Shown here: in pieces, positions 1 through 64,000 of the stretch
Layout: each line of letters starts with the position of its first letter
How positions within the stretch are numbered: the stretch's first letter is position 1
DNA from: Alphaproteobacteria bacterium
Lineage (GTDB): Bacteria > Pseudomonadota > Alphaproteobacteria > SMXS01
Assembly: GCA_028284945.1 (NCBI GenBank)
Contig: JANQQJ010000024.1
Span: forward strand, 248,001 to 312,000
DNA length: 64,000 bases
Reading direction: 5' to 3'
Position numbers and translations under genes: made by a program
Notes under the pieces: model-generated
Told to the model about the DNA's origin: nothing
The model's database searches: none
What the model saw: the letters and a program-made list of their open reading frames with translations, nothing else

Positions 1-241
1 TGGCGGAACGGTTCAATGCATCCTCAACCTCCGCCGACGCTTCACCCCCCAGCGGCATCACCCAGGCGGTGACGTTTTTCAGGTCCGGACTGACATCAAC
101 TTCCGTCACGGTAATCGATACGCCGACAAGCGCGGGGTCCCGCAATTCACCATGGGCGAAAATATCGGCCAGGGCGTGGCGCACCAGTTCACCAACACGT
201 TGCTGGCGCTGGGACCGGATGTTCCCGCGGGTTCTTGTCAT
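1..241 (-). CDS. rbfA: Ribosome-binding factor A (N-terminal part; gene runs off the window)
   Basis: Eighty codons are visible from an ATG at 241; the 3' end lies outside the window. The start has the usual RbfA pattern: a basic segment (RSQRQQRVGELVRHALADIF), then the strand containing VGVSITVTEVDVSPDL and a following alanine/valine-rich strand. RbfA is a KH-fold protein that binds the 30S subunit and helps mature the 5' end of 16S rRNA, with a role in cold adaptation. It follows infB by 35 bp and is probably the distal part of the rimP-nusA-ylxR-infB transcript. Identification rests on sequence pattern and the infB-rbfA order, which is very widely conserved. Confidence 0.9.
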   Translation of the reverse strand, partial: MTRTRGNIRSQRQQRVGELVRHALADIFAHGELRDPALVGVSITVTEVDVSPDLKNVTAWVMPLGGEASAEVEDALNRSA

Positions 242-276
242 AGCTAAGGGGCCTTATGCCTTGGTCGTCTGTCCGG

Positions 277-2784
277 CTATAGCGAGCGGGCCAGCTCTTC
301 TGTTTCGAAGACCTCAATGGTGTCGCCAGCCTTGATGTCGTCGAAATTTTCGAGCGCGATGCCGCATTCCGTACCCGCGGCAACCTCTTTAACCTCATCC
401 TTGAAGCGCCGCAGCGACCGCATTTCACCGGTATAGATCACCACATCGTCACGCAGCAGCCGCGCCTTGGCGTCTGCCTTGACTGTGCCATCGACCACGA
501 TGCAACCGGCTGCCTTGCCCTTACCGGCTGCGAATACGTCTTTAACATCCGCGGTGCCCAGAATGGTCTCGCGGATCTCAGGCGCAAGCATGCCGGACAA
601 GGCCGCCTTGATATCGTCAACCAGATCGTAAATCACTGAATAATAACGGATTTCGACGCCCTGTGCTTCGGCCTGCGAGCGCACCTTTCCAGGCGCCCGG
701 ACATTGAACGCCAGGATCGGCGCATTCGACGCCTCAGCCAGAACAACATCAGACTCGCTGACACCGCCCACGCCAGTCAGCAAAACTTTGACCGCGACTT
801 CATCCGTGTTCATTTTTTCCAATGCGCCAACCACGGCTTCAGCCGAACCGTGCACATCGGCTTTAACGACGACCGGCAGCTCCTGAACCTCGTCCGACTG
901 TAGTTTGTCGAGCATCGCTTCCAGCGACGCCCGGGGTTGCGCCACATTCTCCAGCTCACGCCGCTGACGCTGGCGATATTCCGAGACTTCGCGCGCGCGC
1001 GCATCGTTTTCAACAACAGCAAACTCATCACCCGCTGTTGGTGTACCGCCCAGTCCGAGCACTTCAACCGGAAGAGACGGACCAGCCTCTTTAATCTGCT
1101 TACCCTTATCGTCGATCAGCGCACGGACGCGGCCCCATTCGGCACCGGCCACAAAAATGTCACCGACTTTCAGCGTGCCGCGGGTCACCAGCACCGAGGC
1201 CACCGAGCCACGCCCCTTGTCCAGGGTTGCTTCGATTACGACGCCCGACGCAGGCCGGTCCGGATTGGCTTTAAGCTCCATCAACTCAGCCTGAAGGGTG
1301 ATTGCCTCTTCAAGCTTGTCCAGGTTCATCTTCTCAGTCGCCGAAACCTCAACATCGAGCACATCACCGCCCATGCCTTCAACGATGATCTCGTGCTGCA
1401 ACAACTCCTGCCTTACCCGGTCCGGCGTTGCGTCCGGCTTGTCCATCTTGTTGATCGCGACAATGATCGGCACCTCAGCCGCCTTGGCGTGCTGAATGGC
1501 CTCAATGGTTTGCGGCATGACGCCATCATCGGAGGCGACAACCAGCACGACCAGATCGGTCGCCTGAGCGCCCCGCGCGCGCATGGCTGTAAAGGCGGCA
1601 TGGCCCGGCGTATCCAGGAAGGTGATCTTCTCGCCCCCTGCCAAATTGACCTGATAGGCGCCAATATGCTGGGTAATGCCGCCGGCTTCGCCTGCAACGA
1701 CATCTGTCGCACGCAGCGCATCCAACAGCGAGGTCTTGCCGTGATCGACGTGGCCCATGACGGTAACCACCGGCGGACGCGGCTGAAGATCTTTTTCGTC
1801 CTCTTCCTCAGTGTCCTCAACGAGCCCGATTTCAACATCGGCTTCCGCGACGCGCCGGATCGTGTGACCCATTTCCGTGATCACCAATTCGGCTGTATCG
1901 GCGTCGATTTCCTCATCAGCGGTGACCATCACACCGATCTTGGCCAATTCGCGGACCACGGCGACACTGCGCTCTGACATCCGGTTCGCAAGTTCGGCAA
2001 CCGTGATGGATTCGGGAACAACAACCTCTCTGAACAATTTACGGGGCTCATCCGGTTGGCGGGCAGCGGCCTTGCGTTTTTCCCGCGCACGGCGCATGGC
2101 GGCCAGTGAGCGTTGCCGTTCTTCAGCACCATCGTCCAGCGCCCGTTGAATGGTGAGCGGCCGTTCACGGCGGCGAGGCTCTGCCCGGGTTGTCGGACGA
2201 TTCTTCGGCCGGTCAACCGGTTTGACCTTGCGCCGGCGGTCGTCTTCTTCAACCGGTGGCGGCGTGGGCGCGGCCTTGACCCGCGGCTTGGACTCCGGCT
2301 TGGGTGTCGGCTCGAGCGCTTGAGGCGGCACGACAGGTTCCGGTTCCGGTTCCGGTGTTGCCTCTTCGGCTGGCGCTTCGGCTTTTACTTTTTCTTCTTC
2401 TGCGGCACGCGCTGCTTCTTCTGCTTCGCGTTTCGCGCGCTCTTCGGCTTCGCGCTTCTGCTCGATTTCTTCTTGCGCCTTGCGCTCAACCTCTGCCTTG
2501 CGCGCCTCTTCCAGCGCTTTGGCACGCACCGCGCGCTCGTCGGTTGTCAGATGGCTATCGGCGCCATCCTCCACAGACTCTTCGACCTCGGGTTCAGCAG
2601 GCGCTTTTGTTTCGGTATCGCGCGAGACAACACGCCGGCGCTTGCGCTCGACCACAACGGACTTGCCCCGGCGCTGCGAGATGCTTTGCCGAACCTGTCC
2701 CGGGTCGACCGACTTTTTCAACTGCAACGTCTTACCCTTAGACAGGGTAAGTTTGTTGTCGCCGGTTTCTTTTGTGTCACTCAT
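277..2784 (-). CDS. infB: Translation initiation factor IF-2
   Basis: An 835-residue GTPase that places initiator fMet-tRNA on the 30S subunit and promotes subunit joining. The N-terminal 250 residues are a charged Glu/Lys/Arg/Pro-rich linker typical of long alphaproteobacterial IF-2. The G domain shows G1 GHVDHGKT at 344-351, G3 DTPGH at 391-395 and G4 NKMD at 445-448. The rest matches the beta-barrel, helical and C2 domains that contact fMet-tRNA. The ATG start at 2784 lies 10 bp after the stop of the YlxR-like gene. Part of the nusA operon, so expression should follow the rimP promoter and leader at 5572-5687. No frameshift or missing G-motif is seen. Confidence 0.97.
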
Positions 2785-2794
2785 TCAAATCCAC

Positions 2795-3400
2795 CTAACC
2801 GCACGCATCGGTTGCCTGCGCTGACACCGATTCTCCGCGAAAACCGGCCAACCGCCGGGATTCCGCAATAAATCGGCGGGCAAGCCCACCATCGCGAAGC
2901 GCTGCATGTACCACATTCTCCCGTCCCAGTGCCAAACTCAATTCGTCTCGGCTGAAAACACTGATGACGGGGGTGTCGACGGCTAATCGTTCCAATTTGG
3001 CCCGGCCGTCCTTCGCAGCGTCACTGGCCGTCACCAAAATGGCGGCGCCATGACGCAGCAAATCCTTCACATTCTCAAATCCCAGAACCAGGTCGCCAGC
3101 CTTGCGGGCCAGGCCCAACAAGTTCAAACAACGGGTCGCTAGCTGGTTTTCAATGGTGTCAGAAAGACCATCCGGGATGCTAACCTTTTGACGCGCAGCA
3201 CGGGCAAATGCCCTTCCATCAGCGGCCTCTATCGCTGCGCGGGACGCACTAACCCAAAGCCCGCGCCCTGGCAGGCTGCCCTTGAGGTCGGGCACAACCG
3301 TATCGTCCGGACCGATGACAAAACGCACCAGATCCGGTTGCGGCAGCACATGGCCACTTACGATACATCGCCGTTCAGCGACATGGGTCCTGCGCGTCAT
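2795..3400 (-). CDS. YlxR/DUF448-type RNA-binding protein with L7Ae-like C-terminal domain
   Basis: A 201-residue protein between nusA and infB, the normal place for this family. The N-terminal half is the YlxR (DUF448) domain: ERRCIVSG near residue 9 and the GRGLWVS motif near residue 46. The C-terminal half, from about residue 95 (LLGLARKAGDLVLGFENV), looks like an L7Ae/ribosomal-protein-like RNA-binding fold, a fusion common in Alphaproteobacteria. It probably binds RNA in the translation or ribosome-assembly machinery; the exact target is not known to me. The ATG start at 3400 follows nusA by 23 bp with GGAG upstream. Confidence 0.88.
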   Translation of the reverse strand: MTRRTHVAERRCIVSGHVLPQPDLVRFVIGPDDTVVPDLKGSLPGRGLWVSASRAAIEAADGRAFARAARQKVSIPDGLSDTIENQLATRCLNLLGLARKAGDLVLGFENVKDLLRHGAAILVTASDAAKDGRAKLERLAVDTPVISVFSRDELSLALGRENVVHAALRDGGLARRFIAESRRLAGFRGESVSAQATDACG

Positions 3401-3423
3401 TGACGCTCCGTTGGTTAAGTACC

Positions 3424-5025
3424 TCAGGCACCTTCAGGTGCCTCTTCTTTTTCCGCGTCAGCAACGCCGTCTTCAGGCGCGGCCTCGGCAGCTGCTTCAT
3501 CTTCATCGTCAAACCAGTGCGCCCGGGCGGCCATGATGATCTCATTGGCCTCATCCTCAGTCAGCTCGAACGTCTCTAGCGGGCCTTCACCCACCTCGAT
3601 CAATTCGAACCCGGCAAATTCACCCAGATCATCCAGCGTTTTCACGCCCGCCTTGCCCAGCGCGACGAGCATTTGAGGGGTCAAGGCCTCAATTGCTGCA
3701 ACACCATCTTCAACACCCAGGGCCTTGCGTTCGTCGTCTGCCTCATCATCAAGGCGCTGCAGCGCCGCACGGGCGCGATTCTGAAGCTCTTCGGCAATGT
3801 CGTCATCAAACCCTTCAATGGCCGCGATCTCTTCAACTTCGATAAAGGCAACCTCTTCAAGTTCACTGAAGCCTTCCGCGACCAGCAACTGAGCGATGGT
3901 TTCCTCGACATCGAGCGCATTCATGAACAATTCGGACCGCTGGATAAATTCCTGCTGACGGCGTTCGGACTCTTCCGCCTCGGTCAGGATATCGATGGTC
4001 CAGCCAGTGAGCTGCGATGCAAGACGCACATTCTGACCGCGGCGGCCAATCGCCAGGCTGAGCTGATCATCGGGCACCACCACTTCGATCCGCTCATTGT
4101 CCTCATCAAGAACCACTTTCTGGACCTCTGCCGGCGCCAATCCGTTGACCACGAAGCTGGCGACATCAGGCGACCACTGAATAATGTCGATCTTTTCGCC
4201 CTGCAGCTCGTTGACCACGGCCTGCACCCGGCTGCCGCGCATACCGACGCAGGCGCCCACAGGATCGATACCGGGGTCGCTGGACTGAACGGCAATCTTG
4301 GCCCGGCTGCCCGGATCGCGGGCCACCGCCTTGATCTCGATAATACCGTCGTAAATCTCCGGCACTTCCTGCGCGAAAAGTTCGGCCATGAATTCCGGCC
4401 TGGCGCGCGACAGGAAGATCTGCGGACCGCGCGCTTCTTCGCGCACATCAAAAATGAAGGCGCGGACCCGGTCACCATTGCGCAAATTCTCGCGCGGCAG
4501 ACCTTCGTCCCGGCGGATGACCGCTTCAGCCCGGCCCAGGTCGACAATCACATTGCCATATTCCACCCGCTTGACGATACCGTTGGTCACTTCCCCGACG
4601 CGGTCCTTGTATTCTTCGTACTGACGGGCCCGTTCAGCTTCGCGAACCTTCTGGGTGATGACCTGCTTGGCGGTCTGGGCAGCAATGCGGCCGAATTCCA
4701 GCGGCGGCAGCTGTTCGATGAATTCGGTGCCGACCTCGATCTCGTCATTCGGATAAAGCTTGCGCGCCTCGTCAACGGTCAGCTCAGCGGCCTCGTTCTC
4801 AACCTCTTCGACCACAGTCGTATACCGCTTAAGATCGATCTCTCCGGTCTCGCGGTTAATGGTCGCACGAAGGTCGAGCTCTGCCCCATAGCGGGAGCGG
4901 GCTGCCTTTTGCAGCGCTTCTTCCATCGCTTCGATGACCAGGTCTTTCTCAATGACCTTGTCAGCTGCAACCGCATCAGCAACCTGAAGCAATTCCAACC
5001 GATTGGCGCTAATCGCCGTGGACAT
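3424..5025 (-). CDS. nusA: Transcription termination/antitermination factor NusA
   Basis: A 533-residue RNA polymerase-associated protein that modulates pausing, intrinsic termination and antitermination. Domains in order: N-terminal RNAP-binding domain (1 to about 130), S1 domain (about 135-200, beginning near VGEVTNGIVKRVEYGNVIVD), tandem KH domains (about 230-345, with VGACVGMRGSRVQAVVNEL and AIGRRGQNVRLASQL), then two acidic helix-hairpin-helix repeats typical of proteobacterial NusA and a very acidic tail. It lies 20 bp after rimP. Because NusA stimulates hairpin-dependent pausing and termination, the terminator in the rimP leader (5572-5602) makes autoregulation plausible; that part is inference. 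Confidence 0.97.
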   Translation of the reverse strand: MSTAISANRLELLQVADAVAADKVIEKDLVIEAMEEALQKAARSRYGAELDLRATINRETGEIDLKRYTTVVEEVENEAAELTVDEARKLYPNDEIEVGTEFIEQLPPLEFGRIAAQTAKQVITQKVREAERARQYEEYKDRVGEVTNGIVKRVEYGNVIVDLGRAEAVIRRDEGLPRENLRNGDRVRAFIFDVREEARGPQIFLSRARPEFMAELFAQEVPEIYDGIIEIKAVARDPGSRAKIAVQSSDPGIDPVGACVGMRGSRVQAVVNELQGEKIDIIQWSPDVASFVVNGLAPAEVQKVVLDEDNERIEVVVPDDQLSLAIGRRGQNVRLASQLTGWTIDILTEAEESERRQQEFIQRSELFMNALDVEETIAQLLVAEGFSELEEVAFIEVEEIAAIEGFDDDIAEELQNRARAALQRLDDEADDERKALGVEDGVAAIEALTPQMLVALGKAGVKTLDDLGEFAGFELIEVGEGPLETFELTEDEANEIIMAARAHWFDDEDEAAAEAAPEDGVADAEKEEAPEGA

Positions 5026-5045
5026 GAGCCGTTACTCCTTCTTCC

Positions 5046-5540
5046 TCAGTGCTCGGCATGGGCATTTTGATGCGCGTCGATCAGCGCATCGGTCAATACC
5101 AGCTTGGCATTATCAATGTCGTCAAAGGGCAGGTAGGCTGTGCCTTGATCCGTTTGCAGCACAACCAGCCCTTCATCCAATCCCTGCAGCAGACCGCGAA
5201 AACGGCGCTGCCCTTCCTGTGGCGTGGCGAGTTCGACCTTTGCCTCGAATCCCGCATAGCGCTCGAAATCGCGCTCGCGCACCAACGGCCGGTCAATCCC
5301 CGGTGAGCTGATTTCCAGATCATATTCACCGCGAATGGGGTCTTCGACATCAAGCACGGCCGACAAGGTCCGGCTCAGCTGGGTGCAGTCTTCCACATTC
5401 ATCGACCCGTCGGGCCGCTCTGCCATGATCTGCAAGGTGGGCCGGCCGCCGGTCATGTAACGCACGCGCACAATATCGAAGCCCAACGCCTGGGAAGGCG
5501 CTTCGATTAGTTCGCGAATTTTGTCAGCAACCGTAGCCAC
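5046..5540 (-). CDS. rimP: Ribosome maturation factor RimP
   Basis: A 164-residue 30S maturation factor. The body matches RimP: LGFDIVRVRYM, then TQLSRTLSAVLDVEDPI and YDLEISSPGIDRPL, followed by the C-terminal Sm-like domain. I chose the GTG at 5540, giving VATVADKIREL, because AGAGG sits 8 nt upstream and the length fits the family. The open frame continues upstream to a TTG at 5687, but that part lies over a promoter and a terminator hairpin and has no RimP similarity. First gene of rimP-nusA-ylxR-infB-rbfA. Confidence 0.93.
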   Translation of the reverse strand: MATVADKIRELIEAPSQALGFDIVRVRYMTGGRPTLQIMAERPDGSMNVEDCTQLSRTLSAVLDVEDPIRGEYDLEISSPGIDRPLVRERDFERYAGFEAKVELATPQEGQRRFRGLLQGLDEGLVVLQTDQGTAYLPFDDIDNAKLVLTDALIDAHQNAHAEH

Positions 5541-5571
5541 CGGTGCGGCCTCTATTTCTGTTTCGTTCGCC

Positions 5572-5602
5572 CAAAACAAAAAAAGTGGGCGGCAGGCCCA
5601 CT
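5572..5602 (-). terminator. Intrinsic terminator in the rimP leader (attenuator candidate)
   Basis: On the minus strand a perfect 7-bp stem, AGTGGGC with GCCCACT (arms 5596-5602 and 5584-5590), closes a 5-nt loop. It is followed at once by six T, one G and four T. This is a textbook Rho-independent terminator. It lies downstream of the promoter at 5660-5687 and about 30 nt upstream of the rimP GTG, so every transcript from that promoter must read through it to reach rimP. It may also end trmB transcripts. Confidence 0.85.
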
Positions 5603-5613
5603 CCTTTAAGTCT

Positions 5614-5640
5614 CTTTCGCCCCAACCTTTGGTACGAAAG
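5614..5640 (-). other. Upstream hairpin in the rimP leader RNA
   Basis: CTTTCG (5635-5640) pairs with CGAAAG (5614-5619) on the minus strand, with an inner CCAA/TTGG stem (5629-5632 with 5622-5625), giving an imperfect two-part hairpin just before the terminator hairpin. It could act as a pause or regulatory element of the attenuator. No pairing that clearly excludes the terminator stem was found, so the role is open. Confidence 0.5.
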
Positions 5641-5659
5641 CTATGTAAAGAGCACGGGA

Positions 5660-5687
5660 ATAATAGCCAAAAGGCGCTTTTTATCAA
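5660..5687 (-). promoter_or_regulatory. Sigma-70-type promoter for the rimP-nusA-infB operon
   Basis: Minus-strand TTGATA (5682-5687), a 16-bp spacer and TATTAT (5660-5665) closely resemble the -35 and -10 consensus. The -35 box overlaps the trmB stop codon. The expected transcription start near 5653 leaves a leader of about 110 nt containing a hairpin and the intrinsic terminator. Confidence 0.7.
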
Positions 5688-6403
5688 GCAATATGTCCGG
5701 CCCGCGGCGCCCTTCGATAACGCAGATAAGCAGGCCGAGCCCCGGCTTCAAGGGCTTTGGCTTCGTACCGCGTCTGCGGCCAATCTGCAGTCCGGGTCCG
5801 CCAATCGGCGGGCCCCTCAACAAGCCACTCGAACTCAGGCCGGGCAAGCATGGCTTTGAGAATCCATTGGAGGTAACCCGGATGATCGGTCGCGATCCTG
5901 AGCTCTGCGCCGTCGTCAAGCGCATCCGCCAAAAGCCCCAGTGAGGTTTCGTTAATGAAGCGGCGCTTGTGATGCCGCTTTTTCGGCCACGGGTCAGGAA
6001 ACAAAATAAAGGTACGCTTCAGACAGGCCGGCTTCAGAGATGACAGCAGATATGCAGCGTCGTCGGAAAAAACCCGCACATTGCCGATGTTCCGGGCCGA
6101 CAGCTCCGCCAGAAGACTGGCCGTGCCGGTTTCATATGGCTCACAGCCGATAATGCCCACGTGAGGGTTTTGTTGCGCCTGCCAGGCAAGATGCTCGCCC
6201 TTACCGAAACCGACTTCCAGCCAGATCGACTCGATGGATGCATCAAACCAAGTGCCCGGGTCGATATCCGACTCGCCGTCGGGAATATCAATTGCAACGT
6301 TGCCGAGCGTTTCTTCAACGAGCGCCTTGCGCGTCGCGCTGAGCGGCTTGCCCCGTCTGCGGCCAAAGACCCGCCGGTCCCGCCGGCTGTCTGCGGCAGT
6401 CAT
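5684..6403 (-). CDS. trmB: tRNA (guanine-N7-)-methyltransferase
   Basis: A 239-residue class I SAM-dependent methyltransferase that forms m7G46 in the tRNA variable loop. The SAM-binding motif GFGKGEH is at 65-71. The family hallmark FPDPWPKKRHHKRR is at 135-148. The substrate-binding C-terminus contains the family-typical T-D and Y-R-like segments (IATDHPGYLQWIL, then RTRTADWPQTRYEAKA). It starts with ATG at 6403, only 5 bp after metK, so the two genes are probably co-transcribed and SAM supply sits beside a SAM user. Normal length for the family. Confidence 0.95.
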   Translation of the reverse strand: MTAADSRRDRRVFGRRRGKPLSATRKALVEETLGNVAIDIPDGESDIDPGTWFDASIESIWLEVGFGKGEHLAWQAQQNPHVGIIGCEPYETGTASLLAELSARNIGNVRVFSDDAAYLLSSLKPACLKRTFILFPDPWPKKRHHKRRFINETSLGLLADALDDGAELRIATDHPGYLQWILKAMLARPEFEWLVEGPADWRTRTADWPQTRYEAKALEAGARPAYLRYRRAPRAGHIA

Positions 6404-6408
6404 GGCCG

Positions 6409-7578
6409 TTAGGCCAGGGCCGACCTGAGCGCCTCGGCCAGATCGGTCCGCTCCCAGCTGAACCCACCATCGTCGTCAGGCTGGCGGCCAAAATGACCGT
6501 AGGCCGCGGTGCGGGCAAAGATCGGGCGATTGAGCTTTAAATGCTCGCGGATGCCGCGCGGGCTTAGATCCATCGCCTGCATCAAGGCATCGCCCAATTT
6601 GGCTTCATCCACCTGACCGGTGCCGTGAAGATCGACATAGACCGACAACGGCTTGGACACACCAATCGCATAAGACAGCTGAATGGTACAGCGGTCAGCA
6701 AGGCCAGCAGCCACGACATTTTTTGCCAGATAACGTGACGCATAGGCGGCTGACCGGTCGACCTTAGTGGGGTCCTTGCCAGAGAATGCGCCACCGCCAT
6801 GCGGTGCTGCACCGCCATAGGTGTCGACAATAATTTTTCGCCCTGTCAGCCCGGCATCGCCATCCGGCCCGCCGATGACAAAGCGCCCGGTAGGGTTAAT
6901 AAAGAACTCGGTTTCATCGGTGATCCAGCCATCCGGCATGACCTGGTCGACAATCGGACGCACAATGGCCTGCACGGCTTCCTGTGACTGATCCTCATTA
7001 TGCTGGGTTGAGACCACAATCGAGGTTGCCCGCCTTGGCACGCCGTCTTCATAGATAAGGCTGACCTGGCTTTTCGAGTCCGGCCCAAGGCCTTCAACGG
7101 CCCCGCTGTGGCGAACATCGGCCATGGCCTGAAGGATCTTATGGGCATAATGAACCGGTGCGGGCATCAGCACATCGGTTTCGCGGCAGGCATAACCAAA
7201 CATGATGCCCTGATCACCGGCGCCTTCATCCTTGTTGCCGGCCGCGTCGACGCCCACAGCAATATCTTCGGACTGATTGTGCACCAGCACATCGACATCC
7301 GCCGTTTTCCAGTGAAATCCATCCTGCTCATAACCGATTTCGCGGATCGTCTCGCGCGCGACGTTTTCCAGTACATCCGCCGTAATCGATGCGGGGCCGC
7401 GTACTTCACCGGCCAGCACGACCTTCTGCGTGGTCACCAGCGTTTCGACCGCGACACGCGCATCGGGCTGCGCGGCAAGATAAGTATCCAAGATCGCATC
7501 AGAAATTTTATCGCAAACCTTATCCGGATGGCCTTCCGAAACAGATTCACTGGCAAATAGATATGTGTTTTTCGCCAC
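6409..7578 (-). CDS. metK: S-adenosylmethionine synthetase
   Basis: A 389-residue enzyme making SAM from methionine and ATP. Signatures: [20 protein letters not shown] near the N-terminus, the hexapeptide GAGDQG in the middle, the [16 protein letters not shown] phosphate-binding loop, and a complete C-terminal domain. I start it at the GTG at 7578 (VAKNTYLF) because GAGG lies 6 nt upstream and the family begins at this point; a TTG at 7590 is in frame but overlaps that ribosome-binding site. A good promoter lies at 7634-7662. No known SAM riboswitch motif was recognised in the leader. Confidence 0.96.
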
Positions 7579-7633
7579 GCCAAGCCTCAAGCAGCATAAG
7601 GGGATGACCGCGCCGGCCGGACCGGTCGCAGGC

Positions 7634-7662
7634 TATATAGCAGCGGCATGACGCCGCCGCAA
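7634..7662 (-). promoter_or_regulatory. Promoter candidate for metK-trmB
   Basis: Minus-strand TTGCGG (7657-7662), 17-bp spacer, TATATA (7634-7639). The spacer contains a 5-bp inverted repeat, GCGGC and GCCGC around GTCAT, which could be an operator but is short enough to be chance. The leader to the metK GTG would be about 50 nt. Confidence 0.6.
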
Positions 7663-7681
7663 AGATTCTACTGAATGCAGC

Positions 7682-8080
7682 TTAGTCTTGGCGGCCGATC
7701 GTCCGGATCAGGTCGACCATGCGTTGGCGGACCGTCGGGTTGGAAACGCGGCGGAAAGCGCGGACCAAGTCCATGATTTCGCGGTCCATAATACCATCGG
7801 AAGCGAACGGGGCCTGGCCCTTTTCACCAAAGCCACCATCCTTTTCCGCATCGTCTTCCATTTCGTCGAAGAAGAATTGCGGCGTAACATCAAGAACTTG
7901 ACTGATGTCATAAAGCCGGCTGGCACCTACACGATTGGTGCCGCGTTCGTATTTCTGGACCTGCTGGAAGGTTATGCCCAGCGCCTTGCCGAGCTGTTCC
8001 TGTGTCATTCCGAGAAAGGTGCGCCGCTGGCGAAGGCGCTTGCCGACATGTACGTCAACGGGATTGGGATTTGATGCCAC
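7682..8080 (-). CDS. Xre-family helix-turn-helix regulator
   Basis: A 132-residue protein. The Xre/Cro HTH spans about residues 13-67: VGKRLRQRRTFLGMTQEQLGKALGITF, then QQVQKYERGTNRVGASRL. The tail contains an acidic segment and ends in a conserved helix (NPTVRQRMVDLIRTI). I chose the GTG at 8080 (VASNPNPVDVHVG) because GAGGAG lies 9 nt upstream and homologs in this alphaproteobacterial family begin there. It stands between lnt and metK, a conserved neighbourhood in the class. DNA-binding is well supported; the regulon is not known from sequence. Confidence 0.9.
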   Translation of the reverse strand: MASNPNPVDVHVGKRLRQRRTFLGMTQEQLGKALGITFQQVQKYERGTNRVGASRLYDISQVLDVTPQFFFDEMEDDAEKDGGFGEKGQAPFASDGIMDREIMDLVRAFRRVSNPTVRQRMVDLIRTIGRQD

Positions 8081-8211
8081 GTTCTTAGACTCCTCAATTG
8101 CTTGGCCGAGGAATCTGACGACGCGCGTGGAGGAACTGAGGGCCAGCTTTCCATCGCGCACCGCGCAAATACCGCAGCACCCACCGACCCAGTTCCGGTT
8201 TAGTTCGCCCT

Positions 8212-8240
8212 GTTTAATCGAGCCGTTGATTCCCGGTCAA
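8212..8240 (-). promoter_or_regulatory. Promoter candidate for the Xre-family regulator gene
   Basis: Minus-strand TTGACC (8235-8240), 17-bp spacer, TTAAAC (8212-8217), in the 164-bp gap between the lnt stop and the regulator start. The rest of the gap shows no gene or clear terminator. Confidence 0.5.
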
Positions 8241-8244
8241 GAGT

Positions 8245-9837
8245 CTAATTTGCAACAGGTCTATTTGTTTTGTTGCCTACTCTTGAAAGTAGGATCAGAA
8301 GAGCGCAAGCAAAGAGCATTAAAAAGAACACCGAATTTCCATATCGCGCGAAAATCGTCGGTGGAAGCGGTGGCGGCAACTGTCCGTTGAGGACACCCTG
8401 CTTGCCCAGTTCCAGGCTGCGCAGCACCCGGCCATGGGCATCGATGATTGCCGACACTCCGGTTTGTGCCGACCGGATCATCGGCAATCCTTCTTCGATA
8501 CTGCGGAAGCGGGCAATTGTCATGTGCTGGAACGGGCCCGACAAATCGCCATACCAGGAGTCATTGGTCAGGTTGTAAAGCCAGTCTGGCCGGTCGCCTT
8601 CGGGGGTCACTTGACCGGGGAATATGACCTCATAGCAGATCAGCGGTCCGACAGAGGGAAGGCCCGGCAACTCCATGACGACGGGGCCCGGGCCGGCCTT
8701 GAAGTCACCGCCGCCCGCCACGACTTTTTGCACCCCATCCTCAAAACCAATCAGGTTCAAGGCACTGTTCACCCAGGCGAAGAAGCCCGGCACCGGCACA
8801 TATTCGCCAAACGGCACCAAGTGGGCCTTGTCATAAATGCCACGCTCGCGCCCAACATGGTCGATGACAATCATGCTGTTAAAGAAGGCATAGCCTTCCG
8901 GTCCCTGCTCAGCGCGGGGAAACCCGGTCAGCACATAACCACCCGGCTCCAGCAACCGGCCGATCATGACCGACCGCGCCAGATCCTGATCCAGCCGATA
9001 GGGGATTGACGCTTCCGGCCACAGCAAAAGATCAATCGTTTCCCCAATCTCCGGTTCTGACATGGTGAGATACCTGACGAAATGGTCGTCACGAAGGTCC
9101 GCCCGCCACTTAAGCTCTTGGGGGATGTTGGCCTGCACGACGCGAACGGTCGGCTGACCGGGTGTCCTGTTATCGTCACTCGGCAACCGCCACAGGCCAT
9201 AGCCGAGCATCAGCGCGAGTATCAGGACGGGGGCAATCAGGGGTCGAAGAAAGGTCCATCCTTCTGCTGACCGGCCAATCAAATTGACCGGTGCTGCTGC
9301 AACCAGGACGGTCAACAGGCCCAGACCATAGGCGCCACCAATCGCCGCGAACTGGCTCATCGTATCGGAAAACGCCCAGCTATAACCGATCAGGTTCCAG
9401 GGAAAGCCGCCAAACGGAATATGCCCACGGGCCCATTCCATCGCCATCCAGACGACAGCAAAAACCAGAACCCGGGCCCGGAACTGTTTAACCAGATACC
9501 AATAGAGAACGCCGCCAACGCCGATAAACAAGGCGATACCCAGCGGGAGCGGGATAGCCGCCGCCGGCGGGGCCCCCGCAATGGCCAGCGCATTGGCGAC
9601 CCAAAAGAAGCCGGTGGAAAAATGCCCGGCGCCAAAAGCCCAACCGATGGCAAATGCCGACCGGGCACTGTTGCATTGGTCGAGCAGTATGATCAGTGTC
9701 GGGATTGCGAGCAGCAGCAGGGGGACGGCATAGATCGGTGCCAGGGCCGCAGTCGCCAGCGCACCGGCGACAAGTGCGATCACCATGCGCTGCCAGAGCG
9801 GGCGGCGCGCCAACCATGCCAATGACTTTGCCGTCAC
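8245..9837 (-). CDS. lnt: Apolipoprotein N-acyltransferase
   Basis: A 530-residue inner-membrane enzyme that adds the third acyl chain to lipoproteins. The first 210 residues are hydrophobic (about six to eight membrane segments); a periplasmic nitrilase-like domain follows. The catalytic triad is visible: Glu275 in LLLWPEASIPY, Lys337 in YDKAHLVPFGEYVP, Cys401 in GPLICYEVIFP. A last membrane helix ends the protein. The GTG start at 9837 overlaps the corC stop by 4 bp (GTGA), so translation is coupled. The window encodes several lipoproteins that would be substrates. Confidence 0.96.
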   Translation of the reverse strand: MTAKSLAWLARRPLWQRMVIALVAGALATAALAPIYAVPLLLLAIPTLIILLDQCNSARSAFAIGWAFGAGHFSTGFFWVANALAIAGAPPAAAIPLPLGIALFIGVGGVLYWYLVKQFRARVLVFAVVWMAMEWARGHIPFGGFPWNLIGYSWAFSDTMSQFAAIGGAYGLGLLTVLVAAAPVNLIGRSAEGWTFLRPLIAPVLILALMLGYGLWRLPSDDNRTPGQPTVRVVQANIPQELKWRADLRDDHFVRYLTMSEPEIGETIDLLLWPEASIPYRLDQDLARSVMIGRLLEPGGYVLTGFPRAEQGPEGYAFFNSMIVIDHVGRERGIYDKAHLVPFGEYVPVPGFFAWVNSALNLIGFEDGVQKVVAGGGDFKAGPGPVVMELPGLPSVGPLICYEVIFPGQVTPEGDRPDWLYNLTNDSWYGDLSGPFQHMTIARFRSIEEGLPMIRSAQTGVSAIIDAHGRVLRSLELGKQGVLNGQLPPPLPPTIFARYGNSVFFLMLFACALLILLSRVGNKTNRPVAN

Positions 9838-10739
9838 GACTCCGCCGGTTTGCTTCTGCGCACCCTGACCCGCTTCAAACGGCGGGCGTCCACGTCGATA
9901 ACTTCGAATTCCAACCCGCCTGGATGGGTAATGATCTCGCCCCGCGTCGGCACCCGGCCAGCCAGTGAGAAGACAAGCCCGCCGACCGTATCGACATATT
10001 CCTCGCGGTCCGGCGGCAGCAGGTCGACCGAAACCCGGGCCTCCAGATCCTCGACCAGGCAGCGGGCGTCGACGTCAAAAAGCCCGCCGCTCCGTGCGAC
10101 GATCAACGGGGTGAGCTGTTCATCATGTTCGTCTTCAATTTCACCGACAATCTGTTCAATGAGGTCTTCAATCGTGACAAGGCCGTCGGTCCCGCCATAT
10201 TCGTCAATAACCAGCGCCATGTGAATCCGGCTCAACCGCATGCGCAGCAGCAAATCGACAACCGGCATAGAGGGCGGGACAAAGAGCACCCGCCTTTTGA
10301 TTTCCCCCACCGACGGGGGAGACCCCTGGCGATCCGGATCGCCGATAACGCTTAACACATCCTTGATATGCACCATGCCGGCGACATCATCGAGCGTATC
10401 GGTATAGATCGGCAGCCGGGAGTGCGCCGCATCCTTGAACGCGGTCACCAATTCGTCAAATGACGAGGACATTTCGACCGCGACAATATCCGCCCGCGGC
10501 ACCATCACGTCATCAATCTCCAACTCGCGCAGATTAATGATGTTCATCAGCATGATCCGCTCTTCAGCGGTCAGCTCGGACGTGTCGTCACTGTGTTCTT
10601 CAATGACGTCTTCAAGGCTCTCACGCAGCGACGGCTCGCGCCGGCGCAGCACGCTCCAAACGCCTTCAAACAGGCTCTTTTCTTTTACCGGGGGATTATT
10701 CTCGCCGGTTAAAGAGGCGTCGGATGACGCATCCTTCAT
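9834..10739 (-). CDS. corC: CBS-domain hemolysin-like / CorC family protein
   Basis: A 301-residue soluble protein with paired CBS domains (about 70-190, beginning near MVPRADIVAVE) and a C-terminal CorC_HlyC domain (about 205-290). The linker EYGGTDGLVTIEDLIEQIVG is a hallmark. Family members are linked to magnesium/cobalt homeostasis; the label hemolysin is historical. No membrane domain is present, so this is the short CorC type rather than a long CNNM-like protein. The ATG overlaps the ybeY stop by 4 bp and the stop overlaps the lnt start, as in the common ybeY-corC-lnt operon. Confidence 0.93.
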   Translation of the reverse strand: MKDASSDASLTGENNPPVKEKSLFEGVWSVLRRREPSLRESLEDVIEEHSDDTSELTAEERIMLMNIINLRELEIDDVMVPRADIVAVEMSSSFDELVTAFKDAAHSRLPIYTDTLDDVAGMVHIKDVLSVIGDPDRQGSPPSVGEIKRRVLFVPPSMPVVDLLLRMRLSRIHMALVIDEYGGTDGLVTIEDLIEQIVGEIEDEHDEQLTPLIVARSGGLFDVDARCLVEDLEARVSVDLLPPDREEYVDTVGGLVFSLAGRVPTRGEIITHPGGLEFEVIDVDARRLKRVRVRRSKPAES

Positions 10740-11224
10740 GACCCAACCTCACAATCCTCGACATCATCGGCATAGGGATTGGCGATGTCGAGCGTTTTAA
10801 GGATCGCCACCTCCAGTGCCTCCATCTCTATCGCTTCTGCCTCAGTTTCGTGGTCATAACCGGCCAGATGCAAATAGCCGTGCACCAATAGATGCGACAG
10901 ATGATCTTCCAGCGTCAGGCCCGCAGCGGCCGCCTCTCGCGACACCGTGTCAAAGCCCAACGCCAGATCACCAAGGACCGGCCCTTCACCAGGCACCTGC
11001 ATGTCACCAGCTGGAAAGGAGAGCACGTTGGTTGGCTTATCCTTTTGTCGATAACGCCCGTTGAGCGCCTGGATCCGATCATCGTCGGTAAACAGAACGC
11101 TCACAGTGCCCTGTGCCCGGTCGTCAGCCGCTGCAGCATGGAGCGCGGTACGCGCGCAATGCTCCAGCGTGGGCAGGGCGTCCATCCACCGCTGTTCTTC
11201 AACCAGAATGTCGACTGTGTGCAT
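10736..11224 (-). CDS. ybeY: Endoribonuclease YbeY
   Basis: A 162-residue single-strand RNA endonuclease acting in 16S rRNA 3'-end maturation and ribosome quality control. The zinc site HLLVHGYLHLAGYDH near the C-terminus contains the three histidines of the H-x3-H-x5-H motif. The ATG at 11224 (MHTVDILVEEQRW) gives the normal family length; an upstream in-frame start would add 74 residues that run antisense through phoH and look non-coding. It follows phoH by 10 bp, as in the widespread phoH-ybeY pair. Confidence 0.95.
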   Translation of the reverse strand: MHTVDILVEEQRWMDALPTLEHCARTALHAAAADDRAQGTVSVLFTDDDRIQALNGRYRQKDKPTNVLSFPAGDMQVPGEGPVLGDLALGFDTVSREAAAAGLTLEDHLSHLLVHGYLHLAGYDHETEAEAIEMEALEVAILKTLDIANPYADDVEDCEVGS

Positions 11225-11234
11225 CGCTCTTGGA

Positions 11235-12278
11235 CTAATCCGCGTCGTCTCCGGCGGGTTTCCGCCGCTTGATCGCCGCCAGGCGTTTTTGTTCTTCACT
11301 GGCGTTATAGGCCTGAACCATCCGGGTGACGAGCCGGTGGCGAACCACATCCCGCTCGCCGAACCGGACAAACGAGACGCCCTCAACATTACCCAGAACA
11401 TCGAACGCGTCTTGCAGGCCAGACCGGCTGCCCATCGGTAGATCAACTTGGGTGAGGTCGCCGCAGACCGCCATGCGCGAGTTTTCGCCCAGCCGGGTCA
11501 GGAACATCTTCATCTGCATCGGCGTCGTATTTTGCGCCTCATCGAGAATAACGAATGCGTTGGACAGGGTCCGTCCGCGCATAAAGCCCAACGGGGCGAC
11601 CTCGATATCGCCGTTCGCCATGCCTTTGACCACCTGGTCCCCGGGCTGCATGTCGTGCAGCGCATCATAGAGCGGGCGCAAATAGGGATCGATCTTGTCA
11701 CGCATATCGCCGGGTAAAAAGCCGATCCGCTCACCTGCTTCAACGGCCGGACGCGACAGAATGAGCCGGTCGACTGCACCCTGCTGTAACATTTCCACCG
11801 CAACCGCGACGGCCAAATAGGTTTTACCGGTACCGGCAGGGCCGCTGGCGAACACCAATTCGCTGTCACGCAACCGCGCGACATATTCGGCCTGACGCGG
11901 TGACCGCGGAGAAATCACCCGCTTCCTGGTTCGGATGACCCCGGCCAGATCGCCGCTTGCCGACGCGCCATCCGTTTGACTTTCGGCCATGCGCACCGCC
12001 CCATCAACATCGCCGGCATTCACCGTCAGTCCATTGCGTAACCGGCCATAAAGCGCGCGCAGGACAGCCTTTGCCGTTTCCGCAGCATCCGCCGGCCCAC
12101 TGACCGACACCCGGTTGCCGCGCGACGACAACGTGACGCCCAGCCGTTCTTCAATCTGCGCCAAGTTGCGATCAAATTCACCGAACAGTTCCGTCAAATG
12201 AGTGTTGTCGTCAAAATCGATAACGGACGTCGCCTCGGACTGCGGTTGTGCAGGCGCGGGGCGTTGCTGCTTATTCAA
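11235..12278 (-). CDS. phoH: PhoH-like ATPase
   Basis: A 347-residue P-loop protein. A KH-like N-terminal region (about 20-100) precedes the PhoH ATPase domain: Walker A GPAGTGKT at 146-153, Walker B FVILDEAQNT near 240, and the following MQMKMFLTRLGENSRM segment. PhoH proteins are probable RNA helicase/ribonuclease-like ATPases; their linkage with YbeY supports an RNA role. Start ATG at 12278, 12 bp after the miaB stop. The C-terminus is basic. Confidence 0.95.
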   Translation of the reverse strand: MNKQQRPAPAQPQSEATSVIDFDDNTHLTELFGEFDRNLAQIEERLGVTLSSRGNRVSVSGPADAAETAKAVLRALYGRLRNGLTVNAGDVDGAVRMAESQTDGASASGDLAGVIRTRKRVISPRSPRQAEYVARLRDSELVFASGPAGTGKTYLAVAVAVEMLQQGAVDRLILSRPAVEAGERIGFLPGDMRDKIDPYLRPLYDALHDMQPGDQVVKGMANGDIEVAPLGFMRGRTLSNAFVILDEAQNTTPMQMKMFLTRLGENSRMAVCGDLTQVDLPMGSRSGLQDAFDVLGNVEGVSFVRFGERDVVRHRLVTRMVQAYNASEEQKRLAAIKRRKPAGDDAD

Positions 12279-12290
12279 TGGGAACCCCTG

Positions 12291-13673
12291 TCATTGCGCA
12301 GCGGCCCGGGTCTGTTGGTCTGCGATCCGCCCGGACAGGCTGTTGGGTAAAATACTGGTAATCTCGACCGGGAAAATGCGGCCGATAAACGCCTCGGCAT
12401 TATCGACACCGTCGACGGAAACCGCCTGCATGAACGGGCTCCGCCCAGCGATCTGTCCGGCATGCCTGCCGCGACGCTCAAACAAAACCGGCATGGTTTC
12501 GCCCAGGCACGACGCGTTGAACGCGTTTTGTTGGCGCGACAGTTCGGCCTGCAGAGTTGCAAGCCGGACCGATTTCACGTCTTCAGGGACCTGGTCGGCG
12601 TGATCGGCCGCCGGCGTGCCGGGCCGAGGGCTGTATTTAAAGGAATAGGCCATCACGAAGCCGACCGTCCGGACCAAGTCCATCGTCGCTTCGAAATCCT
12701 CGTCCGTCTCCCCGGGGAAGCCGACGATAAAATCGCTCGATAGCGCGAGATCAGGCCGGGCCTCGCGCAGCCGGGCAACGATATCCCGATATTCAGCAGC
12801 GGTATGGCGGCGGTTCATCGCTTGCAGAATCCTATCAGAGCCGCTTTGTACCGGCAGATGAAGGAACGGCATGATTTCAGGCACATCACGGTGCGCGGCA
12901 ATCAACTCATCATCAACGTCACGCGGGTGGGACGTGGTGTAACGAATCCGTTCCAGCCCCTCAATCGCGGCCAAGTGGCGCATCAGCGCACCCAATCCAG
13001 CCGGGCTACCGCCATCGTCACCGTGATAGGCGTTCACGTTCTGGCCCAGCAAGGTGATGTCGACAGCCCCTTGTTCAACAAGACGGCGGGCTTCGGCCAA
13101 CACGTCGCCGACGGGCCGGGAATATTCCGCGCCCCTGGTATAGGGCACCACGCAAAATGTGCAGAACTTGTCGCAGCCTTCCTGAATGGTCAGAAATGCA
13201 CTGGAGCCTTGCGGCGCGGATTCTTGTGGCAGGTGATCGAATTTCTCGTCGGTCGCCAGATCGACCGCAACAACACGCGAGCGGCCGGTTTCGGCCAGGT
13301 CACGCTCTGCCTTTGCAATAAGGGTCGGAAGTTCCTGATAGGTCTGCGGCCCGAATACCAGGTCGATCGCCGGGGCGCGGCGCATCATTTCCGCCCCCTG
13401 TGCCTGCGCAACACAGCCGCCAATGGCCACCAGCATCTGTTCCCCGTCCAGCGCTTTGCGCTCTTTCAGGGCACGCAGGCGGCCGACTTCTGAATAGACC
13501 TTTTCAGCCGCTTTCTCGCGAATATGGCAGGTGTTCAGAATCACCAGATCAGCCTCTTCCGGGCTGTCCGCTGTCTGATAGCCGATTGGCGCCAACACGT
13601 CGGCCATGCGCGCCGAATCATAGACGTTCATCTGGCAGCCATAGGTCTTTATATGGACGCGCTTCGCACTCAT
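12291..13673 (-). CDS. miaB: tRNA-2-methylthio-N6-dimethylallyladenosine synthase
   Basis: A 460-residue radical-SAM methylthiotransferase that modifies A37 of tRNAs reading UNN codons. It has the N-terminal UPF0004 domain with Cys13 and Cys49 as first ligands of the second cluster, the radical-SAM motif [15 protein letters not shown], and a C-terminal TRAM domain (from about 385, ending near [15 protein letters not shown]). Length and order are standard. It heads the miaB-phoH-ybeY-corC-lnt run. ATG start at 13673. Confidence 0.96.
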
Positions 13674-13757
13674 CTCAAAAAGCTCTCAACAAAAGGCGGC
13701 GCACCGTATCAATGGCGGATGACAAGTCAAGCAGAGCCCCAGCTGCAGCATGATTTC

Positions 13758-14555
13758 TCAAGCGGCTTTTTCCTCAAGGCCATAGCCGGCATTCAGCTTT
13801 TCCAGCTCACGCGCGATCTCACCATGGCAATGCGCGCTCATGTCCTTGCGCCCCTTCATGGTCTCCAGCGTCACCGGCTCGTGAAACGTGACGACAGCAG
13901 TCAGCCGTCCCATGGTCATGAATTCCCAAAGATGCGGGCCCAGTTCCATATCGCCATACCAACCGACATAGGGCCGGAAATGGCGGTTAAGCGGCATATT
14001 GTTGATCCGTGTATAGGCGATGGAGATTGGTTGAACCGTCAACGGCTTAGCCCCCTGCCAGCGTTCGGCAACGGCAAACAAGCTGCTCTTGAAGGGCAGG
14101 ACGCGGGCGCCATCGGAACTTGTTCCTTCGGGAAATAGAATCAGGCTGTCGCCCCGGTCCAGCCGTTCGATCATCTGTTCCAGATGGGCGCTGGACCGAG
14201 CGCGGTTTTCCCGGTCGATGAAGATGGTGCGGCGCAGTTTCGAGAGCCAGCCAAACAGGCGCCACTCTGCAAGATCTGCCCGGGCGACGAATGATGAGCC
14301 CAAGAGACCGCCCAGCACAAAGATGTCCAGCCACGAAATATGGTTGGACACGTAAAGCACCGACTTGTCACGCGAGGGTATCCCGCGGGACACGATCTTG
14401 ACGCCAATAATGCGATTTCCGATTCGAAAGAACCAATAGGGCAAGAACTCGGCAATTTTGCCGCCGGCCAGGCTCAGAAAGGGCTGGATCGGAATAATCA
14501 CCATTAAACACATCGCAAGAGCGATGGCGCTTAGTCCGGCCCGGACCATATTCAA
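13758..14555 (-). CDS. plsC: 1-acyl-sn-glycerol-3-phosphate acyltransferase family protein
   Basis: A 265-residue membrane acyltransferase of the PlsC family. An N-terminal membrane segment (about 5-35) precedes the catalytic NHISWLD motif (H72, D77 of HX4D) and the acceptor-binding FPEGTSSDG motif near residue 142. Such enzymes acylate lysophosphatidate in phospholipid synthesis; some members are OlsA, which completes ornithine lipids. As an OlsB-type gene lies at 31644, an OlsA role is possible but cannot be told from sequence alone. It lies between fur and miaB. Confidence 0.88.
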   Translation of the reverse strand: MNMVRAGLSAIALAMCLMVIIPIQPFLSLAGGKIAEFLPYWFFRIGNRIIGVKIVSRGIPSRDKSVLYVSNHISWLDIFVLGGLLGSSFVARADLAEWRLFGWLSKLRRTIFIDRENRARSSAHLEQMIERLDRGDSLILFPEGTSSDGARVLPFKSSLFAVAERWQGAKPLTVQPISIAYTRINNMPLNRHFRPYVGWYGDMELGPHLWEFMTMGRLTAVVTFHEPVTLETMKGRKDMSAHCHGEIARELEKLNAGYGLEEKAA

Positions 14556-14599
14556 AACGCGCCCCGCTGACGTGACTCCAGCATCAGCACCAATGTGCT

Positions 14600-15022
14600 T
14601 TAACTCTCACTCTTGCCGCTCAAGGGAACAGCATAGAGTTCAAGTCGGTGATCGACCAATTTGAAGCCGAGCTTGCGCGCAACCGCCTCTTGCAGGCGTT
14701 CGATTTCTTCATCACGAAACTCGATCACCTGTCCGCTTTGAACGTCAATCAGGTGATCGTGATGAGTCTCGGGCACTTCTTCGTAGCGCGCACGCCCGTC
14801 GCCAAAGTCATGCCGTTCCAGGATGCCGGCTTCTTCAAAGAGCCGCACCGTGCGGTACACCGTGGCGATACTGATCTTGTCATCGATATCTGACGCCCTG
14901 GCATAAAGCTCTTCGACGTCCGGATGATCCTCTGATGTGGACAGCACACGGGCAATGACCCGGCGCTGATCCGTCATCCGCATTCCTTTTTCGATACACA
15001 GGCGCTCCAACCTGTCCGGCAT
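14600..15022 (-). CDS. fur: Fur-family metalloregulator (Fur/Mur)
   Basis: A 140-residue regulator: an N-terminal winged helix (RMTDQRRVIARVL, then ISIATVYRTVRLFEEAGIL) and a C-terminal metal/dimer domain containing ETHHDHLIDVQSGQVIEF. The CxxC structural-zinc motif of gamma-proteobacterial Fur is absent, as in many alphaproteobacterial Fur/Mur proteins. It therefore may respond to manganese (Mur) rather than iron. The ATG at 15022 gives MPDRLERLCIEKGMRMT. It lies between plsC and mucR. Confidence 0.9.
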   Translation of the reverse strand: MPDRLERLCIEKGMRMTDQRRVIARVLSTSEDHPDVEELYARASDIDDKISIATVYRTVRLFEEAGILERHDFGDGRARYEEVPETHHDHLIDVQSGQVIEFRDEEIERLQEAVARKLGFKLVDHRLELYAVPLSGKSES

Positions 15023-15075
15023 CTACACTAACCCCCTTGTGGGATGCCGGTCTCAGGTTGACTGCACCCCGTTGA

Positions 15076-15504
15076 TCAACGCTTGCGGCTTCGCTTCGTC
15101 CCCAGGCCGATCTTCTTGGCCAGGGTGCGCCGCTGCGCCGCGTAGTTCGGGGCAACCATCGGATAATCCGCCGGCAAACCCCACCGCTCGCGATACTCCT
15201 CGGGCGACATTCCATAAGCCGTCCGAAGGTGCCGCTTGAGCATCTTCAACTTCTTACCATCTTCCAGGCAAATGATGTAGTCCGGTGTGATGGAGCGGCG
15301 AATCGGAACCGCCGGTTTGGGCTTTTCGACGGGCGCCTCGGCGGGTTCATCACCGAGTTTCGACAAGGTGTGAAAAACCTGCTCGATCAGATGCGGCACA
15401 TCCGCCATGGCGACACTATTATTCGCGACATGAGAGGATACTATATCTGATGTCAGAGCCAGAATTTCACTCCGCTCTACGTTCTCTTTAGCTTCATTTG
15501 ACAT
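15076..15504 (-). CDS. mucR: MucR/Ros family transcriptional regulator
   Basis: A 142-residue regulator of an alphaproteobacterial family controlling exopolysaccharide, motility and cell-cycle genes. The core reads YIICLEDGKKLKMLKRHL, followed by RTAYGMSPEEYRERWGLPADYP and the MVAPNYAAQR segment. The second zinc ligand of classical Ros (C-x2-C) is Asp here (CLED). Related MucR proteins with this change are known to fold and bind DNA without the canonical zinc site. Own promoter at 15548-15576; H-NS-like binding to AT-rich DNA is the family mode. Confidence 0.93.
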   Translation of the reverse strand: MSNEAKENVERSEILALTSDIVSSHVANNSVAMADVPHLIEQVFHTLSKLGDEPAEAPVEKPKPAVPIRRSITPDYIICLEDGKKLKMLKRHLRTAYGMSPEEYRERWGLPADYPMVAPNYAAQRRTLAKKIGLGTKRSRKR

Positions 15505-15547
15505 GGGCCGACCTACGTTTCAAATTGATTACTAGTACACTTTGATA

Positions 15548-15576
15548 CGTATAGGGTGAATCTTGTTTTTCATCAA
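15548..15576 (-). promoter_or_regulatory. Promoter candidate for mucR
   Basis: Minus-strand TTGATG (15571-15576), 17-bp spacer, TATACG (15548-15553). It lies in an AT-rich 90-bp gap between mucR and the divergent TusA-like gene, a suitable target for MucR autoregulation (inference). Confidence 0.55.
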
Positions 15577-15594
15577 GAATAAGAGTCTTTGTCT

Positions 15595-15849
15595 GTGAGT
15601 ATTGATAAATCTCCGAAATCACCAAACATTCGGTTGGACATTACAACCGAAAAGTGTCCCATGACTTTCGTCAAAACTCGGCTGCTCTTGGAAAAAACAG
15701 CGCCAGGCGAATTTGTCGAGATAGTGCTGTCTGATGGTGAAGCCAAAGAAAACGTTCCCCAGTCCGTTAAGGATTTGGGACATGAGGTCGAATCACTTGA
15801 CCCTATAAACGAAGGCGAAACGTTTCTGATGACAGTTCGGGTCGTTTAA
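15595..15849 (+). CDS. TusA-family sulfur-carrier-like protein
   Basis: An 84-residue small protein of the TusA/SirA fold. The signature cysteine is in DITTEKCPMTFVKTRLLLEK: CPMT replaces the CPxP of classical TusA, a variant of a separate subfamily. The following segment (EIVLSDGEAKENVPQSVKDLGHEV) matches the beta-alpha-beta fold. TusA proteins carry persulfide sulfur for tRNA thiolation and other pathways; the substrate here is unknown. I chose GTG at 15595 with AAGAG 9 nt upstream; a TTG at 15589 is also in frame. Lower G+C than its neighbours. Confidence 0.8.
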   Translation: MSIDKSPKSPNIRLDITTEKCPMTFVKTRLLLEKTAPGEFVEIVLSDGEAKENVPQSVKDLGHEVESLDPINEGETFLMTVRVV

Positions 15850-15859
15850 CGCTCGTAAA

Positions 15860-16357
15860 TTAACGCGCCGCATCCAGTGAACGGCGCATGGTGATGGCGT
15901 CGACCCGCCGCCCCTGTAGACGGCGATAATAGCCCGCCCGTCTGCCCACCGCCTGAAAACCCAGCGACACATAAAGATCCCGTGCCAGGGGGTTGTCGGT
16001 TGCAACTTCAAGGGTAAGGTGCCGTGCGCCGGCACGGCGGCACATGTCCATCGACCTGGCGATCAATGACCGTGCCGTTCCGGATTGCCGGTGTTCCGGA
16101 ATCACCCCAATTGAGAGTAACTCACTCTCACCACCGCCGGTTCGGCACACCGCGAAGCCGATCGGTTCTGCCCCGTCTTCATGCTCCTGCCGGGCCAGCA
16201 GACAGAAGGCGCCCGCCATGCCCATCACGTCCGCGAAAGATTTCGCGGTCCACGTCTCATCACCCGGCCGGCAGAAACAAGCGGCATGCAGTGCCGCCAG
16301 CATGTTTTCGACCCCGGCCGCCGGTTGAATCTCAACGATATCGAATAGGCCGGTCAC
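15860..16357 (-). CDS. rimI: Ribosomal-protein-alanine N-acetyltransferase (RimI-like GNAT)
   Basis: A 165-residue GNAT acetyltransferase. The acetyl-CoA site is ELLSIGVIPEHRQSGTARSLI (a variant of Q/RxxGxG/A) and the C-terminal ARDLYVSLGFQAVGRRAGYY is the usual RimI signature for binding the protein N-terminus. RimI acetylates the N-terminal alanine of ribosomal protein S18. The ATG overlaps the tsaB stop by 4 bp; tsaB-rimI pairing is widespread. It converges with the TusA-like gene at 15849. Confidence 0.9.
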   Translation of the reverse strand: MTGLFDIVEIQPAAGVENMLAALHAACFCRPGDETWTAKSFADVMGMAGAFCLLARQEHEDGAEPIGFAVCRTGGGESELLSIGVIPEHRQSGTARSLIARSMDMCRRAGARHLTLEVATDNPLARDLYVSLGFQAVGRRAGYYRRLQGRRVDAITMRRSLDAAR

Positions 16358-17028
16358 GACATCACCCGGGCCGAGGGCAGCTTGGCGTCCGGCTGCCGCA
16401 GATAAAGCGGCTTGATCGGCTGCCCTGTCGGCGGCTTGGCGGCGGCCAAGGTGGCCACCGCCATCGGTGCGATATGCACCATGTCAGGCTTGGCAGTCAC
16501 GCGGGCTTCATCACCGGCAGTGACCATACCGGCTGCGGAACCCACGGCAATTCCCGTCAGTCCCGCCACAGACTGCATAGCGGTTTCGGGATCGACGGCC
16601 CGCGCCTCAGCCCTTGCTACAACGGTGGTACCCGACCGAGCAAAGGGCTGGAGATAGATTTGCCCGCGGCGCGCATCATGCGCGGCCACAATTGCCTCGC
16701 CCTCTGAAACTTGATCGCACGCGGTCTGCGCGAGCGCCTCCAGGCTGGTGACGCCGATGCAGGGCAACCCGGTCGCCAGAGCCAGGCCCCGGGCGGCAGC
16801 GACACCGATTCGCAGGCCGGTGAAGGTGCCCGGACCGATGGTGGCCCCAATCCGGTCCAGCTCGGCATATCCGATGCCGGCCTCGCCCAGCGCGGTTTCG
16901 ATCATCGGCAAAAGCCGCTCAGCCATCGCGCGCGGTTCCGACTCAATGACCTCAGATGCGCAGTGCCCGTCCACGGAGACTGCAACGGAACCGCGCCCAA
17001 GCGCGCAATCGAAAGCGAGGATATTCAT
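16354..17028 (-). CDS. tsaB: tRNA threonylcarbamoyladenosine biosynthesis protein TsaB
   Basis: A 224-residue ASKHA-fold protein, partner of TsaD in making t6A37 of ANN-decoding tRNAs. Signatures are MNILAFDCALGRGSVAV at the N-terminus, LLPMIETALGEAG, and IGPGTFTGLRIGVAAARGLA. It is inactive alone and scaffolds TsaD/TsaE. The ATG at 17028 follows the nitroreductase stop by 9 bp. Normal length. Confidence 0.94.
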   Translation of the reverse strand: MNILAFDCALGRGSVAVSVDGHCASEVIESEPRAMAERLLPMIETALGEAGIGYAELDRIGATIGPGTFTGLRIGVAAARGLALATGLPCIGVTSLEALAQTACDQVSEGEAIVAAHDARRGQIYLQPFARSGTTVVARAEARAVDPETAMQSVAGLTGIAVGSAAGMVTAGDEARVTAKPDMVHIAPMAVATLAAAKPPTGQPIKPLYLRQPDAKLPSARVMS

Positions 17029-17037
17029 CCCACGATC

Positions 17038-17631
17038 TTACAGAATCTGGCAGACCTCGTCGAAGTCGGGACGCGGGCTGCGCGGGAACAAACCAGCAGG
17101 ATCGCCAGTCCCCAGCGCGCATAGAAAATTCGATTTGACCGATGTGCCCGCAAAATAGGCTTCGTCAACCGCGGCATTGTCAAAGCCGGACATCGGGCCA
17201 CAATCCAGCCCGAGCCCGCGGGCGGCTATCATCAAATAGGCGCCCTGCAATGTGCCGTTGCGGAACGCGGTTGTGAACGCCACGTCTTTATCGTGGGCGA
17301 ACCATTCCCGCGCTTCCGGCTGATGCGGGAACAGCGTCGGAATCATCTCATAGAATTCGAGATCGTAACCGATGATCGCGACCGCCGATGCGGCTTTGAC
17401 CTTCTCGTCGTTGCCTTCCATGACCATAGTCGCCAACCGTGCCTTTTCCTCTTCAGATGCCACAAAGATCGTGCGCATCGGGAAACAGTTGGCGCTTGTC
17501 GGCCCCCATTTCATCAAATCATAGAGCGCCCTGATGCGGTCGTCAGAAATCGGCTCCTCGCGCCATATGTTCTGGGTGCGCGCCTCGCGGAAAAGCACGT
17601 CAAAAGCCTGATCGTCCAGTACGTCACTCAT
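17038..17631 (-). CDS. Nitroreductase-family protein, malonic-semialdehyde reductase (RutE-like)
   Basis: A 197-residue FMN-dependent nitroreductase-fold protein. MKWGPTSANCFPMRTIFV contains the FMN/substrate segment of the RutE/HadB subgroup, and AARGLGLDCGPMSGFDN the second conserved segment. RutE members reduce malonic semialdehyde in pyrimidine degradation, but no other rut gene is visible here, so the substrate is uncertain. ATG at 17631. The gene stands 46 bp after the NifU-like gene and may be co-transcribed with tsaB-rimI. Confidence 0.85.
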   Translation of the reverse strand: MSDVLDDQAFDVLFREARTQNIWREEPISDDRIRALYDLMKWGPTSANCFPMRTIFVASEEEKARLATMVMEGNDEKVKAASAVAIIGYDLEFYEMIPTLFPHQPEAREWFAHDKDVAFTTAFRNGTLQGAYLMIAARGLGLDCGPMSGFDNAAVDEAYFAGTSVKSNFLCALGTGDPAGLFPRSPRPDFDEVCQIL

Positions 17632-17677
17632 GCTGAGCCTCCCTGGTCCGGTTCTTGTTGGGGCGTAAGTTTAACCC

Positions 17678-18223
17678 CTAAACGGGGCGGACTTCATTCA
17701 CTTCGGGGACAAAGTGCTTCAGCAGGTTTTCGATCCCGTGCTTCAGCGTCGCTGTCGAGCTGGGGCATCCGGCACAAGCGCCTTGCATGTGCAGATAGAC
17801 GACACCGTCCTCGAACCCGTGATAGAGGATATCGCCACCATCCTGCGCCACGGCAGGCCGAACGCGGCTGTCGAGCAGCTCTTTGATCTGCTGGACAACT
17901 TCATCATCGTCATCGTCAGAGTCTGCTGCCGGGGTTTCGTCCGGCTGAACCACCGGCTCGCCAGAGGTGAAGTGTTCCATGATCGCGCCCAGAACGGCTG
18001 GCTTCAGATCCTGCCAGTCGGTCCCGTCGGTGGTCACGGTCACAAAATTGCTGCCGAAGAACACCGCCGCAACGCCACTGACATCAAACAGCCGAAGCGC
18101 GAGAGGCGACCGCGCGGCGGCCTCGACATTTGAGAAATTGGCCGTCGTGTCGCCCATGACATCGCGGCCCGGCAGGAACTTCAGGGTCGCCGGGTTCGGC
18201 GTCATCTCGGTTTCAATGAACAT
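17678..18223 (-). CDS. NifU-type iron-sulfur cluster carrier (Nfu)
   Basis: A 181-residue protein with an Nfu N-terminal domain (MFIETEMTPNPATLKFLPG) and a C-terminal NifU-like domain with the CxxC cluster motif (HMQGACAGCPSS). An acidic Asp-rich linker joins them. Nfu proteins carry and deliver [4Fe-4S] clusters. I chose ATG 18223 because GGAG lies 6 nt upstream; a TTG at 18235 is in frame but overlaps that site. MiaB, HemW and Nth in this window are candidate [4Fe-4S] clients. Confidence 0.93.
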   Translation of the reverse strand: MFIETEMTPNPATLKFLPGRDVMGDTTANFSNVEAAARSPLALRLFDVSGVAAVFFGSNFVTVTTDGTDWQDLKPAVLGAIMEHFTSGEPVVQPDETPAADSDDDDDEVVQQIKELLDSRVRPAVAQDGGDILYHGFEDGVVYLHMQGACAGCPSSTATLKHGIENLLKHFVPEVNEVRPV

Positions 18224-18310
18224 GGAAAACTCCAATTCAGACTGATTTCGTCCAGTTAGAGCTTATATGTCCCAGCGCGGCGCCGAATTCAAGCATTTGA
18301 TGGCTTTCCG

Positions 18311-18814
18311 CTACGTGATCTGGTCGATCTGATCGGTAGGCAAGTGGCCGGGCACAATGGTCATGGCGATGGGCAATGTGCCCAGCATCTGGCCTGAAAA
18401 AGAACTGACCAAGGGCCCGGGGCCCTCTTTGCCGGTGCCTGCGGCCAGCACAAGAATCCGGATGCCGGGATCTTCCTCGATCACTTTCAGGATCTCGTTG
18501 ATCGCCTTGCCTTCGCGAATCAGCATGTTCGCCTTCAGGCCGACTTCGTCGGCAATCCGGTCGGCGGCCTTTTGCAGTAGCGCACTGCCCTCTTCATGGG
18601 CTTCTTCGCGCATGACCTCCTCAACCGACATCCAGTGCTGAAAATCCGGTGGGTCGATGATGTAGAGCAGGGTGACGCCGCCATTGGTCTTGGCCGCGCG
18701 CAGGGCCGCAAATCGGATGGCGTTGTTGCACTCCGGCGTCTCATCAACGACGACCAGAAACTTCCAAAACGCTGCGGTATCGGCCGACTCGACCGCGGGT
18801 TCCATGGCCGACAT
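18311..18814 (-). CDS. Universal stress protein (UspA family)
   Basis: A 167-residue protein with one Usp domain. FLVVVDETPECNNAIRFAALRAA starts the fold, and the C-terminal ILVLAAGTGKEGPGPLVSSF is the G-x(2)-G-x(9)-G-S/T-like nucleotide-binding loop region. The start is ATG at 18814, 9 nt after GGAGGAG; a TTG at 18823 is less likely. Usp proteins act in stress survival; the signal is unknown. Confidence 0.88.
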   Translation of the reverse strand: MSAMEPAVESADTAAFWKFLVVVDETPECNNAIRFAALRAAKTNGGVTLLYIIDPPDFQHWMSVEEVMREEAHEEGSALLQKAADRIADEVGLKANMLIREGKAINEILKVIEEDPGIRILVLAAGTGKEGPGPLVSSFSGQMLGTLPIAMTIVPGHLPTDQIDQIT

Positions 18815-18916
18815 TGTCGCCAACTCCTCCCATCAGACCTGCGGGAGTCTAACAGATGCGCCAATCGGCGGCGACATCGGATGTCGGTCGCCGGATCGGC
18901 CCGTTACGCAAATCGG

Positions 18917-19555
18917 TTAGTAGCGCGAAGAACTCTCTTCCAGGTCGATGGTGACCTCGCGGGTGGTGCCGCTGGGGCCGGGGAAATCCTGGAACATGGA
19001 TTGCACCATCAAGGGCATCACTTCTTCAAGCCGGTTAGAGCGGCCTTCGCTCATGACCCGGCTTTCAAACAGGTTCACGTCCGGGTTGTTGGCCGCGGCG
19101 ATTTCCATCTCCAGCCGACGGGTGTAGACGGGATAGGACCGGATGTCGGTGCCACCATAACCGTAGCCGGGGTAACCGAACCGGCTGTAGGGGCGGAAAT
19201 GGCCCCAATGATGATAGCCATAATATCCACCGCGAAAGCCACCATAGTTGTAGGACCGGATATCGGTGCGGGGATCGCCAATGCCGTAATCGACACGAAC
19301 GACCAGGTCAGGTGTTGCGCCCTGTGCCACAGGCCGATAGCCGATCATCCGAAGCTGTTCGGCGACAAAGCCAGAATATTGCGCAAACTCCAGACTGCCG
19401 CGTTTCGCCTCATCCTTGGCGACGACGACAAAGGTCTCACCGCTGGGCTGCTGCAGGCGGTGCCAGCTGGATACGTCAGACCGGAATTTACCGGCACAGC
19501 CGGTGACGACCAGTGCGGTCGCGATGACGATAAGAAACTTTGCGTGGTTGGTCAT
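18917..19555 (-). CDS. DUF4136-like outer-envelope lipoprotein
   Basis: A 212-residue predicted lipoprotein. The signal peptide MTNHAKFLIVIATALVVTG ends at a lipobox (VTGC). The mature part has the DUF4136-type pattern (FVVVAKDEAKRGSLEFAQYSGFVAEQL, later RRLEMEIAAANN), with a Tyr/Gly-rich central stretch. Start ATG 19555, with AAGGACAAGG upstream; a longer frame reaches 19609 but its start lies inside a palindrome. Function unknown. Confidence 0.8.
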   Translation of the reverse strand: MTNHAKFLIVIATALVVTGCAGKFRSDVSSWHRLQQPSGETFVVVAKDEAKRGSLEFAQYSGFVAEQLRMIGYRPVAQGATPDLVVRVDYGIGDPRTDIRSYNYGGFRGGYYGYHHWGHFRPYSRFGYPGYGYGGTDIRSYPVYTRRLEMEIAAANNPDVNLFESRVMSEGRSNRLEEVMPLMVQSMFQDFPGPSGTTREVTIDLEESSSRY

Positions 19556-19593
19556 GGCCTTGTCCTTGTTAAAATTCCTCGCGCTTACCCCAC

Positions 19594-19613
19594 TAAGATG
19601 CATATACATCTTA
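19594..19613. promoter_or_regulatory. Inverted repeat upstream of the lipoprotein gene
   Basis: TAAGATG (19594-19600) and CATCTTA (19607-19613) are perfect inverted 7-bp arms around a 6-bp AT-rich centre. It lies 39 bp upstream of the lipoprotein start and 19 bp past the trpS stop. It is a candidate operator or a hairpin in the trpS 3' end; without a T-run it is not a clear terminator. Confidence 0.45.
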
Positions 19614-19631
19614 ACAGGTAGGAAGCCGGTC

Positions 19632-20633
19632 TCACGCGCGCAAGAACCCTACAATATCATGGACCTCGCGCAAAATGGGCTCACTCAACGCGCGGGCGCG
19701 CTCGGCCCCCTGACTCAGGATTTTGTCGATGCCGCTGGCATCATCCGTCAACCGCGCCACCTCGTCGCCAATCGGCACCAACACACCGACGGCCAGCTCT
19801 GTCAGATCAGCCTTAAACGTGGAAAACTGTTCCCCTTCATGGCGGCCCAGGACCTGCTCAGCGGTCTGGCCGGACAACGCGGCAAAGATGCTCACCAGAT
19901 TCCGCGCCTCCGGCCGTTCGCTTAGTCCCTCGACGGCACCGGGCAACGGATCGGGATCGGTGCGCGCTTTTCGGATCTTTTTGGCGATCTCGTCTACTGA
20001 ATCTGTCAGATCGATCCGCGAGGCGGCCGATGGGTCGGACTTGCCCATTTTCTTGGTTCCGTCCTTCAATGACATCACGCGGGTGGCAGCCCCCATGATC
20101 AACGGCTCAGGCAGCGGGAAAAATTCAGACCCGAAGTCGGTATTGAACTTCTGTGCGATATCACGCGTCAGCTCCAGATGCTGCTTCTGGTCCTCACCGA
20201 CCGGTACATGGGTCGCCTTGTAGAGCAGGATGTCTGCGGCCATCAGGTTCGGATAGACATAGAGCCCAGCGCTGGCCTTTTCGCGATTCTTGCCCGCCTT
20301 GTCCTTGAACTGGGTCATTCGATTGAGCCAGCCGATCCGTGCCACACAGTTGAAAATCCAGGCCAGTTCGGCATGGGCCGGCACCTGGCTCTGGACAAAC
20401 AAAAGCGCCTTGTCCGGATCGATTCCCGCAGCGATGTATGTCGCCGCCACCTTGCGCGTGCTGTCTCGCAGGGCCGCTGGGTCCTGAAACTGGGTGATCG
20501 CGTGCATATCGACGACAGAGAAGATGCAGTCATATTGATCCTGCAGCGCGATCCAGTTTTTGATCGCGCCCAGATAATTGCCCAAATGCAAATCACCGGT
20601 CGGCTGCACGCCTGAAAAAACTGTCCCGCTCAC
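19632..20633 (-). CDS. trpS: Tryptophanyl-tRNA synthetase
   Basis: A 333-residue class I synthetase charging tRNA-Trp. The HIGH-like motif is HLGN in [11 protein letters not shown] (12-22) and the KMSKS-like motif is KMGKS in [13 protein letters not shown]. The Trp-pocket segment VVDMHAITQ is present. Length is standard. ATG start at 20633, 70 bp after the murJ stop. Confidence 0.97.
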
Positions 20634-20703
20634 GATCCGTTCCTAAATCACTGCTGTCGCGCGCGGGTTATCGCGTGATCGGCCCTGAAAGGTCAACTCT
20701 GCT

Positions 20704-22257
20704 TCAGTTCTGCTGACCGCGGATCAGGCCGCGCAGTTCACGCACACGCAGCGTACCCGTCAGCTGGGCCATGACCGCGAAACTCAATGCGCCGCTACCG
20801 ACCAGCATCAAAGCGGAACCGATGCGGTCGAGTTCTGCCGTACCGGACCATGCGGGCATCTGCGCCGCCACCCACCAGACCAGCGCGCCCATCACCGCTG
20901 TGGAGACAACTAAGCGGGGCAGCCTACTGCGCAAACGCTGATCCAGTTGGAAGTGGCCGCGGCGGATGAGGCCCCCCGTCAGCATCGCCACGTTAAGCCA
21001 GGCTGCTATCGAGGTCGCCATCGCCAGCCCGACATGCAGGAATGGCCCCATCAGAATCAAGTTGAGCGCTGTGTTCACGACAAGGGCAATGAGTGAGAAT
21101 TTGACCGGCGTTCTGGTGTCCTGCCGGGCGAAATAGGCCGGCCCCAGGACTTTGAGCAACACATAGGCCGGCAGGCCCGTTGCATAGGCGGCCAGGGCCG
21201 CCGCCGTTGCTGCGCTATCGGCGGCGTCGAAGGCGCCACGCTCGAACAGGGTCGCCACCAGCGGGCCCGGCACCAGAACCAGCGCGACCGCGGCTGGCAG
21301 GGTCAGGAAGAGCGAAATCTCGATGGCCCTGTTCAGGCTGGATAGGGCATCTGCATCATTGCCTGCGGTGATTTGCCGCGACAGCAACGGCAATAACGCC
21401 GTGCCAACCGCGACACCGACGACACCGATGGGCAATTGATTGAGCCGGTCCGCATAGAACAGGAACGACATCGACCCTTCTGGCAGGAACGAGGCGATCA
21501 CGACGTCGATCAGCAGGTTGAGCTGTACTGCACCAGCGCCAATGGCGATCGGCGCCATCAGGATCAGCAATCGCTTAACCCCTGGGGTCAGCCGAGGGCG
21601 CCGTAACCTCAGCCGGAAGCCGGACCGGTGCAACGCGACAACCAACCAGAGAAACTGCAACAGACCACCCAACGTGACGCCGATGGCCAATGCATGGCCG
21701 CCTGTCAGTAGAACCGGTTCGAGGGCAAACAGCGATCCGATCAGCGTCAGATTGAGGATGATTGGTGTCGAGGCGACAGCAGCAAAACGCTCCAGCGAAT
21801 TCAGCACCCCGCCCAGCAACGAAACCAAACTGATGAATAAAAGATAGGGAAAGGTGATCCGCGTCAGCGTGACGGCCAGGTCGAATTTTGGCGGGTCATC
21901 GACAAAGCCGTTGGCCAAAACATAGAGAAACCAGGGCATGATGGCCTGCATCAGCGCGACGAAGGCGAGCAGGGTCACCAGCAGGACGGCCAAACTGTCT
22001 TCCGCAAAACGCCGGGCTTCTTCGCGCCCGTTCTCCAGTGCGAGTTTTTCGGTGAACAGGGGCACAAAGGCGGCGTTAAAGGCCCCTTCTGCAAATAGCC
22101 GCCGAAAGAAGTTTGGCAGCTTGAACGCAACAACGAAGCAGTCGGCGACCATGCCCGCGCCAACCACGGCGGTCATCGCCACATCGCGGACAAAGCCAGT
22201 GATACGGCTGATCGAGGTCAGCCCGCCAATGGTGGCAATGGAACGCCAAAGTGCCAT
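20704..22257 (-). CDS. murJ: Lipid II flippase MurJ (MviN)
   Basis: A 517-residue polytopic inner-membrane protein (about 14 membrane segments) of the MOP superfamily that flips lipid II for peptidoglycan synthesis. The N-terminus SIATIGGLTSISRITGFVRDVAMTA is the family signature, followed by FAEGAFNAAFVPLF. ATG at 22257 lies 24 bp after glnD; trpS-murJ-glnD-mutS order is frequent in Alphaproteobacteria. Complete, no frameshift seen. Confidence 0.96.
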   Translation of the reverse strand: MALWRSIATIGGLTSISRITGFVRDVAMTAVVGAGMVADCFVVAFKLPNFFRRLFAEGAFNAAFVPLFTEKLALENGREEARRFAEDSLAVLLVTLLAFVALMQAIMPWFLYVLANGFVDDPPKFDLAVTLTRITFPYLLFISLVSLLGGVLNSLERFAAVASTPIILNLTLIGSLFALEPVLLTGGHALAIGVTLGGLLQFLWLVVALHRSGFRLRLRRPRLTPGVKRLLILMAPIAIGAGAVQLNLLIDVVIASFLPEGSMSFLFYADRLNQLPIGVVGVAVGTALLPLLSRQITAGNDADALSSLNRAIEISLFLTLPAAVALVLVPGPLVATLFERGAFDAADSAATAAALAAYATGLPAYVLLKVLGPAYFARQDTRTPVKFSLIALVVNTALNLILMGPFLHVGLAMATSIAAWLNVAMLTGGLIRRGHFQLDQRLRSRLPRLVVSTAVMGALVWWVAAQMPAWSGTAELDRIGSALMLVGSGALSFAVMAQLTGTLRVRELRGLIRGQQN

Positions 22258-22281
22258 TCCGGGACCGCTCCCTAGCCCAGG

Positions 22282-25077
22282 CTACTCAGCGGCAACAACG
22301 TCTTCGTCAACCCTTTGGCCGGCGTCACTTTGTGGGTCGTCCGGCGATTCCCCGTCACGTAGCGCCTGTATCAGCCGCTCTTCGATGGTCTTCAGCCGGC
22401 TCTCATGGGTGATTTTGTGACCGAACAGATCGCGGACATAAAAAGTATCTACAGCCCGTTCGCCATAGGTTGCGATATGCGCGCTGGAGATCGTCAGCTT
22501 CAGGTCAAATAGTGCCCTGGTGAGATTATGGATCAGGCCAGGCCGGTCACGGCCATTCACCTCGATCACGGTATGAGTGTGGCTGATGCCATTATCGATA
22601 AAGACCGCCGGCGCCACCTTGAACACCTTGCGGGTCCGGCTGGGAATGCTTGGTGGCTTGGCGAATTCCTCGCGCGGAATCACATCGCCGGCGAGCGTCT
22701 TGCGGATTACCTCTTCCATCCGCTTCAAGCGCTTTGGGCTGGCAATCGCTGCATCGTCGTGGTCCTGCACCGTAAAGTGATCCAGCGCCATGCCGTCCTT
22801 GGTGGTGAAGATCTTGGCATCTAGAATAGTCGCGCCAATCAGGCCGAGGGCACCCGCAACACGGGCAAACAATCCCGGATGATCTTGTGTATAGAGTGTG
22901 AGCTCGGTCGCCGCCTGGAAGCTGTCCGGCCGAACCGAAATCTTGAAACGCTCGCCCTCCTCATCTGCCTCGCGGATCAACGTGGCATCGGCGATATGCT
23001 GGTCAAGCGTCATACCGACCCAATAGGGGCCATAGTGACGTTTGGCATAGGCCGCGAATTCCTCCGGCGTCCAGTCTTCAAGCGCGTCGGCAAGCTGTTG
23101 GCGCGCGGCTTCAGCGCGGTAAGAGGCGCCCTGTTCGGCCGCGCCACCGGTAAGATAGTCTTCCGCTGCATTGTAAAGATCGCGCAGCAACTGGCCCTTC
23201 CAGCCATTCCAGACCCCTGGCCCCACGGCCCGGATATCAGCAACGGTGAGGCACAATAGGAGCCGCAGACGTTCTACGCTTTGCACCTGATCACAGAAGT
23301 CTTTGAGTGTTTTCGGGTCCGAAACATCACGCTTGAAAGCTGTATTCGACATCGCCAGATGCCAGCGGACAAGCCAAGCCGTGGCTTCCGTTTCAGCCTC
23401 GGTAAAGCCGAGGCGCGGGCACAGTTTCTCAGCGACTTCAGCGCCCAACACCGAGTGATCCCCGCCCCGGCCCTTGGCAATGTCATGCAACAGCACGGCA
23501 ACATAGAGCACCCGTCGTGACAGAACCTTGTGGATGACCTTGTCCGCCACCGGATGGTCTTCGGCATATTCTCCTGATTCGATTTTCGCCAATATGTCGA
23601 TCGCCCTGATCGTGTGCTCATCCACCGTATAGTGGTGATACATATCGTGCTGCATCTGGGCGACGACGCGGCCAAAGTCGGGCACAAAACGGCCAAAAAC
23701 GCCCGCCTCGTTCATCCGCCGCAGCGTTGAGGCGGGGTTGTTTTTGGATGTCAGAATATCCAGGAAGACGGCGTTGGCTTCCGGGTCGTTCTGTACGTCG
23801 CGGTCGATGCGGCTCAGATTCCGGGTGATTAAGCGTAACGCTTCGGGATGAATGTCCAATTCTCGTTGCTGGGCCACCCGGAACAACCGCAGAATTGAGA
23901 CCGGATCCTGTTTCAAATCGCCGGGATCGGCAAACGCGATCCGGTCACCCTCGACCTGAAATCCTTCGACCTCGCGGCTCCGCAGACCGAATTTGGGCAA
24001 CCGAATGATCGGCTTCTTCTGATGCTGCTCTTCCAGATGGGCGCAGAAGATGCGCGTCAGATCGCCAACATTCTTCGCGGTCAGGAAATAGTGCTTCATG
24101 AACCGCTCGACGCCTTGTGAGCCGGGCCGGTCGGTATAGCCAAGGCGCTCTGCCAGCTGGACCTGGACATCGAAGGTCAGCCGTTCTTCCGGACGGCCGA
24201 CAATGTCGTGAAGATGACAGCGGACAGTCCACAAAAAACTTTCAGCGCGGTCAAACCGACGCTTTTCCCCAGCCGTCAGCACGCCGTTCTCGACCAGTAC
24301 ACTGACGCTGTCGGTCCGGTAGACATATTTGAGCAGCCAATAGAGCGTCTGCAGATCGCGCAGCCCGCCCTTGCCATCCTTCAGGTTGGGTTCGACGACA
24401 TAACGGCTGTCCCCCATCCGCTTGTGCCGCTCGTCGCGTTCAAGCAGCTTAGCCTCGACAAATTCCGGGCCACTGGACGCGACAACTTCCTGATCGAAGC
24501 GTTGACGCAATTCGCCAAACAGATCGCGGTCACCCCAGATAAAACGCATTTCAATCAGCGAGGTGCGGATTGTCAGATCTTGCGTCGACAGACGGATGCA
24601 GTCGTCGATCGACCGCACTGAATATCCGACCTTGAGGCCTAGATCCCACAGGATGTAGAGCATGAACTCGACGACCTGCTCGCCCCAGGCGGTTTCCTTG
24701 TACGGGCGCAAAAATAGAAGGTCGACATCGGATTGCGGCGCCATTTCGCCACGGCCATAACCGCCGACAGCAATGATCGTCAGCCGTTCCGCACTGGTCG
24801 GATTGGTCGCCCGGTACTGATAAGCGATGGTAAAATCGAACAACAGCCTGATCAACTGATCGATCAGGAACGAACGGGCATGGGCGATCGCGCGGCCATC
24901 CTCCCCAGCCATAAGGCGATCGCGGATTTCGGACTCTCCCGCCGCCATGGTCTCACGCAGGATGGCGAGCAGGGGATCGCGCAACTGGTCGGGCGCGGTA
25001 TCCTCGGCCAGCGTGTCCAGCTTTTCGATGAGCGCCAACCGGTTGATGATCGCGCGTTGATTTTCGACCCTGTGCAT
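22282..25077 (-). CDS. glnD: Bifunctional uridylyltransferase/uridylyl-removing enzyme
   Basis: A 931-residue nitrogen sensor that uridylylates PII when glutamine is low and removes UMP when it is high. Domains: N-terminal nucleotidyltransferase (GGYGRGEMAPQSDVDLLFL with the DxD metal pair), helical linker, HD hydrolase (LLHDIAKGRGGDHS), and two C-terminal ACT domains (LTLYTQDHPGLFARV and IEVNGRDRPGLIHNL) that bind glutamine. ATG at 25077 directly follows a GGGG run. No glnB is in the window. Confidence 0.97.
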   Translation of the reverse strand: MHRVENQRAIINRLALIEKLDTLAEDTAPDQLRDPLLAILRETMAAGESEIRDRLMAGEDGRAIAHARSFLIDQLIRLLFDFTIAYQYRATNPTSAERLTIIAVGGYGRGEMAPQSDVDLLFLRPYKETAWGEQVVEFMLYILWDLGLKVGYSVRSIDDCIRLSTQDLTIRTSLIEMRFIWGDRDLFGELRQRFDQEVVASSGPEFVEAKLLERDERHKRMGDSRYVVEPNLKDGKGGLRDLQTLYWLLKYVYRTDSVSVLVENGVLTAGEKRRFDRAESFLWTVRCHLHDIVGRPEERLTFDVQVQLAERLGYTDRPGSQGVERFMKHYFLTAKNVGDLTRIFCAHLEEQHQKKPIIRLPKFGLRSREVEGFQVEGDRIAFADPGDLKQDPVSILRLFRVAQQRELDIHPEALRLITRNLSRIDRDVQNDPEANAVFLDILTSKNNPASTLRRMNEAGVFGRFVPDFGRVVAQMQHDMYHHYTVDEHTIRAIDILAKIESGEYAEDHPVADKVIHKVLSRRVLYVAVLLHDIAKGRGGDHSVLGAEVAEKLCPRLGFTEAETEATAWLVRWHLAMSNTAFKRDVSDPKTLKDFCDQVQSVERLRLLLCLTVADIRAVGPGVWNGWKGQLLRDLYNAAEDYLTGGAAEQGASYRAEAARQQLADALEDWTPEEFAAYAKRHYGPYWVGMTLDQHIADATLIREADEEGERFKISVRPDSFQAATELTLYTQDHPGLFARVAGALGLIGATILDAKIFTTKDGMALDHFTVQDHDDAAIASPKRLKRMEEVIRKTLAGDVIPREEFAKPPSIPSRTRKVFKVAPAVFIDNGISHTHTVIEVNGRDRPGLIHNLTRALFDLKLTISSAHIATYGERAVDTFYVRDLFGHKITHESRLKTIEERLIQALRDGESPDDPQSDAGQRVDEDVVAAE

Positions 25078-25136
25078 CCCCGTAACCTAGTCGTTTCCGG
25101 CATCAAAGGCCATATGCGCCCGGACCGGCTATCGGA

Positions 25137-27821
25137 TCAGCCATGCTTCAACAATTGTCTCAGGCGATAGAGCGCCTCCAGCGCGTCACGCGGTGTCAGA
25201 TCGTCCGGGTCGATCTCACTGAGCGCTTCTTCGACCGCTGACGGGGCGGCAGACGCCGGTGCCTCGGCAACATGGGTGGAGAATAACGGCAGATCATCCG
25301 CCAGATCTGCCGCTGTTGTGCGCTCATCACTCTCCAATCGCTCAAGAACCGTTTGCGCCCTGCTGATCACCGGGTTGGGCAGTCCAGCCAGTTTGGCAAC
25401 CTGAATGCCATAGGACCGGTCCGCTGTGCCGGGCGCGACCTCATGCAGGAAAACGACCGACCCTTCCCATTCTTTGACGCGCATGGTGTAGGTGGCCAAA
25501 GCATTGAGCTTGCCTGCCAGCGCGGTCAGCTCATGATAGTGGGTGGCAAAAAGCGCCCGGCTCTTGTTTACATCATGGAGATGCTCGACCGCGGCCCAGG
25601 CGATGGAGAGTCCGTCATAGGTCGCCGTACCCCGGCCGATCTCATCCAGAATGACCAGCGATCGATCCGTTGCCTGATTGAGGATCGCCGCGGTCTCGAC
25701 CATTTCGACCATGAAGGTGGACCGGCCCCGCGCCAAGTCATCACTCGCGCCTACGCGGCTGAATACCCGGTCAACAACGCCGATATGGGCTGATGATGCC
25801 GGCACATAAATCCCCGCCTGCGCCAATACGGCGATCAACGCATTCTGGCGCAAAAATGTACTCTTGCCCGCCATGTTGGGCCCGGTGACCAGCCAAAGCC
25901 GTTGGTCTTCGCCCAGATCACTGGCATTGGAAACAAAGCTGCTATTGCCGTCCACCTTAAGTGCGGCTTCCACCACCGCATGGCGGCCGCCTTCGATCTG
26001 AAAGGCGAGCGAGTGGTCGACCTTGGGACGGCACCAATTGCGGGTTGCGGCCAGATGCCCCATCGCCGCTGCAACATCCAGCGCAGCCAGCGCCCGCGCC
26101 GCCAGAGAGATCGCCGCCCAATTCGCAGTGACTTTCGCCGATAGCTCTTCAAAAATCCGAAGTTCGAGAGCAAGGGCCCGATCCGCCGCGCGGCTGATTT
26201 TGGAATCCAGTTCCGCCAGTTCGGTCGTATTGAAACGGACCGCACCGGCCATGGTCTGCCGGTGGATGTATGTCTCATTCATCGGCGGCTGCATCAGCAC
26301 GTCGCCATGCGCCGCCGGCACTTCAATGTAATACCCCAACACATTGTTGTGCCGGACCTTAAGGCTGTTGATGCCCGTGTGATCGCGGTAAGACGCCTGC
26401 AATCCGGCAATCAGCTGACGGCTGTCATCACGCAGCTGGCGCTGTTCGTCCAAATCCTTGCTAAACCCCTCCGCAACGAATCCGCCGTCACGGGTGATCA
26501 GCGGCGGGTCTTCAACCAGCGCAGCAGCGAGCGTATCAATCATCACAGCATGGTCACCCAGGTCGTCCGCCGCCAGCATCACCCCCTTCGGCGGTGGTGA
26601 CAGGTCCGGACCGGATGACAGGATCATCTGCTGGATGATCCCGCCTTGCGCAAGACCCTGACCGACGGCTTTCAGGTCACGCGGCCCGGCCCGGCCGACC
26701 GTCAGCCGCGACAGCGCCCGCTCTAGATCAGGGCAAGCCCTCAATGCGTCGCGCATTTGTGCCATCAAGACTTGCTGATCCAAAAACCAAGCGACCATAT
26801 CAAGCCGGTCATTGATCGCATCCGGATCGGTCAGTGGCGCCGAAACATGATCTGCCAGCAGCCTGGCGCCCGCACCCGTCACCGTTTCGTCGATGGTGGC
26901 CAGCAGGCTGCCGGATCGTTCGCCGGTCTGGGAACGAACCAGCTCCAGGCTCCGTCTGGTTGCCGCATCAATCGCGACAGTCGCCTGCGCCTCAACCCGT
27001 TGCGGTGGCCGCAGCTGTGGCAGGTTGCCTTTTTGCGTGTCGTCCAGATAGCCAACCAGCGCACCGGCCGCTGCATGTTCTGCACGGGAAAAGCTGCCAA
27101 ACCCGTCCAGGCTGGCGACGTTGAACTGTACTTTCAACAGGTCTTCGCCCCGGGCAGACCCGAAAAGACCGGCAGGCATTGGCGTCAGCGCCTCATGCCA
27201 TTCATCAAATGCGTCGGCAAAACCGTCTGCTGCCCCCAGCGTATCCGGGACAAGCAATTCCCCTGGCTGCAGCCGCGCCAGATCGGCTTCCAGGTCTTCA
27301 ATTGTAGTCGGTCCGGCAAAGAAGTCGCCTGTCGACATATCGAGCCAGGCCAACGCCAATCGCCCCTCGGCGCGGGCGAGGGCTGTTAGATAATTATGCG
27401 CCCGTGCGTCAAGCAGCACTTCTTCGGTTAGCGTCCCGGCCGTCACCAGCCGGATCACATCACGGGCCACGACGGACTTTGAGCCCCGCTTTTTGGCTTC
27501 TGCGGGATCCTCTGTCTGTTCACAGACGGCGACCCTGAACCCCTTTTTGATCAACCGTGCCAGATAGCTGTCAGCTGCATGAACCGGCACGCCGCACATG
27601 GGGATATCTTCCCCCAGATGCTTTCCGCGCTTGGTGAGCGTAATATCGAGTGCTTCTGCAGCCTTGACCGCGTCATCGAAGAACAGCTCGTAAAAATCGC
27701 CCATGCGATAGAACAACAGACAATCCGGATATTGTTCCTTGATGCCCAGAAACTGCGCCATCATCGGTGTGGGGGCGGCCGCTTTCGCTTTTGCCTTCTG
27801 GGACGCGCGTGCTACAGACAT
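25137..27821 (-). CDS. mutS: DNA mismatch repair protein MutS
   Basis: An 894-residue mismatch-recognition ATPase. The N-terminal domain has the mismatch-probing [15 protein letters not shown] segment with its Phe-x-Glu-type motif. Connector, lever and clamp domains follow. The ATPase domain carries Walker [14 protein letters not shown], the [12 protein letters not shown] segment and Walker [12 protein letters not shown]. Normal length; ATG at 27821. No mutL in the window. Divergent from the malic enzyme gene. Confidence 0.97.
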
Positions 27822-27843
27822 AAAATAACCCGGATTAGAACCA

Positions 27844-27857
27844 TTTTCTTAAGAAAA
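27844..27857. promoter_or_regulatory. Perfect 14-bp palindrome in the mutS/malic-enzyme intergenic region
   Basis: TTTTCTTAAGAAAA is its own reverse complement, 22 bp upstream of mutS in a 192-bp divergent gap. It may be an operator; AT-rich palindromes of this size can also occur by chance. No convincing -35/-10 pair was found nearby. Confidence 0.35.
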
Positions 27858-28013
27858 GGTCGCTAAACGCGCACAAAATGTAAGATTATTACACAAACCT
27901 GTAACCACAGCGCTTCACAATCCGGATGGGAGGTGCTAAATCCAGCCCCCATCGTACTGTCCGTCCCAAGCCGGTTCAACCGACTCCCCAATCCAAAATT
28001 TGCCGAGATACCT

Positions 28014-30278
28014 ATGGCTGACGAAAAATATTCCGAGCGCGAGGCGCTGCTGTTTCACACACAGGGTCGCCCCGGAAAAATCGAGATTATCGCGACCAAA
28101 CCCATGGCGACCCAGCGCGATCTGTCACTCGCCTATTCGCCCGGCGTTGCCGCGCCCGTCCGCTCGATTCATGAAGATGAAACCCTGGCCTATGACTACA
28201 CCGCCAAGGGCAATCTGGTGGCGGTGATTTCCAACGGCACCGCCATTCTGGGCCTTGGCAATCTGGGCGCGCTGGCATCGAAGCCGGTGATGGAAGGCAA
28301 GGCGGTGCTGTTCAAGCGTTTCGCTGATGTCGACTCCATCGACCTGGAAGTCGATACAGAAGAGGTCGAGGAATTCATCAACTGTGCGCGGCTTCTGGGC
28401 CCCAGCTTTGGCGGCATCAACCTGGAAGACATCAAGGCGCCGGAATGTTTCATCATCGAGCAGCGACTGCGTGAAGAAATGAATATCCCGGTGTTCCACG
28501 ATGATCAGCACGGGACAGCGATTATCGCCGCTGCAGGCCTGATCAACGCGCTGCACCTGACCGGCCGTGACATCCAGGATTGCCAGAAAGTCGTCGTCAA
28601 TGGCGCGGGCGCTGCGGCGATTGCCTGCGTTGAGCTGATCAAGGCCATGGGTGTCGGCAGCGACCGGGTCATCATGTGCGATTCCAAGGGCGTGATCTAT
28701 CAGGGCCGCGAAGAAGGCATGAATCAGTGGAAGTCTGCCCACGCGGCGGTCACCGATGCGCGGACACTGGAAGAGGCGATGGACGGCGCCGATGTGGCCT
28801 GGGGCCTGTCGGTCGAAGGTGCATTCACAAAGAAAATGGTCGCCAGCATGGCCGACAATCCGATCATTTTTGCCATGGCCAATCCCGACCCGGAGATTTC
28901 ACCCGAAGAGGTTGAAGAAGTCCGGGACGATGCGATTGTGGCGACCGGCCGGTCGGATTATCCCAACCAGGTCAATAATGTGCTCGGTTTTCCCTATATC
29001 TTCCGCGGCGCGTTAGACGTTCGCGCCACCACCATCAATGAAGATATGAAAATTGCCGCGGCGCACGCCCTTGCCGGCCTGGCGCGCGAAGACGTGCCGG
29101 ACGAGGTCGCCAGCGCCTATGCCGGGCATCGGCCGACCTATGGACCCAACTACATTATTCCGGTGCCGTTCGACCCCCGGCTGATCAGTCATGTACCGCC
29201 AGCAGTCGCGCAAGCGGCGATGGATTCCGGTGTCGCGCGGCGGCCGATTATCGACATGGATGGCTATAAGGCGGAACTGGCGGCCCGGCTCAACCCCACT
29301 AGCGGCCAGCTGCAGATGATCTATGAGGATGTGCGGGCCGCGCCGAAACGCGTGGTGTTTGCCGAGGGTGAAGAGGAAAAGATCATCCGCGCCGCCATCG
29401 CCTACCGCAATGCCGGATATGGCACACCGGTGCTCGTTGGCCGCGACGAGGAGGTGCGCAAGACCATGCAGGCCATGGGGGTGGACGATCCCACCTGGCT
29501 GGAGATCCATAACGCCCGCGAAAGCGCCAACAATCAAGCCTATGCGCAGTTCCTCTACGAAAAGCTGCAGCGCAAGGGTTACCTATTCCGGGACTGCCTG
29601 CGCATGGTCAACAATGACCGCAACATCTTTGCCGCTTGTATGGTCGCCAAGGGCGATGCTGATGCCATGGTGACCGGTGTTACCCGGAATTACTTTACTG
29701 CCTATGAAGAGGTGCGGCGGGTGATCGATCCCCAGCCGGGTAGGACGGTGTTTGGCCTTTCCATGATCGTCAGCCGCGACCGCACGGTCTTCGTCGCTGA
29801 CACCCAGGTGAACGAACTGCCCAGCGCTGAACAGCTGGCCGGCATCGTCCAGGGATCGGCTGAAGCTGCCCGCATGTTCGGCGAAGAGCCCCGCGTGGCG
29901 CTGCTGTCCTATGCCAATTTCGGCCACCCGGAAGGGTTCCGCAGCGACCGAATCAGAGATGCGGTGCAGATTCTGGACGGTCAGCACACCGACTTTGAAT
30001 ATGATGGGGAAATGGCGGCCGACGTCGCCCTCGATCCGGAATTGCAAAAACTATACCCGTTCATGCGGCTGTCCGGGCCGGCCAATGTGCTGGTGATGCC
30101 GGCGCTGCACTCGGCCAATATCAGCTCGAAACTGATTAAGGCCCTGGGCGGCGGATCGATTGTCGGCCCGCTGTTGATCGGGTTGGAACGATCGGTCCAG
30201 ATCGTCCCGATGAGTGCGTCGGCTGCCGATATTGTCAGCACCGCCGCCTTGGCCTCCTTCGGATCCAGCCGCCTTTGA
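28014..30278 (+). CDS. maeB: NADP-dependent malic enzyme with C-terminal phosphotransacetylase-like domain
   Basis: A 754-residue enzyme converting malate to pyruvate and CO2 with NADP. The malic N-terminal domain contains AYSPGVAAPV and the AD(P)-binding domain VVNGAGAAAIACVELI. From about residue 430 a phosphotransacetylase-like domain follows (RVVFAEGEEEKIIRAA), regulatory rather than catalytic in characterised MaeB-type enzymes. I chose ATG 28014 (MADEKYSERE) because homologs start there; the frame is open 27 codons further to a GTG at 27933. Confidence 0.94.
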   Translation: MADEKYSEREALLFHTQGRPGKIEIIATKPMATQRDLSLAYSPGVAAPVRSIHEDETLAYDYTAKGNLVAVISNGTAILGLGNLGALASKPVMEGKAVLFKRFADVDSIDLEVDTEEVEEFINCARLLGPSFGGINLEDIKAPECFIIEQRLREEMNIPVFHDDQHGTAIIAAAGLINALHLTGRDIQDCQKVVVNGAGAAAIACVELIKAMGVGSDRVIMCDSKGVIYQGREEGMNQWKSAHAAVTDARTLEEAMDGADVAWGLSVEGAFTKKMVASMADNPIIFAMANPDPEISPEEVEEVRDDAIVATGRSDYPNQVNNVLGFPYIFRGALDVRATTINEDMKIAAAHALAGLAREDVPDEVASAYAGHRPTYGPNYIIPVPFDPRLISHVPPAVAQAAMDSGVARRPIIDMDGYKAELAARLNPTSGQLQMIYEDVRAAPKRVVFAEGEEEKIIRAAIAYRNAGYGTPVLVGRDEEVRKTMQAMGVDDPTWLEIHNARESANNQAYAQFLYEKLQRKGYLFRDCLRMVNNDRNIFAACMVAKGDADAMVTGVTRNYFTAYEEVRRVIDPQPGRTVFGLSMIVSRDRTVFVADTQVNELPSAEQLAGIVQGSAEAARMFGEEPRVALLSYANFGHPEGFRSDRIRDAVQILDGQHTDFEYDGEMAADVALDPELQKLYPFMRLSGPANVLVMPALHSANISSKLIKALGGGSIVGPLLIGLERSVQIVPMSASAADIVSTAALASFGSSRL

Positions 30279-30285
30279 GCCGGGT

Positions 30286-30579
30286 ATGGCACAGGTCTTC
30301 TTCACACAGCACCTGCGCCGCCTTGTCCCCTATGAACCCGTCGAGGTCTCAGGCGACACCATTGCGTCTGTTCTGGACGGCATTTTTGACGAGATTCCTG
30401 CCCTGAAAAGCTACGTGGTGGACGATCAGGGCGCGCTGCGAAAACATGTCTGTATCTTTGTCGATGAAGAGAGAATCGACTTCACCGGTTCTTTGACCCA
30501 TCCTGTCGGGGCTGAAAGCGAAGTCTATATTATGCAGGCCTTGTCAGGAGGGATGCGATGCAGGACCGGCTTCTTATAG
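30286..30579 (+). CDS. MoaD/ThiS-like beta-grasp (ubiquitin-fold) protein with Gly-Gly followed by a tail
   Basis: A 97-residue small protein starting 7 bp after the malic enzyme stop. It has the beta-grasp pattern: MAQVFFTQHLRRLVPYEPVE, central IFDEIPALKSYVVDDQGALR, KHVCIFVDEERI, then ESEVYIMQALSGG. Ubiquitin-like sulfur carriers end in Gly-Gly, which is adenylated by an E1-like enzyme. Here eight more residues (MRCRTGFL) follow the Gly-Gly. The GGAGGG encoding Gly-Gly also serves as ribosome-binding site of the next gene, whose ATG at 30558 overlaps this gene by 22 bp. Sulfur-carrier role is unproven. Confidence 0.82.
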   Translation: MAQVFFTQHLRRLVPYEPVEVSGDTIASVLDGIFDEIPALKSYVVDDQGALRKHVCIFVDEERIDFTGSLTHPVGAESEVYIMQALSGGMRCRTGFL

Positions 30580-31643
30580 GAACCCGCAAGGGTCTTTTCA
30601 TCATGCGCACCGACGGCGGCGGCTGGGCTGTCGACCGGACCGCCTTTCTGGGTCAGCCCGTCAGCGCAACGCTGTACGACACGCGATCCGGCTATCTCTA
30701 TGCGGCGCTCGACCTGGGCCACTTTGGCGCCAAGCTGCATCGGTCGGATGATCAAGGTGAAACATGGACCGAGCTCAACCCGCCAGCCTATGCGCCATCA
30801 GATGAAGACGGGGCACCTTCGGTCAAGCTGCTTTGGGTTCTTGAAGCCGGGGGGCCCGGGCAAGACGGCAGATTATGGGCTGGCACGATTCCCGGCGGGC
30901 TTTTCCGGTCCGACGATCACGGCGAAAGCTGGGCCCTCAATGAACCGCTCTGGAACGAGCCCGACCGGCAGAAATGGGTCGGCGGCGGCTTTGACGAACC
31001 CGGTATTCATTCCATCATCGTCGACGCGCGCAACCCGGAGCGACTCATAGCGGGTGTCTCCTGTGGTGGTGTTTGGCTTTCAGAAGACGATGGCGATAGC
31101 TGGGTCCTTCGCGCTGACGGGCTGCGCAGTGACTATACGCCGCCGGGCATCGCCGAAGAGGGCGCAATGCAGGACCCGCATCGCCTGATCCAATGCAAAG
31201 GCGCGCCCGAAAACTATTGGATCCAGCACCATAACGGCATCTTCAAGTCCACCGACGACCTGAAGAGCTGGCAGGAAATTCATGAGATGGGTCCGTCGAC
31301 ATTCGGCTTCGCACTCGCCGTACACCCAAACAACCCGCAAACCGCCTGGTTCGTGCCGGCAATCAAGGATGAATATCGCTATCCGGTCGACGGGCGATTT
31401 GTCGTCACCCGCACCACCGATGGTGGCCAATCAGCGGATGTGTTGATCAACGGGCTGCCAGACGCCGATGCCTATGACTTGGTTTATCGCCATGCGCTAG
31501 ATATCGACGAAACCGGCAACCGGCTGGCCATGGGCTCGACATCTGGCGGGCTTTGGGTCAGCGAAAATGCCGGTGACAGCTGGACACTACTGGCCGAACG
31601 CCTGCCGCCGGTGAACACAGTAGCTTTCGCCGAATTTATCTAG
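30558..31643 (+). CDS. BNR/Asp-box repeat beta-propeller protein (sialidase/VPS10-like fold)
   Basis: A 361-residue protein with repeated Asp-box motifs (S-x-D-x-G-x-T/S-W): SDDQGETW at 63-70, SDDHGESW at 118-125, SEDDGDSW at 175-182, a degenerate STDDLKSW at 231-238 and SENAGDSW near 340. Spacing suggests a six- or seven-bladed propeller. No signal peptide is seen, so it is probably cytoplasmic, unlike true sialidases, and the catalytic residues of sialidases are not evident. Translation appears coupled to the MoaD-like gene it overlaps. Its stop abuts the stop of the convergent acyltransferase gene. Confidence 0.85.
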   Translation: MQDRLLIGTRKGLFIMRTDGGGWAVDRTAFLGQPVSATLYDTRSGYLYAALDLGHFGAKLHRSDDQGETWTELNPPAYAPSDEDGAPSVKLLWVLEAGGPGQDGRLWAGTIPGGLFRSDDHGESWALNEPLWNEPDRQKWVGGGFDEPGIHSIIVDARNPERLIAGVSCGGVWLSEDDGDSWVLRADGLRSDYTPPGIAEEGAMQDPHRLIQCKGAPENYWIQHHNGIFKSTDDLKSWQEIHEMGPSTFGFALAVHPNNPQTAWFVPAIKDEYRYPVDGRFVVTRTTDGGQSADVLINGLPDADAYDLVYRHALDIDETGNRLAMGSTSGGLWVSENAGDSWTLLAERLPPVNTVAFAEFI

Positions 31644-32423
31644 CTAAGCCGGGCGTTCGCGGCGCGCCAGATGCGCGAAATATTTGTCCGGCACCCGGGC
31701 GATGGACTGAATCACAAACACATCCGTTGTGCCGAACTGTTCGTCGATGACCGCGCCATCGCCAATATAGGCGCCAACCCTCAAATAGCCTTTGATCAGC
31801 GGCGGTAGCGCCTTGACCACATCGCGCTCGCGAACCTGATCGGCGGGCATGATATTCATCTCTATGTGGCGAGACGGGACCGCATAAACGCACAGATCAT
31901 CGGGCGCACGGAAGTTGTGGTAGAGGTACGACAATGCCTCGGCATGCTGCTGCAAGTCGATCCCGGGCAGGCTGGCGCAGCCAAACAGATAAGACACCTT
32001 GTGCGCATATACATGTTCAGCAATGCCCTTCCAGAGCAGCTGGATCGTCGCATTGGAGCGGTATTCAGCCCGCACACAAGACCGCCCAAGCTCGAGAAAC
32101 TGGCCGTGACGACGATACGTATTCTCATCGCGGCCGACAAATAGCGGACTAAGGTCATATTCAGAGGCGGAATAAAATCCGTCATTCTGCAGCGCGACTT
32201 CCTCGCGCAGCAGACGATAGGTGCCGACAACGGCTTCATCAGCCGGCAGCGAGTGGTCGATCACGAGTAAATGGTCGCAAATCGGGTCGAATTCGTCGAA
32301 ATCCCGCCGTTCTGCAGCCATAACGTCGGTCGGCGTCGCACCCAGTTCTTCGTAAAAGACCCGGTAACGTAGCCGCTCAGCAGCGCGAATTTCTTGATCA
32401 TCAGCAGCAAGCCTGACCTCCAT
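31644..32423 (-). CDS. olsB: OlsB-type ornithine-acyl-ACP N-acyltransferase (hemolysin-like GNAT)
   Basis: A protein of at least 259 residues of the GNAT-like family that makes lyso-ornithine lipid from ornithine and 3-hydroxyacyl-ACP. Motifs: AERLRYRVFYEELGA, DFDEFDPICDHLLVID, GQFLELGRSCVRAEYRS and FGCASLPGID. Start uncertain: ATG 32423 is in frame but has no ribosome-binding site, and homology seems to continue about ten residues upstream, where a strong GGGGGAGG is followed only by GTT/ATC codons. A TTG at 32528 is the next candidate. No olsA is adjacent, though a PlsC-family gene lies at 13758. Confidence 0.85.
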   Translation of the reverse strand: MEVRLAADDQEIRAAERLRYRVFYEELGATPTDVMAAERRDFDEFDPICDHLLVIDHSLPADEAVVGTYRLLREEVALQNDGFYSASEYDLSPLFVGRDENTYRRHGQFLELGRSCVRAEYRSNATIQLLWKGIAEHVYAHKVSYLFGCASLPGIDLQQHAEALSYLYHNFRAPDDLCVYAVPSRHIEMNIMPADQVRERDVVKALPPLIKGYLRVGAYIGDGAVIDEQFGTTDVFVIQSIARVPDKYFAHLARRERPA

Positions 32424-32543
32424 AGAGGCGGGCCGCGTGGCTAGAACAGAGATAACAAAACCTCCCCCGTGATGTTCACTAGCCGAGTTTGCGCACCCTA
32501 ACACAGTGCGCGGCGATGTGGATGACAAAATGGTGACGCAGAA

Positions 32544-33950
32544 TCAGGGTTCAACCACTTCCTTTGAGAACCTTTTTGTAACCCACCACAGCAGCAGAAG
32601 CCCGGGCACGGCGGCCAGCACTGTCAGGCCAAAGAAAATCGGCCAGCTGACTGCTTCTGCCAGAAATCCGGCGGGGGCGGAGAACAGGGTTCGCCCGACA
32701 TTCATCAGCGACGTCAGCAGCGCATACTGTGTCGCGGTATAGGCCACATTGCAGAGGCTTGCCATATAGGCCATGAAAGCGGTCGCCCCCATGCCCCCGG
32801 CGAAGTTCTCGACCGCGACGGTTACCCCCAGCATCCAGGGGTCTGGCCCGGCCCAGGCGAGCAATACAAACATGAAGTTCGAGACCAGCTGTGCGATGCC
32901 GCCAATCCAGAGCGATTTAATGATCCCCAGCCGGTATACCAGTACACCCGCGAGCACCGCCCCCAGAATGGTGGAGGTAATCCCGACGGGTTTCGAGATC
33001 AGGCCGACCTGTTCCAGCGAGAAGCCCAGTTCGAGATAAAACGGCCCCGTCATCATCGAGGCCAGCGTGTCGCCGAACTTATAGAACAGCACGAAGGCCA
33101 GAATGGGGGCCCACCCCCCTTTCTTCATGAACTCCAGGAAAGGGGCGACGGCAGAGACATAAAGCCAGACGGAAACGTCACCGATGGGGCCACGAAGGCC
33201 GGGCCGCTTGCCAATGAACGCAGCCGCTTGCGCACGCCTTTCAATGGCATCTTCTGAATCCTGCTGTTCCGGTTCGGGGCTGATCAGCACCGCGGCGACA
33301 CCGACCAGCATCAAGAGCGCCATGGCCAGATAGGCAGCCTCCCAATTGCCGACAGCCTCGGGCCCGGTCGCGCCCAGTCCGGCAATGATCAGCGCCCCAC
33401 CGCCGGACACCAGCATCGCGATCCGGTAGCCGATCTGATAGGCGCCTGCGCCCGCGCCTTGCTGGTCCAGGTCCAGCAGCTCAACCCGGTGCGCGTCAAT
33501 GACGATATCCTGGCTGGCCGAGAAAAACGCGATGGCCAGTGCCCCCATCGCAACAGGCAACAGATTACCCGGCGAAGGCGCTGAAAAGCCGACGGCAGCG
33601 ATCGAGATCATCAGGCCAATTTGTGTGGCCAGCATCCAGCCACGCCGCCGCCCGAACAGGCGCGTCAAAATCGGAAAAGGCAGCCGGTCGATAAACGGCG
33701 CCCAGACAAATTTGAACGCATAAGGCACGGTCAGCAGCGCAAACAGGCCGATTTCGCCCTTGGCGGTGCCGACCTGAGTCAACCAATAGGTCAGCGTTCC
33801 AAAGGAAAGCGCCAGCGGCAGGCCCGACGAGAAACCGAACAGGAAGAACAGGGCGACTCGCCGTTCGGCATAGACCGCTGCCGCGCCGAGGCGATCGACC
33901 CATTGGGGCGGCAGGACATAGGCGGCGGACGTGCTCATCGGAGAAGACAT
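32544..33950 (-). CDS. AmpG-like MFS permease (muropeptide transporter family)
   Basis: A 468-residue polytopic protein (about 12-14 membrane segments) of the AmpG branch of the major facilitator superfamily. The N-terminal FFLFGFSSGLPLALSFGTL and FALLTVPYAFKFVWAPFIDR, then FFSASQDIVIDAHRVELL, are AmpG signatures. AmpG imports anhydromuropeptides for cell-wall recycling. No other recycling gene or beta-lactamase is nearby. ATG at 33950; the 442-bp gap on its 5' side is shared with the riboswitch leader on the other strand. Confidence 0.88.
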   Translation of the reverse strand: MSSPMSTSAAYVLPPQWVDRLGAAAVYAERRVALFFLFGFSSGLPLALSFGTLTYWLTQVGTAKGEIGLFALLTVPYAFKFVWAPFIDRLPFPILTRLFGRRRGWMLATQIGLMISIAAVGFSAPSPGNLLPVAMGALAIAFFSASQDIVIDAHRVELLDLDQQGAGAGAYQIGYRIAMLVSGGGALIIAGLGATGPEAVGNWEAAYLAMALLMLVGVAAVLISPEPEQQDSEDAIERRAQAAAFIGKRPGLRGPIGDVSVWLYVSAVAPFLEFMKKGGWAPILAFVLFYKFGDTLASMMTGPFYLELGFSLEQVGLISKPVGITSTILGAVLAGVLVYRLGIIKSLWIGGIAQLVSNFMFVLLAWAGPDPWMLGVTVAVENFAGGMGATAFMAYMASLCNVAYTATQYALLTSLMNVGRTLFSAPAGFLAEAVSWPIFFGLTVLAAVPGLLLLWWVTKRFSKEVVEP

Positions 33951-34111
33951 TAAGCACTCACCCGCGACATTTCCATCGGTGCTTGGCTGATGAGGGGGGC
34001 GACGATAGGAACCGCAACCTGAGAATTTCTATTTTACTTCAAACTGTTAAATAAATCCGAACAATTCTTAACGTGCATGGCCGGCCGGTTTTTTGTACTC
34101 TGCAGCCCGTC

Positions 34112-34210
34112 AAGTCGACGAAACGGCAAACCGTCCGGAAGGACGGGACGCAAAGCCACCGGCCCCAATCCGGATCAACCGGATGGGTAGCGGGGCTACC
34201 GAAAGGACTT
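34112..34210 (+). ncRNA. Cyclic-di-GMP-I (GEMM-I) riboswitch aptamer
   Basis: The conserved core is unmistakable. ACGGCAAACC is followed by a hairpin CCGTCC/GGACGG with a GGAA tetraloop, then GGGACGCAAAGCC, a second hairpin arm ending in GGATGGG, and TAGCGGGGCTACCG. This matches the GEMM-I consensus (GGCAAACC, GGGACGCAAAGCC, GGTAGCGGGGNTACCG). The P1 stem is AAGTC (34112-34116) with GACTT (34206-34210). The aptamer is on the plus strand and ends 182 nt before the ATPase gene at 34393. A GNRA-type loop facing the second hairpin fits the known tetraloop-receptor contact. No strong sigma-70 promoter was recognised upstream, and no T-run follows. Confidence 0.93.
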
Positions 34211-34213
34211 AGG

Positions 34214-34360
34214 ATGGCGACGGCCAACGCCAGACGGATGGGTAATTCCGGCCCCGAAAGCAACCGGGGTTCAGCCCAATTTCCTCTCGATCATGCCAAT
34301 GCGGTTTCTGCCTTTCGCGCTTTGACGGGCTTAGGTCAGCAGCGGGTGTTGCTGATCTGA
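34214..34360 (+). CDS. Possible 48-residue leader ORF in the riboswitch expression platform
   Basis: ATG at 34214 opens a 48-codon frame ending at TGA 34360. Its putative ribosome-binding site AAAGGA lies 6 nt upstream and overlaps the 3' arm of riboswitch P1, so ligand binding could hide it. The product, MATANARRMGNSGP onward to LGQQRVLLI, resembles nothing I recognise, and codon bias is weak. It may be a translated leader, a real small protein, or chance. Confidence 0.3.
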   Translation: MATANARRMGNSGPESNRGSAQFPLDHANAVSAFRALTGLGQQRVLLI

Positions 34361-34381
34361 TTAAAGGACGCTGACCAGATC
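34334..34381 (+). promoter_or_regulatory. Competing stems upstream of the ATPase ribosome-binding site
   Basis: Three perfect stems use overlapping bases: TCAGCA/TGCTGA (34336-34341 with 34350-34355), GGTCAGC/GCTGACC (34334-34340 with 34370-34376) and GATCTG/CAGATC (34354-34359 with 34376-34381). They cannot all form together. The last sits directly before GGAGCAGG, the ribosome-binding site of the gene at 34393. This suggests a structured expression platform; its link to the aptamer 120 nt upstream is inference. Confidence 0.5.
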
Positions 34382-34392
34382 GGAGCAGGAAA

Positions 34393-36063
34393 ATGAGGCT
34401 TGGGGAATTTCTCGTCGCACGCAATGTCGTGACAGAAGACAATGTGTTCGACGCCTTGAAACTTCAGCGCGAACACGGCGGACAGCTTGGTGAACACCTG
34501 GTCAATATGGGTGTGATCACCAGTGAAGAACTTGCCGACGCGCTGGCCTATTTCCCCGAACCGCCACGGTCTATCGATGATACCGGCCTAAACCCGACAC
34601 AGTTGCTGGGCCATACGCTGAAGCTGATTCATACATTGGGCCTGGAGACCGCCAGCGAGCTGGAGCGCGCCATCGCGCTGCCCGGTCAAGTCTGTGCTGA
34701 ACTGGTTGAGGCCATCCGTGAACGCGAGCTGGTTCAGATGATGGGGTCAGCGGCGCTGACCGGCCAATCAAGCAGCAACGAAATCCGCTATGGGTTGACC
34801 GCACGGGGGCGCGACTGGGCGATGGAGGCGCTGGAGAGCAACCAATATATCGGCCCGGCCCCGGTGCCGTTCGACAAATGGATCGAACAGATCAAAAAAC
34901 AGTCGATCCTGACCGATCCGATCAACCCGCGCAGCCTGGCAGAATCGCTTTCTCATCTCGTGCTGCCGGACGGCTTTATCGACGAGCTGGGGCCGGCGGT
35001 GAATTCCGGTCGGTCGGCACTGATTTACGGCCCCCCGGGCAATGGTAAGACCACCATTGCTGAAGGCGTTGCCGAGGCGTTCAAGAGCCTGGTCTTTATT
35101 CCCCATGCGGTCGAAGTCGATGGGCAGATCATCAAGGTCTATGACGAGGCCCTTCACCGCCGCCGCGACGAAAACCCCGAGGCCGAAACAGCCAGGACAC
35201 TGGTCAAGCGGCGGACAGAAACCCTCGATGGCCGCTGGGTCCCCTGTTATCGGCCAGTGGTTGTCGCGGGCGGTGAGTTAACGCTCGACATGCTGAACTT
35301 CGTCTATAACGAAACCGCAAAGTTCTATGAAGCGCCACTGCATGTTAAAGCGATCAACGGCGTCTTCCTGATCGATGACTTTGGCCGTCAACAGGTGGAA
35401 CCGTCGGACCTTTTGAACCGCTGGATTATTCCGCTTGAAAAGCGCGTCGATTATCTGGCGCTGGTCACCGGGCAAACCATTCAGGTGCCGTTCGACGAAT
35501 TACTGATCTTCTCAACCAACCTGGTTCCTGACGACCTGATGGACGACGCCTTCCTGCGCCGGATTCCCTACAAGATCGAAATCGGCACCCCGTCGCGTGA
35601 GATGTATGAGGCAATTTTCCGGGCCGTCTGCCGCGGCAAAAAGGTCGATCTGCCGGAAGATCTGATCCCGTTCATTTACGACGTCTATTACGACCACAAC
35701 GGCAAACTGCCGTCGAATTACCAGCCAGGCTTCATCATCGACCGGGTGATCGACATCTGCCGCTATCACGGCGTCGAGACCGAGCTGCGCCGCGACTTCG
35801 TGCTCTATGCGCTGGGCAATCTGAGCTCGGATGCCGATGATGCAAGACGGCTCGCGGCACTCTCAAATGAATATCGGGATCAGCACCCTTTGCCAACCAA
35901 CCCGCCCGCGCCCGAAGCATCAGCGCCCGAGACACCGGTCTCCGAAACAGGGGCCAATGGCGCCGCCGTCAATGGCTCACCGCTGGAGCGTGAGCCGGCG
36001 GTAGGAGAGGGCTTCAGCGATGGCGCTGCGCCCCACGGTTTCGAGCCCCGCGAGGTCGCTTAA
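34393..36063 (+). CDS. AAA+ ATPase with N-terminal MshEN-like repeats
   Basis: A 556-residue protein under the c-di-GMP-I riboswitch. Residues 2-25 (RLGEFLVARN onward to ALKLQ) and 31-54 (QLGEHLVNMG onward) both fit the spacing of the 24-residue RLGxx(LVI)2xxG(LVI)2xxxxLxxxLxxQ signature of MshEN c-di-GMP-binding domains, with substitutions (Asn for Gly in the first, Gln for Arg and Phe for Gln in the second). A winged-helix-like region follows (about 60-150), then an AAA+ domain: Walker A GPPGNGKT at 213-220, Walker B LIDDF at 326-330, sensor FSTN near 374 and FLRRIPYKI near 387. The Pro/Glu-rich tail from about 495 runs antisense over the end of comM. GGAGCAGG precedes the ATG. Substrate unknown. 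Confidence 0.88.
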   Translation: MRLGEFLVARNVVTEDNVFDALKLQREHGGQLGEHLVNMGVITSEELADALAYFPEPPRSIDDTGLNPTQLLGHTLKLIHTLGLETASELERAIALPGQVCAELVEAIRERELVQMMGSAALTGQSSSNEIRYGLTARGRDWAMEALESNQYIGPAPVPFDKWIEQIKKQSILTDPINPRSLAESLSHLVLPDGFIDELGPAVNSGRSALIYGPPGNGKTTIAEGVAEAFKSLVFIPHAVEVDGQIIKVYDEALHRRRDENPEAETARTLVKRRTETLDGRWVPCYRPVVVAGGELTLDMLNFVYNETAKFYEAPLHVKAINGVFLIDDFGRQQVEPSDLLNRWIIPLEKRVDYLALVTGQTIQVPFDELLIFSTNLVPDDLMDDAFLRRIPYKIEIGTPSREMYEAIFRAVCRGKKVDLPEDLIPFIYDVYYDHNGKLPSNYQPGFIIDRVIDICRYHGVETELRRDFVLYALGNLSSDADDARRLAALSNEYRDQHPLPTNPPAPEASAPETPVSETGANGAAVNGSPLEREPAVGEGFSDGAAPHGFEPREVA

Positions 36064-37491
36064 AGTCCGCGCCACCCGCAGCACCCGATGATAGCCCCGC
36101 GCCGAGAGGCGCAGCTGTTCGGCCGCGTCTTTAAGCAGATCACGCCCGGCATCATCCGGCGCCGCAACCTGTTCCAGCAGTTCACCATCGGCCTGCGCGT
36201 TGCAGCGGACCGAGGGGTCGCGTGCCTGATAGCGTTCGGTCTGGACCGTCCGCGCCTGGGCGACACGCGCAGCGACGTCGGCTGAGCCTTCCGCGGCAGG
36301 CGGCAGGGAAAGGTCTGCCGCGGACACTGCCGGCACCTCCACCTGTAGATCGATCCGGTCATAGAGCGGGCCAGAAATCTTGCCCTGATAGTCGATGGCG
36401 CATTTGGGCGCCCGGTTGCAGGCCAGTTGCGGATCACCCAGATAACCGCACCGGCAGGGGTTCATGGCCGCGACCAGCTGGACGCGCGCGGGATAATCCA
36501 CATGCGCATTGGCGCGCGCAACCATCACCCGGCCTGCCTCCAGCGGCTGGCGCAAGCTATCCAGCACCTGTCGGGAGAATTCCGGCAACTCATCCAGGAA
36601 CAGCACGCCGTTGTGAGCGAGCGAGACCTCTCCGGGCCGCACTTTGAGCCCGCCGCCAACCAGCGCGGCCATGGAGGCCGAATGGTGCGGTGACCGATAG
36701 GGCCGGCGCTTGGAAATTCGCCCGCCCTCCAACTGCCCGGCGATGGAGGCAATCATCGAGACTTCAAGCGCCTCTGCGGGTGTGAGCGGTGGCAGCAGCC
36801 CAGGCAAACGGGCGGCCAGCATGCTTTTGCCCGCGCCGGGCGGGCCCACCATCAACAGATTATGGCCACCGGCAGCAGCAACCTCGATGGCGCGCTTGGC
36901 GGCCTCTTGGCCCTTGATATCCTTCAGGTCGGGCAGCGCGCCCGATTCATCGGCCATGGCCGGCTCCGGAGGGGAAAGCACCTGCGTGCCCTTCAAATGA
37001 TTGACCAGTGAAATCAGATTGGGCGCGGCCACGACCTCAACCGATCCGGCCCACGCCGCCTCTGGCCCGCAGGCCGCCGGGCAGATCAGGCCCAGCCCGT
37101 CTTCACCCGCCTTGAGCGCCGCCAACAGCACGCCGTTCACCGCGGTGATCGACCCATCGAGCCCCATTTCGCCGACCACGCAATAGCCGTCGGTGACATC
37201 GGTGGGCAAAACCTCCATCGCGCCCAGCATGCCCAGCGCAATCGGCAGGTCGAAATGGCTGCCTTCTTTGGGCAGGTCCGCCGGCGCCAGATTAACCGTG
37301 ATCCGTTTGGGCGGCAGCGACAGACCAACAGCGTTCAATGCACCACGCACCCGTTCGCGCGATTCTGCCACCGCCTTGTCCGGCAAGCCAACAATGGTAA
37401 AGGCAGGCATGCCGCCCGCCACCTGGACCTGCACCTCCACCGGCCGCGCGTCGATGCCGATAAACGCCACAGTGCGGACATGCGCGGTCAT
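35977..37491 (-). CDS. comM: ComM/YifB-type Mg-chelatase-like AAA+ ATPase
   Basis: A 504-residue protein: N-terminal ChlI/Lon-type domain (MTAHVRTVAFIGIDARPVEVQ, then TIVGLPDKAVAESRERVRGAL), AAA+ domain with Walker A GPPGAGKSMLA and Walker B FLDELPEF, and a C-terminal domain with the paired cysteines MNPCRCGYLGD. ComM is a hexameric helicase that drives branch migration in natural transformation, but the gene is common in non-competent bacteria. Its last 29 codons overlap the tail of the convergent ATPase gene. The ATG overlaps the hydrolase stop by 4 bp. Confidence 0.93.
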   Translation of the reverse strand: MTAHVRTVAFIGIDARPVEVQVQVAGGMPAFTIVGLPDKAVAESRERVRGALNAVGLSLPPKRITVNLAPADLPKEGSHFDLPIALGMLGAMEVLPTDVTDGYCVVGEMGLDGSITAVNGVLLAALKAGEDGLGLICPAACGPEAAWAGSVEVVAAPNLISLVNHLKGTQVLSPPEPAMADESGALPDLKDIKGQEAAKRAIEVAAAGGHNLLMVGPPGAGKSMLAARLPGLLPPLTPAEALEVSMIASIAGQLEGGRISKRRPYRSPHHSASMAALVGGGLKVRPGEVSLAHNGVLFLDELPEFSRQVLDSLRQPLEAGRVMVARANAHVDYPARVQLVAAMNPCRCGYLGDPQLACNRAPKCAIDYQGKISGPLYDRIDLQVEVPAVSAADLSLPPAAEGSADVAARVAQARTVQTERYQARDPSVRCNAQADGELLEQVAAPDDAGRDLLKDAAEQLRLSARGYHRVLRVARTLSDLAGLETVGRSAIAEALSYRRLTLQR

Positions 37492-38198
37492 GCGGGATCC
37501 TCATTCGCCGGCTGCAGCCATTCGGCAACAGTGGCCAGTACCTTGGGGTTACGGCATATCGTAACGTGCGGACCTTCCACCTCGACCGTGGTGCTGGCCG
37601 GATCGCATCCCTGGCAGCTTTGCCAGGCCAGCAAACCATCATCGCGTGTGAACAAATGGAGCGCGGGCATTGCGAGCGGGTCTCCATACCGCTCGGTATC
37701 AATGTCCGTACTATAAAAAGGCTTAAGCACGCCAACGAGATATTCGGCGTAGCTGGCTGTGGGAAAGTGCGTCGGACTGACAATACTCACCAACCGCTTA
37801 ACATGATCCGGCCGGTCATGGGCCAGATCGCGCGCCAGAATACCACCCATGCTGACCCCGATCACACTGACAGGGCCACCCTCGGCGTCGCACAATTGAT
37901 CCAGCCGGTCACGGATGCCTGTTCTGATCCGTTCGGTTGGGCCCCAGTTCAAGCCTTGCCCCCAGCCCTGCGGCCGGTAGCCGCAGCGCGCCAGATGAGC
38001 CCGCAAATTGCCGGTAAACGCATCCCACGTCATCAGGCCCGGCAGCACCATCACCCGGTGGCCTTGGCCATCGATGCTCGCGCCATCCGGTGCTTCCGGG
38101 TTATAGAACAGGAAGGATGCGAATTCGTGCGGAAGCCGGAAGAGCGAAGGCCGTGCCAACTGGCCCGATCGATCAAAGACCCCTTCAAATCCCGTCAT
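37488..38198 (-). CDS. Alpha/beta-hydrolase fold protein
   Basis: A 236-residue lipase-like hydrolase. The nucleophile elbow is GVSMGG (G-x-S-x-G) near residue 114; an Asp in TRDDGLLAWQS and a His in GPHVTICRNP are good candidates for the rest of the triad. The C-terminal region resembles triacylglycerol-lipase/PGAP1-type hydrolases that test a serine ester substrate. No signal peptide. Overlaps comM by 4 bp. Substrate unknown. Confidence 0.82.
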   Translation of the reverse strand: MTGFEGVFDRSGQLARPSLFRLPHEFASFLFYNPEAPDGASIDGQGHRVMVLPGLMTWDAFTGNLRAHLARCGYRPQGWGQGLNWGPTERIRTGIRDRLDQLCDAEGGPVSVIGVSMGGILARDLAHDRPDHVKRLVSIVSPTHFPTASYAEYLVGVLKPFYSTDIDTERYGDPLAMPALHLFTRDDGLLAWQSCQGCDPASTTVEVEGPHVTICRNPKVLATVAEWLQPANEDPA

Positions 38199-38282
38199 AC
38201 CCTAACCAATCGCCCGCTCCGCAATGGCCCCCATCCTAATCGGGCAAGTGGGAGTGGGCCAAGAGGCGCTGTTCGTTCTTCG

Positions 38283-39491
38283 CTAAAAGAACCGGGCGAG
38301 CCGGAGTTGCACAAAATCATCCTTGCGGAACGGGAAGGTGGGGTCCGTCGGGGACACATCGATGGAAAAGCGCGCGTCGATGGTAATGCGCCAGCGGTCA
38401 CCCAGGCGGCGGCTCGCTTCAACGAACACGTTCTTGGTGCCGGTATCCATGTCAAAGATCACACCGCCGAGCACGCGGGTGGTCTGCTCGTCATTGCCTT
38501 CCCAGCGCAGACCGATGAACAGATCGCTTTCGAACGGCGTGGGCGCCATGACGCCACGGCTGTCCCACAAATATTCGACCAGAACGCCAATATCGGCATC
38601 GGAATCGAACACCTGGTAAAAAGTGTATTCAAGGCCCGCGGCAAACGACCAGGACCGGTCCTGATTGCGGCCATTGACGGTGATGCCTTCGAATTTCAGC
38701 AGCCAGGCGTCTATGGTGGCCTGGATGTCGACGCCGACCTGACTGATCTTGTCATAGAAGGGGATCAGTACCGGCTCACCGGCCTCGCCCAGACCGGGCA
38801 GCAGCATCGGGTCACGGCTGATGCCATCGAAATAGCTGACGCCCAGATCGATCACGCTGAAAGTGTGGGCATAGCGCAGCGCAAAATCCGCATGCCAGTT
38901 GTTGGACCCGGTGGCGTTGAAGTCCTGTTTGGTATCGACAAAGAGCGGCGACCGGGGACGCCCATCGCGCCCGGTAAAAGTGCGCTCGCGGAAATAGGGC
39001 ATGAGGATCGCAGTAAACGTCCCGATCTCAGTCCAATAGGATAACGACACCAGGGGCTGGCCCAGCTTGTCTTCACCATCCACATCTTCGACCCCGTCAT
39101 CCTGATTGACGATGTCGACCAGATGAACCGATTCCGTTACGCCCCAGAACACCTTGTCGAAGCCGACCCGGACCTCCAGGTCATCGAACACGCCGATCCA
39201 TTTCAGTTGGCGCACATCGAAATGGGTGCGCCGGCCATCGTTCTGATCGATACGGAAATAGGGATTGATGGTGACGCTATGATCGCGCCCAAAGAACATT
39301 TCGACAATCGGATCGATCGACAGGGAGGTATTGATATCCGGCGTGTCCGGCGCCAGCCCATCATTGGGAAAGGCCCGAAATTCGGCCTCAATATTGCCTT
39401 CAAGGTCCCACTCGAACTCGGCATGGGCGGGCGCAATGTATAAGAGCCCCGTCATTGCGAGGCCCAAACACGCGGCTATCGATAACCGCAT
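38283..39491 (-). CDS. Outer-membrane beta-barrel protein of an MMPL-LolA-type export system
   Basis: A 402-residue predicted porin-like barrel. Signal peptide MRLSIAACLGLAMTGLLYIAPAHA is followed by alternating strands rich in Tyr/Trp/Phe with Asp/Gly turns, and the last residue is Phe (RLARFF), the outer-membrane insertion signal. It lies downstream of the LolA-like and MMPL genes, so it may be the outer-membrane part of the same lipid or hydrophobe export path. I chose ATG 39491; a GTG at 39536 is in frame but lies in repeat sequence. The ATG region itself forms one arm of a 12-bp inverted repeat with 39559-39570. Confidence 0.82.
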   Translation of the reverse strand: MRLSIAACLGLAMTGLLYIAPAHAEFEWDLEGNIEAEFRAFPNDGLAPDTPDINTSLSIDPIVEMFFGRDHSVTINPYFRIDQNDGRRTHFDVRQLKWIGVFDDLEVRVGFDKVFWGVTESVHLVDIVNQDDGVEDVDGEDKLGQPLVSLSYWTEIGTFTAILMPYFRERTFTGRDGRPRSPLFVDTKQDFNATGSNNWHADFALRYAHTFSVIDLGVSYFDGISRDPMLLPGLGEAGEPVLIPFYDKISQVGVDIQATIDAWLLKFEGITVNGRNQDRSWSFAAGLEYTFYQVFDSDADIGVLVEYLWDSRGVMAPTPFESDLFIGLRWEGNDEQTTRVLGGVIFDMDTGTKNVFVEASRRLGDRWRITIDARFSIDVSPTDPTFPFRKDDFVQLRLARFF

Positions 39492-39570
39492 CAACAAAGC
39501 CGTTCGGCCTGAGGAGTGTTGAGCATAGCGAGACACGTCTCGAAGGCTTCCTGCGAATGGCTTTGTTGAT
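39490..39570. repeat. 12-bp inverted repeat spanning the start codon of the barrel gene
   Basis: ATCAACAAAGCC (39490-39501) and GGCTTTGTTGAT (39559-39570) are perfect inverted copies, so the sequence around the barrel-gene ATG is duplicated in reverse 69 bp upstream. Between them lies a CGAGAC/GTCTCG hairpin and CTGAGGAG, shared with the repeat family next to it. This looks like a rearranged second copy of that family. Confidence 0.6.
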
Positions 39571-39576
39571 GGAAAC

Positions 39577-39638
39577 GCCCGTTCTCAGGGACCCTTCGAG
39601 ACGCTTGGTCATGACCAAGCTCCTCAGGGCGAACGGGC
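39577..39638. repeat. REP-like palindromic repeat (family A)
   Basis: GCCCGTTC (39577-39584) and GAACGGGC (39631-39638) close a long imperfect hairpin containing TTCGAGAC, CTCCTCAG and an 18-bp perfect palindrome GCTTGGTCATGACCAAGC at 39603-39620. The modules CGTTCG, CTGAGGAG and GTCTCGAAGG recur in the element at 63451-63580. It sits between the LolA-like and barrel genes. Confidence 0.75.
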
Positions 39639-39671
39639 TGAATGATCACCGGCTAACCGAGCTATCGGCTT

Positions 39672-40577
39672 CTACCGCGCGCGCTTCAACGCGTTCTGGT
39701 TAAAGTCGCCCTCGTCGAGGCCAACCTGAAACGCGTACTCTTCCCACAACAGGTCGGTCGACTTGCCGGTCAGGTGATTTTCCATGCGCAGCTTGTGCGC
39801 CCGCCAATAGTGATCGAGATATTGCCGGTAGTCGGAAAAGGTGAGGGTCTTCAGCTTGTCGCAACGGCGATTGTAGAACTCGGTCATATGGCCCCGGTGC
39901 TGGCGGTCGGACCAGGAAACCTGTTTCACATAGCCGGAATTTTCATAAAGCGGGTAACGCTCCACCACATCACAGGTTTCTTCTTCCGCGCCAGGGCAGG
40001 CTTCCTCACGCAGGAAGCGGTATGAGTATTTGCCGAACTCCTGGCTGGAGAAATCCTCGAACGCGAATTCGGAGCCCATGAACGGGCCGGACTTGTTCTT
40101 CGATGAAATCCGCTTCACCCGTTTCAGCGCGGGCAGGAACATCCACTGGTCATCGGCTTCCAAGATCTTGGCGAAGGTCAACATTGAGGTACCGGCAACA
40201 TCGCGCGGCCGGTCAAACACGATCAAGGACTTGTCACCCATCTCCAGCGAGGGGTTTTCTAGGGTCATCTGGCGCAGTTCGCGCTCTGAGGTTTCGCCGT
40301 GGCGATTGTGGAGAATCATCCGCATTTCGGCTTCGGAGTCGCCGAAACCGGCATCATATTCTTCGTTGGCGAGGGCAATCGCACGGCCCTTTTCGACGGC
40401 CTCTGCCAATGTCGAGGCATCGACAGTCTCGCCGCATTGTTCCATGGCTTTCGTGGCTATCGTGACACCTTCGGCCGTATCAACACTTTGGGCAGCAGCC
40501 TGGGCGCTGAACAGCAGCGCGGCGGCAACGCAACCTGTTCTAAGCAGGCTGCTGGGCAACATCTCGAGGCGTGTCAT
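39672..40577 (-). CDS. LolA-like outer-membrane lipoprotein-sorting family protein (periplasmic)
   Basis: A 301-residue secreted protein of the LolA-like fold used with RND/MMPL exporters. The signal peptide MTRLEMLPSSLLRTGCVAAA through SAQAAAQS is followed by a lipid-carrier body (RHGETSERELRQMTLENP, SLIVFDRPRDVAGTSMLTF, WMFLPALKRVKRIS, GSEFAFEDFSSQEFG). It probably moves a lipid between the inner-membrane MMPL protein and the outer membrane. The ATG at 40577 has GAAGGAGAA 8 nt upstream and overlaps the MMPL gene by 38 bp, so the pair is translationally linked. Confidence 0.87.
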   Translation of the reverse strand: MTRLEMLPSSLLRTGCVAAALLFSAQAAAQSVDTAEGVTIATKAMEQCGETVDASTLAEAVEKGRAIALANEEYDAGFGDSEAEMRMILHNRHGETSERELRQMTLENPSLEMGDKSLIVFDRPRDVAGTSMLTFAKILEADDQWMFLPALKRVKRISSKNKSGPFMGSEFAFEDFSSQEFGKYSYRFLREEACPGAEEETCDVVERYPLYENSGYVKQVSWSDRQHRGHMTEFYNRRCDKLKTLTFSDYRQYLDHYWRAHKLRMENHLTGKSTDLLWEEYAFQVGLDEGDFNQNALKRAR

Positions 40578-43023
40578 TTGAACGCTTCTCCTTCTTTCCA
40601 TCGACAAGAAGTAACAGCGCGGGCAGGAAGAGGAAATCCGTAATCAACGCTGTGGCAATAATCAAAGCGACCAGCACGCCCATCAGCGCGTTGATCAGGA
40701 AGTCTGACAGGGCCAGCGCGCTGAACCCGGCGATCAGCACGAAAGCCGTGACCCAGAGCGCATTCCCGACTGTCGACATGGCGTAGCGCACACCTTCTTC
40801 AGCCGACAAGCCCTGCTCGCGCCTGGCCCGCAGATACTTGCTTAAGAAATGGACCGTAAAATCGACAATCAAGCCCAAAGCTGTCGCTGTCACAAAGGCA
40901 GCATACATGCCGGCCTCGCCATAGATGATGGCCCAGATGCCGAAAACGATGACGGGCGGGATCATATTGGGCAACAGGCTGAGCGCCCCCATTTTGAAGC
41001 TGCGCAGTGCAACCAACAGGGTAAGAGAGATCAGCACGAAGGCAACCGCCGTCCCGTTTGCCATGGTCAACACATTGCGCTCTGTCAGATAAGCAAAGAT
41101 CATCGTCACGCCCGCGGGTTCGGAATGCATGGCCGGCGGCATGTTTTCTTTCAGGAACGCCGACCCGTCTGCGGCAAATTGGCGCATATATTTGCTCGCC
41201 ACGTCGCCCAGCGTGACGGTCACCCGGGTCGAGGACTTGTCGACATTGATCTGGTTGTTGAGATCCTGCCCTTCCGGCAGTGACATCTCGTAGAGCAACA
41301 GATATTGCGAGGCGAGTTCCCGGTCTTCGGGCAATTTGTAATAGGCCGGATCGTCCCCATGCATGCTTCTATTGATGCGCTTCATAACATAGGTGAAGGC
41401 GTTGACATGGGCGACACCCTGGCCTGTGTCCTCATAGGGCGGGTAGGCCTTGATCCAGTCGACAAACGTATCGAGCCGTTTGAGATATTCAGGGTCTGCA
41501 ATGCCGCCCGGCTCACCCGCCCCGATGGAGAACTCGACAATGTAAATGCCGGTGAGGTTTTCCAGCGAGAAGTCGGATGCGTTGCGGAAATCCATATTCT
41601 CGGAGAAGAACTCGACGAATTTATCATTCACCTCAAGACGGGGGATCATGACCGCCAGCGCAGCGACAACAAGCACCGTGCCCACCACAATCGGGCGTTT
41701 GCGCGGAATAACGAACTCCACCACGTTCAGCAAAAACTTGGTTCGGCCTTTGCCGTGATCCTTTGCACGGATCGGAAAAATATCGAGCAGGATCGGCAAC
41801 ATCACCACTGAGAGCGTGAACGCCCAGGCGGTGCCAATGGCGGCAATATTGCCGACATCGTTGATCGGTGGGGCATCTGAAAAGTTCAGGCTCAAGAACC
41901 CGATCACCGTCGTCAGACTGGTGAGAAAAACCGGTTGCATATTGAGCCGCAGGCTTTCCGAAATCGCTTCGCGCCGGCTTTTGCCGTCCGCCAATTGCGA
42001 GAACATGGTGATCATCACATGGATCGAATCCGCCACGGCAATGGTCAGAATCATCACAAATCCGGTGGTTGAGGGCGACGTGATCGGCGTGCCCGTCCAT
42101 GAGATGACGCCATAGGCAAACACCGCCGACAGGATGGTCACAATCATCGCCGCAGTGGCTTCAGCCCCCCAGCGCCAGAACCAGACGACAAAGACGACGG
42201 CCACCACAGCCAGATCCGCCCATAGCGGCAGCACGCGTGACAACAGCACCGCACCACCGACGATGCCGGCAAACATCAGTGCAGCACGGAACGACCGCAA
42301 AAACCACGTCAGGGTCAGCGCCAGGAACAGCATCATCAACGGATAAAGCGTCGTCATGTCGGTCTGGGCCGATTCGATGAAGCTGTTGTTCAGCATCACC
42401 GTACCGGTCAGCTCGACCCGAAGATCGGGGAACCTGGCCTCGGTATCCGCCTTAATCTGGCGCGCATGGGCGGCGATGCCCGGCACGATGGACCCGGCCT
42501 CATCCGGCAATTGCAGCGTGACCTGAACACCGGTGGTGCGGGAGTCGCCAGCCACCATCTTGTCGCGCAGGAAGGGCTCACCCAGCGCCACATCGCGGAT
42601 ATAGGCCTTGGTTTCTTCGTTAAGGTCCTGAGGGTTGCCGACCAGGTCTTCGACGATCAGGTCGTCGTCCTCGGCCCGCATATGCTGATAGTCGGTGACG
42701 GAATCGACCCGAATGGCTTTTTCAATGAGCCAGGCTTCATCGGAAATGTAGCGGATCGCTTCCAGGACATTGGGTTCAAAGACCGTGCCCTCGCGGGGCT
42801 GGACGACGAAGAAGATGCTGTCAGCCTTGGTATAGGTCCGCTCGAGCGCGTCATGCGCCATCAGCTGCGGATTGTCCTCACCGAAGAAAATCCGGTAATC
42901 GCCTTTGAAGTGAGCGTGCTGCAGCCCGGCAATACCGGCAAATGTCGCGATCAGAACAGCGGGAAGAACGAGCCAGCGCCAGCGGAACAGCCATTCGGCA
43001 TAGGAATTGACCCAAGTACTCAT
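40540..43023 (-). CDS. MMPL/RND-superfamily transporter
   Basis: An 827-residue inner-membrane transporter with two repeats, each of one membrane helix, a large periplasmic loop (about 35-215 and 450-625) and five further helices. The second half has LISLTLLVALRSFKMGALSLLPNMIPPVIVFG and a TALGLIVDFTVHFLSKYLRA segment with the Asp used in proton relay; the first half has an equivalent SDxxHV-type segment (AVADSIHVMITMFSQL). This type exports lipids or hydrophobic compounds. ATG 43023 preceded by GGAGAA. First gene of the MMPL-LolA-barrel operon, under a promoter with a palindromic operator. Confidence 0.92.
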   Translation of the reverse strand: MSTWVNSYAEWLFRWRWLVLPAVLIATFAGIAGLQHAHFKGDYRIFFGEDNPQLMAHDALERTYTKADSIFFVVQPREGTVFEPNVLEAIRYISDEAWLIEKAIRVDSVTDYQHMRAEDDDLIVEDLVGNPQDLNEETKAYIRDVALGEPFLRDKMVAGDSRTTGVQVTLQLPDEAGSIVPGIAAHARQIKADTEARFPDLRVELTGTVMLNNSFIESAQTDMTTLYPLMMLFLALTLTWFLRSFRAALMFAGIVGGAVLLSRVLPLWADLAVVAVVFVVWFWRWGAEATAAMIVTILSAVFAYGVISWTGTPITSPSTTGFVMILTIAVADSIHVMITMFSQLADGKSRREAISESLRLNMQPVFLTSLTTVIGFLSLNFSDAPPINDVGNIAAIGTAWAFTLSVVMLPILLDIFPIRAKDHGKGRTKFLLNVVEFVIPRKRPIVVGTVLVVAALAVMIPRLEVNDKFVEFFSENMDFRNASDFSLENLTGIYIVEFSIGAGEPGGIADPEYLKRLDTFVDWIKAYPPYEDTGQGVAHVNAFTYVMKRINRSMHGDDPAYYKLPEDRELASQYLLLYEMSLPEGQDLNNQINVDKSSTRVTVTLGDVASKYMRQFAADGSAFLKENMPPAMHSEPAGVTMIFAYLTERNVLTMANGTAVAFVLISLTLLVALRSFKMGALSLLPNMIPPVIVFGIWAIIYGEAGMYAAFVTATALGLIVDFTVHFLSKYLRARREQGLSAEEGVRYAMSTVGNALWVTAFVLIAGFSALALSDFLINALMGVLVALIIATALITDFLFLPALLLLVDGKKEKRSNDTPRDVAQQPA

Positions 43024-43067
43024 TGCCACATTCTCCAAACCTGCGCGTGCTCTTCAGCGCCGCGCGC

Positions 43068-43096
43068 ACTAGACCATATGACAACTAAGTTGTCAA
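43068..43096 (-). promoter_or_regulatory. Promoter with palindromic operator for the MMPL operon
   Basis: Minus strand: TTGACA (43091-43096, perfect -35), 17-bp spacer, TCTAGT (43068-43073). A perfect 17-bp palindrome (8-bp arms TGACAACT/AGTTGTCA, one central base) covers 43079-43095, overlapping the -35 box and spacer. This layout fits repression by a dimeric regulator of TetR type. It lies directly after the gshB stop. No TetR-family gene is in the window, so the regulator must be elsewhere. Confidence 0.75.
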
Positions 43097-43100
43097 ATTC

Positions 43101-44057
43101 CTATGCTGCCTGCTGTCCGGCGATGCGGTTTTCAATCGCGTCCCAGACCATGCCGGACAGGTTGACCCCATCGAACCGGTCGATTTCCTGAATGCCTGTC
43201 GGTGAGGTCACGTTGATTTCGGTGAGGTAATCGCCGATCACATCGATCCCGACAAAGATCAACCCCCGCTCGGCCAGCGCCGGACCAATGGCGGCGCAGA
43301 TTTCCTCGTCGCGGGCACTCAGTCCCACCTTCTCGGCCCGCCCGCCGACATGCATGTTGGAGCGGGCTTCGCCTTCAGGCGGTACTCGGTTGATCGCGCC
43401 GACAGGGACCCCATCAACGAGGATGATCCGCTTATCGCCTTTGCGGACATCGGGCAGATATTGCTGCACCACAATCGGTTCACGATAGAATTCGGTGAAC
43501 ATCTCGAACAGCGAGCTGAAGTTTTCATCCCCCGCCTTAAGCCGGAACACGCCCGCGCCGCCATTGCCATAGAGCGGCTTCATGATGATGTCGCCATAAG
43601 TCTCACGAAAGGCCAGGATCTCTCTCTTGTTGGACGAAATCAGCGTCGGCGGCATCAGATCGGGAAAGTGCGTGACGAACAGTTTTTCCGGCGCATTACG
43701 CACATGATGCGGATCGTTCACTACCAGCGTGTCCGGGTGCACCTGCTCCAAGAGATGCGTCGTGGTGATATAGCTCATATCGAAGGGAGGATCCTGGCGC
43801 AGCAGGACCACATCCAGGTCAGCCAGATCGATTAACTCTTCGCCACCCAGACTGAAGTGATCGCCTTTGCTGCGCTTTACGGTCAACGCGTGCGCCCGCG
43901 CGACAACCCGTCCATGCGTCATCGAAAGATCGCGTGGCAGATAATAATAGAGCCTGTGCCCGCGCGACTGCGCCTCCAACGCCAGGGCAAAAGTACTATC
44001 GCCATCGATATCGATAGAATCGATGGGATCCATCTGAATGGCCACGGCTAAACTCAA
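43101..44057 (-). CDS. gshB: Glutathione synthetase
   Basis: A 318-residue ATP-grasp enzyme joining gamma-glutamylcysteine and glycine. Signatures: [33 protein letters not shown], the grasp loop [15 protein letters not shown], and the metal-binding [15 protein letters not shown]. The TTG start at 44057 gives [11 protein letters not shown] as in homologs, with GGAGAG 5 nt upstream; a GTG four codons later is possible. It abuts yraN without a gap. Acts in redox balance. Confidence 0.96.
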
Positions 44058-44450
44058 CTAAACTCTCCTGCTGGGGGCGCTGTCATGTCCCCAGGCGGCT
44101 CGACTATGAGCAGGCCAGCGGAACGGAACAATCGCCATAAGATCAAAACGGACGTGCATATTTGCACAATGGGGATGAGCGGCCAAAAAGGCTTCAGCCG
44201 CCCGCCGGATGCGTGCCTGTTGGTGAGACGAGACAGCCTCTTGCGCTTGTGACAAGGTCGCGCGCTTTTTGACTTCGACAAAGGCGAGAATATCGCCTTT
44301 TGCCGCGACAATATCGGCTTCACCGACCGGTGTGCGCCAATTCCGAGCCAGTATGCGATAGCCTTTCAGGCGAAGAGCCAGAACTGCCGCGTGTTCGCCC
44401 CATCGCCCGGCCCGATAGGCACGCTGACGGTCGGAGGTCGACCGGCTCAC
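44058..44450 (-). CDS. YraN/UPF0102-family endonuclease-like protein
   Basis: A 130-residue protein with the restriction-endonuclease-like pattern of UPF0102: AYRAGRWGEHAAVLALRLKGYRILARN, GEADIVAAKGDILAFVEVK (the D-x-n-ExK-type site). The GTG start at 44450 overlaps the rsmI stop by 4 bp, as in the conserved rsmI-yraN pair. Cellular role not settled. Complete. Confidence 0.92.
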   Translation of the reverse strand: MSRSTSDRQRAYRAGRWGEHAAVLALRLKGYRILARNWRTPVGEADIVAAKGDILAFVEVKKRATLSQAQEAVSSHQQARIRRAAEAFLAAHPHCANMHVRFDLMAIVPFRWPAHSRAAWGHDSAPSRRV

Positions 44451-45313
44451 AGTTCCTCGTCCGCTTTCGACAAGGCCAAGGCCCGCTGATAGAGATCGCG
44501 GCGGCGCAGGCCCGTCAGATCAGCGACCGCCTGGGCCGCATCTTTGACGCTTGAGTGGGCCAGCGCATCGATAAGCGCCCGGTCGATATCAGCCTCGCTC
44601 ATCCCCGTCGCTTCGCCCGGCCCGATCACCAGTACGGCTTCACCGCGCGGCGGCCCTGCCGCAGCATAGTGATCAGCCAACTCAGCCGCCGACCCCCGGC
44701 GGAATTCTTCGAAGCGTTTGGTGAGTTCACGGGCCACCACAACCGGGCGGTTGGCCGCAATGGAGGCAAGGTCACCCAGTGATGCCGGCAATCGCCGCGC
44801 GGATTCAAACACGATCACTGTGTCCTGGCGCGCAAGCAAATCCTGCAGACGCTTAAGGCGGGCAGCCTGTTTCTCCGGCAAAAAGCCGTGGAACGAAAAA
44901 CTATCGGTCGGCAGCCCCGATCCCGACAATCCCGCCAGGACCGCCGACGGACCGGGGATGGGGACCACCCGCAAGTCCGCCTCCGCCACTGCCCGCACCA
45001 GTTTGAAGCCCGGGTCAGAAACCAAGGGCGTACCCGCATCGCTGGCCAGGGCAACAGCCTGGCCAGCTGCGATCCGCTCGATCAACGCGGTTCGCGCTGA
45101 CTCACCGCTATGATCGTCATACCGGATCATCGGTGTATCGATACTGTAGCGGTCCAGCAGCCGACGGGTGACACGCGTGTCTTCACAGGCAATCACATCG
45201 CATGCGGCCAGCACATCAAGCGCCCGCAGGGTCACATCCCGCAGGTTGCCGACAGGGGTCGCCACCAGATAAAGGCCTGCGGCCAAATTGACTTGCCTGT
45301 CCGGGACTTCCAT
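44447..45313 (-). CDS. rsmI: 16S rRNA (cytidine-2'-O)-methyltransferase RsmI
   Basis: A 288-residue SAM-dependent tetrapyrrole-methylase-fold enzyme that methylates C1402 of 16S rRNA. Signatures: LYLVATPVGNLRDVTLRAL, ACEDTRVTRRLL, ALASDAGTPLVSDPGFKLV, and PIPGPSAVLAGLSGSGLPTDSF in part. ATG 45313 has AGGA upstream; the frame is open to 45346 but homologs start here. Divergent from the LpoA-like gene. Confidence 0.94.
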   Translation of the reverse strand: MEVPDRQVNLAAGLYLVATPVGNLRDVTLRALDVLAACDVIACEDTRVTRRLLDRYSIDTPMIRYDDHSGESARTALIERIAAGQAVALASDAGTPLVSDPGFKLVRAVAEADLRVVPIPGPSAVLAGLSGSGLPTDSFSFHGFLPEKQAARLKRLQDLLARQDTVIVFESARRLPASLGDLASIAANRPVVVARELTKRFEEFRRGSAAELADHYAAAGPPRGEAVLVIGPGEATGMSEADIDRALIDALAHSSVKDAAQAVADLTGLRRRDLYQRALALSKADEEL

Positions 45314-45382
45314 ATTCAATCCTAGTCGCCCATTCCTCGAAGGCATTTGGGGTAGGGCCTGATCCGCTAGCCCGTGAGTTCC

Positions 45383-46774
45383 ATGTCCTTCAAGCGCCGA
45401 TATTGTGCCCCGCTTTGGCTTTTAGCAGCAACGGCCCTGTTATCCGGCTGTGCCTCGGTCCGCGAACCGCTGCCGCGCCCTCAAACACAGACGGCACCAC
45501 CGCCGGAACGGCAGGAAGTCGCGGTGCTGGAGCCGCAGCCCTATACGCTCAATGCGCCGGCCATTGTTATCCCCACGCCGGAAAAATTCGAGCCCGGCAA
45601 AGTCCGCGTCGGATTGCTACTGCCGTTGAGCGGACCCCGGGCGGGCCTGGGCGATATCATGCTGAAGGCTGCCCAGCTGGCCCTTTTTGACGCCGGTGAT
45701 GACAGTATCATCCTGTTGCCCCGCGATACGCGTGGCACGGCAGAGGGCGCCGCAGCGGCGGCCCAGTCCGCTGTCGACGACGGCGCCCGGGTAATCCTGG
45801 GACCGGTCTTTTCCACATCCATTCGCGGCGCGACACCGATTGCCCGCGAATTCGGCGTGCCGCTGATCGGATTTTCGACCGACCGCAGCGTTGCCGGAAA
45901 CGGGGTTTACATTCTGGGGTTCACACCGCAGCAGCAAGTCGACCGGATTATCGGCTTTGCCGCGGCCAATGGACGCAGCCGGATTGCCGCGCTGATTCCC
46001 TATTCCGCTTATGGCGACGCGATCCTTCAGTCCTTGCGGGTGACGGCAAATCGGCGCGGTGTCAGCGTTGTTCAGGTCGAACGCTATGAGGAAGACGAAC
46101 AGCTTCTCTACGATCCGGTCCGCCGCCTGGCGCGCTATGACCGGCGCCAGGCCGAGCTGGAGGCGGAAAAACAAGCGCTCGCCGGCATGGGCGACGATGA
46201 TGACTTCGCCCAGGAATTGCTGACCAGTTTGTCGGCGCGGGACACTTATGGCGGTCTGGCGTTCGATTCGGTGTTCATTCCGGCTGGCGGGGCGATGCTG
46301 CGGGCGCTGGCGCCCTTGCTCTTCTATTATGATGTCGACCCCCGCCGGGTTCAGTATCTGGGAACTGGCCTTTGGGACGACCCGGGCCTGAGCCGGGAAC
46401 CGGCACTGGACGGCGCCTGGTACGCAGGGCCGCCGCCCGAATCGGCCTCTTTATTCCGGTCGCATTTCCAGAATACCTATCGCGCACGGCCACCGCGTGT
46501 CGCCAGCCTGGCCTATGATTCGGTTGCGCTGGTCGCTGCCCTGTTGCGGCAGAACCCGAACGACCCCTTCGGCTTTCAGAACCTGACCAACCCGAAGGGT
46601 TTTGCCGGGATCGACGGCGTTTTCCGGCTGGGCACCAATGGCGTCGCCGAACGCGGCCTGGCCGTGATTGAGATTTCCCCGGACGGCACCGCCTTGATCG
46701 ACAACGCCCCCGTCAGCTTCACCACGATTACCGTGACCCCGGCACAATCTCTGGAAAGCCTGCAGAACAATTAA
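45383..46774 (+). CDS. LpoA-like penicillin-binding-protein activator lipoprotein
   Basis: A 463-residue predicted lipoprotein with a periplasmic-binding-protein (type I, Leu/Ile/Val-binding-like) fold. Signal peptide and lipobox: LAATALLSGC. The body starts with VRVGLLLPLSGPRAGLGDIMLKAAQLALFD and continues with ILGPVFSTSIRGATPIARE. The N-terminal TPR part of gamma-proteobacterial LpoA is missing, as is common in Alphaproteobacteria. In LpoA this fold activates PBP1A from the outer membrane; the same role is inferred. ATG 45383 chosen; a GTG at 45374 is also possible. Confidence 0.85.
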   Translation: MSFKRRYCAPLWLLAATALLSGCASVREPLPRPQTQTAPPPERQEVAVLEPQPYTLNAPAIVIPTPEKFEPGKVRVGLLLPLSGPRAGLGDIMLKAAQLALFDAGDDSIILLPRDTRGTAEGAAAAAQSAVDDGARVILGPVFSTSIRGATPIAREFGVPLIGFSTDRSVAGNGVYILGFTPQQQVDRIIGFAAANGRSRIAALIPYSAYGDAILQSLRVTANRRGVSVVQVERYEEDEQLLYDPVRRLARYDRRQAELEAEKQALAGMGDDDDFAQELLTSLSARDTYGGLAFDSVFIPAGGAMLRALAPLLFYYDVDPRRVQYLGTGLWDDPGLSREPALDGAWYAGPPPESASLFRSHFQNTYRARPPRVASLAYDSVALVAALLRQNPNDPFGFQNLTNPKGFAGIDGVFRLGTNGVAERGLAVIEISPDGTALIDNAPVSFTTITVTPAQSLESLQNN

Positions 46775-46852
46775 GAGAGTTAAGGGTGAATGTTGTCTCA
46801 TGGCTGAATCTGTGGGACACACAGCACAAGACATGTCTCGGGGAATCAATCG

Positions 46853-48172
46853 ATGAACAAACTGCCTAATCAAGACCTCAGCGTTATGAAATGCCCGCGC
46901 ACGCTGGAGGATGTTGATCTGTTTTCACCGGGTGCGCAGGAGCACTGGTATGACGCCTATCCGATCCTGCATGCCGAATCACCGGTGGTGCGCCTGCCGG
47001 GTGAAGGTCTGTTTCCCGGGAGCGACGCCTATATCCTGACCAAATATGCCGATATCGCCCGCGTGGTGAAGGACTGGGAACGTTACCCGCCGACCCTGTC
47101 GCTGTTTGTCGAGCAAGCCGCCGACGTCGATGAGAACGACCCCGGCGCGCTGGTCAATGCGATGCAGATTTCGATCCGCACCTTGCGGCCCAATCCGGAA
47201 ATGTGGCGCGCGCACCGGCAGGAACTGACAGACCCCTGGGTCGGCCCCGGGGCTGTCCGCCACACCGAAATGATCACCAAGCTGGTCGACGATCTGATCG
47301 ACAAATGGATCGACCGGGGTGAGGTGGAGTTCATTCACGAATTTGCCCGCCCATTGCCGCAGATGGTGATGGCCAATGTGCTCGGTTTCCCGCTGGAGGA
47401 CCTTGAACAACAGGCAAAATGGGGCAACGCGCAGGTAAAGTCCTTCGTCTATGGGCGCGGCCACAACAACAAGTTGACCCAGGAAGAGATGGAAGAGCAA
47501 TTCGCCATCCTGGCTGGCTTCAACGAATACGTCCTCGACAAGGTGAAGGAACGCCGCAAGAACCCCAAGGAAGACATGATCACCTTCCTGACCGACGTTA
47601 CCTATAGCCCGCTCGACCGCAAGCTGACCGACATGGAAATCGTCGGCGTCGTCTACGCCATGGTGATTGGCGGGCTGGAGACCACGCAATATGCGCTGGA
47701 AGAACAGGCCCAGCTGCTCTGTGAAAATCCGGACACATGGGACGCGCTGAAAGCAGACCGCAGCAAGCTGCGCCACTTTACCGAAGAGGGCATGCGGCTC
47801 CGCTCCCCGACACAGGGCCTGTCCACCCGGCTGACCAGCCAGGACGAAGACTTCCAGGGCGTTACGGTTCCGAAAGGGTCATTGCTTCACCTTCGCTGGG
47901 CTGCCGGCAATGTCGACCCGGAAGAATGGGGCGAATGCCCGATGGAGATCGACCTGAACCGCAAGGGCGTCGCCCGGCACCTGACCTTCTCGCAAGGGCC
48001 GCGCGTGTGCCCCGGCGCCGGTATTTCGCGGCTGGAGCAGATGATCGCCTGGCAGCGGCTGTTTGAGCGGCTCGACAAGATCGAATATGGCGATGGCAAT
48101 ACGTTCCTGCACCAGCCCGGCATCATGCTCGGCACCTTCAACCTGCACCTGAAGTTCCAGAAAGCGGTTTAG
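46853..48172 (+). CDS. Cytochrome P450
   Basis: A 439-residue soluble bacterial P450. Heme ligand Cys386 lies in FSQGPRVCPG (379-388); the I-helix oxygen-binding motif is GGLETT (273-278); the K-helix ExxR is E312-R315. No membrane anchor, so it is a class I-type enzyme needing ferredoxin and reductase. Neither partner is in the window, so the substrate cannot be read from context. Preceded by a 78-bp gap holding a 10-bp palindrome AGACATGTCT near 46829. Convergent with hemW (overlap 4 bp). Confidence 0.95.
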   Translation: MNKLPNQDLSVMKCPRTLEDVDLFSPGAQEHWYDAYPILHAESPVVRLPGEGLFPGSDAYILTKYADIARVVKDWERYPPTLSLFVEQAADVDENDPGALVNAMQISIRTLRPNPEMWRAHRQELTDPWVGPGAVRHTEMITKLVDDLIDKWIDRGEVEFIHEFARPLPQMVMANVLGFPLEDLEQQAKWGNAQVKSFVYGRGHNNKLTQEEMEEQFAILAGFNEYVLDKVKERRKNPKEDMITFLTDVTYSPLDRKLTDMEIVGVVYAMVIGGLETTQYALEEQAQLLCENPDTWDALKADRSKLRHFTEEGMRLRSPTQGLSTRLTSQDEDFQGVTVPKGSLLHLRWAAGNVDPEEWGECPMEIDLNRKGVARHLTFSQGPRVCPGAGISRLEQMIAWQRLFERLDKIEYGDGNTFLHQPGIMLGTFNLHLKFQKAV

Positions 48173-49338
48173 GCGAGCAACGCTTCAATCACTGCATTGA
48201 GCACAGGAAAGCCCTGATCCGTCGCCTGAAGATATTCATTTCGGATACGGATCAATCCCTGTTCCAAAAGGGATTCTAGGGCATCTCCATCGACAATCTG
48301 GTCGAAGGACTTGCCTGATAGCGCTTCAAGCCGGGTGATCGAAACCCCTTCTGCCGTGCGCAGGCCCATCATGATCATCTCTTCGGCGCACGCGTCGGGC
48401 GGGACGGGATCGAACGTCTCACGGCCATGGCCCTGCGCTTCGACCAGCGCCAGCCAGCTTTCCGGCTTACGCCGGTCGGCAGTGGCAACAACGCCGTTTT
48501 CCAGATGCAGCCGGCCATGAGCACCGGGGCCGATGCCCGCATATTCGCCATAACGCCAATAGGTCATGTTGTGCCGGCTTTCGCCGCCAGGCCGCGCATG
48601 ATTTGAAATTTCATAGGCCGGAAGGCCTGCCCCGGCGCACATCTGCTGGGTGAGTTCGTAGAGCGCCGCCCCGGTATCCTCGTCAGGAATTTGCAGGTGA
48701 CCTGCGCGCCAGGCGGCATGAAAGGCTGTACCCGGCTCCATGGTCAGCTGATACATCGACAGGTGGTCACCCGCCATCTCAAGCGCCTCGGCCAGCTCGA
48801 TTTCCCAGTCGGATTGTGTCTGACCGGGCCGTGCGTAAATCAGATCGAAGGAAAAACGCGGGAAATTGTCCCGGGCGATGGCGACCGCATCGCGCGCTTC
48901 ATCGGCGCTATGCCCACGGCCCAAGGCCTTCAGGTCAGGATCATTGAGCGCCTGCACACCGACGGAGGCGCGATTGATTCCCGCTTTGACAAAGTCGCGA
49001 AACCGCGCGGCCTCAATGCTTGTCGGATTGGCCTCCAGCGTGATTTCAACATCGTCCGCCAAGCCCCATTGTTCACCGACCCGGTCGATGACGGCCCCCG
49101 CAGTTGCGGGGTCCATCAACGAGGGCGTTCCCCCGCCGAAAAAGATGCTGGTGACCGTGCGGCCCGGGGTGATCGCCGCGATATGGTCGACTTCCGTCAG
49201 AAGCGCCGCGCGCCAGCGGGCCTGATCCACCCTCTCGCGGACGTGGCTGTTGAAATCGCAATAGGGGCACTTCTGCAGGCAGAAGGGCCAATGGACATAG
49301 ACCCCGAACTCTGGCCGTTCAGCCTTTGAAACAGGCAT
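48169..49338 (-). CDS. hemW: Radical-SAM heme chaperone HemW
   Basis: A 389-residue radical-SAM protein. The cluster motif is CLQKCPYC (C-x3-C-x2-C) and [20 protein letters not shown] carries the HNxxYW motif that separates heme chaperone HemW from coproporphyrinogen oxidase HemN. Start ATG 49338 ([20 protein letters not shown]) overlaps rdgB by 20 bp; further upstream codons are antisense-like and unlikely. HemW inserts heme into respiratory proteins. The rph-rdgB-hemW order is widely conserved. Confidence 0.94.
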
Positions 49339-49918
49339 CGAGCAACTGCCGGAACGCATCGGCCCGGTGGCTGATCGCATGTTTGGCGTCCGGCTCCATC
49401 TCACCAAAGGTGATGTTATAGCCGTCGGCAACAAACACCGGATCGTACCCGAAGCCCCGGTCGCCGCGCGGCGGCCAGACCAGGGCGCCATGGACATAGC
49501 CTTCGAAGGTCTCCATATGACCATCCGGCCAGGCCAGCGTCAGCGCGCAGGTGAAATGGGCGCTGCGGTCGGTTTTTCCGGCCAATGCGGCCTCAACCTT
49601 TTCCATGGCCACGGCAAAGTCTTTGCCGGGCCCCGCCCAGCGCGCCGAATAGATCCCCGGATCACCGCCCAGCGCATGAATCACCAGGCCCGAATCGTCT
49701 GCCAGCGCGGGAAGGTTGGCAGCGGTGGCTGCGGCCAATGCCTTCAGTTCTGCATTGGCCTTGAACGTCGTGCCGGTTTCTTCGGGTTCATCAAGCCCCA
49801 GCTCACCGGCGGAAACAGCCTCGATCTCAAGCGGCCGCAACAGGTCACCGATCTCCCGGACCTTGCCGGGGTTATGGCTCGCGACCACCAGCCGGTCGCC
49901 CTCGAACCGGCGAGTCAT
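49319..49918 (-). CDS. rdgB: XTP/dITP pyrophosphatase (RdgB/HAM1 family)
   Basis: A 199-residue house-cleaning nucleotide hydrolase removing dITP, XTP and similar bases. Signatures: [58 protein letters not shown] in part, and [13 protein letters not shown] 49918 overlaps the rph stop by one base (TGATG). Complete and standard length. Confidence 0.96.
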
Positions 49919-50637
49919 CAGGCTTTTCCGATCGCCTCTTGCTGCAGCGCGACCAGTTCGCCCACGCCTTTTTTCGCCAGCGACAGCAGGGTCATGAACG
50001 CGTCTTCAGCAAAGGGTTCTTCTTCTGCGGTACCCTGAATCTCAACGATCCCATGATTGCCGGTCAGAACAAAATTGGCGTCGGCCTGGGCGTTGGAATC
50101 CTCCGGATAGTCAAGATCGAGGACCGGCACACCGTCAAAAATCCCGCAGGAAACAGCGGCCACATGATCGGTCAACGGCACCTCATCAATCAGGCCGCGT
50201 TCCACCATGTTCTGGAAACACAGATGCAGTGCGACATAGCCGCCGGTGATCGAGGCCGTGCGGGTGCCGCCATCGGCTTGAATCACATCGCAGTCGACGA
50301 CGATCTGACGTTCCCCCATCTTCGACATATCGGTCACCGCGCGCAGGCTGCGCCCGATCAGCCGTTGAATCTCCTGGGTGCGGCCGGACTGCTTGCCCCG
50401 GGCAGCTTCGCGGCTGCCCCTGGTATGGGTCGCACGCGGCAGCATGCCATATTCACCGGTCACCCAACCGCCACCGGAACCGCGCAGGAACCGCGGCACG
50501 CCTTCATCCAGCGAGGCAGTGCACAACACATGGGTACCGCCAAAACGGATAAGGCACGAGCCTTCTGCATAGGGGGAGAATCCGGTTTCCAATGTCACGG
50601 TGCGGAGCTGATCCGCCGCGCGGCCTGATGGGCGCAT
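49918..50637 (-). CDS. rph: Ribonuclease PH
   Basis: A 239-residue phosphorolytic 3'-5' exoribonuclease that trims tRNA 3' ends. Signatures: [41 protein letters not shown] and the phosphate/active-site [20 protein letters not shown]; later [22 protein letters not shown] 50637 with AAGGA upstream. Starts the rph-rdgB-hemW run; divergent from hrcA. Confidence 0.97.
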
Positions 50638-50705
50638 GCTGTTTTCCTTGCTGGGTGAGTCTGGCGCGGGTTCTATCGCGCGGGTGGACCGCCGTCCAGC
50701 CCGCG

Positions 50706-50734
50706 TTGACGGGGTTGATGGTTCCTCCTACATA
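50706..50734 (+). promoter_or_regulatory. Promoter of hrcA, placed for a leaderless mRNA
   Basis: TTGACG (50706-50711), 17-bp spacer, TACATA (50729-50734). The expected start of transcription, about 7 nt after the -10 box, falls at 50741-50743, which is the hrcA ATG itself. There is no ribosome-binding site before the ATG, so a leaderless transcript is likely. Confidence 0.6.
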
Positions 50735-50742
50735 GTCGAACG

Positions 50743-51777
50743 ATGATCGAAGATTTCAACCAGCGCACGCGGGATATTTTTCGCGGCATCGTTGAGAACT
50801 ACCTCGACACCGGGGCACCGGTCGGGTCACGCACGCTTGCGCACCAGCTGGACCTGAACCTGTCACCCGCCAGCATTCGCAATGTAATGGCCGATCTGGA
50901 AGATGCCGGGCTGCTTTATGCGCCGCATACCTCGGCCGGGCGCCTGCCGACGGAGCAAGGCCTGCGTATGTTTGTCGACGGCCTGTTGGAACTGGGCAAC
51001 CTGTCGCAGGATGAGCGCAGCGCCATCGAAGGCCGCTTTGCGGCGGGCGGCCGCGCCCTGGAAGGCGTGCTGAACGAGGCCTCTGCGCTGCTGTCCGGCC
51101 TGTCGCACGCAGCCGGGCTGGTCGTCGCGCCGAAATTCAACAGCCCGATTCGCCATGTGGATTTCGTCAGCCTAAGCCCCACCCAGGCTCTGGCGGTGCT
51201 GGTCACCGAAGACGGCCAGGTTGAAAACCGGATCATGGAATTACCCGCCGGCATGATGCCGTCCACCTTGACCCGCGCCAGCAATTATCTGAGCGCCCGG
51301 CTGACCGGCAAAACCCTGGAAGAAGCCAAGCTGGCGATCACCGAAGAGCTGCACCAGCATCAGGCGCAGCTTGATGAGTTGAGCGCCAAGGTGGCCGAAG
51401 AGGGGCTCGCGATCCTGTCCGGTGAGGGCGGCGACCAGATCCTTATCGTCCATGGCCAAAGCCACCTGCTGGAAGATCTGCAGGCGGCTGAAGACCTGGA
51501 ACGAATCAGAAAACTGATCGAGGACCTTGAAAACAAGCGCGACTTCCTACATTTGCTGGACCTGGCCAACGAGGCCCGGGGTGTTCGTATCTTTATCGGG
51601 TCGGAAAACCAGCTGTTCAGCTTGTCCGGATCGTCGCTGATTTTGGCGCCCTATAAGAACGAACAGCGCAATGTTGTTGGGGTGGTTGGCGTCATCGGAC
51701 CCACCCGCATCAACTATGCCCGGGTGGTGCCGATGGTGGATTATACGGCCCGCGTCGTGGGCAGGCTTTTAAGCTGA
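50743..51777 (+). CDS. hrcA: Heat-inducible transcription repressor HrcA
   Basis: A 344-residue repressor of chaperonin genes. The winged helix covers about 1-75 (TRDIFRGIVENYLDTGAPVGSRTLA, then ASIRNVMADLEDAGLLYAPHTSAGRLPTEQGLR); a GAF-like domain and the dimer insert follow. HrcA binds CIRCE inverted repeats, usually at groESL; no CIRCE was seen here. Followed by grpE after 8 bp, with the stop overlapping grpE's ribosome-binding site. Confidence 0.96.
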   Translation: MIEDFNQRTRDIFRGIVENYLDTGAPVGSRTLAHQLDLNLSPASIRNVMADLEDAGLLYAPHTSAGRLPTEQGLRMFVDGLLELGNLSQDERSAIEGRFAAGGRALEGVLNEASALLSGLSHAAGLVVAPKFNSPIRHVDFVSLSPTQALAVLVTEDGQVENRIMELPAGMMPSTLTRASNYLSARLTGKTLEEAKLAITEELHQHQAQLDELSAKVAEEGLAILSGEGGDQILIVHGQSHLLEDLQAAEDLERIRKLIEDLENKRDFLHLLDLANEARGVRIFIGSENQLFSLSGSSLILAPYKNEQRNVVGVVGVIGPTRINYARVVPMVDYTARVVGRLLS

Positions 51778-51785
51778 GGACCAAC

Positions 51786-52487
51786 ATGATCGACGAAGAA
51801 AAAAATAAGCCCGCCGAAGACAAGGCGGCAGCATCTGACCCTGAGACCCCGCCCGTAGACGGCGAGGATATCGAGACGCTTGAGCCGGAAGAAGAAATCG
51901 AGCTTGAGCTCAGCGAAACCGAGACGCTGGAAGCCCGGCTAAAGCGCGCACATAAGGAAGTCGACGAGCTGAAAGACAAGGTACTGCGTGCCTTGGCGGA
52001 GAATGAAAATATTCGCCGCCGCGGGTCACGGGAACGCGAAGATGCGTCCAAATATGCGATCAGCAACTTTGCCCGCGATCTGTTGTCGGTGGCTGACAAT
52101 CTGGGCCGTGCGCTTGACGCCCTGCCGGAAAACGCCAAAGAGGACAAGAACCTGGGCAGCTTTGTCGAAGGCGTGGAACTGACGGGCCGGGAACTGGTTA
52201 CCGTGTTCGAAAAGCACGGCATCAAAGAAGTGAAGCCGCATGGCGATACCTTCGACCATAATCTGCATCAGGCCATGTTTGAGGTCGAAGATGCCGACAA
52301 ACCCCACGGCACCGTCACCGAGGTCATGCAAATTGGCTATACGCTGGGCAATCGCCTGCTGCGCCCCGCCATGGTGGGCGTGACCAAACGGCCCAAGCCG
52401 CCGGAAGAGCCAAAGGCTGAGGAGCCGGAGGCTGAAGAAGCTACCGACGCAGAGGCAGAAAACGAATCAAACCCCAACGCTAATTAG
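51786..52487 (+). CDS. grpE: Nucleotide exchange factor GrpE
   Basis: A 233-residue cofactor that releases ADP from DnaK. An acidic disordered N-terminus is followed by a long coiled coil (about 55-110) and the beta-domain ending in HGTVTEVMQIGYTLGNRLLRPAMV, the GrpE signature. The C-terminal 35 residues are an unusual Glu/Ala/Pro-rich tail. Translation coupled to hrcA. A repeat element begins 3 bp after the stop. dnaK follows only after three genes on the other strand. Confidence 0.96.
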   Translation: MIDEEKNKPAEDKAAASDPETPPVDGEDIETLEPEEEIELELSETETLEARLKRAHKEVDELKDKVLRALAENENIRRRGSREREDASKYAISNFARDLLSVADNLGRALDALPENAKEDKNLGSFVEGVELTGRELVTVFEKHGIKEVKPHGDTFDHNLHQAMFEVEDADKPHGTVTEVMQIGYTLGNRLLRPAMVGVTKRPKPPEEPKAEEPEAEEATDAEAENESNPNAN

Positions 52488-52490
52488 GCT

Positions 52491-52573
52491 GTCATTCCGG
52501 CGAAGGCCGGAATCCAGTCAGACGTATTCGCTGCTCCTCTGTTGGTCTGGACCCCGGCCTTCGCCGGGGTGAC
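52491..52573. repeat. Paired-hairpin intergenic repeat (family B)
   Basis: Two facing hairpins: ATTCCGGC/GCCGGAAT with a GAAG loop (left unit 52491-52517) and CCCCGGC/GCCGGGG with a CTTC loop (right unit 52547-52573). The two 27-nt units are inverted copies with a few differences (GTCATTCCGG at the left and CCGGGGTGAC at the right). It fills the gap between the convergent grpE and cupin genes and may act as bidirectional terminator or mRNA stabiliser. Confidence 0.8.
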
Positions 52574-52576
52574 GGC

Positions 52577-53005
52577 CTAGAAGCCTCTCGGCATCCGCCC
52601 CTCAGGCGCCATCTCAAATGCTGAGAATTCAAACCCCGGCGCGACGGCGCAGCCGACCAGCGACCAATGGCCCTGTGGTTCGGCGGATTGCCAGGCACGC
52701 GGCGGCACGATCGCTTGTGGCCGTTGGCCCAGGTCAAGAGCCGTCCCCAGTAAGTGGCGCTGGGCAGGCTGACCGTCTTCAGCGATCTGCAGCAGCATGG
52801 GCGCACCACCATGGAAGTTCCAGACTTCGGTCGTATCGATGCGGTGCCAGTGCGACCGCTCACCCTCTCTCAACAGGTAGTAGATCGACGTGACCGGGCT
52901 GCGTCCTTCGGCCCCAAGTGGATCCGCGCGATGGATTTCCTTGAAATAGCCGCCTTCCGGATGCGGCTCGAGACCCAGCGCGGCAATGACCTCTTCAGCG
53001 GTCAT
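52577..53005 (-). CDS. DUF985-type cupin protein
   Basis: A 142-residue cupin of the DUF985 group. Signatures: LGLEPHPEGGYFKEIHRA at the N-terminus, IYYLLREGERSHWHRIDTTEVWNFH (cupin motif 1 with metal-binding-like His/Glu) and LVGCAVAPGFEFSAFEMA near the C-terminus. The activity is not established. ATG 53005 overlaps the stop of the PCu(A)C gene by one base (TGATG), so it is translationally coupled to it. Confidence 0.88.
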   Translation of the reverse strand: MTAEEVIAALGLEPHPEGGYFKEIHRADPLGAEGRSPVTSIYYLLREGERSHWHRIDTTEVWNFHGGAPMLLQIAEDGQPAQRHLLGTALDLGQRPQAIVPPRAWQSAEPQGHWSLVGCAVAPGFEFSAFEMAPEGRMPRGF

Positions 53006-53661
53006 CAGCTTGCAGGCTCTGTTGATAAGAGCACACAAATGGGATCGTTCCTCCAGGCGGGAACCCCGACGGGAACCTCAATCTCAATTTCGCCCGCTGT
53101 TTCAAATTGAAGAGTAAGCATAATTGCGTTGCCTTCTTCTACCCCTTCGGTGGTGCCAAAGAGCATGACGTGATCCCCACCAGGTTCCAGTTCAATTGTT
53201 TCTCCGGACCCAATCAGAATGTCTGCGACCTGCCGCATAATCATACTGCCGCCCTCAAGCTTATGAGTATGAAGCTCTACTTTTTCAGCTGCTGATGTCG
53301 CAACACCAATCAGCCTGTCGTCAGGACCCAGGTTGCGAATCGAAAAGTAAGCTGAAGACGGACGGTCCGGTACGGGGTTGGGACGCGCCCAGGCCGCTCC
53401 GATCAAAAGCAATGAGGGATTCCCAGAGTCATCGTGCCTGCGTGATTGGAGACAGCGCCTCGCCATGTTGACAAGTTCGGCGGGCGAGTTGACGGACCGC
53501 GAGCCAATGTCCGTTTCGATCAGAAGGTGTTGTCCCCCTGTCAGGTCCAATCCAAGATTGGACTCAGGCCCTCCGGTGGCAGAACTATTACTATCAGGGT
53601 TCGAACAGCCGGCCAGCAGCAACCCAAGGAGGAGTATCGAGACTGAGACGCGCACATTCAC
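53005..53661 (-). CDS. PCu(A)C copper-chaperone lipoprotein with SecD-like N-terminal segment
   Basis: A 218-residue predicted lipoprotein (lipobox LLAGC, Cys19). Residues 35-51 read NLGLDLTGGQHLLIETD, which closely resembles the start of the periplasmic P1 region of SecD. From about residue 88 a PCu(A)C (DUF461) domain follows: AAWARPNPVPDRPSSAYF, with H131, H133, M140, M142, and H164/M166 in GGDHVMLFG as copper-ligand candidates. PCu(A)C proteins deliver Cu(I) to cytochrome oxidase. About 48% G+C in its middle, lower than neighbouring genes. Adjacent paralogue at 53707. Confidence 0.87.
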   Translation of the reverse strand: MNVRVSVSILLLGLLLAGCSNPDSNSSATGGPESNLGLDLTGGQHLLIETDIGSRSVNSPAELVNMARRCLQSRRHDDSGNPSLLLIGAAWARPNPVPDRPSSAYFSIRNLGPDDRLIGVATSAAEKVELHTHKLEGGSMIMRQVADILIGSGETIELEPGGDHVMLFGTTEGVEEGNAIMLTLQFETAGEIEIEVPVGVPAWRNDPICVLLSTEPAS

Positions 53662-53706
53662 TGGCTGTCAGGCCCTTTGCCGATAATATGCCGACCGCTA
53701 GGACAT

Positions 53707-54228
53707 TTAGTGCGAGGAATGAGAGGAGTGATCGGGCTGCATCTCTGGCTCACCGACGGTCACTGAAACCTCAATGTCGCCCGCCTCGCGGAACGTCAAG
53801 GTGATCGGAAATTGCGTCAATTCAGCAAGCCCCTCATCCGAGCCGAACAGCATAAGATGGTCACCACCCGGTTGAAGTTTGAGCGGGGCGCCTGGTGAAA
53901 ACGCAAAGGAGTCGACCTGTATCATCTGCATCATGCCGTCTTTGTGCTCATGCGTGTGTAGCTCTGCGCGCTCGGCAATGGGCGTTGAAACCCCGATGAG
54001 TTCTTCATCGATGGGTGACGTGGCCGAAAGATAAACCGCAGCGGGGCGGCCCGGAATGGGATTAACCCGTGCCCACACGTCCATGATGGCAATGTGCTCA
54101 TCAACTGACTCATCGCTACTTGGTTCGCTGACCGTCTCGGGTTCAGGTGGGTCGTCCACACCACACGCACCCAGCGCTAAAACCATCGCACCCAAAACCA
54201 TCAAATTTGAAACACGCATCGTCATCAC
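53707..54228 (-). CDS. PCu(A)C copper-chaperone lipoprotein with His-rich tail
   Basis: A 173-residue predicted lipoprotein (lipobox ALGAC, Cys22) with an acidic linker, then a PCu(A)C domain: DVWARVNPIPGRPAAVYLSA, H91, H93, M99-M102, and H124/M126 in GGDHLMLFG. The tail HSSHSSH could bind additional copper. It is a paralogue of the protein at 53005-53661, differing by the lack of the SecD-like segment. GTG start at 54228 with AAGG 8 nt upstream; ATG at 54225 or 54219 are alternatives. No cytochrome oxidase genes are near. Confidence 0.88.
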   Translation of the reverse strand: MMTMRVSNLMVLGAMVLALGACGVDDPPEPETVSEPSSDESVDEHIAIMDVWARVNPIPGRPAAVYLSATSPIDEELIGVSTPIAERAELHTHEHKDGMMQMIQVDSFAFSPGAPLKLQPGGDHLMLFGSDEGLAELTQFPITLTFREAGDIEVSVTVGEPEMQPDHSSHSSH

Positions 54229-54285
54229 CCGCTAACCCTTAGAACACAAGCCATTCAACGGCCTGAGGAAAATTAAGCACCACCG

Positions 54286-54315
54286 CTTGTAGGCCGTTTC
54301 GGCGGTCACTATATA
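54286..54315 (+). promoter_or_regulatory. Promoter candidate for dnaK (sigma-70 / sigma-32-like)
   Basis: TTGTAG (54287-54292), 17-bp spacer, TATATA (54310-54315). Read from 54286 it also has CTTG with a downstream ACTATAT, partly like the alphaproteobacterial RpoH consensus CTTG-N17/18-CYTATNTNNG but with mismatches. A leader of about 90 nt would follow. Confidence 0.6.
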
Positions 54316-54414
54316 GCGTCGGTACAAAAACCAAACACAGTTTGGGTCGCAGGAAACCGGAAACCGGTTCGGTGCATGACGTGGCTGCGCCGGTTTGCCA
54401 GGAGGAAGAAGAAA

Positions 54415-56334
<1,920 letters not shown>

Positions 56335-56351
56335 AGTTCATATAGTGCCGA

Positions 56352-56381
56352 GACCGGGGGCTGCTGATGCGGCGCCCGGTC
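56352..56381 (+). other. dnaK-dnaJ intergenic hairpin
   Basis: GACCGGG (56352-56358) and CCCGGTC (56375-56381) form a 7-bp stem with a 16-nt loop in the 74-bp gap between dnaK and dnaJ. No T-run follows, so it is not a plain intrinsic terminator; it could lower dnaJ expression or protect dnaK mRNA. Confidence 0.5.
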
Positions 56382-56408
56382 GATGCGCTGCCGGGATAAG
56401 GACTATCC

Positions 56409-57554
56409 ATGGCGAAGGCTGATTTTTACGAAACGCTGGGGGTGGATCGGGGCGCGTCTGAGGGCGACCTCAAGAAAGCCTTCCGCAAACTGGCAATGCA
56501 GTACCATCCGGACCGCAACCCGGATGACGACGCTGCTGAGCAAAAGTTCAAGGAAATCAACGAAGCCTACGACGTTTTGAAAGACCCGGAACGGCGGGCA
56601 GCCTATGACCAGTTCGGCCACGCGGCCTTTGAAGCCGGCATGGGCGGCCCCGGCGGCGGCATGGGGGCCGGCGGCTTTAACTTCGGTGGCAGTTTCTCTG
56701 ACATTTTCGACGATCTGTTCGGCGATGCATTCAGCCGGGGTCCCGGGGGCGGCCGCAACAGCGGCGTCCAGCGCGGGTCTGACCTACGCTACGACTATGA
56801 TGTCAGCCTGGAGGAAGCCTATACCGGCAAGAAAGCCGAGGTGACGATCAATACCTCAGTCACCTGCGACACATGCGGCGGGTCCGGCGCCAAAGCCGGT
56901 AGCACACCGACCACTTGCGGCACCTGTAATGGCGTCGGCAAGGTCCGCTCCCAGCAGGGGTTCTTTACGGTGGAGCGCACTTGCCCAACGTGCCACGGAT
57001 CGGGCCAAGTGATCAGCGATCCATGCGATGCTTGCCATGGCAGCGGTCAGGTGCAGCGGGAAAAGACCCTGTCGGTCAACATTCCCAAAGGCGTGGAAAA
57101 CGGTACCCGAATCAGATTGGGGGGCGAAGGTGAGGCCGGCATGCGCGGCGGCCCGCCGGGCGACCTTTATCTGTTTCTGTCGGTGCGGCCGCACCGTCTG
57201 TTCAAACGCGACGGCAATGACCTGCATGTCGGCGTGCCGATCCCGATGACGACGGCGGCGCTGGGTGGCCAAATCGAGGTGCCCACCATCGATGGCAAAC
57301 GCGCCCGCATCACCGTGCCGGAAGGCACCCAAAGCGGCCGCCAGTTCCGGCTGCGGGGGAAGGGGATGCCCCGGCTGCAACGCGGTGGCGAGGGCGACAT
57401 GTTCGTCCATGTCGATGTGGAGACACCGGTCAACCTGACCTCGGAACAGAAAAAGATCTTGAAGGAATTCGACGAGGCCAGCGGCAATTCGAGCCCCGAA
57501 TCGGAAAGCTTTTTCTCCAAAGCCAAAGAGTTTTGGGAAGACCTGACCGACTAG
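56409..57554 (+). CDS. dnaJ: Molecular chaperone DnaJ (Hsp40)
   Basis: A 381-residue type I Hsp40. J domain (1-70) with the HPD motif in [11 protein letters not shown]; Gly/Phe-rich region (about 75-125); zinc-finger domain with four CxxCxGxG repeats ([33 protein letters not shown]); C-terminal substrate-binding domain. ATG 56409. Forms the DnaK-DnaJ-GrpE machine. Followed by a large repeat element. Confidence 0.97.
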
Positions 57555-57578
57555 ACATGATCTAGCGCTCTGAATTTT

Positions 57579-57744
57579 GTCATCCCCGCCCTTCGACGCC
57601 GCCTGCGGCGTCGCTCAGGACAGGCTAAAGCCGGGGATCCAGTCAATCCTTGACGTCCAGCCGGTTCTCACACAAGAACACGCGGTGGATACACCCTCTG
57701 GATTCCCGCTCCTCGCTGGGCGCAGCCTGGTCGCGGGAATGACA
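57579..57744. repeat. Composite palindromic repeat (family C, related to B)
   Basis: A 166-bp element begins GTCATCCCCGCC and ends CGGGAATGAC, and contains CGGGGATCCAG and CTGGATTCCCGC, the same outer modules as family B at 52491. Inside lies a perfect GACGCCGC-CT-GCGGCGTC hairpin (about 57595-57612). It fills most of the dnaJ-dapB gap. The two elements bracket the cupin-PCu(A)C-dnaK-dnaJ block. Confidence 0.75.
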
Positions 57745-57763
57745 GTCTAGCGTAGGACAGGCG

Positions 57764-58582
57764 ATGGCGAATACTGAACAGGCACTAGGCATCGGCATTG
57801 TGGGTGCGACCGGCCGTATGGGCCGGGCGCTGGTGCGCGCGGTCAGTGAAGCTGACGGATGCACGCTTGCGGGCGGCGTCGATGTGCCAAACCATCCCGA
57901 CACGGGCGCCGATCTGGGCGTGCTCGCCGGGCTGGGTGAAATTGGCATCCTGTTGTTTGACGAGGCTGATGCCTTGTTCGGCAAAGCCGATGTTGTGATC
58001 GACTTTACCGTCCCTGCAGTTACCGAAAGATACGCCACGCTCGCGCGTGATACCGGGACCGCTTATGTGGTCGGCACCACGGGCCTGGAGGCATCCCACC
58101 AACAGGCTATCGAGGCCGCTGCATCAAAGGTGCCTGTCGTTCAGGCTGCCAACTTCTCCTTGGGCGTTAATCTGGCGTTGGCGCTGACGAAGCAAGCGGC
58201 AGCGACGTTGAACGATGACTTCGATGTGGAAGTGGTAGAGATGCACCACCGGCACAAGATCGATGCGCCATCGGGCACCGCGCTTGCGCTGGGCCAAGCG
58301 GCTGCCGACGGCCGCGGTGTCGAATTGGATGCGGTTTCAGACCGGGGCCGGGACGGCATCACAGGCGAACGAACGAAAGGCGACATCGGCTTTGCCGTAC
58401 TGCGCGGCGGTAATGTCGCCGGCGACCATTCGGTGATCTTTGCCGCCGATGACGAACGCATCGAAATCACCCACAAGGCAACAGACAGAATGATCTTCGC
58501 CCGCGGCGCGGTAAAGGCCGCATTGTGGACGCGTGATCGGCAGGCTGGCCTTTATTCCATGCAGGATGTTCTGGGGTTCTAA
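57764..58582 (+). CDS. dapB: 4-hydroxy-tetrahydrodipicolinate reductase
   Basis: A 272-residue enzyme of lysine/diaminopimelate synthesis. NAD(P)-binding GIVGATGRMGRALV at the N-terminus; catalytic EMHHRHKIDAPSGTAL; C-terminal DRMIFARGAVKAALW. ATG 57764 with AGGACAGG upstream. The stop overlaps the stop of the convergent DUF2244 gene by 4 bp. Supplies precursor for the peptidoglycan made with MurJ. Confidence 0.97.
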   Translation: MANTEQALGIGIVGATGRMGRALVRAVSEADGCTLAGGVDVPNHPDTGADLGVLAGLGEIGILLFDEADALFGKADVVIDFTVPAVTERYATLARDTGTAYVVGTTGLEASHQQAIEAAASKVPVVQAANFSLGVNLALALTKQAAATLNDDFDVEVVEMHHRHKIDAPSGTALALGQAAADGRGVELDAVSDRGRDGITGERTKGDIGFAVLRGGNVAGDHSVIFAADDERIEITHKATDRMIFARGAVKAALWTRDRQAGLYSMQDVLGF

Positions 58583-59052
58583 ACTGCTTCCGGTCGGTGA
58601 CGCCAACCATAGAGCGCCGCGGTAAGGGCATCGCGCAGGCTTTCGCGCTCTTCATCGTTCAAAAACGCGCCGAAAGTGACATCGCGCCCACGTGAGACCA
58701 GATGCAGACGCCCATCATTATCCAGGGTGACCCGGGCCCAATAGGGCTCAAACCGCCAGGCTGTCTCACCGCCATTGGGGGCAACCCGCCGCAGTTCCAG
58801 CGCACGGCGGTCCAGCGTGAGCGTTTCGAACTGCTTGCCGGACCGAAAGTTGAGACGGAACGCCAGGAAGATCAGCGCCACATCCAACCCAAAAAAGCCG
58901 AGAACGGGCCACGCGCCATGCAGCAGAAAGAACAGGCCTGCCGCGAAACTGATGGTACCGACCCCCGCCATCAACACCACAAACCCCGTCGGAGACAAAG
59001 ACCGGTGAGGGTGCAGGACGGCATCAAAATAAAGCGTATCGCGAGTCGGCAT
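58579..59052 (-). CDS. DUF2244 membrane protein
   Basis: A 157-residue protein: two adjacent membrane helices (about 22-66) in the N-terminal half, then a soluble beta-rich domain (FETLTLDRRALELRRV, WRFEPYWARVTLD, FGAFLNDEERESLRDALTAAL). This is the DUF2244 pattern, frequent next to cytochrome oxidase or nth genes in Alphaproteobacteria. Function unknown. ATG 59052, divergent from nth. Confidence 0.87.
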   Translation of the reverse strand: MPTRDTLYFDAVLHPHRSLSPTGFVVLMAGVGTISFAAGLFFLLHGAWPVLGFFGLDVALIFLAFRLNFRSGKQFETLTLDRRALELRRVAPNGGETAWRFEPYWARVTLDNDGRLHLVSRGRDVTFGAFLNDEERESLRDALTAALYGWRHRPEAV

Positions 59053-59133
59053 GCTGAAACTCTATGGGCATCGTGCGCCCGGGCCAAGCCCGGTGCTTGC
59101 CGGACAGCCATGCATCTATACTATCGGTCCGCC

Positions 59134-59766
59134 ATGAAAAAAGCCGATATCCATGAGTTCTTCACCCGGCTGCGCGATGCCGATCCGGACCCGCAGACCG
59201 AGCTCAACTACGCCAGCCCCTATACGCTGCTGGTGGCTGTGGTTCTGTCGGCACAGGCGACCGATGTCGGCGTCAACCGGGCGACCGGACCGCTGTTCAA
59301 GGCCGCCGACACGCCGGAGAAGATGGTTGCCTTGGGCGTCGATAAAGTCCGCGATTACATCAAGACCATCGGGCTGTTTAACTCCAAGGCCAAGAACGTC
59401 ATCGCCCTGTCAGAGATCCTGATCGAACAGCATGGCAGCGTCGTCCCGCGGGACCGCGATGCCCTGGTTGCACTACCCGGCGTGGGCCGAAAAACCGCCA
59501 ATGTGGTGCTCAACGTCGCTTTCGGGGAGCCGACCATCGCGGTCGACACACATATCTTCCGGGTCAGCAACCGCACCGGGTTGGCACCGGCCAAAACCCC
59601 CGACAAGGTCGAAGAAAAACTGGTGAAGGTCGTACCGGACGAGTTCAAGCTGCACGCGCATCACTGGCTGATTTTGCACGGGCGCTATATCTGCAAAGCG
59701 CGCAAGCCCGACTGCCCGCGCTGTACGTTGGAAGACCTGTGCCGGTTCAAGAAAAAGACCGTATAG
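59134..59766 (+). CDS. nth: Endonuclease III
   Basis: A 210-residue DNA glycosylase/AP lyase for oxidised pyrimidines. Helix-hairpin-helix LPGVGRKTANVVLNVAFG with the catalytic Lys, catalytic Asp in VDTHIFRVSNR, and a [4Fe-4S] motif CKARKPDCPRCTLEDLC (C-x6-C-x2-C-x5-C). I chose ATG 59134 (MKKADIHEFF). A TATACT box at 59117-59122 sits so close that the mRNA would have a very short leader; a -35 box was not clear. Confidence 0.95.
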   Translation: MKKADIHEFFTRLRDADPDPQTELNYASPYTLLVAVVLSAQATDVGVNRATGPLFKAADTPEKMVALGVDKVRDYIKTIGLFNSKAKNVIALSEILIEQHGSVVPRDRDALVALPGVGRKTANVVLNVAFGEPTIAVDTHIFRVSNRTGLAPAKTPDKVEEKLVKVVPDEFKLHAHHWLILHGRYICKARKPDCPRCTLEDLCRFKKKTV

Positions 59767-59773
59767 ACAACAC

Positions 59774-60172
59774 TCAGTTTAGCGGCGGCAAATCAGAAGA
59801 GACGGGCGCTGAATCATCCGGTGCAGTTTCCTCAACATCCGGGGTAACTGCCGCTGGCGTCTCCTCTACCGGCTGACCGGCAAGTACGGCCTCACAAACG
59901 TCGGGCCGGTCCGCATAACCATCCCGCATCCGGGTTTCGATATGATCTACGGCAAAGGGACGGCCCAACTTTTCCCGATAGAAAAAGACATGCACAACGC
60001 AAACATCGTTGCTGTATTGCCAGATCTCTGCGGGCATATCCCGCGTGATCAAGTCCGGCTTGCCCAACAAGGCTTCCACCTGGCCAAAGTCCAGCCCGGC
60101 CAGTGGCTGTGATGCATCTTGCGCGGCCGCCGCTGAACTCCAAAGCAACAAAGCGCTAAGCAACCACCGCAT
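59774..60172 (-). CDS. Secreted protein of unknown function
   Basis: A 132-residue protein with a signal peptide (MRWLLSALLLWSSAAAAQDAS). The core LDFGQVEALLGKPDLITRDMPAEIWQYSNDVCVVHVFFY looks like a small SmpA/OmlA-type fold (in part), ending in a Glu/Pro/Asp-rich tail. Similar unnamed proteins occur in Alphaproteobacteria. The ATG at 60172 overlaps the upstream membrane-protein gene by 17 bp, so they are co-expressed. Function unknown. Confidence 0.75.
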   Translation of the reverse strand: MRWLLSALLLWSSAAAAQDASQPLAGLDFGQVEALLGKPDLITRDMPAEIWQYSNDVCVVHVFFYREKLGRPFAVDHIETRMRDGYADRPDVCEAVLAGQPVEETPAAVTPDVEETAPDDSAPVSSDLPPLN

Positions 60173-60845
60173 CAGCCGCCCCCTCAATCCTTTTGTAGAC
60201 ATGGGTCATGAAGGCCGTCGCCCAGGCCGGCGCCAACAAATTGATGATCGGGATGGTGAATACAAAGGCAATGGCACACCCGGCGATAAACAGTTTTGAA
60301 CCATTGCCCCGGCGCAGCCGCTTATGGGACCCGGCGTCGACGTGCCGCGTCGCCACCAGCTCGAAATACTCCCGATTCAGCAACCAGCCATTCACCATGT
60401 AGTAGAGCGCCAGACTGAGCAGCGGAAAAAACAAAAAGATCAAATAGAGCGGCAGAAGCACCAGATTGACGACTAGAATGAGGGCACCAAGTTTCACGCC
60501 CTGGCCCACCGCGGTGCCCATACCCACTGGCTTTCCGGGCGCGTCTGCCGGGTAGTGCTTGCCTTCTACCGCGCCTGCAATGTCATCCAGAAAGATGCCC
60601 ATCACCATCTGGGACAGGGCCGGAAACAGCACCAGGGCAAGCACGATGGCGGCCGCGGACCCAAGGAAATCGACCAGCTTGTCGACCCAACCCCAGCCGG
60701 TGGCCGGGATCGCGTCGACGCCCTGGAAGCCCGCCCAGATCGCGACAATCAAAATCGGCACGGTGAGCGCCAGAGTTTTCAGCGTTACGGCCCAGAAGGT
60801 TCGGGAAAACAGCTGATCAAAACTTTTTATGATGTCGTTTAGCAT
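60156..60845 (-). CDS. EI24/CysZ-like membrane protein
   Basis: A 229-residue polytopic membrane protein with about five or six membrane stretches. The FPALSQMVMGIFLDDIAGAVE and GVKLGALILVVNLVLLPLYLI segments and LALYYMVNGWLLNREYFELVATRH match the EI24 (PF07264) family, which includes the sulfate transporter CysZ. No sulfate-assimilation genes are near, so transport of sulfate is not claimed. ATG 60845 with CAGGAG close upstream. Confidence 0.85.
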   Translation of the reverse strand: MLNDIIKSFDQLFSRTFWAVTLKTLALTVPILIVAIWAGFQGVDAIPATGWGWVDKLVDFLGSAAAIVLALVLFPALSQMVMGIFLDDIAGAVEGKHYPADAPGKPVGMGTAVGQGVKLGALILVVNLVLLPLYLIFLFFPLLSLALYYMVNGWLLNREYFELVATRHVDAGSHKRLRRGNGSKLFIAGCAIAFVFTIPIINLLAPAWATAFMTHVYKRIEGAADAVVA

Positions 60846-60911
60846 CGGCTCCTGACCACAAATGCGCGCCCACTATCGAGTATTTAAGAAGGCTTGGCGA
60901 GACCTCAACAG

Positions 60912-60939
60912 TTGCCGGTGGCTGCCGCCTGCCTATACT
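60912..60939 (+). promoter_or_regulatory. Promoter candidate for adenosine kinase gene
   Basis: TTGCCG (60912-60917), 16-bp spacer, TATACT (60934-60939). Expected start near 60946, about 27 nt before the ATG, with GAAGGA in the leader. Confidence 0.55.
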
Positions 60940-60972
60940 GCGCGCCACCACAGTCTGAAGGATTCCACCCCG

Positions 60973-61956
60973 ATGCAAGAACTGGATGTTGTCGGAATCG
61001 GCAATGCGATTGTTGATGTTCTGAGCCACGCCGATGACGCGTTCCTGGAAACGCATGGGCTGGTCAAAGGCGCCATGACCCTGATCGATGAAGACCGGGC
61101 CCGCAGCCTTTACGGCGTGATGGGGCAAGGCGTCGAAATTTCCGGCGGATCTGCGGCCAACACCATCGCAGGCGTTGCGGCATTGGGCGGCAAGGCCGCC
61201 TTTATCGGCAAGGTCCGTGACGACCAACTTGGCGAAGTCTTTGCCCATGATTTGCGGGCCATCGGCGTCAGCTTCGTCACACCACCTGCGCTGGAAGGGC
61301 CGGCCACCGGCCGGTGCCTGATCCTGGTCACACCCGACGCTCAACGCACCATGAATACCTATCTGGGTGCCGGCACCGGCCTGACGCCCCAAGACGTCAA
61401 TCCAGAGGTTATTGAGGCTGCCAAGGTGACCTATCTGGAAGGCTATTTATGGGACCCGGAGAATGCCAAGGAAGCGTTCCGCCGCGCACTCGACATTGCG
61501 CAAGCGAAGGGCCGCAAGGTGGCGTTAACCTTGTCCGATTCCTTTTGTGTCGAGCGGCACCGCGACGAATTTCGCGAGCTGGCTGCACAAGTCGATATTC
61601 TGTTTGCCAATGAGGCGGAGATCCTGTCGCTCTATCAGGTCGATGAATTCGATGCCGCGCTGCAGATCGTGCATGAAACCGGCACCCTGGCTGCGCTGAC
61701 CCGGTCAGAGAAGGGATCTATCGTGGTCGACGGCGGTGAGGTACATGTAATCGATGCAGAGCTGGGACTGCCCGTGGTCGATACCACCGGTGCAGGCGAT
61801 CTTTATGCCGCCGGGTTTCTGGCCGGCTACACACAGGGCCGGTCGTTGCATGATTGCGGACGCATGGGCTCCATCGCCGCTGCGGAGGTGATCAGCCATA
61901 TGGGCCCCAGACCCCAGGCCGATCTGAAAGAAATGGTCAAAGAACGGTTGGGCTAG
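60973..61956 (+). CDS. Adenosine kinase (PfkB family)
   Basis: A 327-residue ribokinase-fold sugar/nucleoside kinase. PfkB signature 1 region SGGSAANTIAGVAALGGKAAFIGKV and signature 2 DTTGAGDLYAAGFLAGYT with the catalytic Asp. The N-terminus (LDVVGIGNAIVDVLSHADDAFL) is typical of bacterial adenosine kinase-like members. It would salvage adenosine or another nucleoside; the substrate is a family inference. ATG 60973. Converges with hinT, stops 3 bp apart. Confidence 0.87.
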   Translation: MQELDVVGIGNAIVDVLSHADDAFLETHGLVKGAMTLIDEDRARSLYGVMGQGVEISGGSAANTIAGVAALGGKAAFIGKVRDDQLGEVFAHDLRAIGVSFVTPPALEGPATGRCLILVTPDAQRTMNTYLGAGTGLTPQDVNPEVIEAAKVTYLEGYLWDPENAKEAFRRALDIAQAKGRKVALTLSDSFCVERHRDEFRELAAQVDILFANEAEILSLYQVDEFDAALQIVHETGTLAALTRSEKGSIVVDGGEVHVIDAELGLPVVDTTGAGDLYAAGFLAGYTQGRSLHDCGRMGSIAAAEVISHMGPRPQADLKEMVKERLG

Positions 61957-61959
61957 ACC

Positions 61960-62337
61960 TTACTCACCACCGTCCCAATTGCGCATCAACATCGGCCCAA
62001 GACGTTTGCCGCCGAAGATGTGGATATGTAGATGCGGCACTTCCTGATGTGAATCCGGCCCATGATTGGCCATGATCCGGTATCCCGGTTCGACCAGATC
62101 AAGCTGATCCGCCACCAATCCAACAGCTCGGAAAAAACCAACCATCAGATCTTCGGGTGCATTGGCCGTGAAATCCGCCATCGACACATAGGCACCCTTC
62201 GGGATCACCAGCACGTGTACCGGCGCCTGGGGGTTGATGTCGTGAAAGGCGAGCGCGTGGTCATCCTCATAGACCTTGTTACAGGGGATTTCCCCACGCA
62301 GGATTTTGGCGAATACATTTTTATCGTCGTAAGACAT
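61960..62337 (-). CDS. HIT-family hydrolase (HinT-like)
   Basis: A 125-residue nucleotide-binding protein of the histidine-triad family. The triad HLHIHIF (H-x-H-x-H-xx) lies in QEVPHLHIHIFGGK; upstream FHDINPQAPVHVLVIPKGAYVS is the usual HIT pattern. HinT acts on AMP-lysine-type or adenosine phosphoramidates. The ATG at 62337 overlaps the hisE stop by one base; hisE-hinT adjacency is common in Alphaproteobacteria. Confidence 0.93.
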   Translation of the reverse strand: MSYDDKNVFAKILRGEIPCNKVYEDDHALAFHDINPQAPVHVLVIPKGAYVSMADFTANAPEDLMVGFFRAVGLVADQLDLVEPGYRIMANHGPDSHQEVPHLHIHIFGGKRLGPMLMRNWDGGE

Positions 62338-62663
62338 CAGGTCTTCCTGCTCTTTTTCTCGTCTATGCCGGACACGCCTTCGCGCCGGGCGAGTTCCTCG
62401 CGGACATCATCGGGCGTAACCCCCGCCGATGACCACAACACCATGAGATGAAATAACAGGTCACCGGATTCGGCGATCAGCTCAGCTTTGTCCCCGGCGA
62501 CCGCGGCGGCAACGGTTTCCACAGCTTCCTCGCCCATCTTCTCGGCGATTTTCCGGGTCCCCTTGCCATGCAGTTTAGCGACATAGCTTGAGTCTGGATC
62601 GCCGCCCTTACGGGAGTCGATCACCGCGTAGAGTCTGTCGAGGATGTCGGTGTCTGCGCTCAT
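62337..62663 (-). CDS. hisE: Phosphoribosyl-ATP pyrophosphatase
   Basis: A 108-residue MazG-like pyrophosphohydrolase, step two of histidine synthesis. SYVAKLHGKGTRKIAEKMGEEAVETVAAA carries the EExxE-type metal site and the following DLLFHLMVLWSSAGV is standard. It is separate from hisI, as in other Alphaproteobacteria. ATG 62663, 15 bp after hisF. Confidence 0.95.
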   Translation of the reverse strand: MSADTDILDRLYAVIDSRKGGDPDSSYVAKLHGKGTRKIAEKMGEEAVETVAAAVAGDKAELIAESGDLLFHLMVLWSSAGVTPDDVREELARREGVSGIDEKKSRKT

Positions 62664-62678
62664 GATTTGAGCTTAGAT

Positions 62679-63440
62679 TTAGGCCGGGCGGATAGCAACG
62701 CCAGCGGCAGCCATGTGGGCTTTTGTCTCGGCAATCGAATAGGTGCCGAAATGGAAGATCGATGCAGCCAGCACAGCGGTCGCGTGGCCGTCGCGAATGC
62801 CTTCGACCATGTGGTCAAGCGTGCCGACGCCGCCTGAGGCGATCACCGGAATGGTCAACGCATCGGCGATGGCCCGCGTCAGCGCAATATCGAAACCGAT
62901 GCCGGTGCCGTCCCGGTCCATCGACGTCAGCAGGATTTCGCCCGCGCCCTTGGCCTCGACCAGCTGGGCAAATTCGATGGCATCGATCCCTGTGGGTTCG
63001 CGGCCACCATGGGTGAAGATTTCCCATTTGCCGTCGGATACCTGTTTCGCGTCAATGGCAACAACGATGCATTGCGATCCGAATTTTTCCGCCGCTTCGC
63101 GCACGAAATCCGGGTTTCGGACCGCCGTCGTGTTGATCGACACCTTGTCGGCCCCGGCGAGCAACAGCTTGCGGACGTCGTCGACCGTGCGGACTCCACC
63201 CCCGACCGTCAGCGGCATAAAGCATTCCTCGGCGGTATGGCGGACCACATCGAAGATGATGTCGCGCTTTTCATGGCTGGCCGTGATGTCGAGAAAACAG
63301 AGTTCATCGGCGCCGGCCGCATCATAGACCTTGGCTTGTTCGACGGGATCGCCCGCATCGCGCAGATTGACGAAGTTAACACCTTTGACGACGCGGCCAT
63401 CCTTCACGTCAAGGCAGGGGATGATGCGGGCTTTCAGCAT
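62679..63440 (-). CDS. hisF: Imidazole glycerol phosphate synthase cyclase subunit
   Basis: A 253-residue TIM-barrel cyclase using ammonia from HisH. N-terminal [21 protein letters not shown] with the catalytic Asp, the [28 protein letters not shown] phosphate loop (in part), and [14 protein letters not shown] with the second catalytic Asp. ATG 63440. A 130-bp repeat separates it from hisA. Confidence 0.97.
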
Positions 63441-63450
63441 GCCAATGCAC

Positions 63451-63580
63451 CCAGGCCCGTTCGTCCTGAGGAGCGGGCGGAGCCTGCGTCTCGAAGGGCA
63501 ACGGACCGTTCATACTTCGAGACGGCCCCCCTTTGCCCTATCGGGCATGTGGTGCGCCTCCTCAGCACGAACGGTCCTGG
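63451..63580. repeat. REP-like palindromic repeat (family A) between hisA and hisF
   Basis: Arms of 23 nt, starting CCAGGCCCGTTCGTCCTGAG (63451) and ending ACGAACGGTCCTGG (63580), pair with two mismatches. Inner modules GTCTCGAAGGGC and CTTCGAGACGG repeat those in 39577-39638. It fills nearly all of the 150-bp hisA-hisF gap inside a probable operon. Confidence 0.8.
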
Positions 63581-63590
63581 TTCAGCCACA

Positions 63591-64000
63591 CTAATCATTT
63601 TTCAAAACCTTCAACGCCTCAACCAAGTCCAACCTGCCTTCGTAAATGGCGCGGCCACTGATAACCCCCTCAAGATTGACATTTGCTTTCTGTGCATCTG
63701 ATTTGAGAGTCTTAAGGTCTGTAAGAGAGCTGACACCACCTGATGCAATAACTTTCATTTCTGCTGCTTTGGCGAGGCCAATGGTCAAATCAAAATTGGG
63801 GCCCTCGAGCGTGCCATCGCGATCAATATCCGTGTAGACAACAGCTTCCACCCCATCATCACGGAATCGATTTATCATAGTGACAATCGATACACCGCTA
63901 TCACGCTCCCATCCTTCTGTCGCGACTTCCGCTCCACGAGCGTCAATGCCTACGACGATCCGTTTGGGGAACTGACGGCATGCCTCGCGTACAATTTCGG
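63591..64000 (-). CDS. hisA: 1-(5-phosphoribosyl)-5-[(phosphoribosylamino)methylideneamino]imidazole-4-carboxamide isomerase, C-terminal part
   Basis: The C-terminal 135 residues are visible; the 5' end is outside the window. FPKRIVVGIDARGAEVATEGW, VVYTDIDRDGTLEGPN (catalytic Asp loop), IASGGVSSLTDL and VISGRAIYEGRLDL are HisA signatures of this ProFAR isomerase. G+C over 63661-63900 is about 46% by hand count, against about 67% in a sample of hisF (62761-62880). Ends 11 bp upstream of the repeat. Confidence 0.93.
   Translation of the reverse strand, partial: EIVREACRQFPKRIVVGIDARGAEVATEGWERDSGVSIVTMINRFRDDGVEAVVYTDIDRDGTLEGPNFDLTIGLAKAAEMKVIASGGVSSLTDLKTLKSDAQKANVNLEGVISGRAIYEGRLDLVEALKVLKND

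Follow-up and report, generated by a model that had tools for sequence, protein, structure and literature searches.

The window, a 64,000 nt long stretch of DNA from an alphaproteobacterium, carries two overlapping genes on its forward strand. The first gene (30286..30579) encodes a ubiquitin-like (Ubl) protein of the ThiS/MoaD superfamily, apparently of the SAMP1/CysO type. Its reading frame runs from the ATG at 30286 through ALSGG, which is complete at residue 89, to a TAG stop codon at 30577-30579. The protein comprises a core of exactly 89 aa, as in most homologs, and a C-terminal tail of 8 aa with the sequence MRCRTGFL (30553..30576). The original prediction had described this continuation beyond ALSGG correctly, including its coordinates. 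The second gene (30558..31643, forward strand) encodes a seven-bladed Asp-box beta-propeller of the family of PDB 3b7f that is predicted to be cytoplasmic. Their reading frames differ, and 22 nt are shared by both genes. The codons GGA GGG of Gly88 and Gly89 (30547..30552, forward strand) also form the Shine-Dalgarno sequence of the propeller gene, 5 nt ahead of its ATG at 30558. Directly behind them, at 30553..30555 of the same strand, an ATG stands at the site of a stop codon that the Ubl gene has lost. Upstream, a maeB-like malic enzyme gene (27933..30278, forward strand) ends with its stop codon 7 nt before the Ubl ATG. A malic enzyme of about 80% identity precedes the pair in the sister genus too, and in other lineages it is not a recurrent neighbour. 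On the other side a convergent gene resembling acyl-homoserine-lactone synthases and GNAT proteins (31644-32528, reverse strand) is likewise retained in the sister genus.

Profile searches with the Ubl gave scores below the cut-offs of all three families: 18 bits for Pfam ThiS (cut-off 22.5), 38.7 with an E-value of 1e-9 for the SAMP1 equivalog profile (cut-off 60) and 21.3 for moaD_arch (cut-off 49.5). Judged by its sequence the protein would be related to SAMP1 but not an equivalog of it; its best relative in the PDB by sequence is CysO. An AlphaFold2 model adopted a beta-grasp fold with a mean pLDDT of 86.9. A fold search with this model returned SAMP1 and CysO as top PDB matches (TM 0.73-0.79) and also matched CysO in complex with BexX, MoaD and Urm1, such that the predicted fold is SAMP1/CysO-like. 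The tail was modelled with low confidence, which fits a loose extension. The core is exactly 89 aa long and all 38 aligned homologs have the Gly-Gly, so the Gly-Gly plus tail of the window protein is not a product of chance. The same genome encodes other ThiS/MoaD-type proteins, which probably serve the molybdopterin and thiamine pathways. One further MoaD-like protein (contig C17, L003:1453-1704) ends with PAIGGG and is encoded directly 3' of a molybdenum hydroxylase-like gene.

For the propeller one solved protein, 3b7f, was matched in a phmmer search (E 4e-47). The AlphaFold2 model had a mean pLDDT of 94, and its closest folds were 3b7f (TM 0.90), followed by GH74 xyloglucanases and Ycf48. 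Among 104 + 26 propellers the residues H208, Q223, H225, R274 and R311 were conserved at 100%, K11 at 99-100% and H151 at 94-100%. Propellers that are encoded behind the Ubl additionally conserve H55, K59, H224, D271, D307 and H312. The conserved polar residues sit at the starts of the inner strands and in the loops between the second and third strands of the model, which would place the K/H/H/Q/H/R/R set on the usual ligand face of a propeller. Most bacterial sialidases carry a secretion signal. Here most homologs begin at the first propeller strand, which leaves no room for a signal peptide and agrees with the cytoplasmic location that had been proposed from the sequence. The catalytic Tyr/Glu and Asp with an Arg triad that define a sialidase are not conserved: only two Arg are invariant across both propeller types, and no invariant Glu or Tyr was found among the 104 + 26 propellers. 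Sialidase chemistry is thus unlikely, and the name "sialidase" appears unsupported.

To determine how far the pair is conserved, the propeller and a Ubl alignment were each searched against 385 genomes of the class to which the window belongs. The propeller was found in 59 genomes, the Ubl in 53 and both in 51 (p about 2e-52 for the co-occurrence, relatedness being ignored). In all 51 genomes the two genes are adjacent, i.e. in 51 of the 53 Ubl carriers and 51 of the 59 propeller carriers, in agreement with the functional pair that the original prediction had suggested. Concerning the two genomes with the Ubl only, one (G234) in fact has an adjacent propeller just under the cut-off. In the other (G059) the Ubl is a different, CysO-like one from a rhodanese/YcaO-type cluster (L215), where it lies beside rhodanese-domain and TfuA/YcaO-like proteins in a possible thioamide cluster. 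In three of the eight genomes with the propeller only, the contig ends on the side where the Ubl would be expected; the other five truly lack an adjacent Ubl. Four of these five propellers retain most or all of the pocket residues, which argues that the pocket is not merely a socket for the Ubl; the propeller may act without this Ubl.

Scanning named genomes provided 80 additional loci, all with the Ubl next to the propeller. They include isolates of Pseudomonas, Burkholderia, Anaeromyxobacter, Enhygromyxa and Pelagicoccus as well as many Planctomycetota and some Acidobacteriota assemblies. Plasmid records added further pairs or homologs from P. aeruginosa, Cupriavidus, Nonomuraea and Arthrobacter; for a Streptomyces propeller no Ubl was found within 3 kb. 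Overall the pair occurs in Pseudomonadota, Planctomycetota, Myxococcota, Verrucomicrobiota, Acidobacteriota and Actinomycetota, with phylum counts from assemblies being approximate, since some metagenome titles are mislabelled (the "Kuenenia" locus L078 is the alphaproteobacterial locus L008). The Ubl gene comes first in 106 scored pairs including the window, and the propeller gene comes first in 27 pairs of a more distant type, to which 3b7f belongs (E 4e-78 with locus L013). Genus g3, the sister of the window's genus, contains both types in different species. The distances among Ubls and among propellers correlated with r = 0.85 over 130 pairs, a value without control for the species tree. 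Clustering of the ORFs around 84 loci revealed varying neighbours, so that the pair appears to be a self-contained two-gene unit. A conserved third gene was considered and rejected: beyond the pair, the clusters that recurred at these loci seem to reflect antisense ORFs or the shared synteny of closely related genomes. Among the ORFs of the 84 loci, genes for E1, JAMM, rhodanese or cysteine synthase were not recurrent neighbours. The pairing of Ubl and propeller is almost obligate.

The C-terminus of the Ubl was scored for 133 pairs, leaving out four known duplicates. In 123 of them the Ubl beside the propeller ends exactly at a free Gly-Gly, where the window protein as translated carries its 8-aa tail instead; Gly88 and Gly89 are invariant in the alignment of the 38 homologs. 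The idea that an internal Gly-Gly is a trait of the family, comparable to pro-ubiquitins, was hence not borne out. Homologs without the Gly-Gly, varied ends and an unconserved pair, the observations that could speak against the original prediction, were looked for, and none refuted the pair. A Ubl homolog of Nonomuraea gerenzanensis that follows the propeller (L019:7081-7392) ends with VLPALA and has no Gly-Gly, which may be a real loss or a sequence error.

The use of the glycine codons as ribosome-binding site extends beyond the window. When the propeller ATG is at most 12 nt away or overlaps, 40 of 56 Ubls encode the Gly-Gly with GGA-GG. With longer gaps this holds for 6 of 50, and in the propeller-first order for 1 of 27, together 7 of 77 (p 4e-14, relatedness being ignored). 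The glycine codons hence double as the ribosome-binding site of the propeller gene when its start is close; the earlier description of the two genes as "locked together" is accurate and applies generally. Retention of the Gly-Gly merely as a ribosome-binding site was rejected, as it does not vary when the propeller gene comes first or when a long gap separates the genes. Its persistence where the Ubl gene comes second, so that its glycine codons cannot serve propeller translation, shows a constraint at the protein level. The amino acids are fixed by the protein, and the codons are selected by the ribosome-binding site of the neighbour.

Tails occur in the window, in the sister genus and in a few other alphaproteobacteria. 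Where the window has the ATG (30553-30555), a stop codon is found in relatives whose spacing is likewise 5 nt (TAG in L034 and L038, TAA in L043); in the sister genus this codon reads AAG or AGC. Because of these stop codons and the syntenic locus with the malic enzyme upstream, we conclude from sequence comparison that the stop codon after the Gly-Gly was lost, once or twice, in the family of the window and its sister genus, and that the tail is secondary. The tails of the window (8 residues) and the sister genus (17 aa) are unrelated in sequence. L054, with 24 additional residues, and L131/L132, with a single one, are independent cases. Among the sister-genus Ubls, which all carry a tail, the core evolves with a dN/dS of about 0.1-0.25, i.e. 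under purifying selection, and the tails lack purifying selection in the Ubl frame; their pattern is set by the propeller gene, since the tail overlaps its frame. This difference between core and tail suggests that the tail is tolerated and not selected. In the tail-bearing sister genome G005 (L220 / L008) an in-frame TGA splits the propeller gene, which indicates a pseudogene or an assembly error.

Both an E1-like protein and a JAMM protease, for which the original prediction had proposed to search, are encoded in the genome of the window: a full-length ThiF-family protein at C35:236185 and a JAMM protein at C26:68709 (HSHPDGEAAPSERD), whose HxH-x7-S-x2-D motif is intact as read from the sequence. 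An E1 match over the cut-off was found in 22 of 22 pair genomes tested, which is a weak test since E1 proteins are near universal. Strong JAMM matches were found in 7 of 8 tail genomes, whereas of the 46 remaining pair genomes in the class 11 had one (p 0.001 before considering relatedness), with the 7 of 8 representing three independent lineages only. Considering also that JAMM occurs in a species of genus g3 without a tail and was not detectable in the tail-bearing G005, the association between tail and JAMM is suggestive only. JAMM as a general partner of the pair was rejected, since about three quarters of the pair genomes without a tail in the class have no strong JAMM match. Two other candidates from the same genome were discarded as well, since neither shows a link to the Ubl and propeller: a ThiF and JAMM pair on C24 that looks like PRTRC-type plasmid genes, and a ThiF-domain protein on C20 beside an ImmA-like protein and a recombinase. 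The former genes (L024 and L027) lie in an array resembling the PRTRC plasmid gene set. The latter (L219, C20:58000-64000) adjoins the ImmA-like protein and a serine recombinase and may belong to a defence or mobile island.

Sulfur-transfer pathways can be recognised from the partner enzymes of ThiS/MoaD/CysO-type carriers. As in CysO-CysM of Mycobacterium and CysO-BexX of Amycolatopsis, a SAMP1/CysO-type beta-grasp protein with C-terminal Gly-Gly would here be a carrier tied to a partner enzyme. Unlike in these systems the partner is an Asp-box propeller instead of a cysteine synthase or a 2-thiosugar synthase, and in contrast to the CysO pairs no JAMM or E1 gene lies near the pair. The logic of carrier and acceptor enzyme and the expected E1-like activation are shared with MoaD-MoaE molybdopterin synthase and ThiS-ThiG, whereas the propeller is unrelated to MoaE and ThiG. 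QbsE of thioquinolobactin has extra residues behind its Gly-Gly, and this tail is processed. Extra residues after the Gly-Gly, as in the window, are also known from Deinococcus, where a JAMM protease is reported to act on a MoaD-MoaE fusion and to expose its C-terminal Gly (PMC8832034). For such JAMM-processed carriers the protease is known or part of the operon, whereas the candidate JAMM in the window's lineage is unlinked. The propeller family includes 3b7f (Reut_B4987), a putative glycosyl hydrolase with BNR repeats from structural genomics; the passages of PMC2716378 that discuss it report neither a function nor a Ubl partner. Ycf48, solved with a D1 peptide as ligand (PDB 5ojr, 5ojp), is also an Asp-box propeller but serves as a photosystem II assembly factor and shares only 14% identity. 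The operon classes in the 2006 survey of prokaryotic Ubl operons by Iyer, Burroughs and Aravind (PMC1779556) likewise comprise patchily distributed clusters with ThiS/MoaD-like proteins; the main text of the survey does not mention a propeller, BNR or sialidase association. Among the open-access main texts searched, no paper with both MoaD and BNR and no published description of the pair were found. The parts have been annotated separately, and the pair itself may have been described earlier. The P. aeruginosa pair, which we take to be PA1355/PA1356, has one passing mention in the literature.

The reading that we put forward, to which we assign an even chance, is that Ubl and propeller form a carrier-enzyme pair in which the E1-activated Ubl delivers a Gly-Gly thiocarboxylate to the propeller, with the tail of the window protein being clipped. 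The C-terminal Gly would be adenylated by an E1-like enzyme of the MoeB/ThiF type, presumably the shared one of the cell, and then converted into a thiocarboxylate. Upon docking of the Ubl onto its propeller, the ALSGG tail would be offered to the pocket that conserved His, Arg, Lys and Gln residues form on one face of the propeller. The propeller, acting as an enzyme, would employ either the sulfur or the activated carboxylate in a reaction on a small molecule, comparable to MoaE with MoaD, ThiG with ThiS and CysM with CysO. Loss of the Ubl stop in the window's lineage lets translation run eight residues into the propeller gene. This extension would most likely be removed after Gly89, for which the unlinked JAMM protease of the same genome is the best candidate. 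The matches to the folds of SAMP1, CysO, MoaD and Urm1, the pairing, the invariant Gly-Gly, the conserved pocket and the E1 matches are consistent with this carrier model. The same holds for the core dN/dS well below 1 among tail-bearing genomes and the Deinococcus JAMM precedent (PMC8832034). Against it speak that no E1, JAMM, rhodanese or cysteine synthase gene is linked, unlike in most described sulfur-carrier operons, the five propeller genomes without an adjacent Ubl, G005 without JAMM and the Nonomuraea Ubl without Gly-Gly.

The Ubl could alternatively be a non-covalent subunit whose flexible Gly-Gly tail sits in the propeller pocket and regulates or completes the propeller without any E1 step. 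The strict one-to-one pairing, the paired evolution with its distance correlation (again without species-tree control) and the crystallisation of Ycf48, among the closest folds, with a D1 peptide would suit such a subunit, and lineages with tails would be tolerated. A peptide for insertion need not end exactly at the Gly-Gly, yet nearly all scored Ubls do so, and fold and terminus match E1-activated proteins, which makes this arrangement rather unlikely. SAMP1, the closest fold to the Ubl, is an established protein modifier, and propellers are common as adaptor folds. The Ubl might thus be a SAMP/Urm1-like modifier with the propeller as receptor, target or E3-like adaptor that directs conjugation. 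We consider this improbable: the neighbouring ORFs contain no E2-like or RING gene and no E1 or JAMM linked to the pair, and the invariant His/Arg/Gln pocket resembles a site for a small molecule or a tail rather than a flat adaptor face.

For the window's lineage only, the pair may be decaying or the Ubl may no longer be a carrier, with the tail being a neutral stop loss in a dispensable system. The tail sequences that differ between genera without purifying selection in the Ubl frame, the in-frame TGA in the G005 propeller gene and the one tail genome without JAMM would be expected from decay. It appears quite improbable, given the low dN/dS of the core among the tail-bearing sister-genus Ubls, the intact propeller in the window and in 3 of 4 sister genomes, and the retained locus and 5-nt spacing. 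By the names used in public annotation, a secreted sialidase would stand next to a MoaD/ThiS protein that serves the synthesis of molybdopterin or thiamine. This is hardly credible, as the pair has no moa or thi gene next to it and the genome encodes further ThiS/MoaD-type proteins, the propeller has neither space for a signal peptide nor an invariant Glu or Tyr, and the pair stays together irrespective of context.

In the carrier model the partner is a propeller that has a solved structure and is annotated as a sialidase. We hold it somewhat less than evenly probable that the pair represents a widespread thiocarboxylate- (or Ubl-) dependent pathway with the propeller as dedicated acceptor, in which the window carrier would have become a pro-protein through stop loss, with its Gly-Gly codons still serving as ribosome-binding site. 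If the carrier model is true, it would add one more pathway to a short list and correct a common annotation. The tail-bearing lineage is a natural test case for the protease requirement of such proteins.

Follow-up and report, generated by a model that had tools for sequence, protein, structure and literature searches.

Does one second messenger control a single ATPase twice, once through its mRNA and again through the protein? The question is raised by a 64,000-nucleotide stretch of alphaproteobacterial DNA (hereafter, the window), in which a c-di-GMP-I riboswitch aptamer lies upstream of a gene for an AAA+ ATPase whose N-terminus resembles the MshEN domain. A preliminary description had proposed that c-di-GMP acts on both the synthesis and the activity of this ATPase. 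Two-level sensing is a fair hypothesis, since a class-I aptamer and an MshEN-type domain stand on one apparent transcription unit, but the second motif of the domain lacks its glutamine.

The scheme that we propose, and to which we give roughly an even chance as a whole, is a riboswitch that works via a leader on the gene of an MshEN-AAA+ ATPase acting in trans. The riboswitch, probably a duplicate, arisen inside the genome, of that of a lapG-like gene, would govern a short transcription unit of a 48-codon leader ORF and the solitary ATPase gene. At high c-di-GMP, the aptamer and its P1 stem would close and hide the Shine-Dalgarno sequence of the leader; with the leader untranslated, the ATPase level would drop too, through translational coupling or polarity. 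ATPase molecules already made may read the same messenger through their MshEN-type N-terminus, and would work in trans, with the Tad pilus or some other surface structure as their target. One signal may then set the amount and the action of the ATPase alike. The parts are known in kind; what is unusual is that an AAA+ core of a Tad-locus family carries an MshEN-type sensor, and that their unit also has a c-di-GMP riboswitch.

The ATPase and its MshEN-type N-terminus

The protein-coding features, all on the forward strand, are as follows.

34393–36063 (+): MshEN–winged-helix-like–AAA+ ATPase, 556 aa (ORF list; profile matches; homologues)
34396–34554 (+): MshEN-type domain, residues 2–54, a predicted c-di-GMP sensor (NF053729; per-position counts)
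34588–34842 (+): winged-helix-like stretch, about residues 66–150 (low-confidence model; weak Foldseek matches)
34990–35832 (+): AAA+ module, about residues 200–480 (Pfam AAA; invariant columns; motif positions)

As the preliminary description had read them, residues 2–54 comprise two 24-residue units, and the 5-residue spacer between them reproduces the published spacing exactly. The NCBIfam model NF053729 matched residues 2–52 with 57.6 bits against a cut-off of 38. Measured against the reference MshEN motif (PMC5013675), the ATPase deviates by G11→N, L18→V, R31→Q, and Q54→F, so that motif I keeps R2 and Q25 whereas motif II has Q31 and F54 at the places of Arg and Gln. A search of the window's class found the ATPase in 25 of 385 genomes (E 1e-50 or better), and the MshEN domain was present in 28 of 35 aligned copies, a count that may be one too low because the match in genome G344 contains two stop codons and its N-terminus is not visible in the alignment. 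Among the 28 MshEN-bearing members, the motif I Arg was present in five, the first Arg of motif II was missing from 18, and the ligand-contacting Gln of motif II was missing from all 28. The profile search thus upheld the kinship of the N-terminus with c-di-GMP-binding domains, but one of the contact residues is gone throughout the family. Because the second half-site lacks its Gln in every member, binding of c-di-GMP by the ATPase is uncertain; judged by its sequence, it is nevertheless plausible.

Control could instead operate at the RNA level only, if the N-terminal domain had lost c-di-GMP binding and now served as a docking module like PilF GSPII-A. We give this reading appreciable weight, although we lean against it. 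The losses in motif II favor it, as do published data on PilF: according to the accessible part of one report, measurable binding by GSPII-A required that both motifs regain their Gln and motif II its Arg, together with truncation (PMC12002112), and excerpts of another describe a double Gln mutant of GSPII-B that did not bind (PMC11731258). Nevertheless, the curated c-di-GMP-motif model still scores above its cut-off, and Q25 (28/28), G40 (26/28), G33 (24/28), and L47 (24/28) are kept. Furthermore, the same excerpts report that GSPII-B binds at 6 nM even though K and L replace both Arg residues, and that its single mutant Q190E is near 500 nM (PMC11731258). The window ATPase shares its 53-residue double motif with MshE, PilF GSPII-B, and NfrB; it differs from them in the family-wide absence of the motif II Gln, and in what the domain is fused to: here a winged-helix-like stretch with an AAA+ core, there an ATPase of the PilT/GspE type or a glycosyltransferase.

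Downstream of this domain, a winged-helix-like region and a MoxR/ClpX-like AAA+ module had been described. The AAA+ module was borne out: Pfam AAA matched residues 210–244 (23.2 bits, cut-off 21.2), and the module carries a Walker A motif (GPPGNGKT, 213–220), a Walker B motif (VFLIDDFG, about 324–331), and further motifs at FSTN (373–376) and LRRI (388–391). Kinship with MoxR or ClpX was neither confirmed nor excluded by the profiles listed, the structure matches, and Foldseek. NorQ, of the MoxR class, was a weak Foldseek match (E 0.016) to a poor model of the ATPase, but no MoxR- or ClpX-named model was among the 15 Pfam matches and the best 25 of 32 NCBIfam matches listed. The best matches in a sequence search of solved structures were classic AAA proteins (E 1.7e-10), mostly spanning Walker A. 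Both structure predictions had a mean pLDDT of 52, and the AAA part of the model was unusable. A Foldseek search with this poor model returned zero matches at E ≤0.001. For the winged-helix-like stretch, the order of helices and strands and the MarR-type proteins found as best matches suggest a winged helix, but only weakly, as the model is of low confidence and E was 0.0024 at best. Lastly, an assignment to the anti-phage ATPases IetA/IteA was rejected: the best three PADLOC models scored only 30–34 bits, and the NCBIfam model scored 34.9 bits against an equivalog cut-off of 510.

The leader ORF, the aptamer, and its probable origin

Upstream of the ATPase gene, the following features were found.

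34112–34210 (+): class-I c-di-GMP riboswitch aptamer with P1 stem (RF03167, RF01051; P1 read from the sequence)
34202–34207 (+): Shine-Dalgarno-like AAAGGA at the aptamer 3' edge, overlapping the P1 3' strand (sequence)
34214–34360 (+): 48-codon leader ORF, in a frame different from that of the ATPase (ORF list, conserved spacing, codon score)
34331–34360 (+): 13-bp hairpin at the end of the leader ORF, a candidate part of a coupling platform (RNA fold)

The GEMM-I core had been called complete by eye, and a covariance model search agreed: RF01051 matched 34116–34204 (+) with 73.5 bits, well over its cut-off of 35. The same segment matched RF03167 (c-di-GMP-I-GGC) with 64 bits against a cut-off of 59 (E 8.3e-13); elsewhere in the 64 kb, no Rfam family reached its gathering score. 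The proposed P1 stem, AAGTC (34112–34116) with GACTT (34206–34210), is legible in the sequence and was the best stem found by script, but it is absent from the single-sequence minimum-energy fold of 34108–34410. Over the aptamer loci, P1 pairing barely exceeds chance (11 of 300 shuffles reached the same level).

The proposed control of the ATPase by the riboswitch is partly supported. The aptamer lies upstream on the same strand, at a distance of 188 nt and with a single gene behind it, but the 48-codon ORF intervenes at a conserved spacing. Of 35 loci with an aptamer, 26 have an ATG 9–13 nt past its end, versus a mean of 3.1 and a maximum of 9 in 2000 shuffles; other 5-nt windows downstream had an ATG in one to eight of the 35 loci. 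Behind the window aptamer, the start codon at this spacing belongs to the leader ORF, and the ATPase start lies further on. The coding signal of the leader ORF is weak (+0.10 per codon in its own frame, where the two others score −0.28 and −0.31), and no leader-like ORF was found at the other loci compared. Folding of the aptamer together with the leader gave a z-score of −2.94 (1 of 100 shuffles). The hairpins downstream of the aptamer stand out only slightly from shuffled sequence (z −1.4 to −1.9), among them the 13-bp hairpin (z −1.91, with 8 of 200 shuffles equally or more stable). Most likely, c-di-GMP occludes the ribosome site of the leader and cuts ATPase synthesis by coupling.

GEMM-I had been considered not typical of Alphaproteobacteria. 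It is uncommon in the class, where RF03167 was found in 25 of 289 genomes at E 0.001 (18 above cut-off), but it is not foreign, as RF01051 was found in nine of ten genomes of the window's order (eight above cut-off). A lapG-like protease gene stands behind eight of the 11 aptamer places in the order, lapG being a kind of gene linked to c-di-GMP. The conserved start-codon spacing recurs at seven of eight lapG-like genes. In the lapG-like gene of locus L100, the Peptidase_C93 ORF begins well behind the aptamer, in a frame different from that of the nearby start codon. This survey hints at a regulon, with c-di-GMP riboswitches on lapG-like and ParA-like genes and the start codon often at a fixed spacing. 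The closest of 27 other aptamers to that of the window was the aptamer of the lapG-like gene in its own genome (85.7% identity over 91 nt), in a comparison that leaves out seven of 35 loci where the core pattern had no match. Copying of the window aptamer from this riboswitch, within its own genome, is likely on the basis of this similarity. It is unproven because, for the aptamer of the lapG-like gene, an aptamer of sister genome G002 and that of the window are nearly tied (0.65 versus 0.66). The riboswitch of the lapG-like gene has a parallel in C. difficile, where, according to the accessible part of one report, the class-I riboswitch Cdi-1-12 governs ZmpI, and c-di-GMP lowers this surface-protein-cleaving protease (PMC6200980). 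ZmpI belongs to another protease family and to other bacteria, and the parallel does not extend to the ATPase.

The pairing of aptamer and MshEN-bearing ATPase did not recur outside its own genome. Within the class, 32 further ATPase loci were scanned and all lacked the aptamer (flanks of about 1.5 kb where the contig allows), as did all 11 Chloroflexota loci (flanks of up to 5 kb where the contig allows). The four closest orthologues of the window ATPase (61–64%) likewise show no aptamer. No other species of the window's genus was represented in the homologue search or in the survey of the order. Because only one genome shows the pairing, neither covariation nor conservation supports the platform between leader and ATPase. 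Compared with known c-di-GMP-I RNAs, the window aptamer is whole, passes both cut-offs, and has G and A at the placed ligand positions. It differs in carrying the Shine-Dalgarno sequence of a leader on its edge and in having an MshEN-AAA+ ATPase downstream, an arrangement unique to its own genome among the loci scanned.

The single-genome pairing, the close match to the lapG-like gene's aptamer, and the unconserved platform would also fit an aptamer that is a passenger, a duplicate of the lapG riboswitch that serves the leader only or nothing useful, with the ATPase expressed from its own promoter. We regard this as unlikely: the aptamer scores high, has retained its Shine-Dalgarno/ATG spacing, and lies on the same strand a short way upstream of a single gene with a c-di-GMP-type domain. 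Improbable to a similar degree is an on switch, or transcriptional control by antitermination or Rho, instead of a hidden ribosome site at the leader. The 188 nt between aptamer and ATPase offer space for a long platform, and c-di-GMP riboswitches of both signs are described for C. difficile in the accessible part of the literature (PMC6200980). However, no intrinsic terminator-like site was found between 33900 and 34450, so an intrinsic terminator was rejected as the expression platform in this interval, and the conserved ATG spacing is consistent with control of initiation.

Relatives in Tad/Flp pilus loci

The window ATPase gene lies between an MFS-type gene and a comM-like gene (both named by reading). 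Its possible target is suggested by its relatives. Nine of 16 inspected MshEN-less relatives lay inside Tad/Flp pilus loci: those of class family f23 in four of four genomes, and those at all five plasmid loci opened, out of 75 records. These Tad-locus relatives come from Alpha- and Betaproteobacteria; the MshEN-less loci outside Tad clusters are G310, G312b, and the five Chloroflexota loci read. Over about 410 aa, the AAA+ core of the window ATPase is 43% identical to R. etli p42e WP_011428170.1 and 35% identical to B. pyrrocinia WP_342312444.1. By sequence, the core belongs to a family of Tad/Flp-locus AAA+ genes. The two named proteins are without MshEN and are encoded inside the pilus cluster, whereas the window gene is solitary and preceded by a riboswitch.

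The Tad locus of the window's own genome is on contig C23 and has no linked copy of the ATPase; a search of that genome with the ATPase gave just two strong matches, each of which carries MshEN. CpaF, TadB, and TadC were found near none of 28 MshEN-bearing ATPase genes (4.8–20 kb examined per locus), and the pilus link of the window ATPase is therefore by relatives. Given its occurrence in the class and the share of copies with MshEN, the family presents a route, open to experiment, by which c-di-GMP may act on Tad pili. If so, the unlinked MshEN-bearing genes would amount to an undescribed way of feeding c-di-GMP signals into Tad pili, one widespread in the window's class. The fullest version of our proposal joins this to a single messenger that sets the amount of a Tad-type ATPase through a lapG-derived riboswitch and leader, and its activity through a half-degenerate MshEN domain, perhaps a one-sided reader; we consider this version rather unlikely.

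The ATPase might serve, instead of Tad pili, a family of repeat proteins of about 1700 aa with a Sec signal, since a gene of this family stands behind the orthologue, on the same strand, in all four sister genomes that have the orthologue (G002, G004, G007, and G008). We judge that there is only a small chance of this, as the two matches to this repeat family in the window's own genome are on contigs C12 and C32, not next to the ATPase, and MshEN-less relatives in Alpha- and Betaproteobacteria lie in Tad loci.

Ligand identity and c-di-GMP genes

The equivalents of Vc2 G20 and A47, placed by their distance (27 nt apart in Vc2, Vc1, and Bc1 alike), are G and A in the window aptamer under both placements; that of Vc2 C92 can be given at the level of a stretch, as CC inside the expected ACCGA, with no exact base. 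The RF03167 consensus has G in ACGCGAAGCC, the base to which we take the variant name to refer, where the window aptamer has A (ACGCAAAGCC). Because of this A, the RNA was filed under RF01051 and a variant ligand became less probable. Although RF03167 was the match retained among overlapping clan members, another dinucleotide, either 3',3'-cGAMP or whatever unnamed ligand an RF03167-type variant binds, is very unlikely, given the RF01051 score, this A, the G at the G20 equivalent where cGAMP variants presumably have A, and aptamer neighbors elsewhere that are lapG-like or, in one case, PilZ-like, slightly below the Pfam cut-off. In the window's own genome, the LapD profile PF16448 gave zero matches, as did its control, and is hence uninformative; three GGDEF proteins were found in the same genome.

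An RNA sensor with a leader ORF

Three features of the window concern us here:

34116–34204, plus strand: c-di-GMP-I aptamer (RF03167, 64 bits, E 8.3e-13)
34214–34360, plus strand: leader ORF of 48 codons, with its ATG (34214) at the conserved aptamer-to-ATG spacing
34393–36063, plus strand: ORF of the 556-aa ATPase

The riboswitch is real. Its earlier description as a GEMM-I aptamer was borne out by the canonical class-I model RF01051, which scores 73.5 bits at 34116–34204 against a cut-off of 35; no further Rfam match reached gathering score elsewhere in the 64 kb window. Alignment to RF03167 places an A where the consensus has G (ACGCAAAGCC vs ACGCGAAGCC). In Vc2, the contact bases G20 and A47 are spaced 27 nt apart, as are their Vc1 and Bc1 equivalents (accessible parts of PMC4744006 and PMC11218506). 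Placed on the window in both possible ways, this spacing falls on G and A each time, and CC is present at the expected place of the C92 equivalent, with the exact base not pinned. Together, the RF01051 score, the A for G and the bases at the contact places are most simply read as those of a predicted c-di-GMP sensor. We noted that Rfam, in the clan overlap at 34116–34204, retains RF03167 despite the higher bits of RF01051 and the missing variant consensus base. RF03167-based variant counts for the window's class, taken to be Alphaproteobacteria in line with the preliminary description, may include canonical aptamers.

A wider survey found 44 aptamer places (39, 30 of them with loci, plus 5 new), and 35 loci were inspected. 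An ATG lies 9–13 nt behind the aptamer in 26 of these 35, which are not independent because related genomes are among them; shuffled flanks gave a mean of 3.1 and a maximum of 9 (2000 shuffles), and eight alternative 5-nt windows held an ATG in 1 to 8 of the 35. The ATPase ATG at 34393 is in a different frame from the leader ORF. The leader appears weakly coding, with a codon score of +0.10 per codon (other frames, −0.28 and −0.31; ATPase pieces of leader length, mean 0.38, lowest 0.05). Short first ORFs also stand behind other aptamers, of 26 codons before ParA in locus L053, 49 in L096 and 56 in L048.

The Shine-Dalgarno sequence (34202–34207) overlaps the 3′ strand of P1 (GACTT, 34206–34210; 5′ strand AAGTC, 34112–34116). 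P1 is not formed in the minimum-energy fold, and P1-like pairing over the loci is slightly above chance (reached by 11 of 300 shuffles). In the predicted folds, the ATPase start appears able to pair with part of the leader, and a 13-bp hairpin forms at the leader end; folds without the aptamer have z-scores of just −1.4 to −1.9. A search for an intrinsic terminator as expression platform found none. From the ATG spacing, the Shine-Dalgarno/P1 overlap, these folds and the absent terminator, we infer the sign of regulation and a leader–ATPase coupling: c-di-GMP would close the aptamer, the closed aptamer would leave the leader ORF untranslated, and the ATPase level would then drop via coupling or polarity. 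The nearest regulatory parallel is in C. difficile, where ZmpI, a protease cleaving surface proteins, lies behind riboswitch Cdi-1-12 and is lowered by c-di-GMP; type IV pilus genes of that species, behind the class-II riboswitch Cdi-2-4, are raised by it (accessible parts of PMC6200980).

The ATPase and its putative sensor domain

The MshEN-type AAA+ ATPase is likewise real. Residues 2–54 hold the claimed pair of 24-residue units, separated by a 5-residue spacer (NCBIfam NF053729, 57.6 bits, cut-off 38), and the AAA+ module is matched by Pfam AAA at residues 210–244 (23.2 bits vs 21.2). The proposed winged helix in the middle part is a lead: a low-confidence model (mean pLDDT 52) has that look and finds MarR-type Foldseek matches, at E 0.0024 at best. 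NorQ, a MoxR-class ATPase, appeared in the same search at E 0.016, which makes a kinship of the window ATPase to MoxR possible.

As to the ligand residues of the MshEN motif, originally defined for MshE (accessible part of PMC5013675), 28 of 35 aligned family members bear the domain, the window protein among them. Q25 is conserved in all 28, G40 in 26, G33 and L47 in 24 each and G4 in 21. At the position of its first Arg, motif I has R in five members and K in four, and motif II has R in ten. The terminal Gln of motif II is present in none. In the accessible text of PMC11731258, PilF GSPII-B binds at 6 nM although K and L replace both Arg, its Q190E mutant still binds at ~500 nM and a double Gln mutant does not bind; GSPII-A required restored Gln and Arg, plus truncation (accessible part of PMC12002112). 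Judged by its residues, the window protein could plausibly bind c-di-GMP, and reading of c-di-GMP at two levels, RNA and protein, is a fair hypothesis.

Tad-locus relatives and a neighbouring repeat protein

The ATPase was searched against 116 relatives and then 385 genomes of the window's class, 25 of which match at E 1e-50 or better. The core (its AAA+ part) belongs to a Tad-locus family; with the leader ORF between aptamer and ATPase, this is the most useful gain of the analysis. MshEN-less members lie within Tad/Flp pilus clusters in 9 of 16 loci inspected: in 4/4 genomes of f23, a family within the class, and 5/5 plasmid loci opened (75 records with a match). Three of these plasmids, from Rhizobium, share an identical layout, in which CpaF and two genes of the T2SSF family precede the core gene; a second layout, common to B. 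pyrrocinia and P. terrae, has the core gene between prepilin peptidase and CpaB. In G031, an f23 genome whose genes were read one by one, the core gene follows a prepilin-peptidase-like gene. Outside such clusters lie G310, G312b and five Chloroflexota loci (gene lists read only). In the consulted parts of the MshEN, PilF and c-di-GMP riboswitch literature, we found no description of an MshEN domain on this family.

Since MshEN-less members occupy the clusters and none of 28 MshEN-bearing loci is linked (no CpaF, TadB or TadC in the fetched 4.8–20 kb), a role of the window ATPase at a Tad pilus would rest on its relatives. Three of the 28 (G004b, G005b and G007b) have a nearby homologue of the Tad TPR protein of the window's genome. 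On contig C23 of that genome lies a Tad locus, in which tblastn matched CpaF, TadB, TadC, CpaB, CpaC and a short stretch of TadG, and reading added a prepilin peptidase and a CpaE-like gene; no core match lies there. Just two ATPase matches in the genome are strong, namely the window gene and a paralogue on contig C37, and both bear MshEN.

The ATPase might instead serve a family of ~1700-aa repeat proteins (Sec-type signal, NATN-like repeats), which we consider unlikely set against the Tad role suggested by the relatives. In its favour, in all four orthologue-bearing sister genomes (G002, G004, G007 and G008) such a gene stands behind the ATPase orthologue on the same strand:

L076, 3523–8565, minus strand: repeat protein
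L078, 4006–9135, minus strand: repeat protein
L080, 3963–9065, minus strand: repeat protein
L082, 8411–13525, plus strand: repeat protein

The L076 copy had no Pfam or NCBIfam match; G008 holds 12 repeat-protein matches.

The second MshEN-AAA+ paralogue lies near a PAS-HisKA-receiver hybrid kinase (L075, 9259–10797, minus; 12034–14175, plus), and sister genomes have neighbours that look similar on reading. In Chloroflexota, the MshEN-less core is near pyruvate kinase, glycerophosphodiester-phosphodiesterase-like and lipid-kinase-like genes in L003, L006, L008 and L011; no pyruvate kinase was seen in the gene list of L010. 6S RNA is present in 8 of 11 Chloroflexota loci (L003, L006–L011, L013).

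Origin of the pairing and other aptamer targets

Co-occurrence of aptamer and MshEN among homologues, raised in the preliminary description, failed to appear: scans of 32 further distinct ATPase loci (flanks ~1.5 kb where the contig allows, part at gathering scores, L132 and L074 counted once as one gene, second copies of G007 and G008 excluded) and of 11 Chloroflexota loci yielded no aptamer. With seven of 35 loci omitted, the closest of 27 other aptamers is that of a lapG-like (Peptidase_C93 protease) gene in the same genome, at 85.7% identity over 91 nt; this aptamer scored 0.66 to the window's and 0.65 to one from G002. On the simplest reading, the window aptamer would have arisen by duplication within the lineage. 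No other species of the genus is among the genomes matched in the ATPase and aptamer searches.

In the window's order, 8 of the 11 places with an aptamer have a lapG-like gene behind it (L002, 1501–2340, at G000:C10:61580; L051, L070, L065, L067, L095, L098 and L100). The start codon of this gene is 10–12 nt behind the aptamer in seven of them and further down in L100. LapG is possibly under c-di-GMP control by an RNA route; we claim no novelty, as lapG, riboswitch and c-di-GMP do co-occur in the literature. In several other genomes within the class, the aptamers precede ParA-like ATPase genes, in seven loci by BLAST (L046, L047, L053, L055, L056, L058 and L072) and also in L049 and L063. Lastly, L071 (624–1200, G203:C238) has two minus-strand aptamers ~0.4 kb apart, with a PilZ-like gene (21.7 bits, cut-off 22.5) in the gap, immediately after the upstream aptamer.
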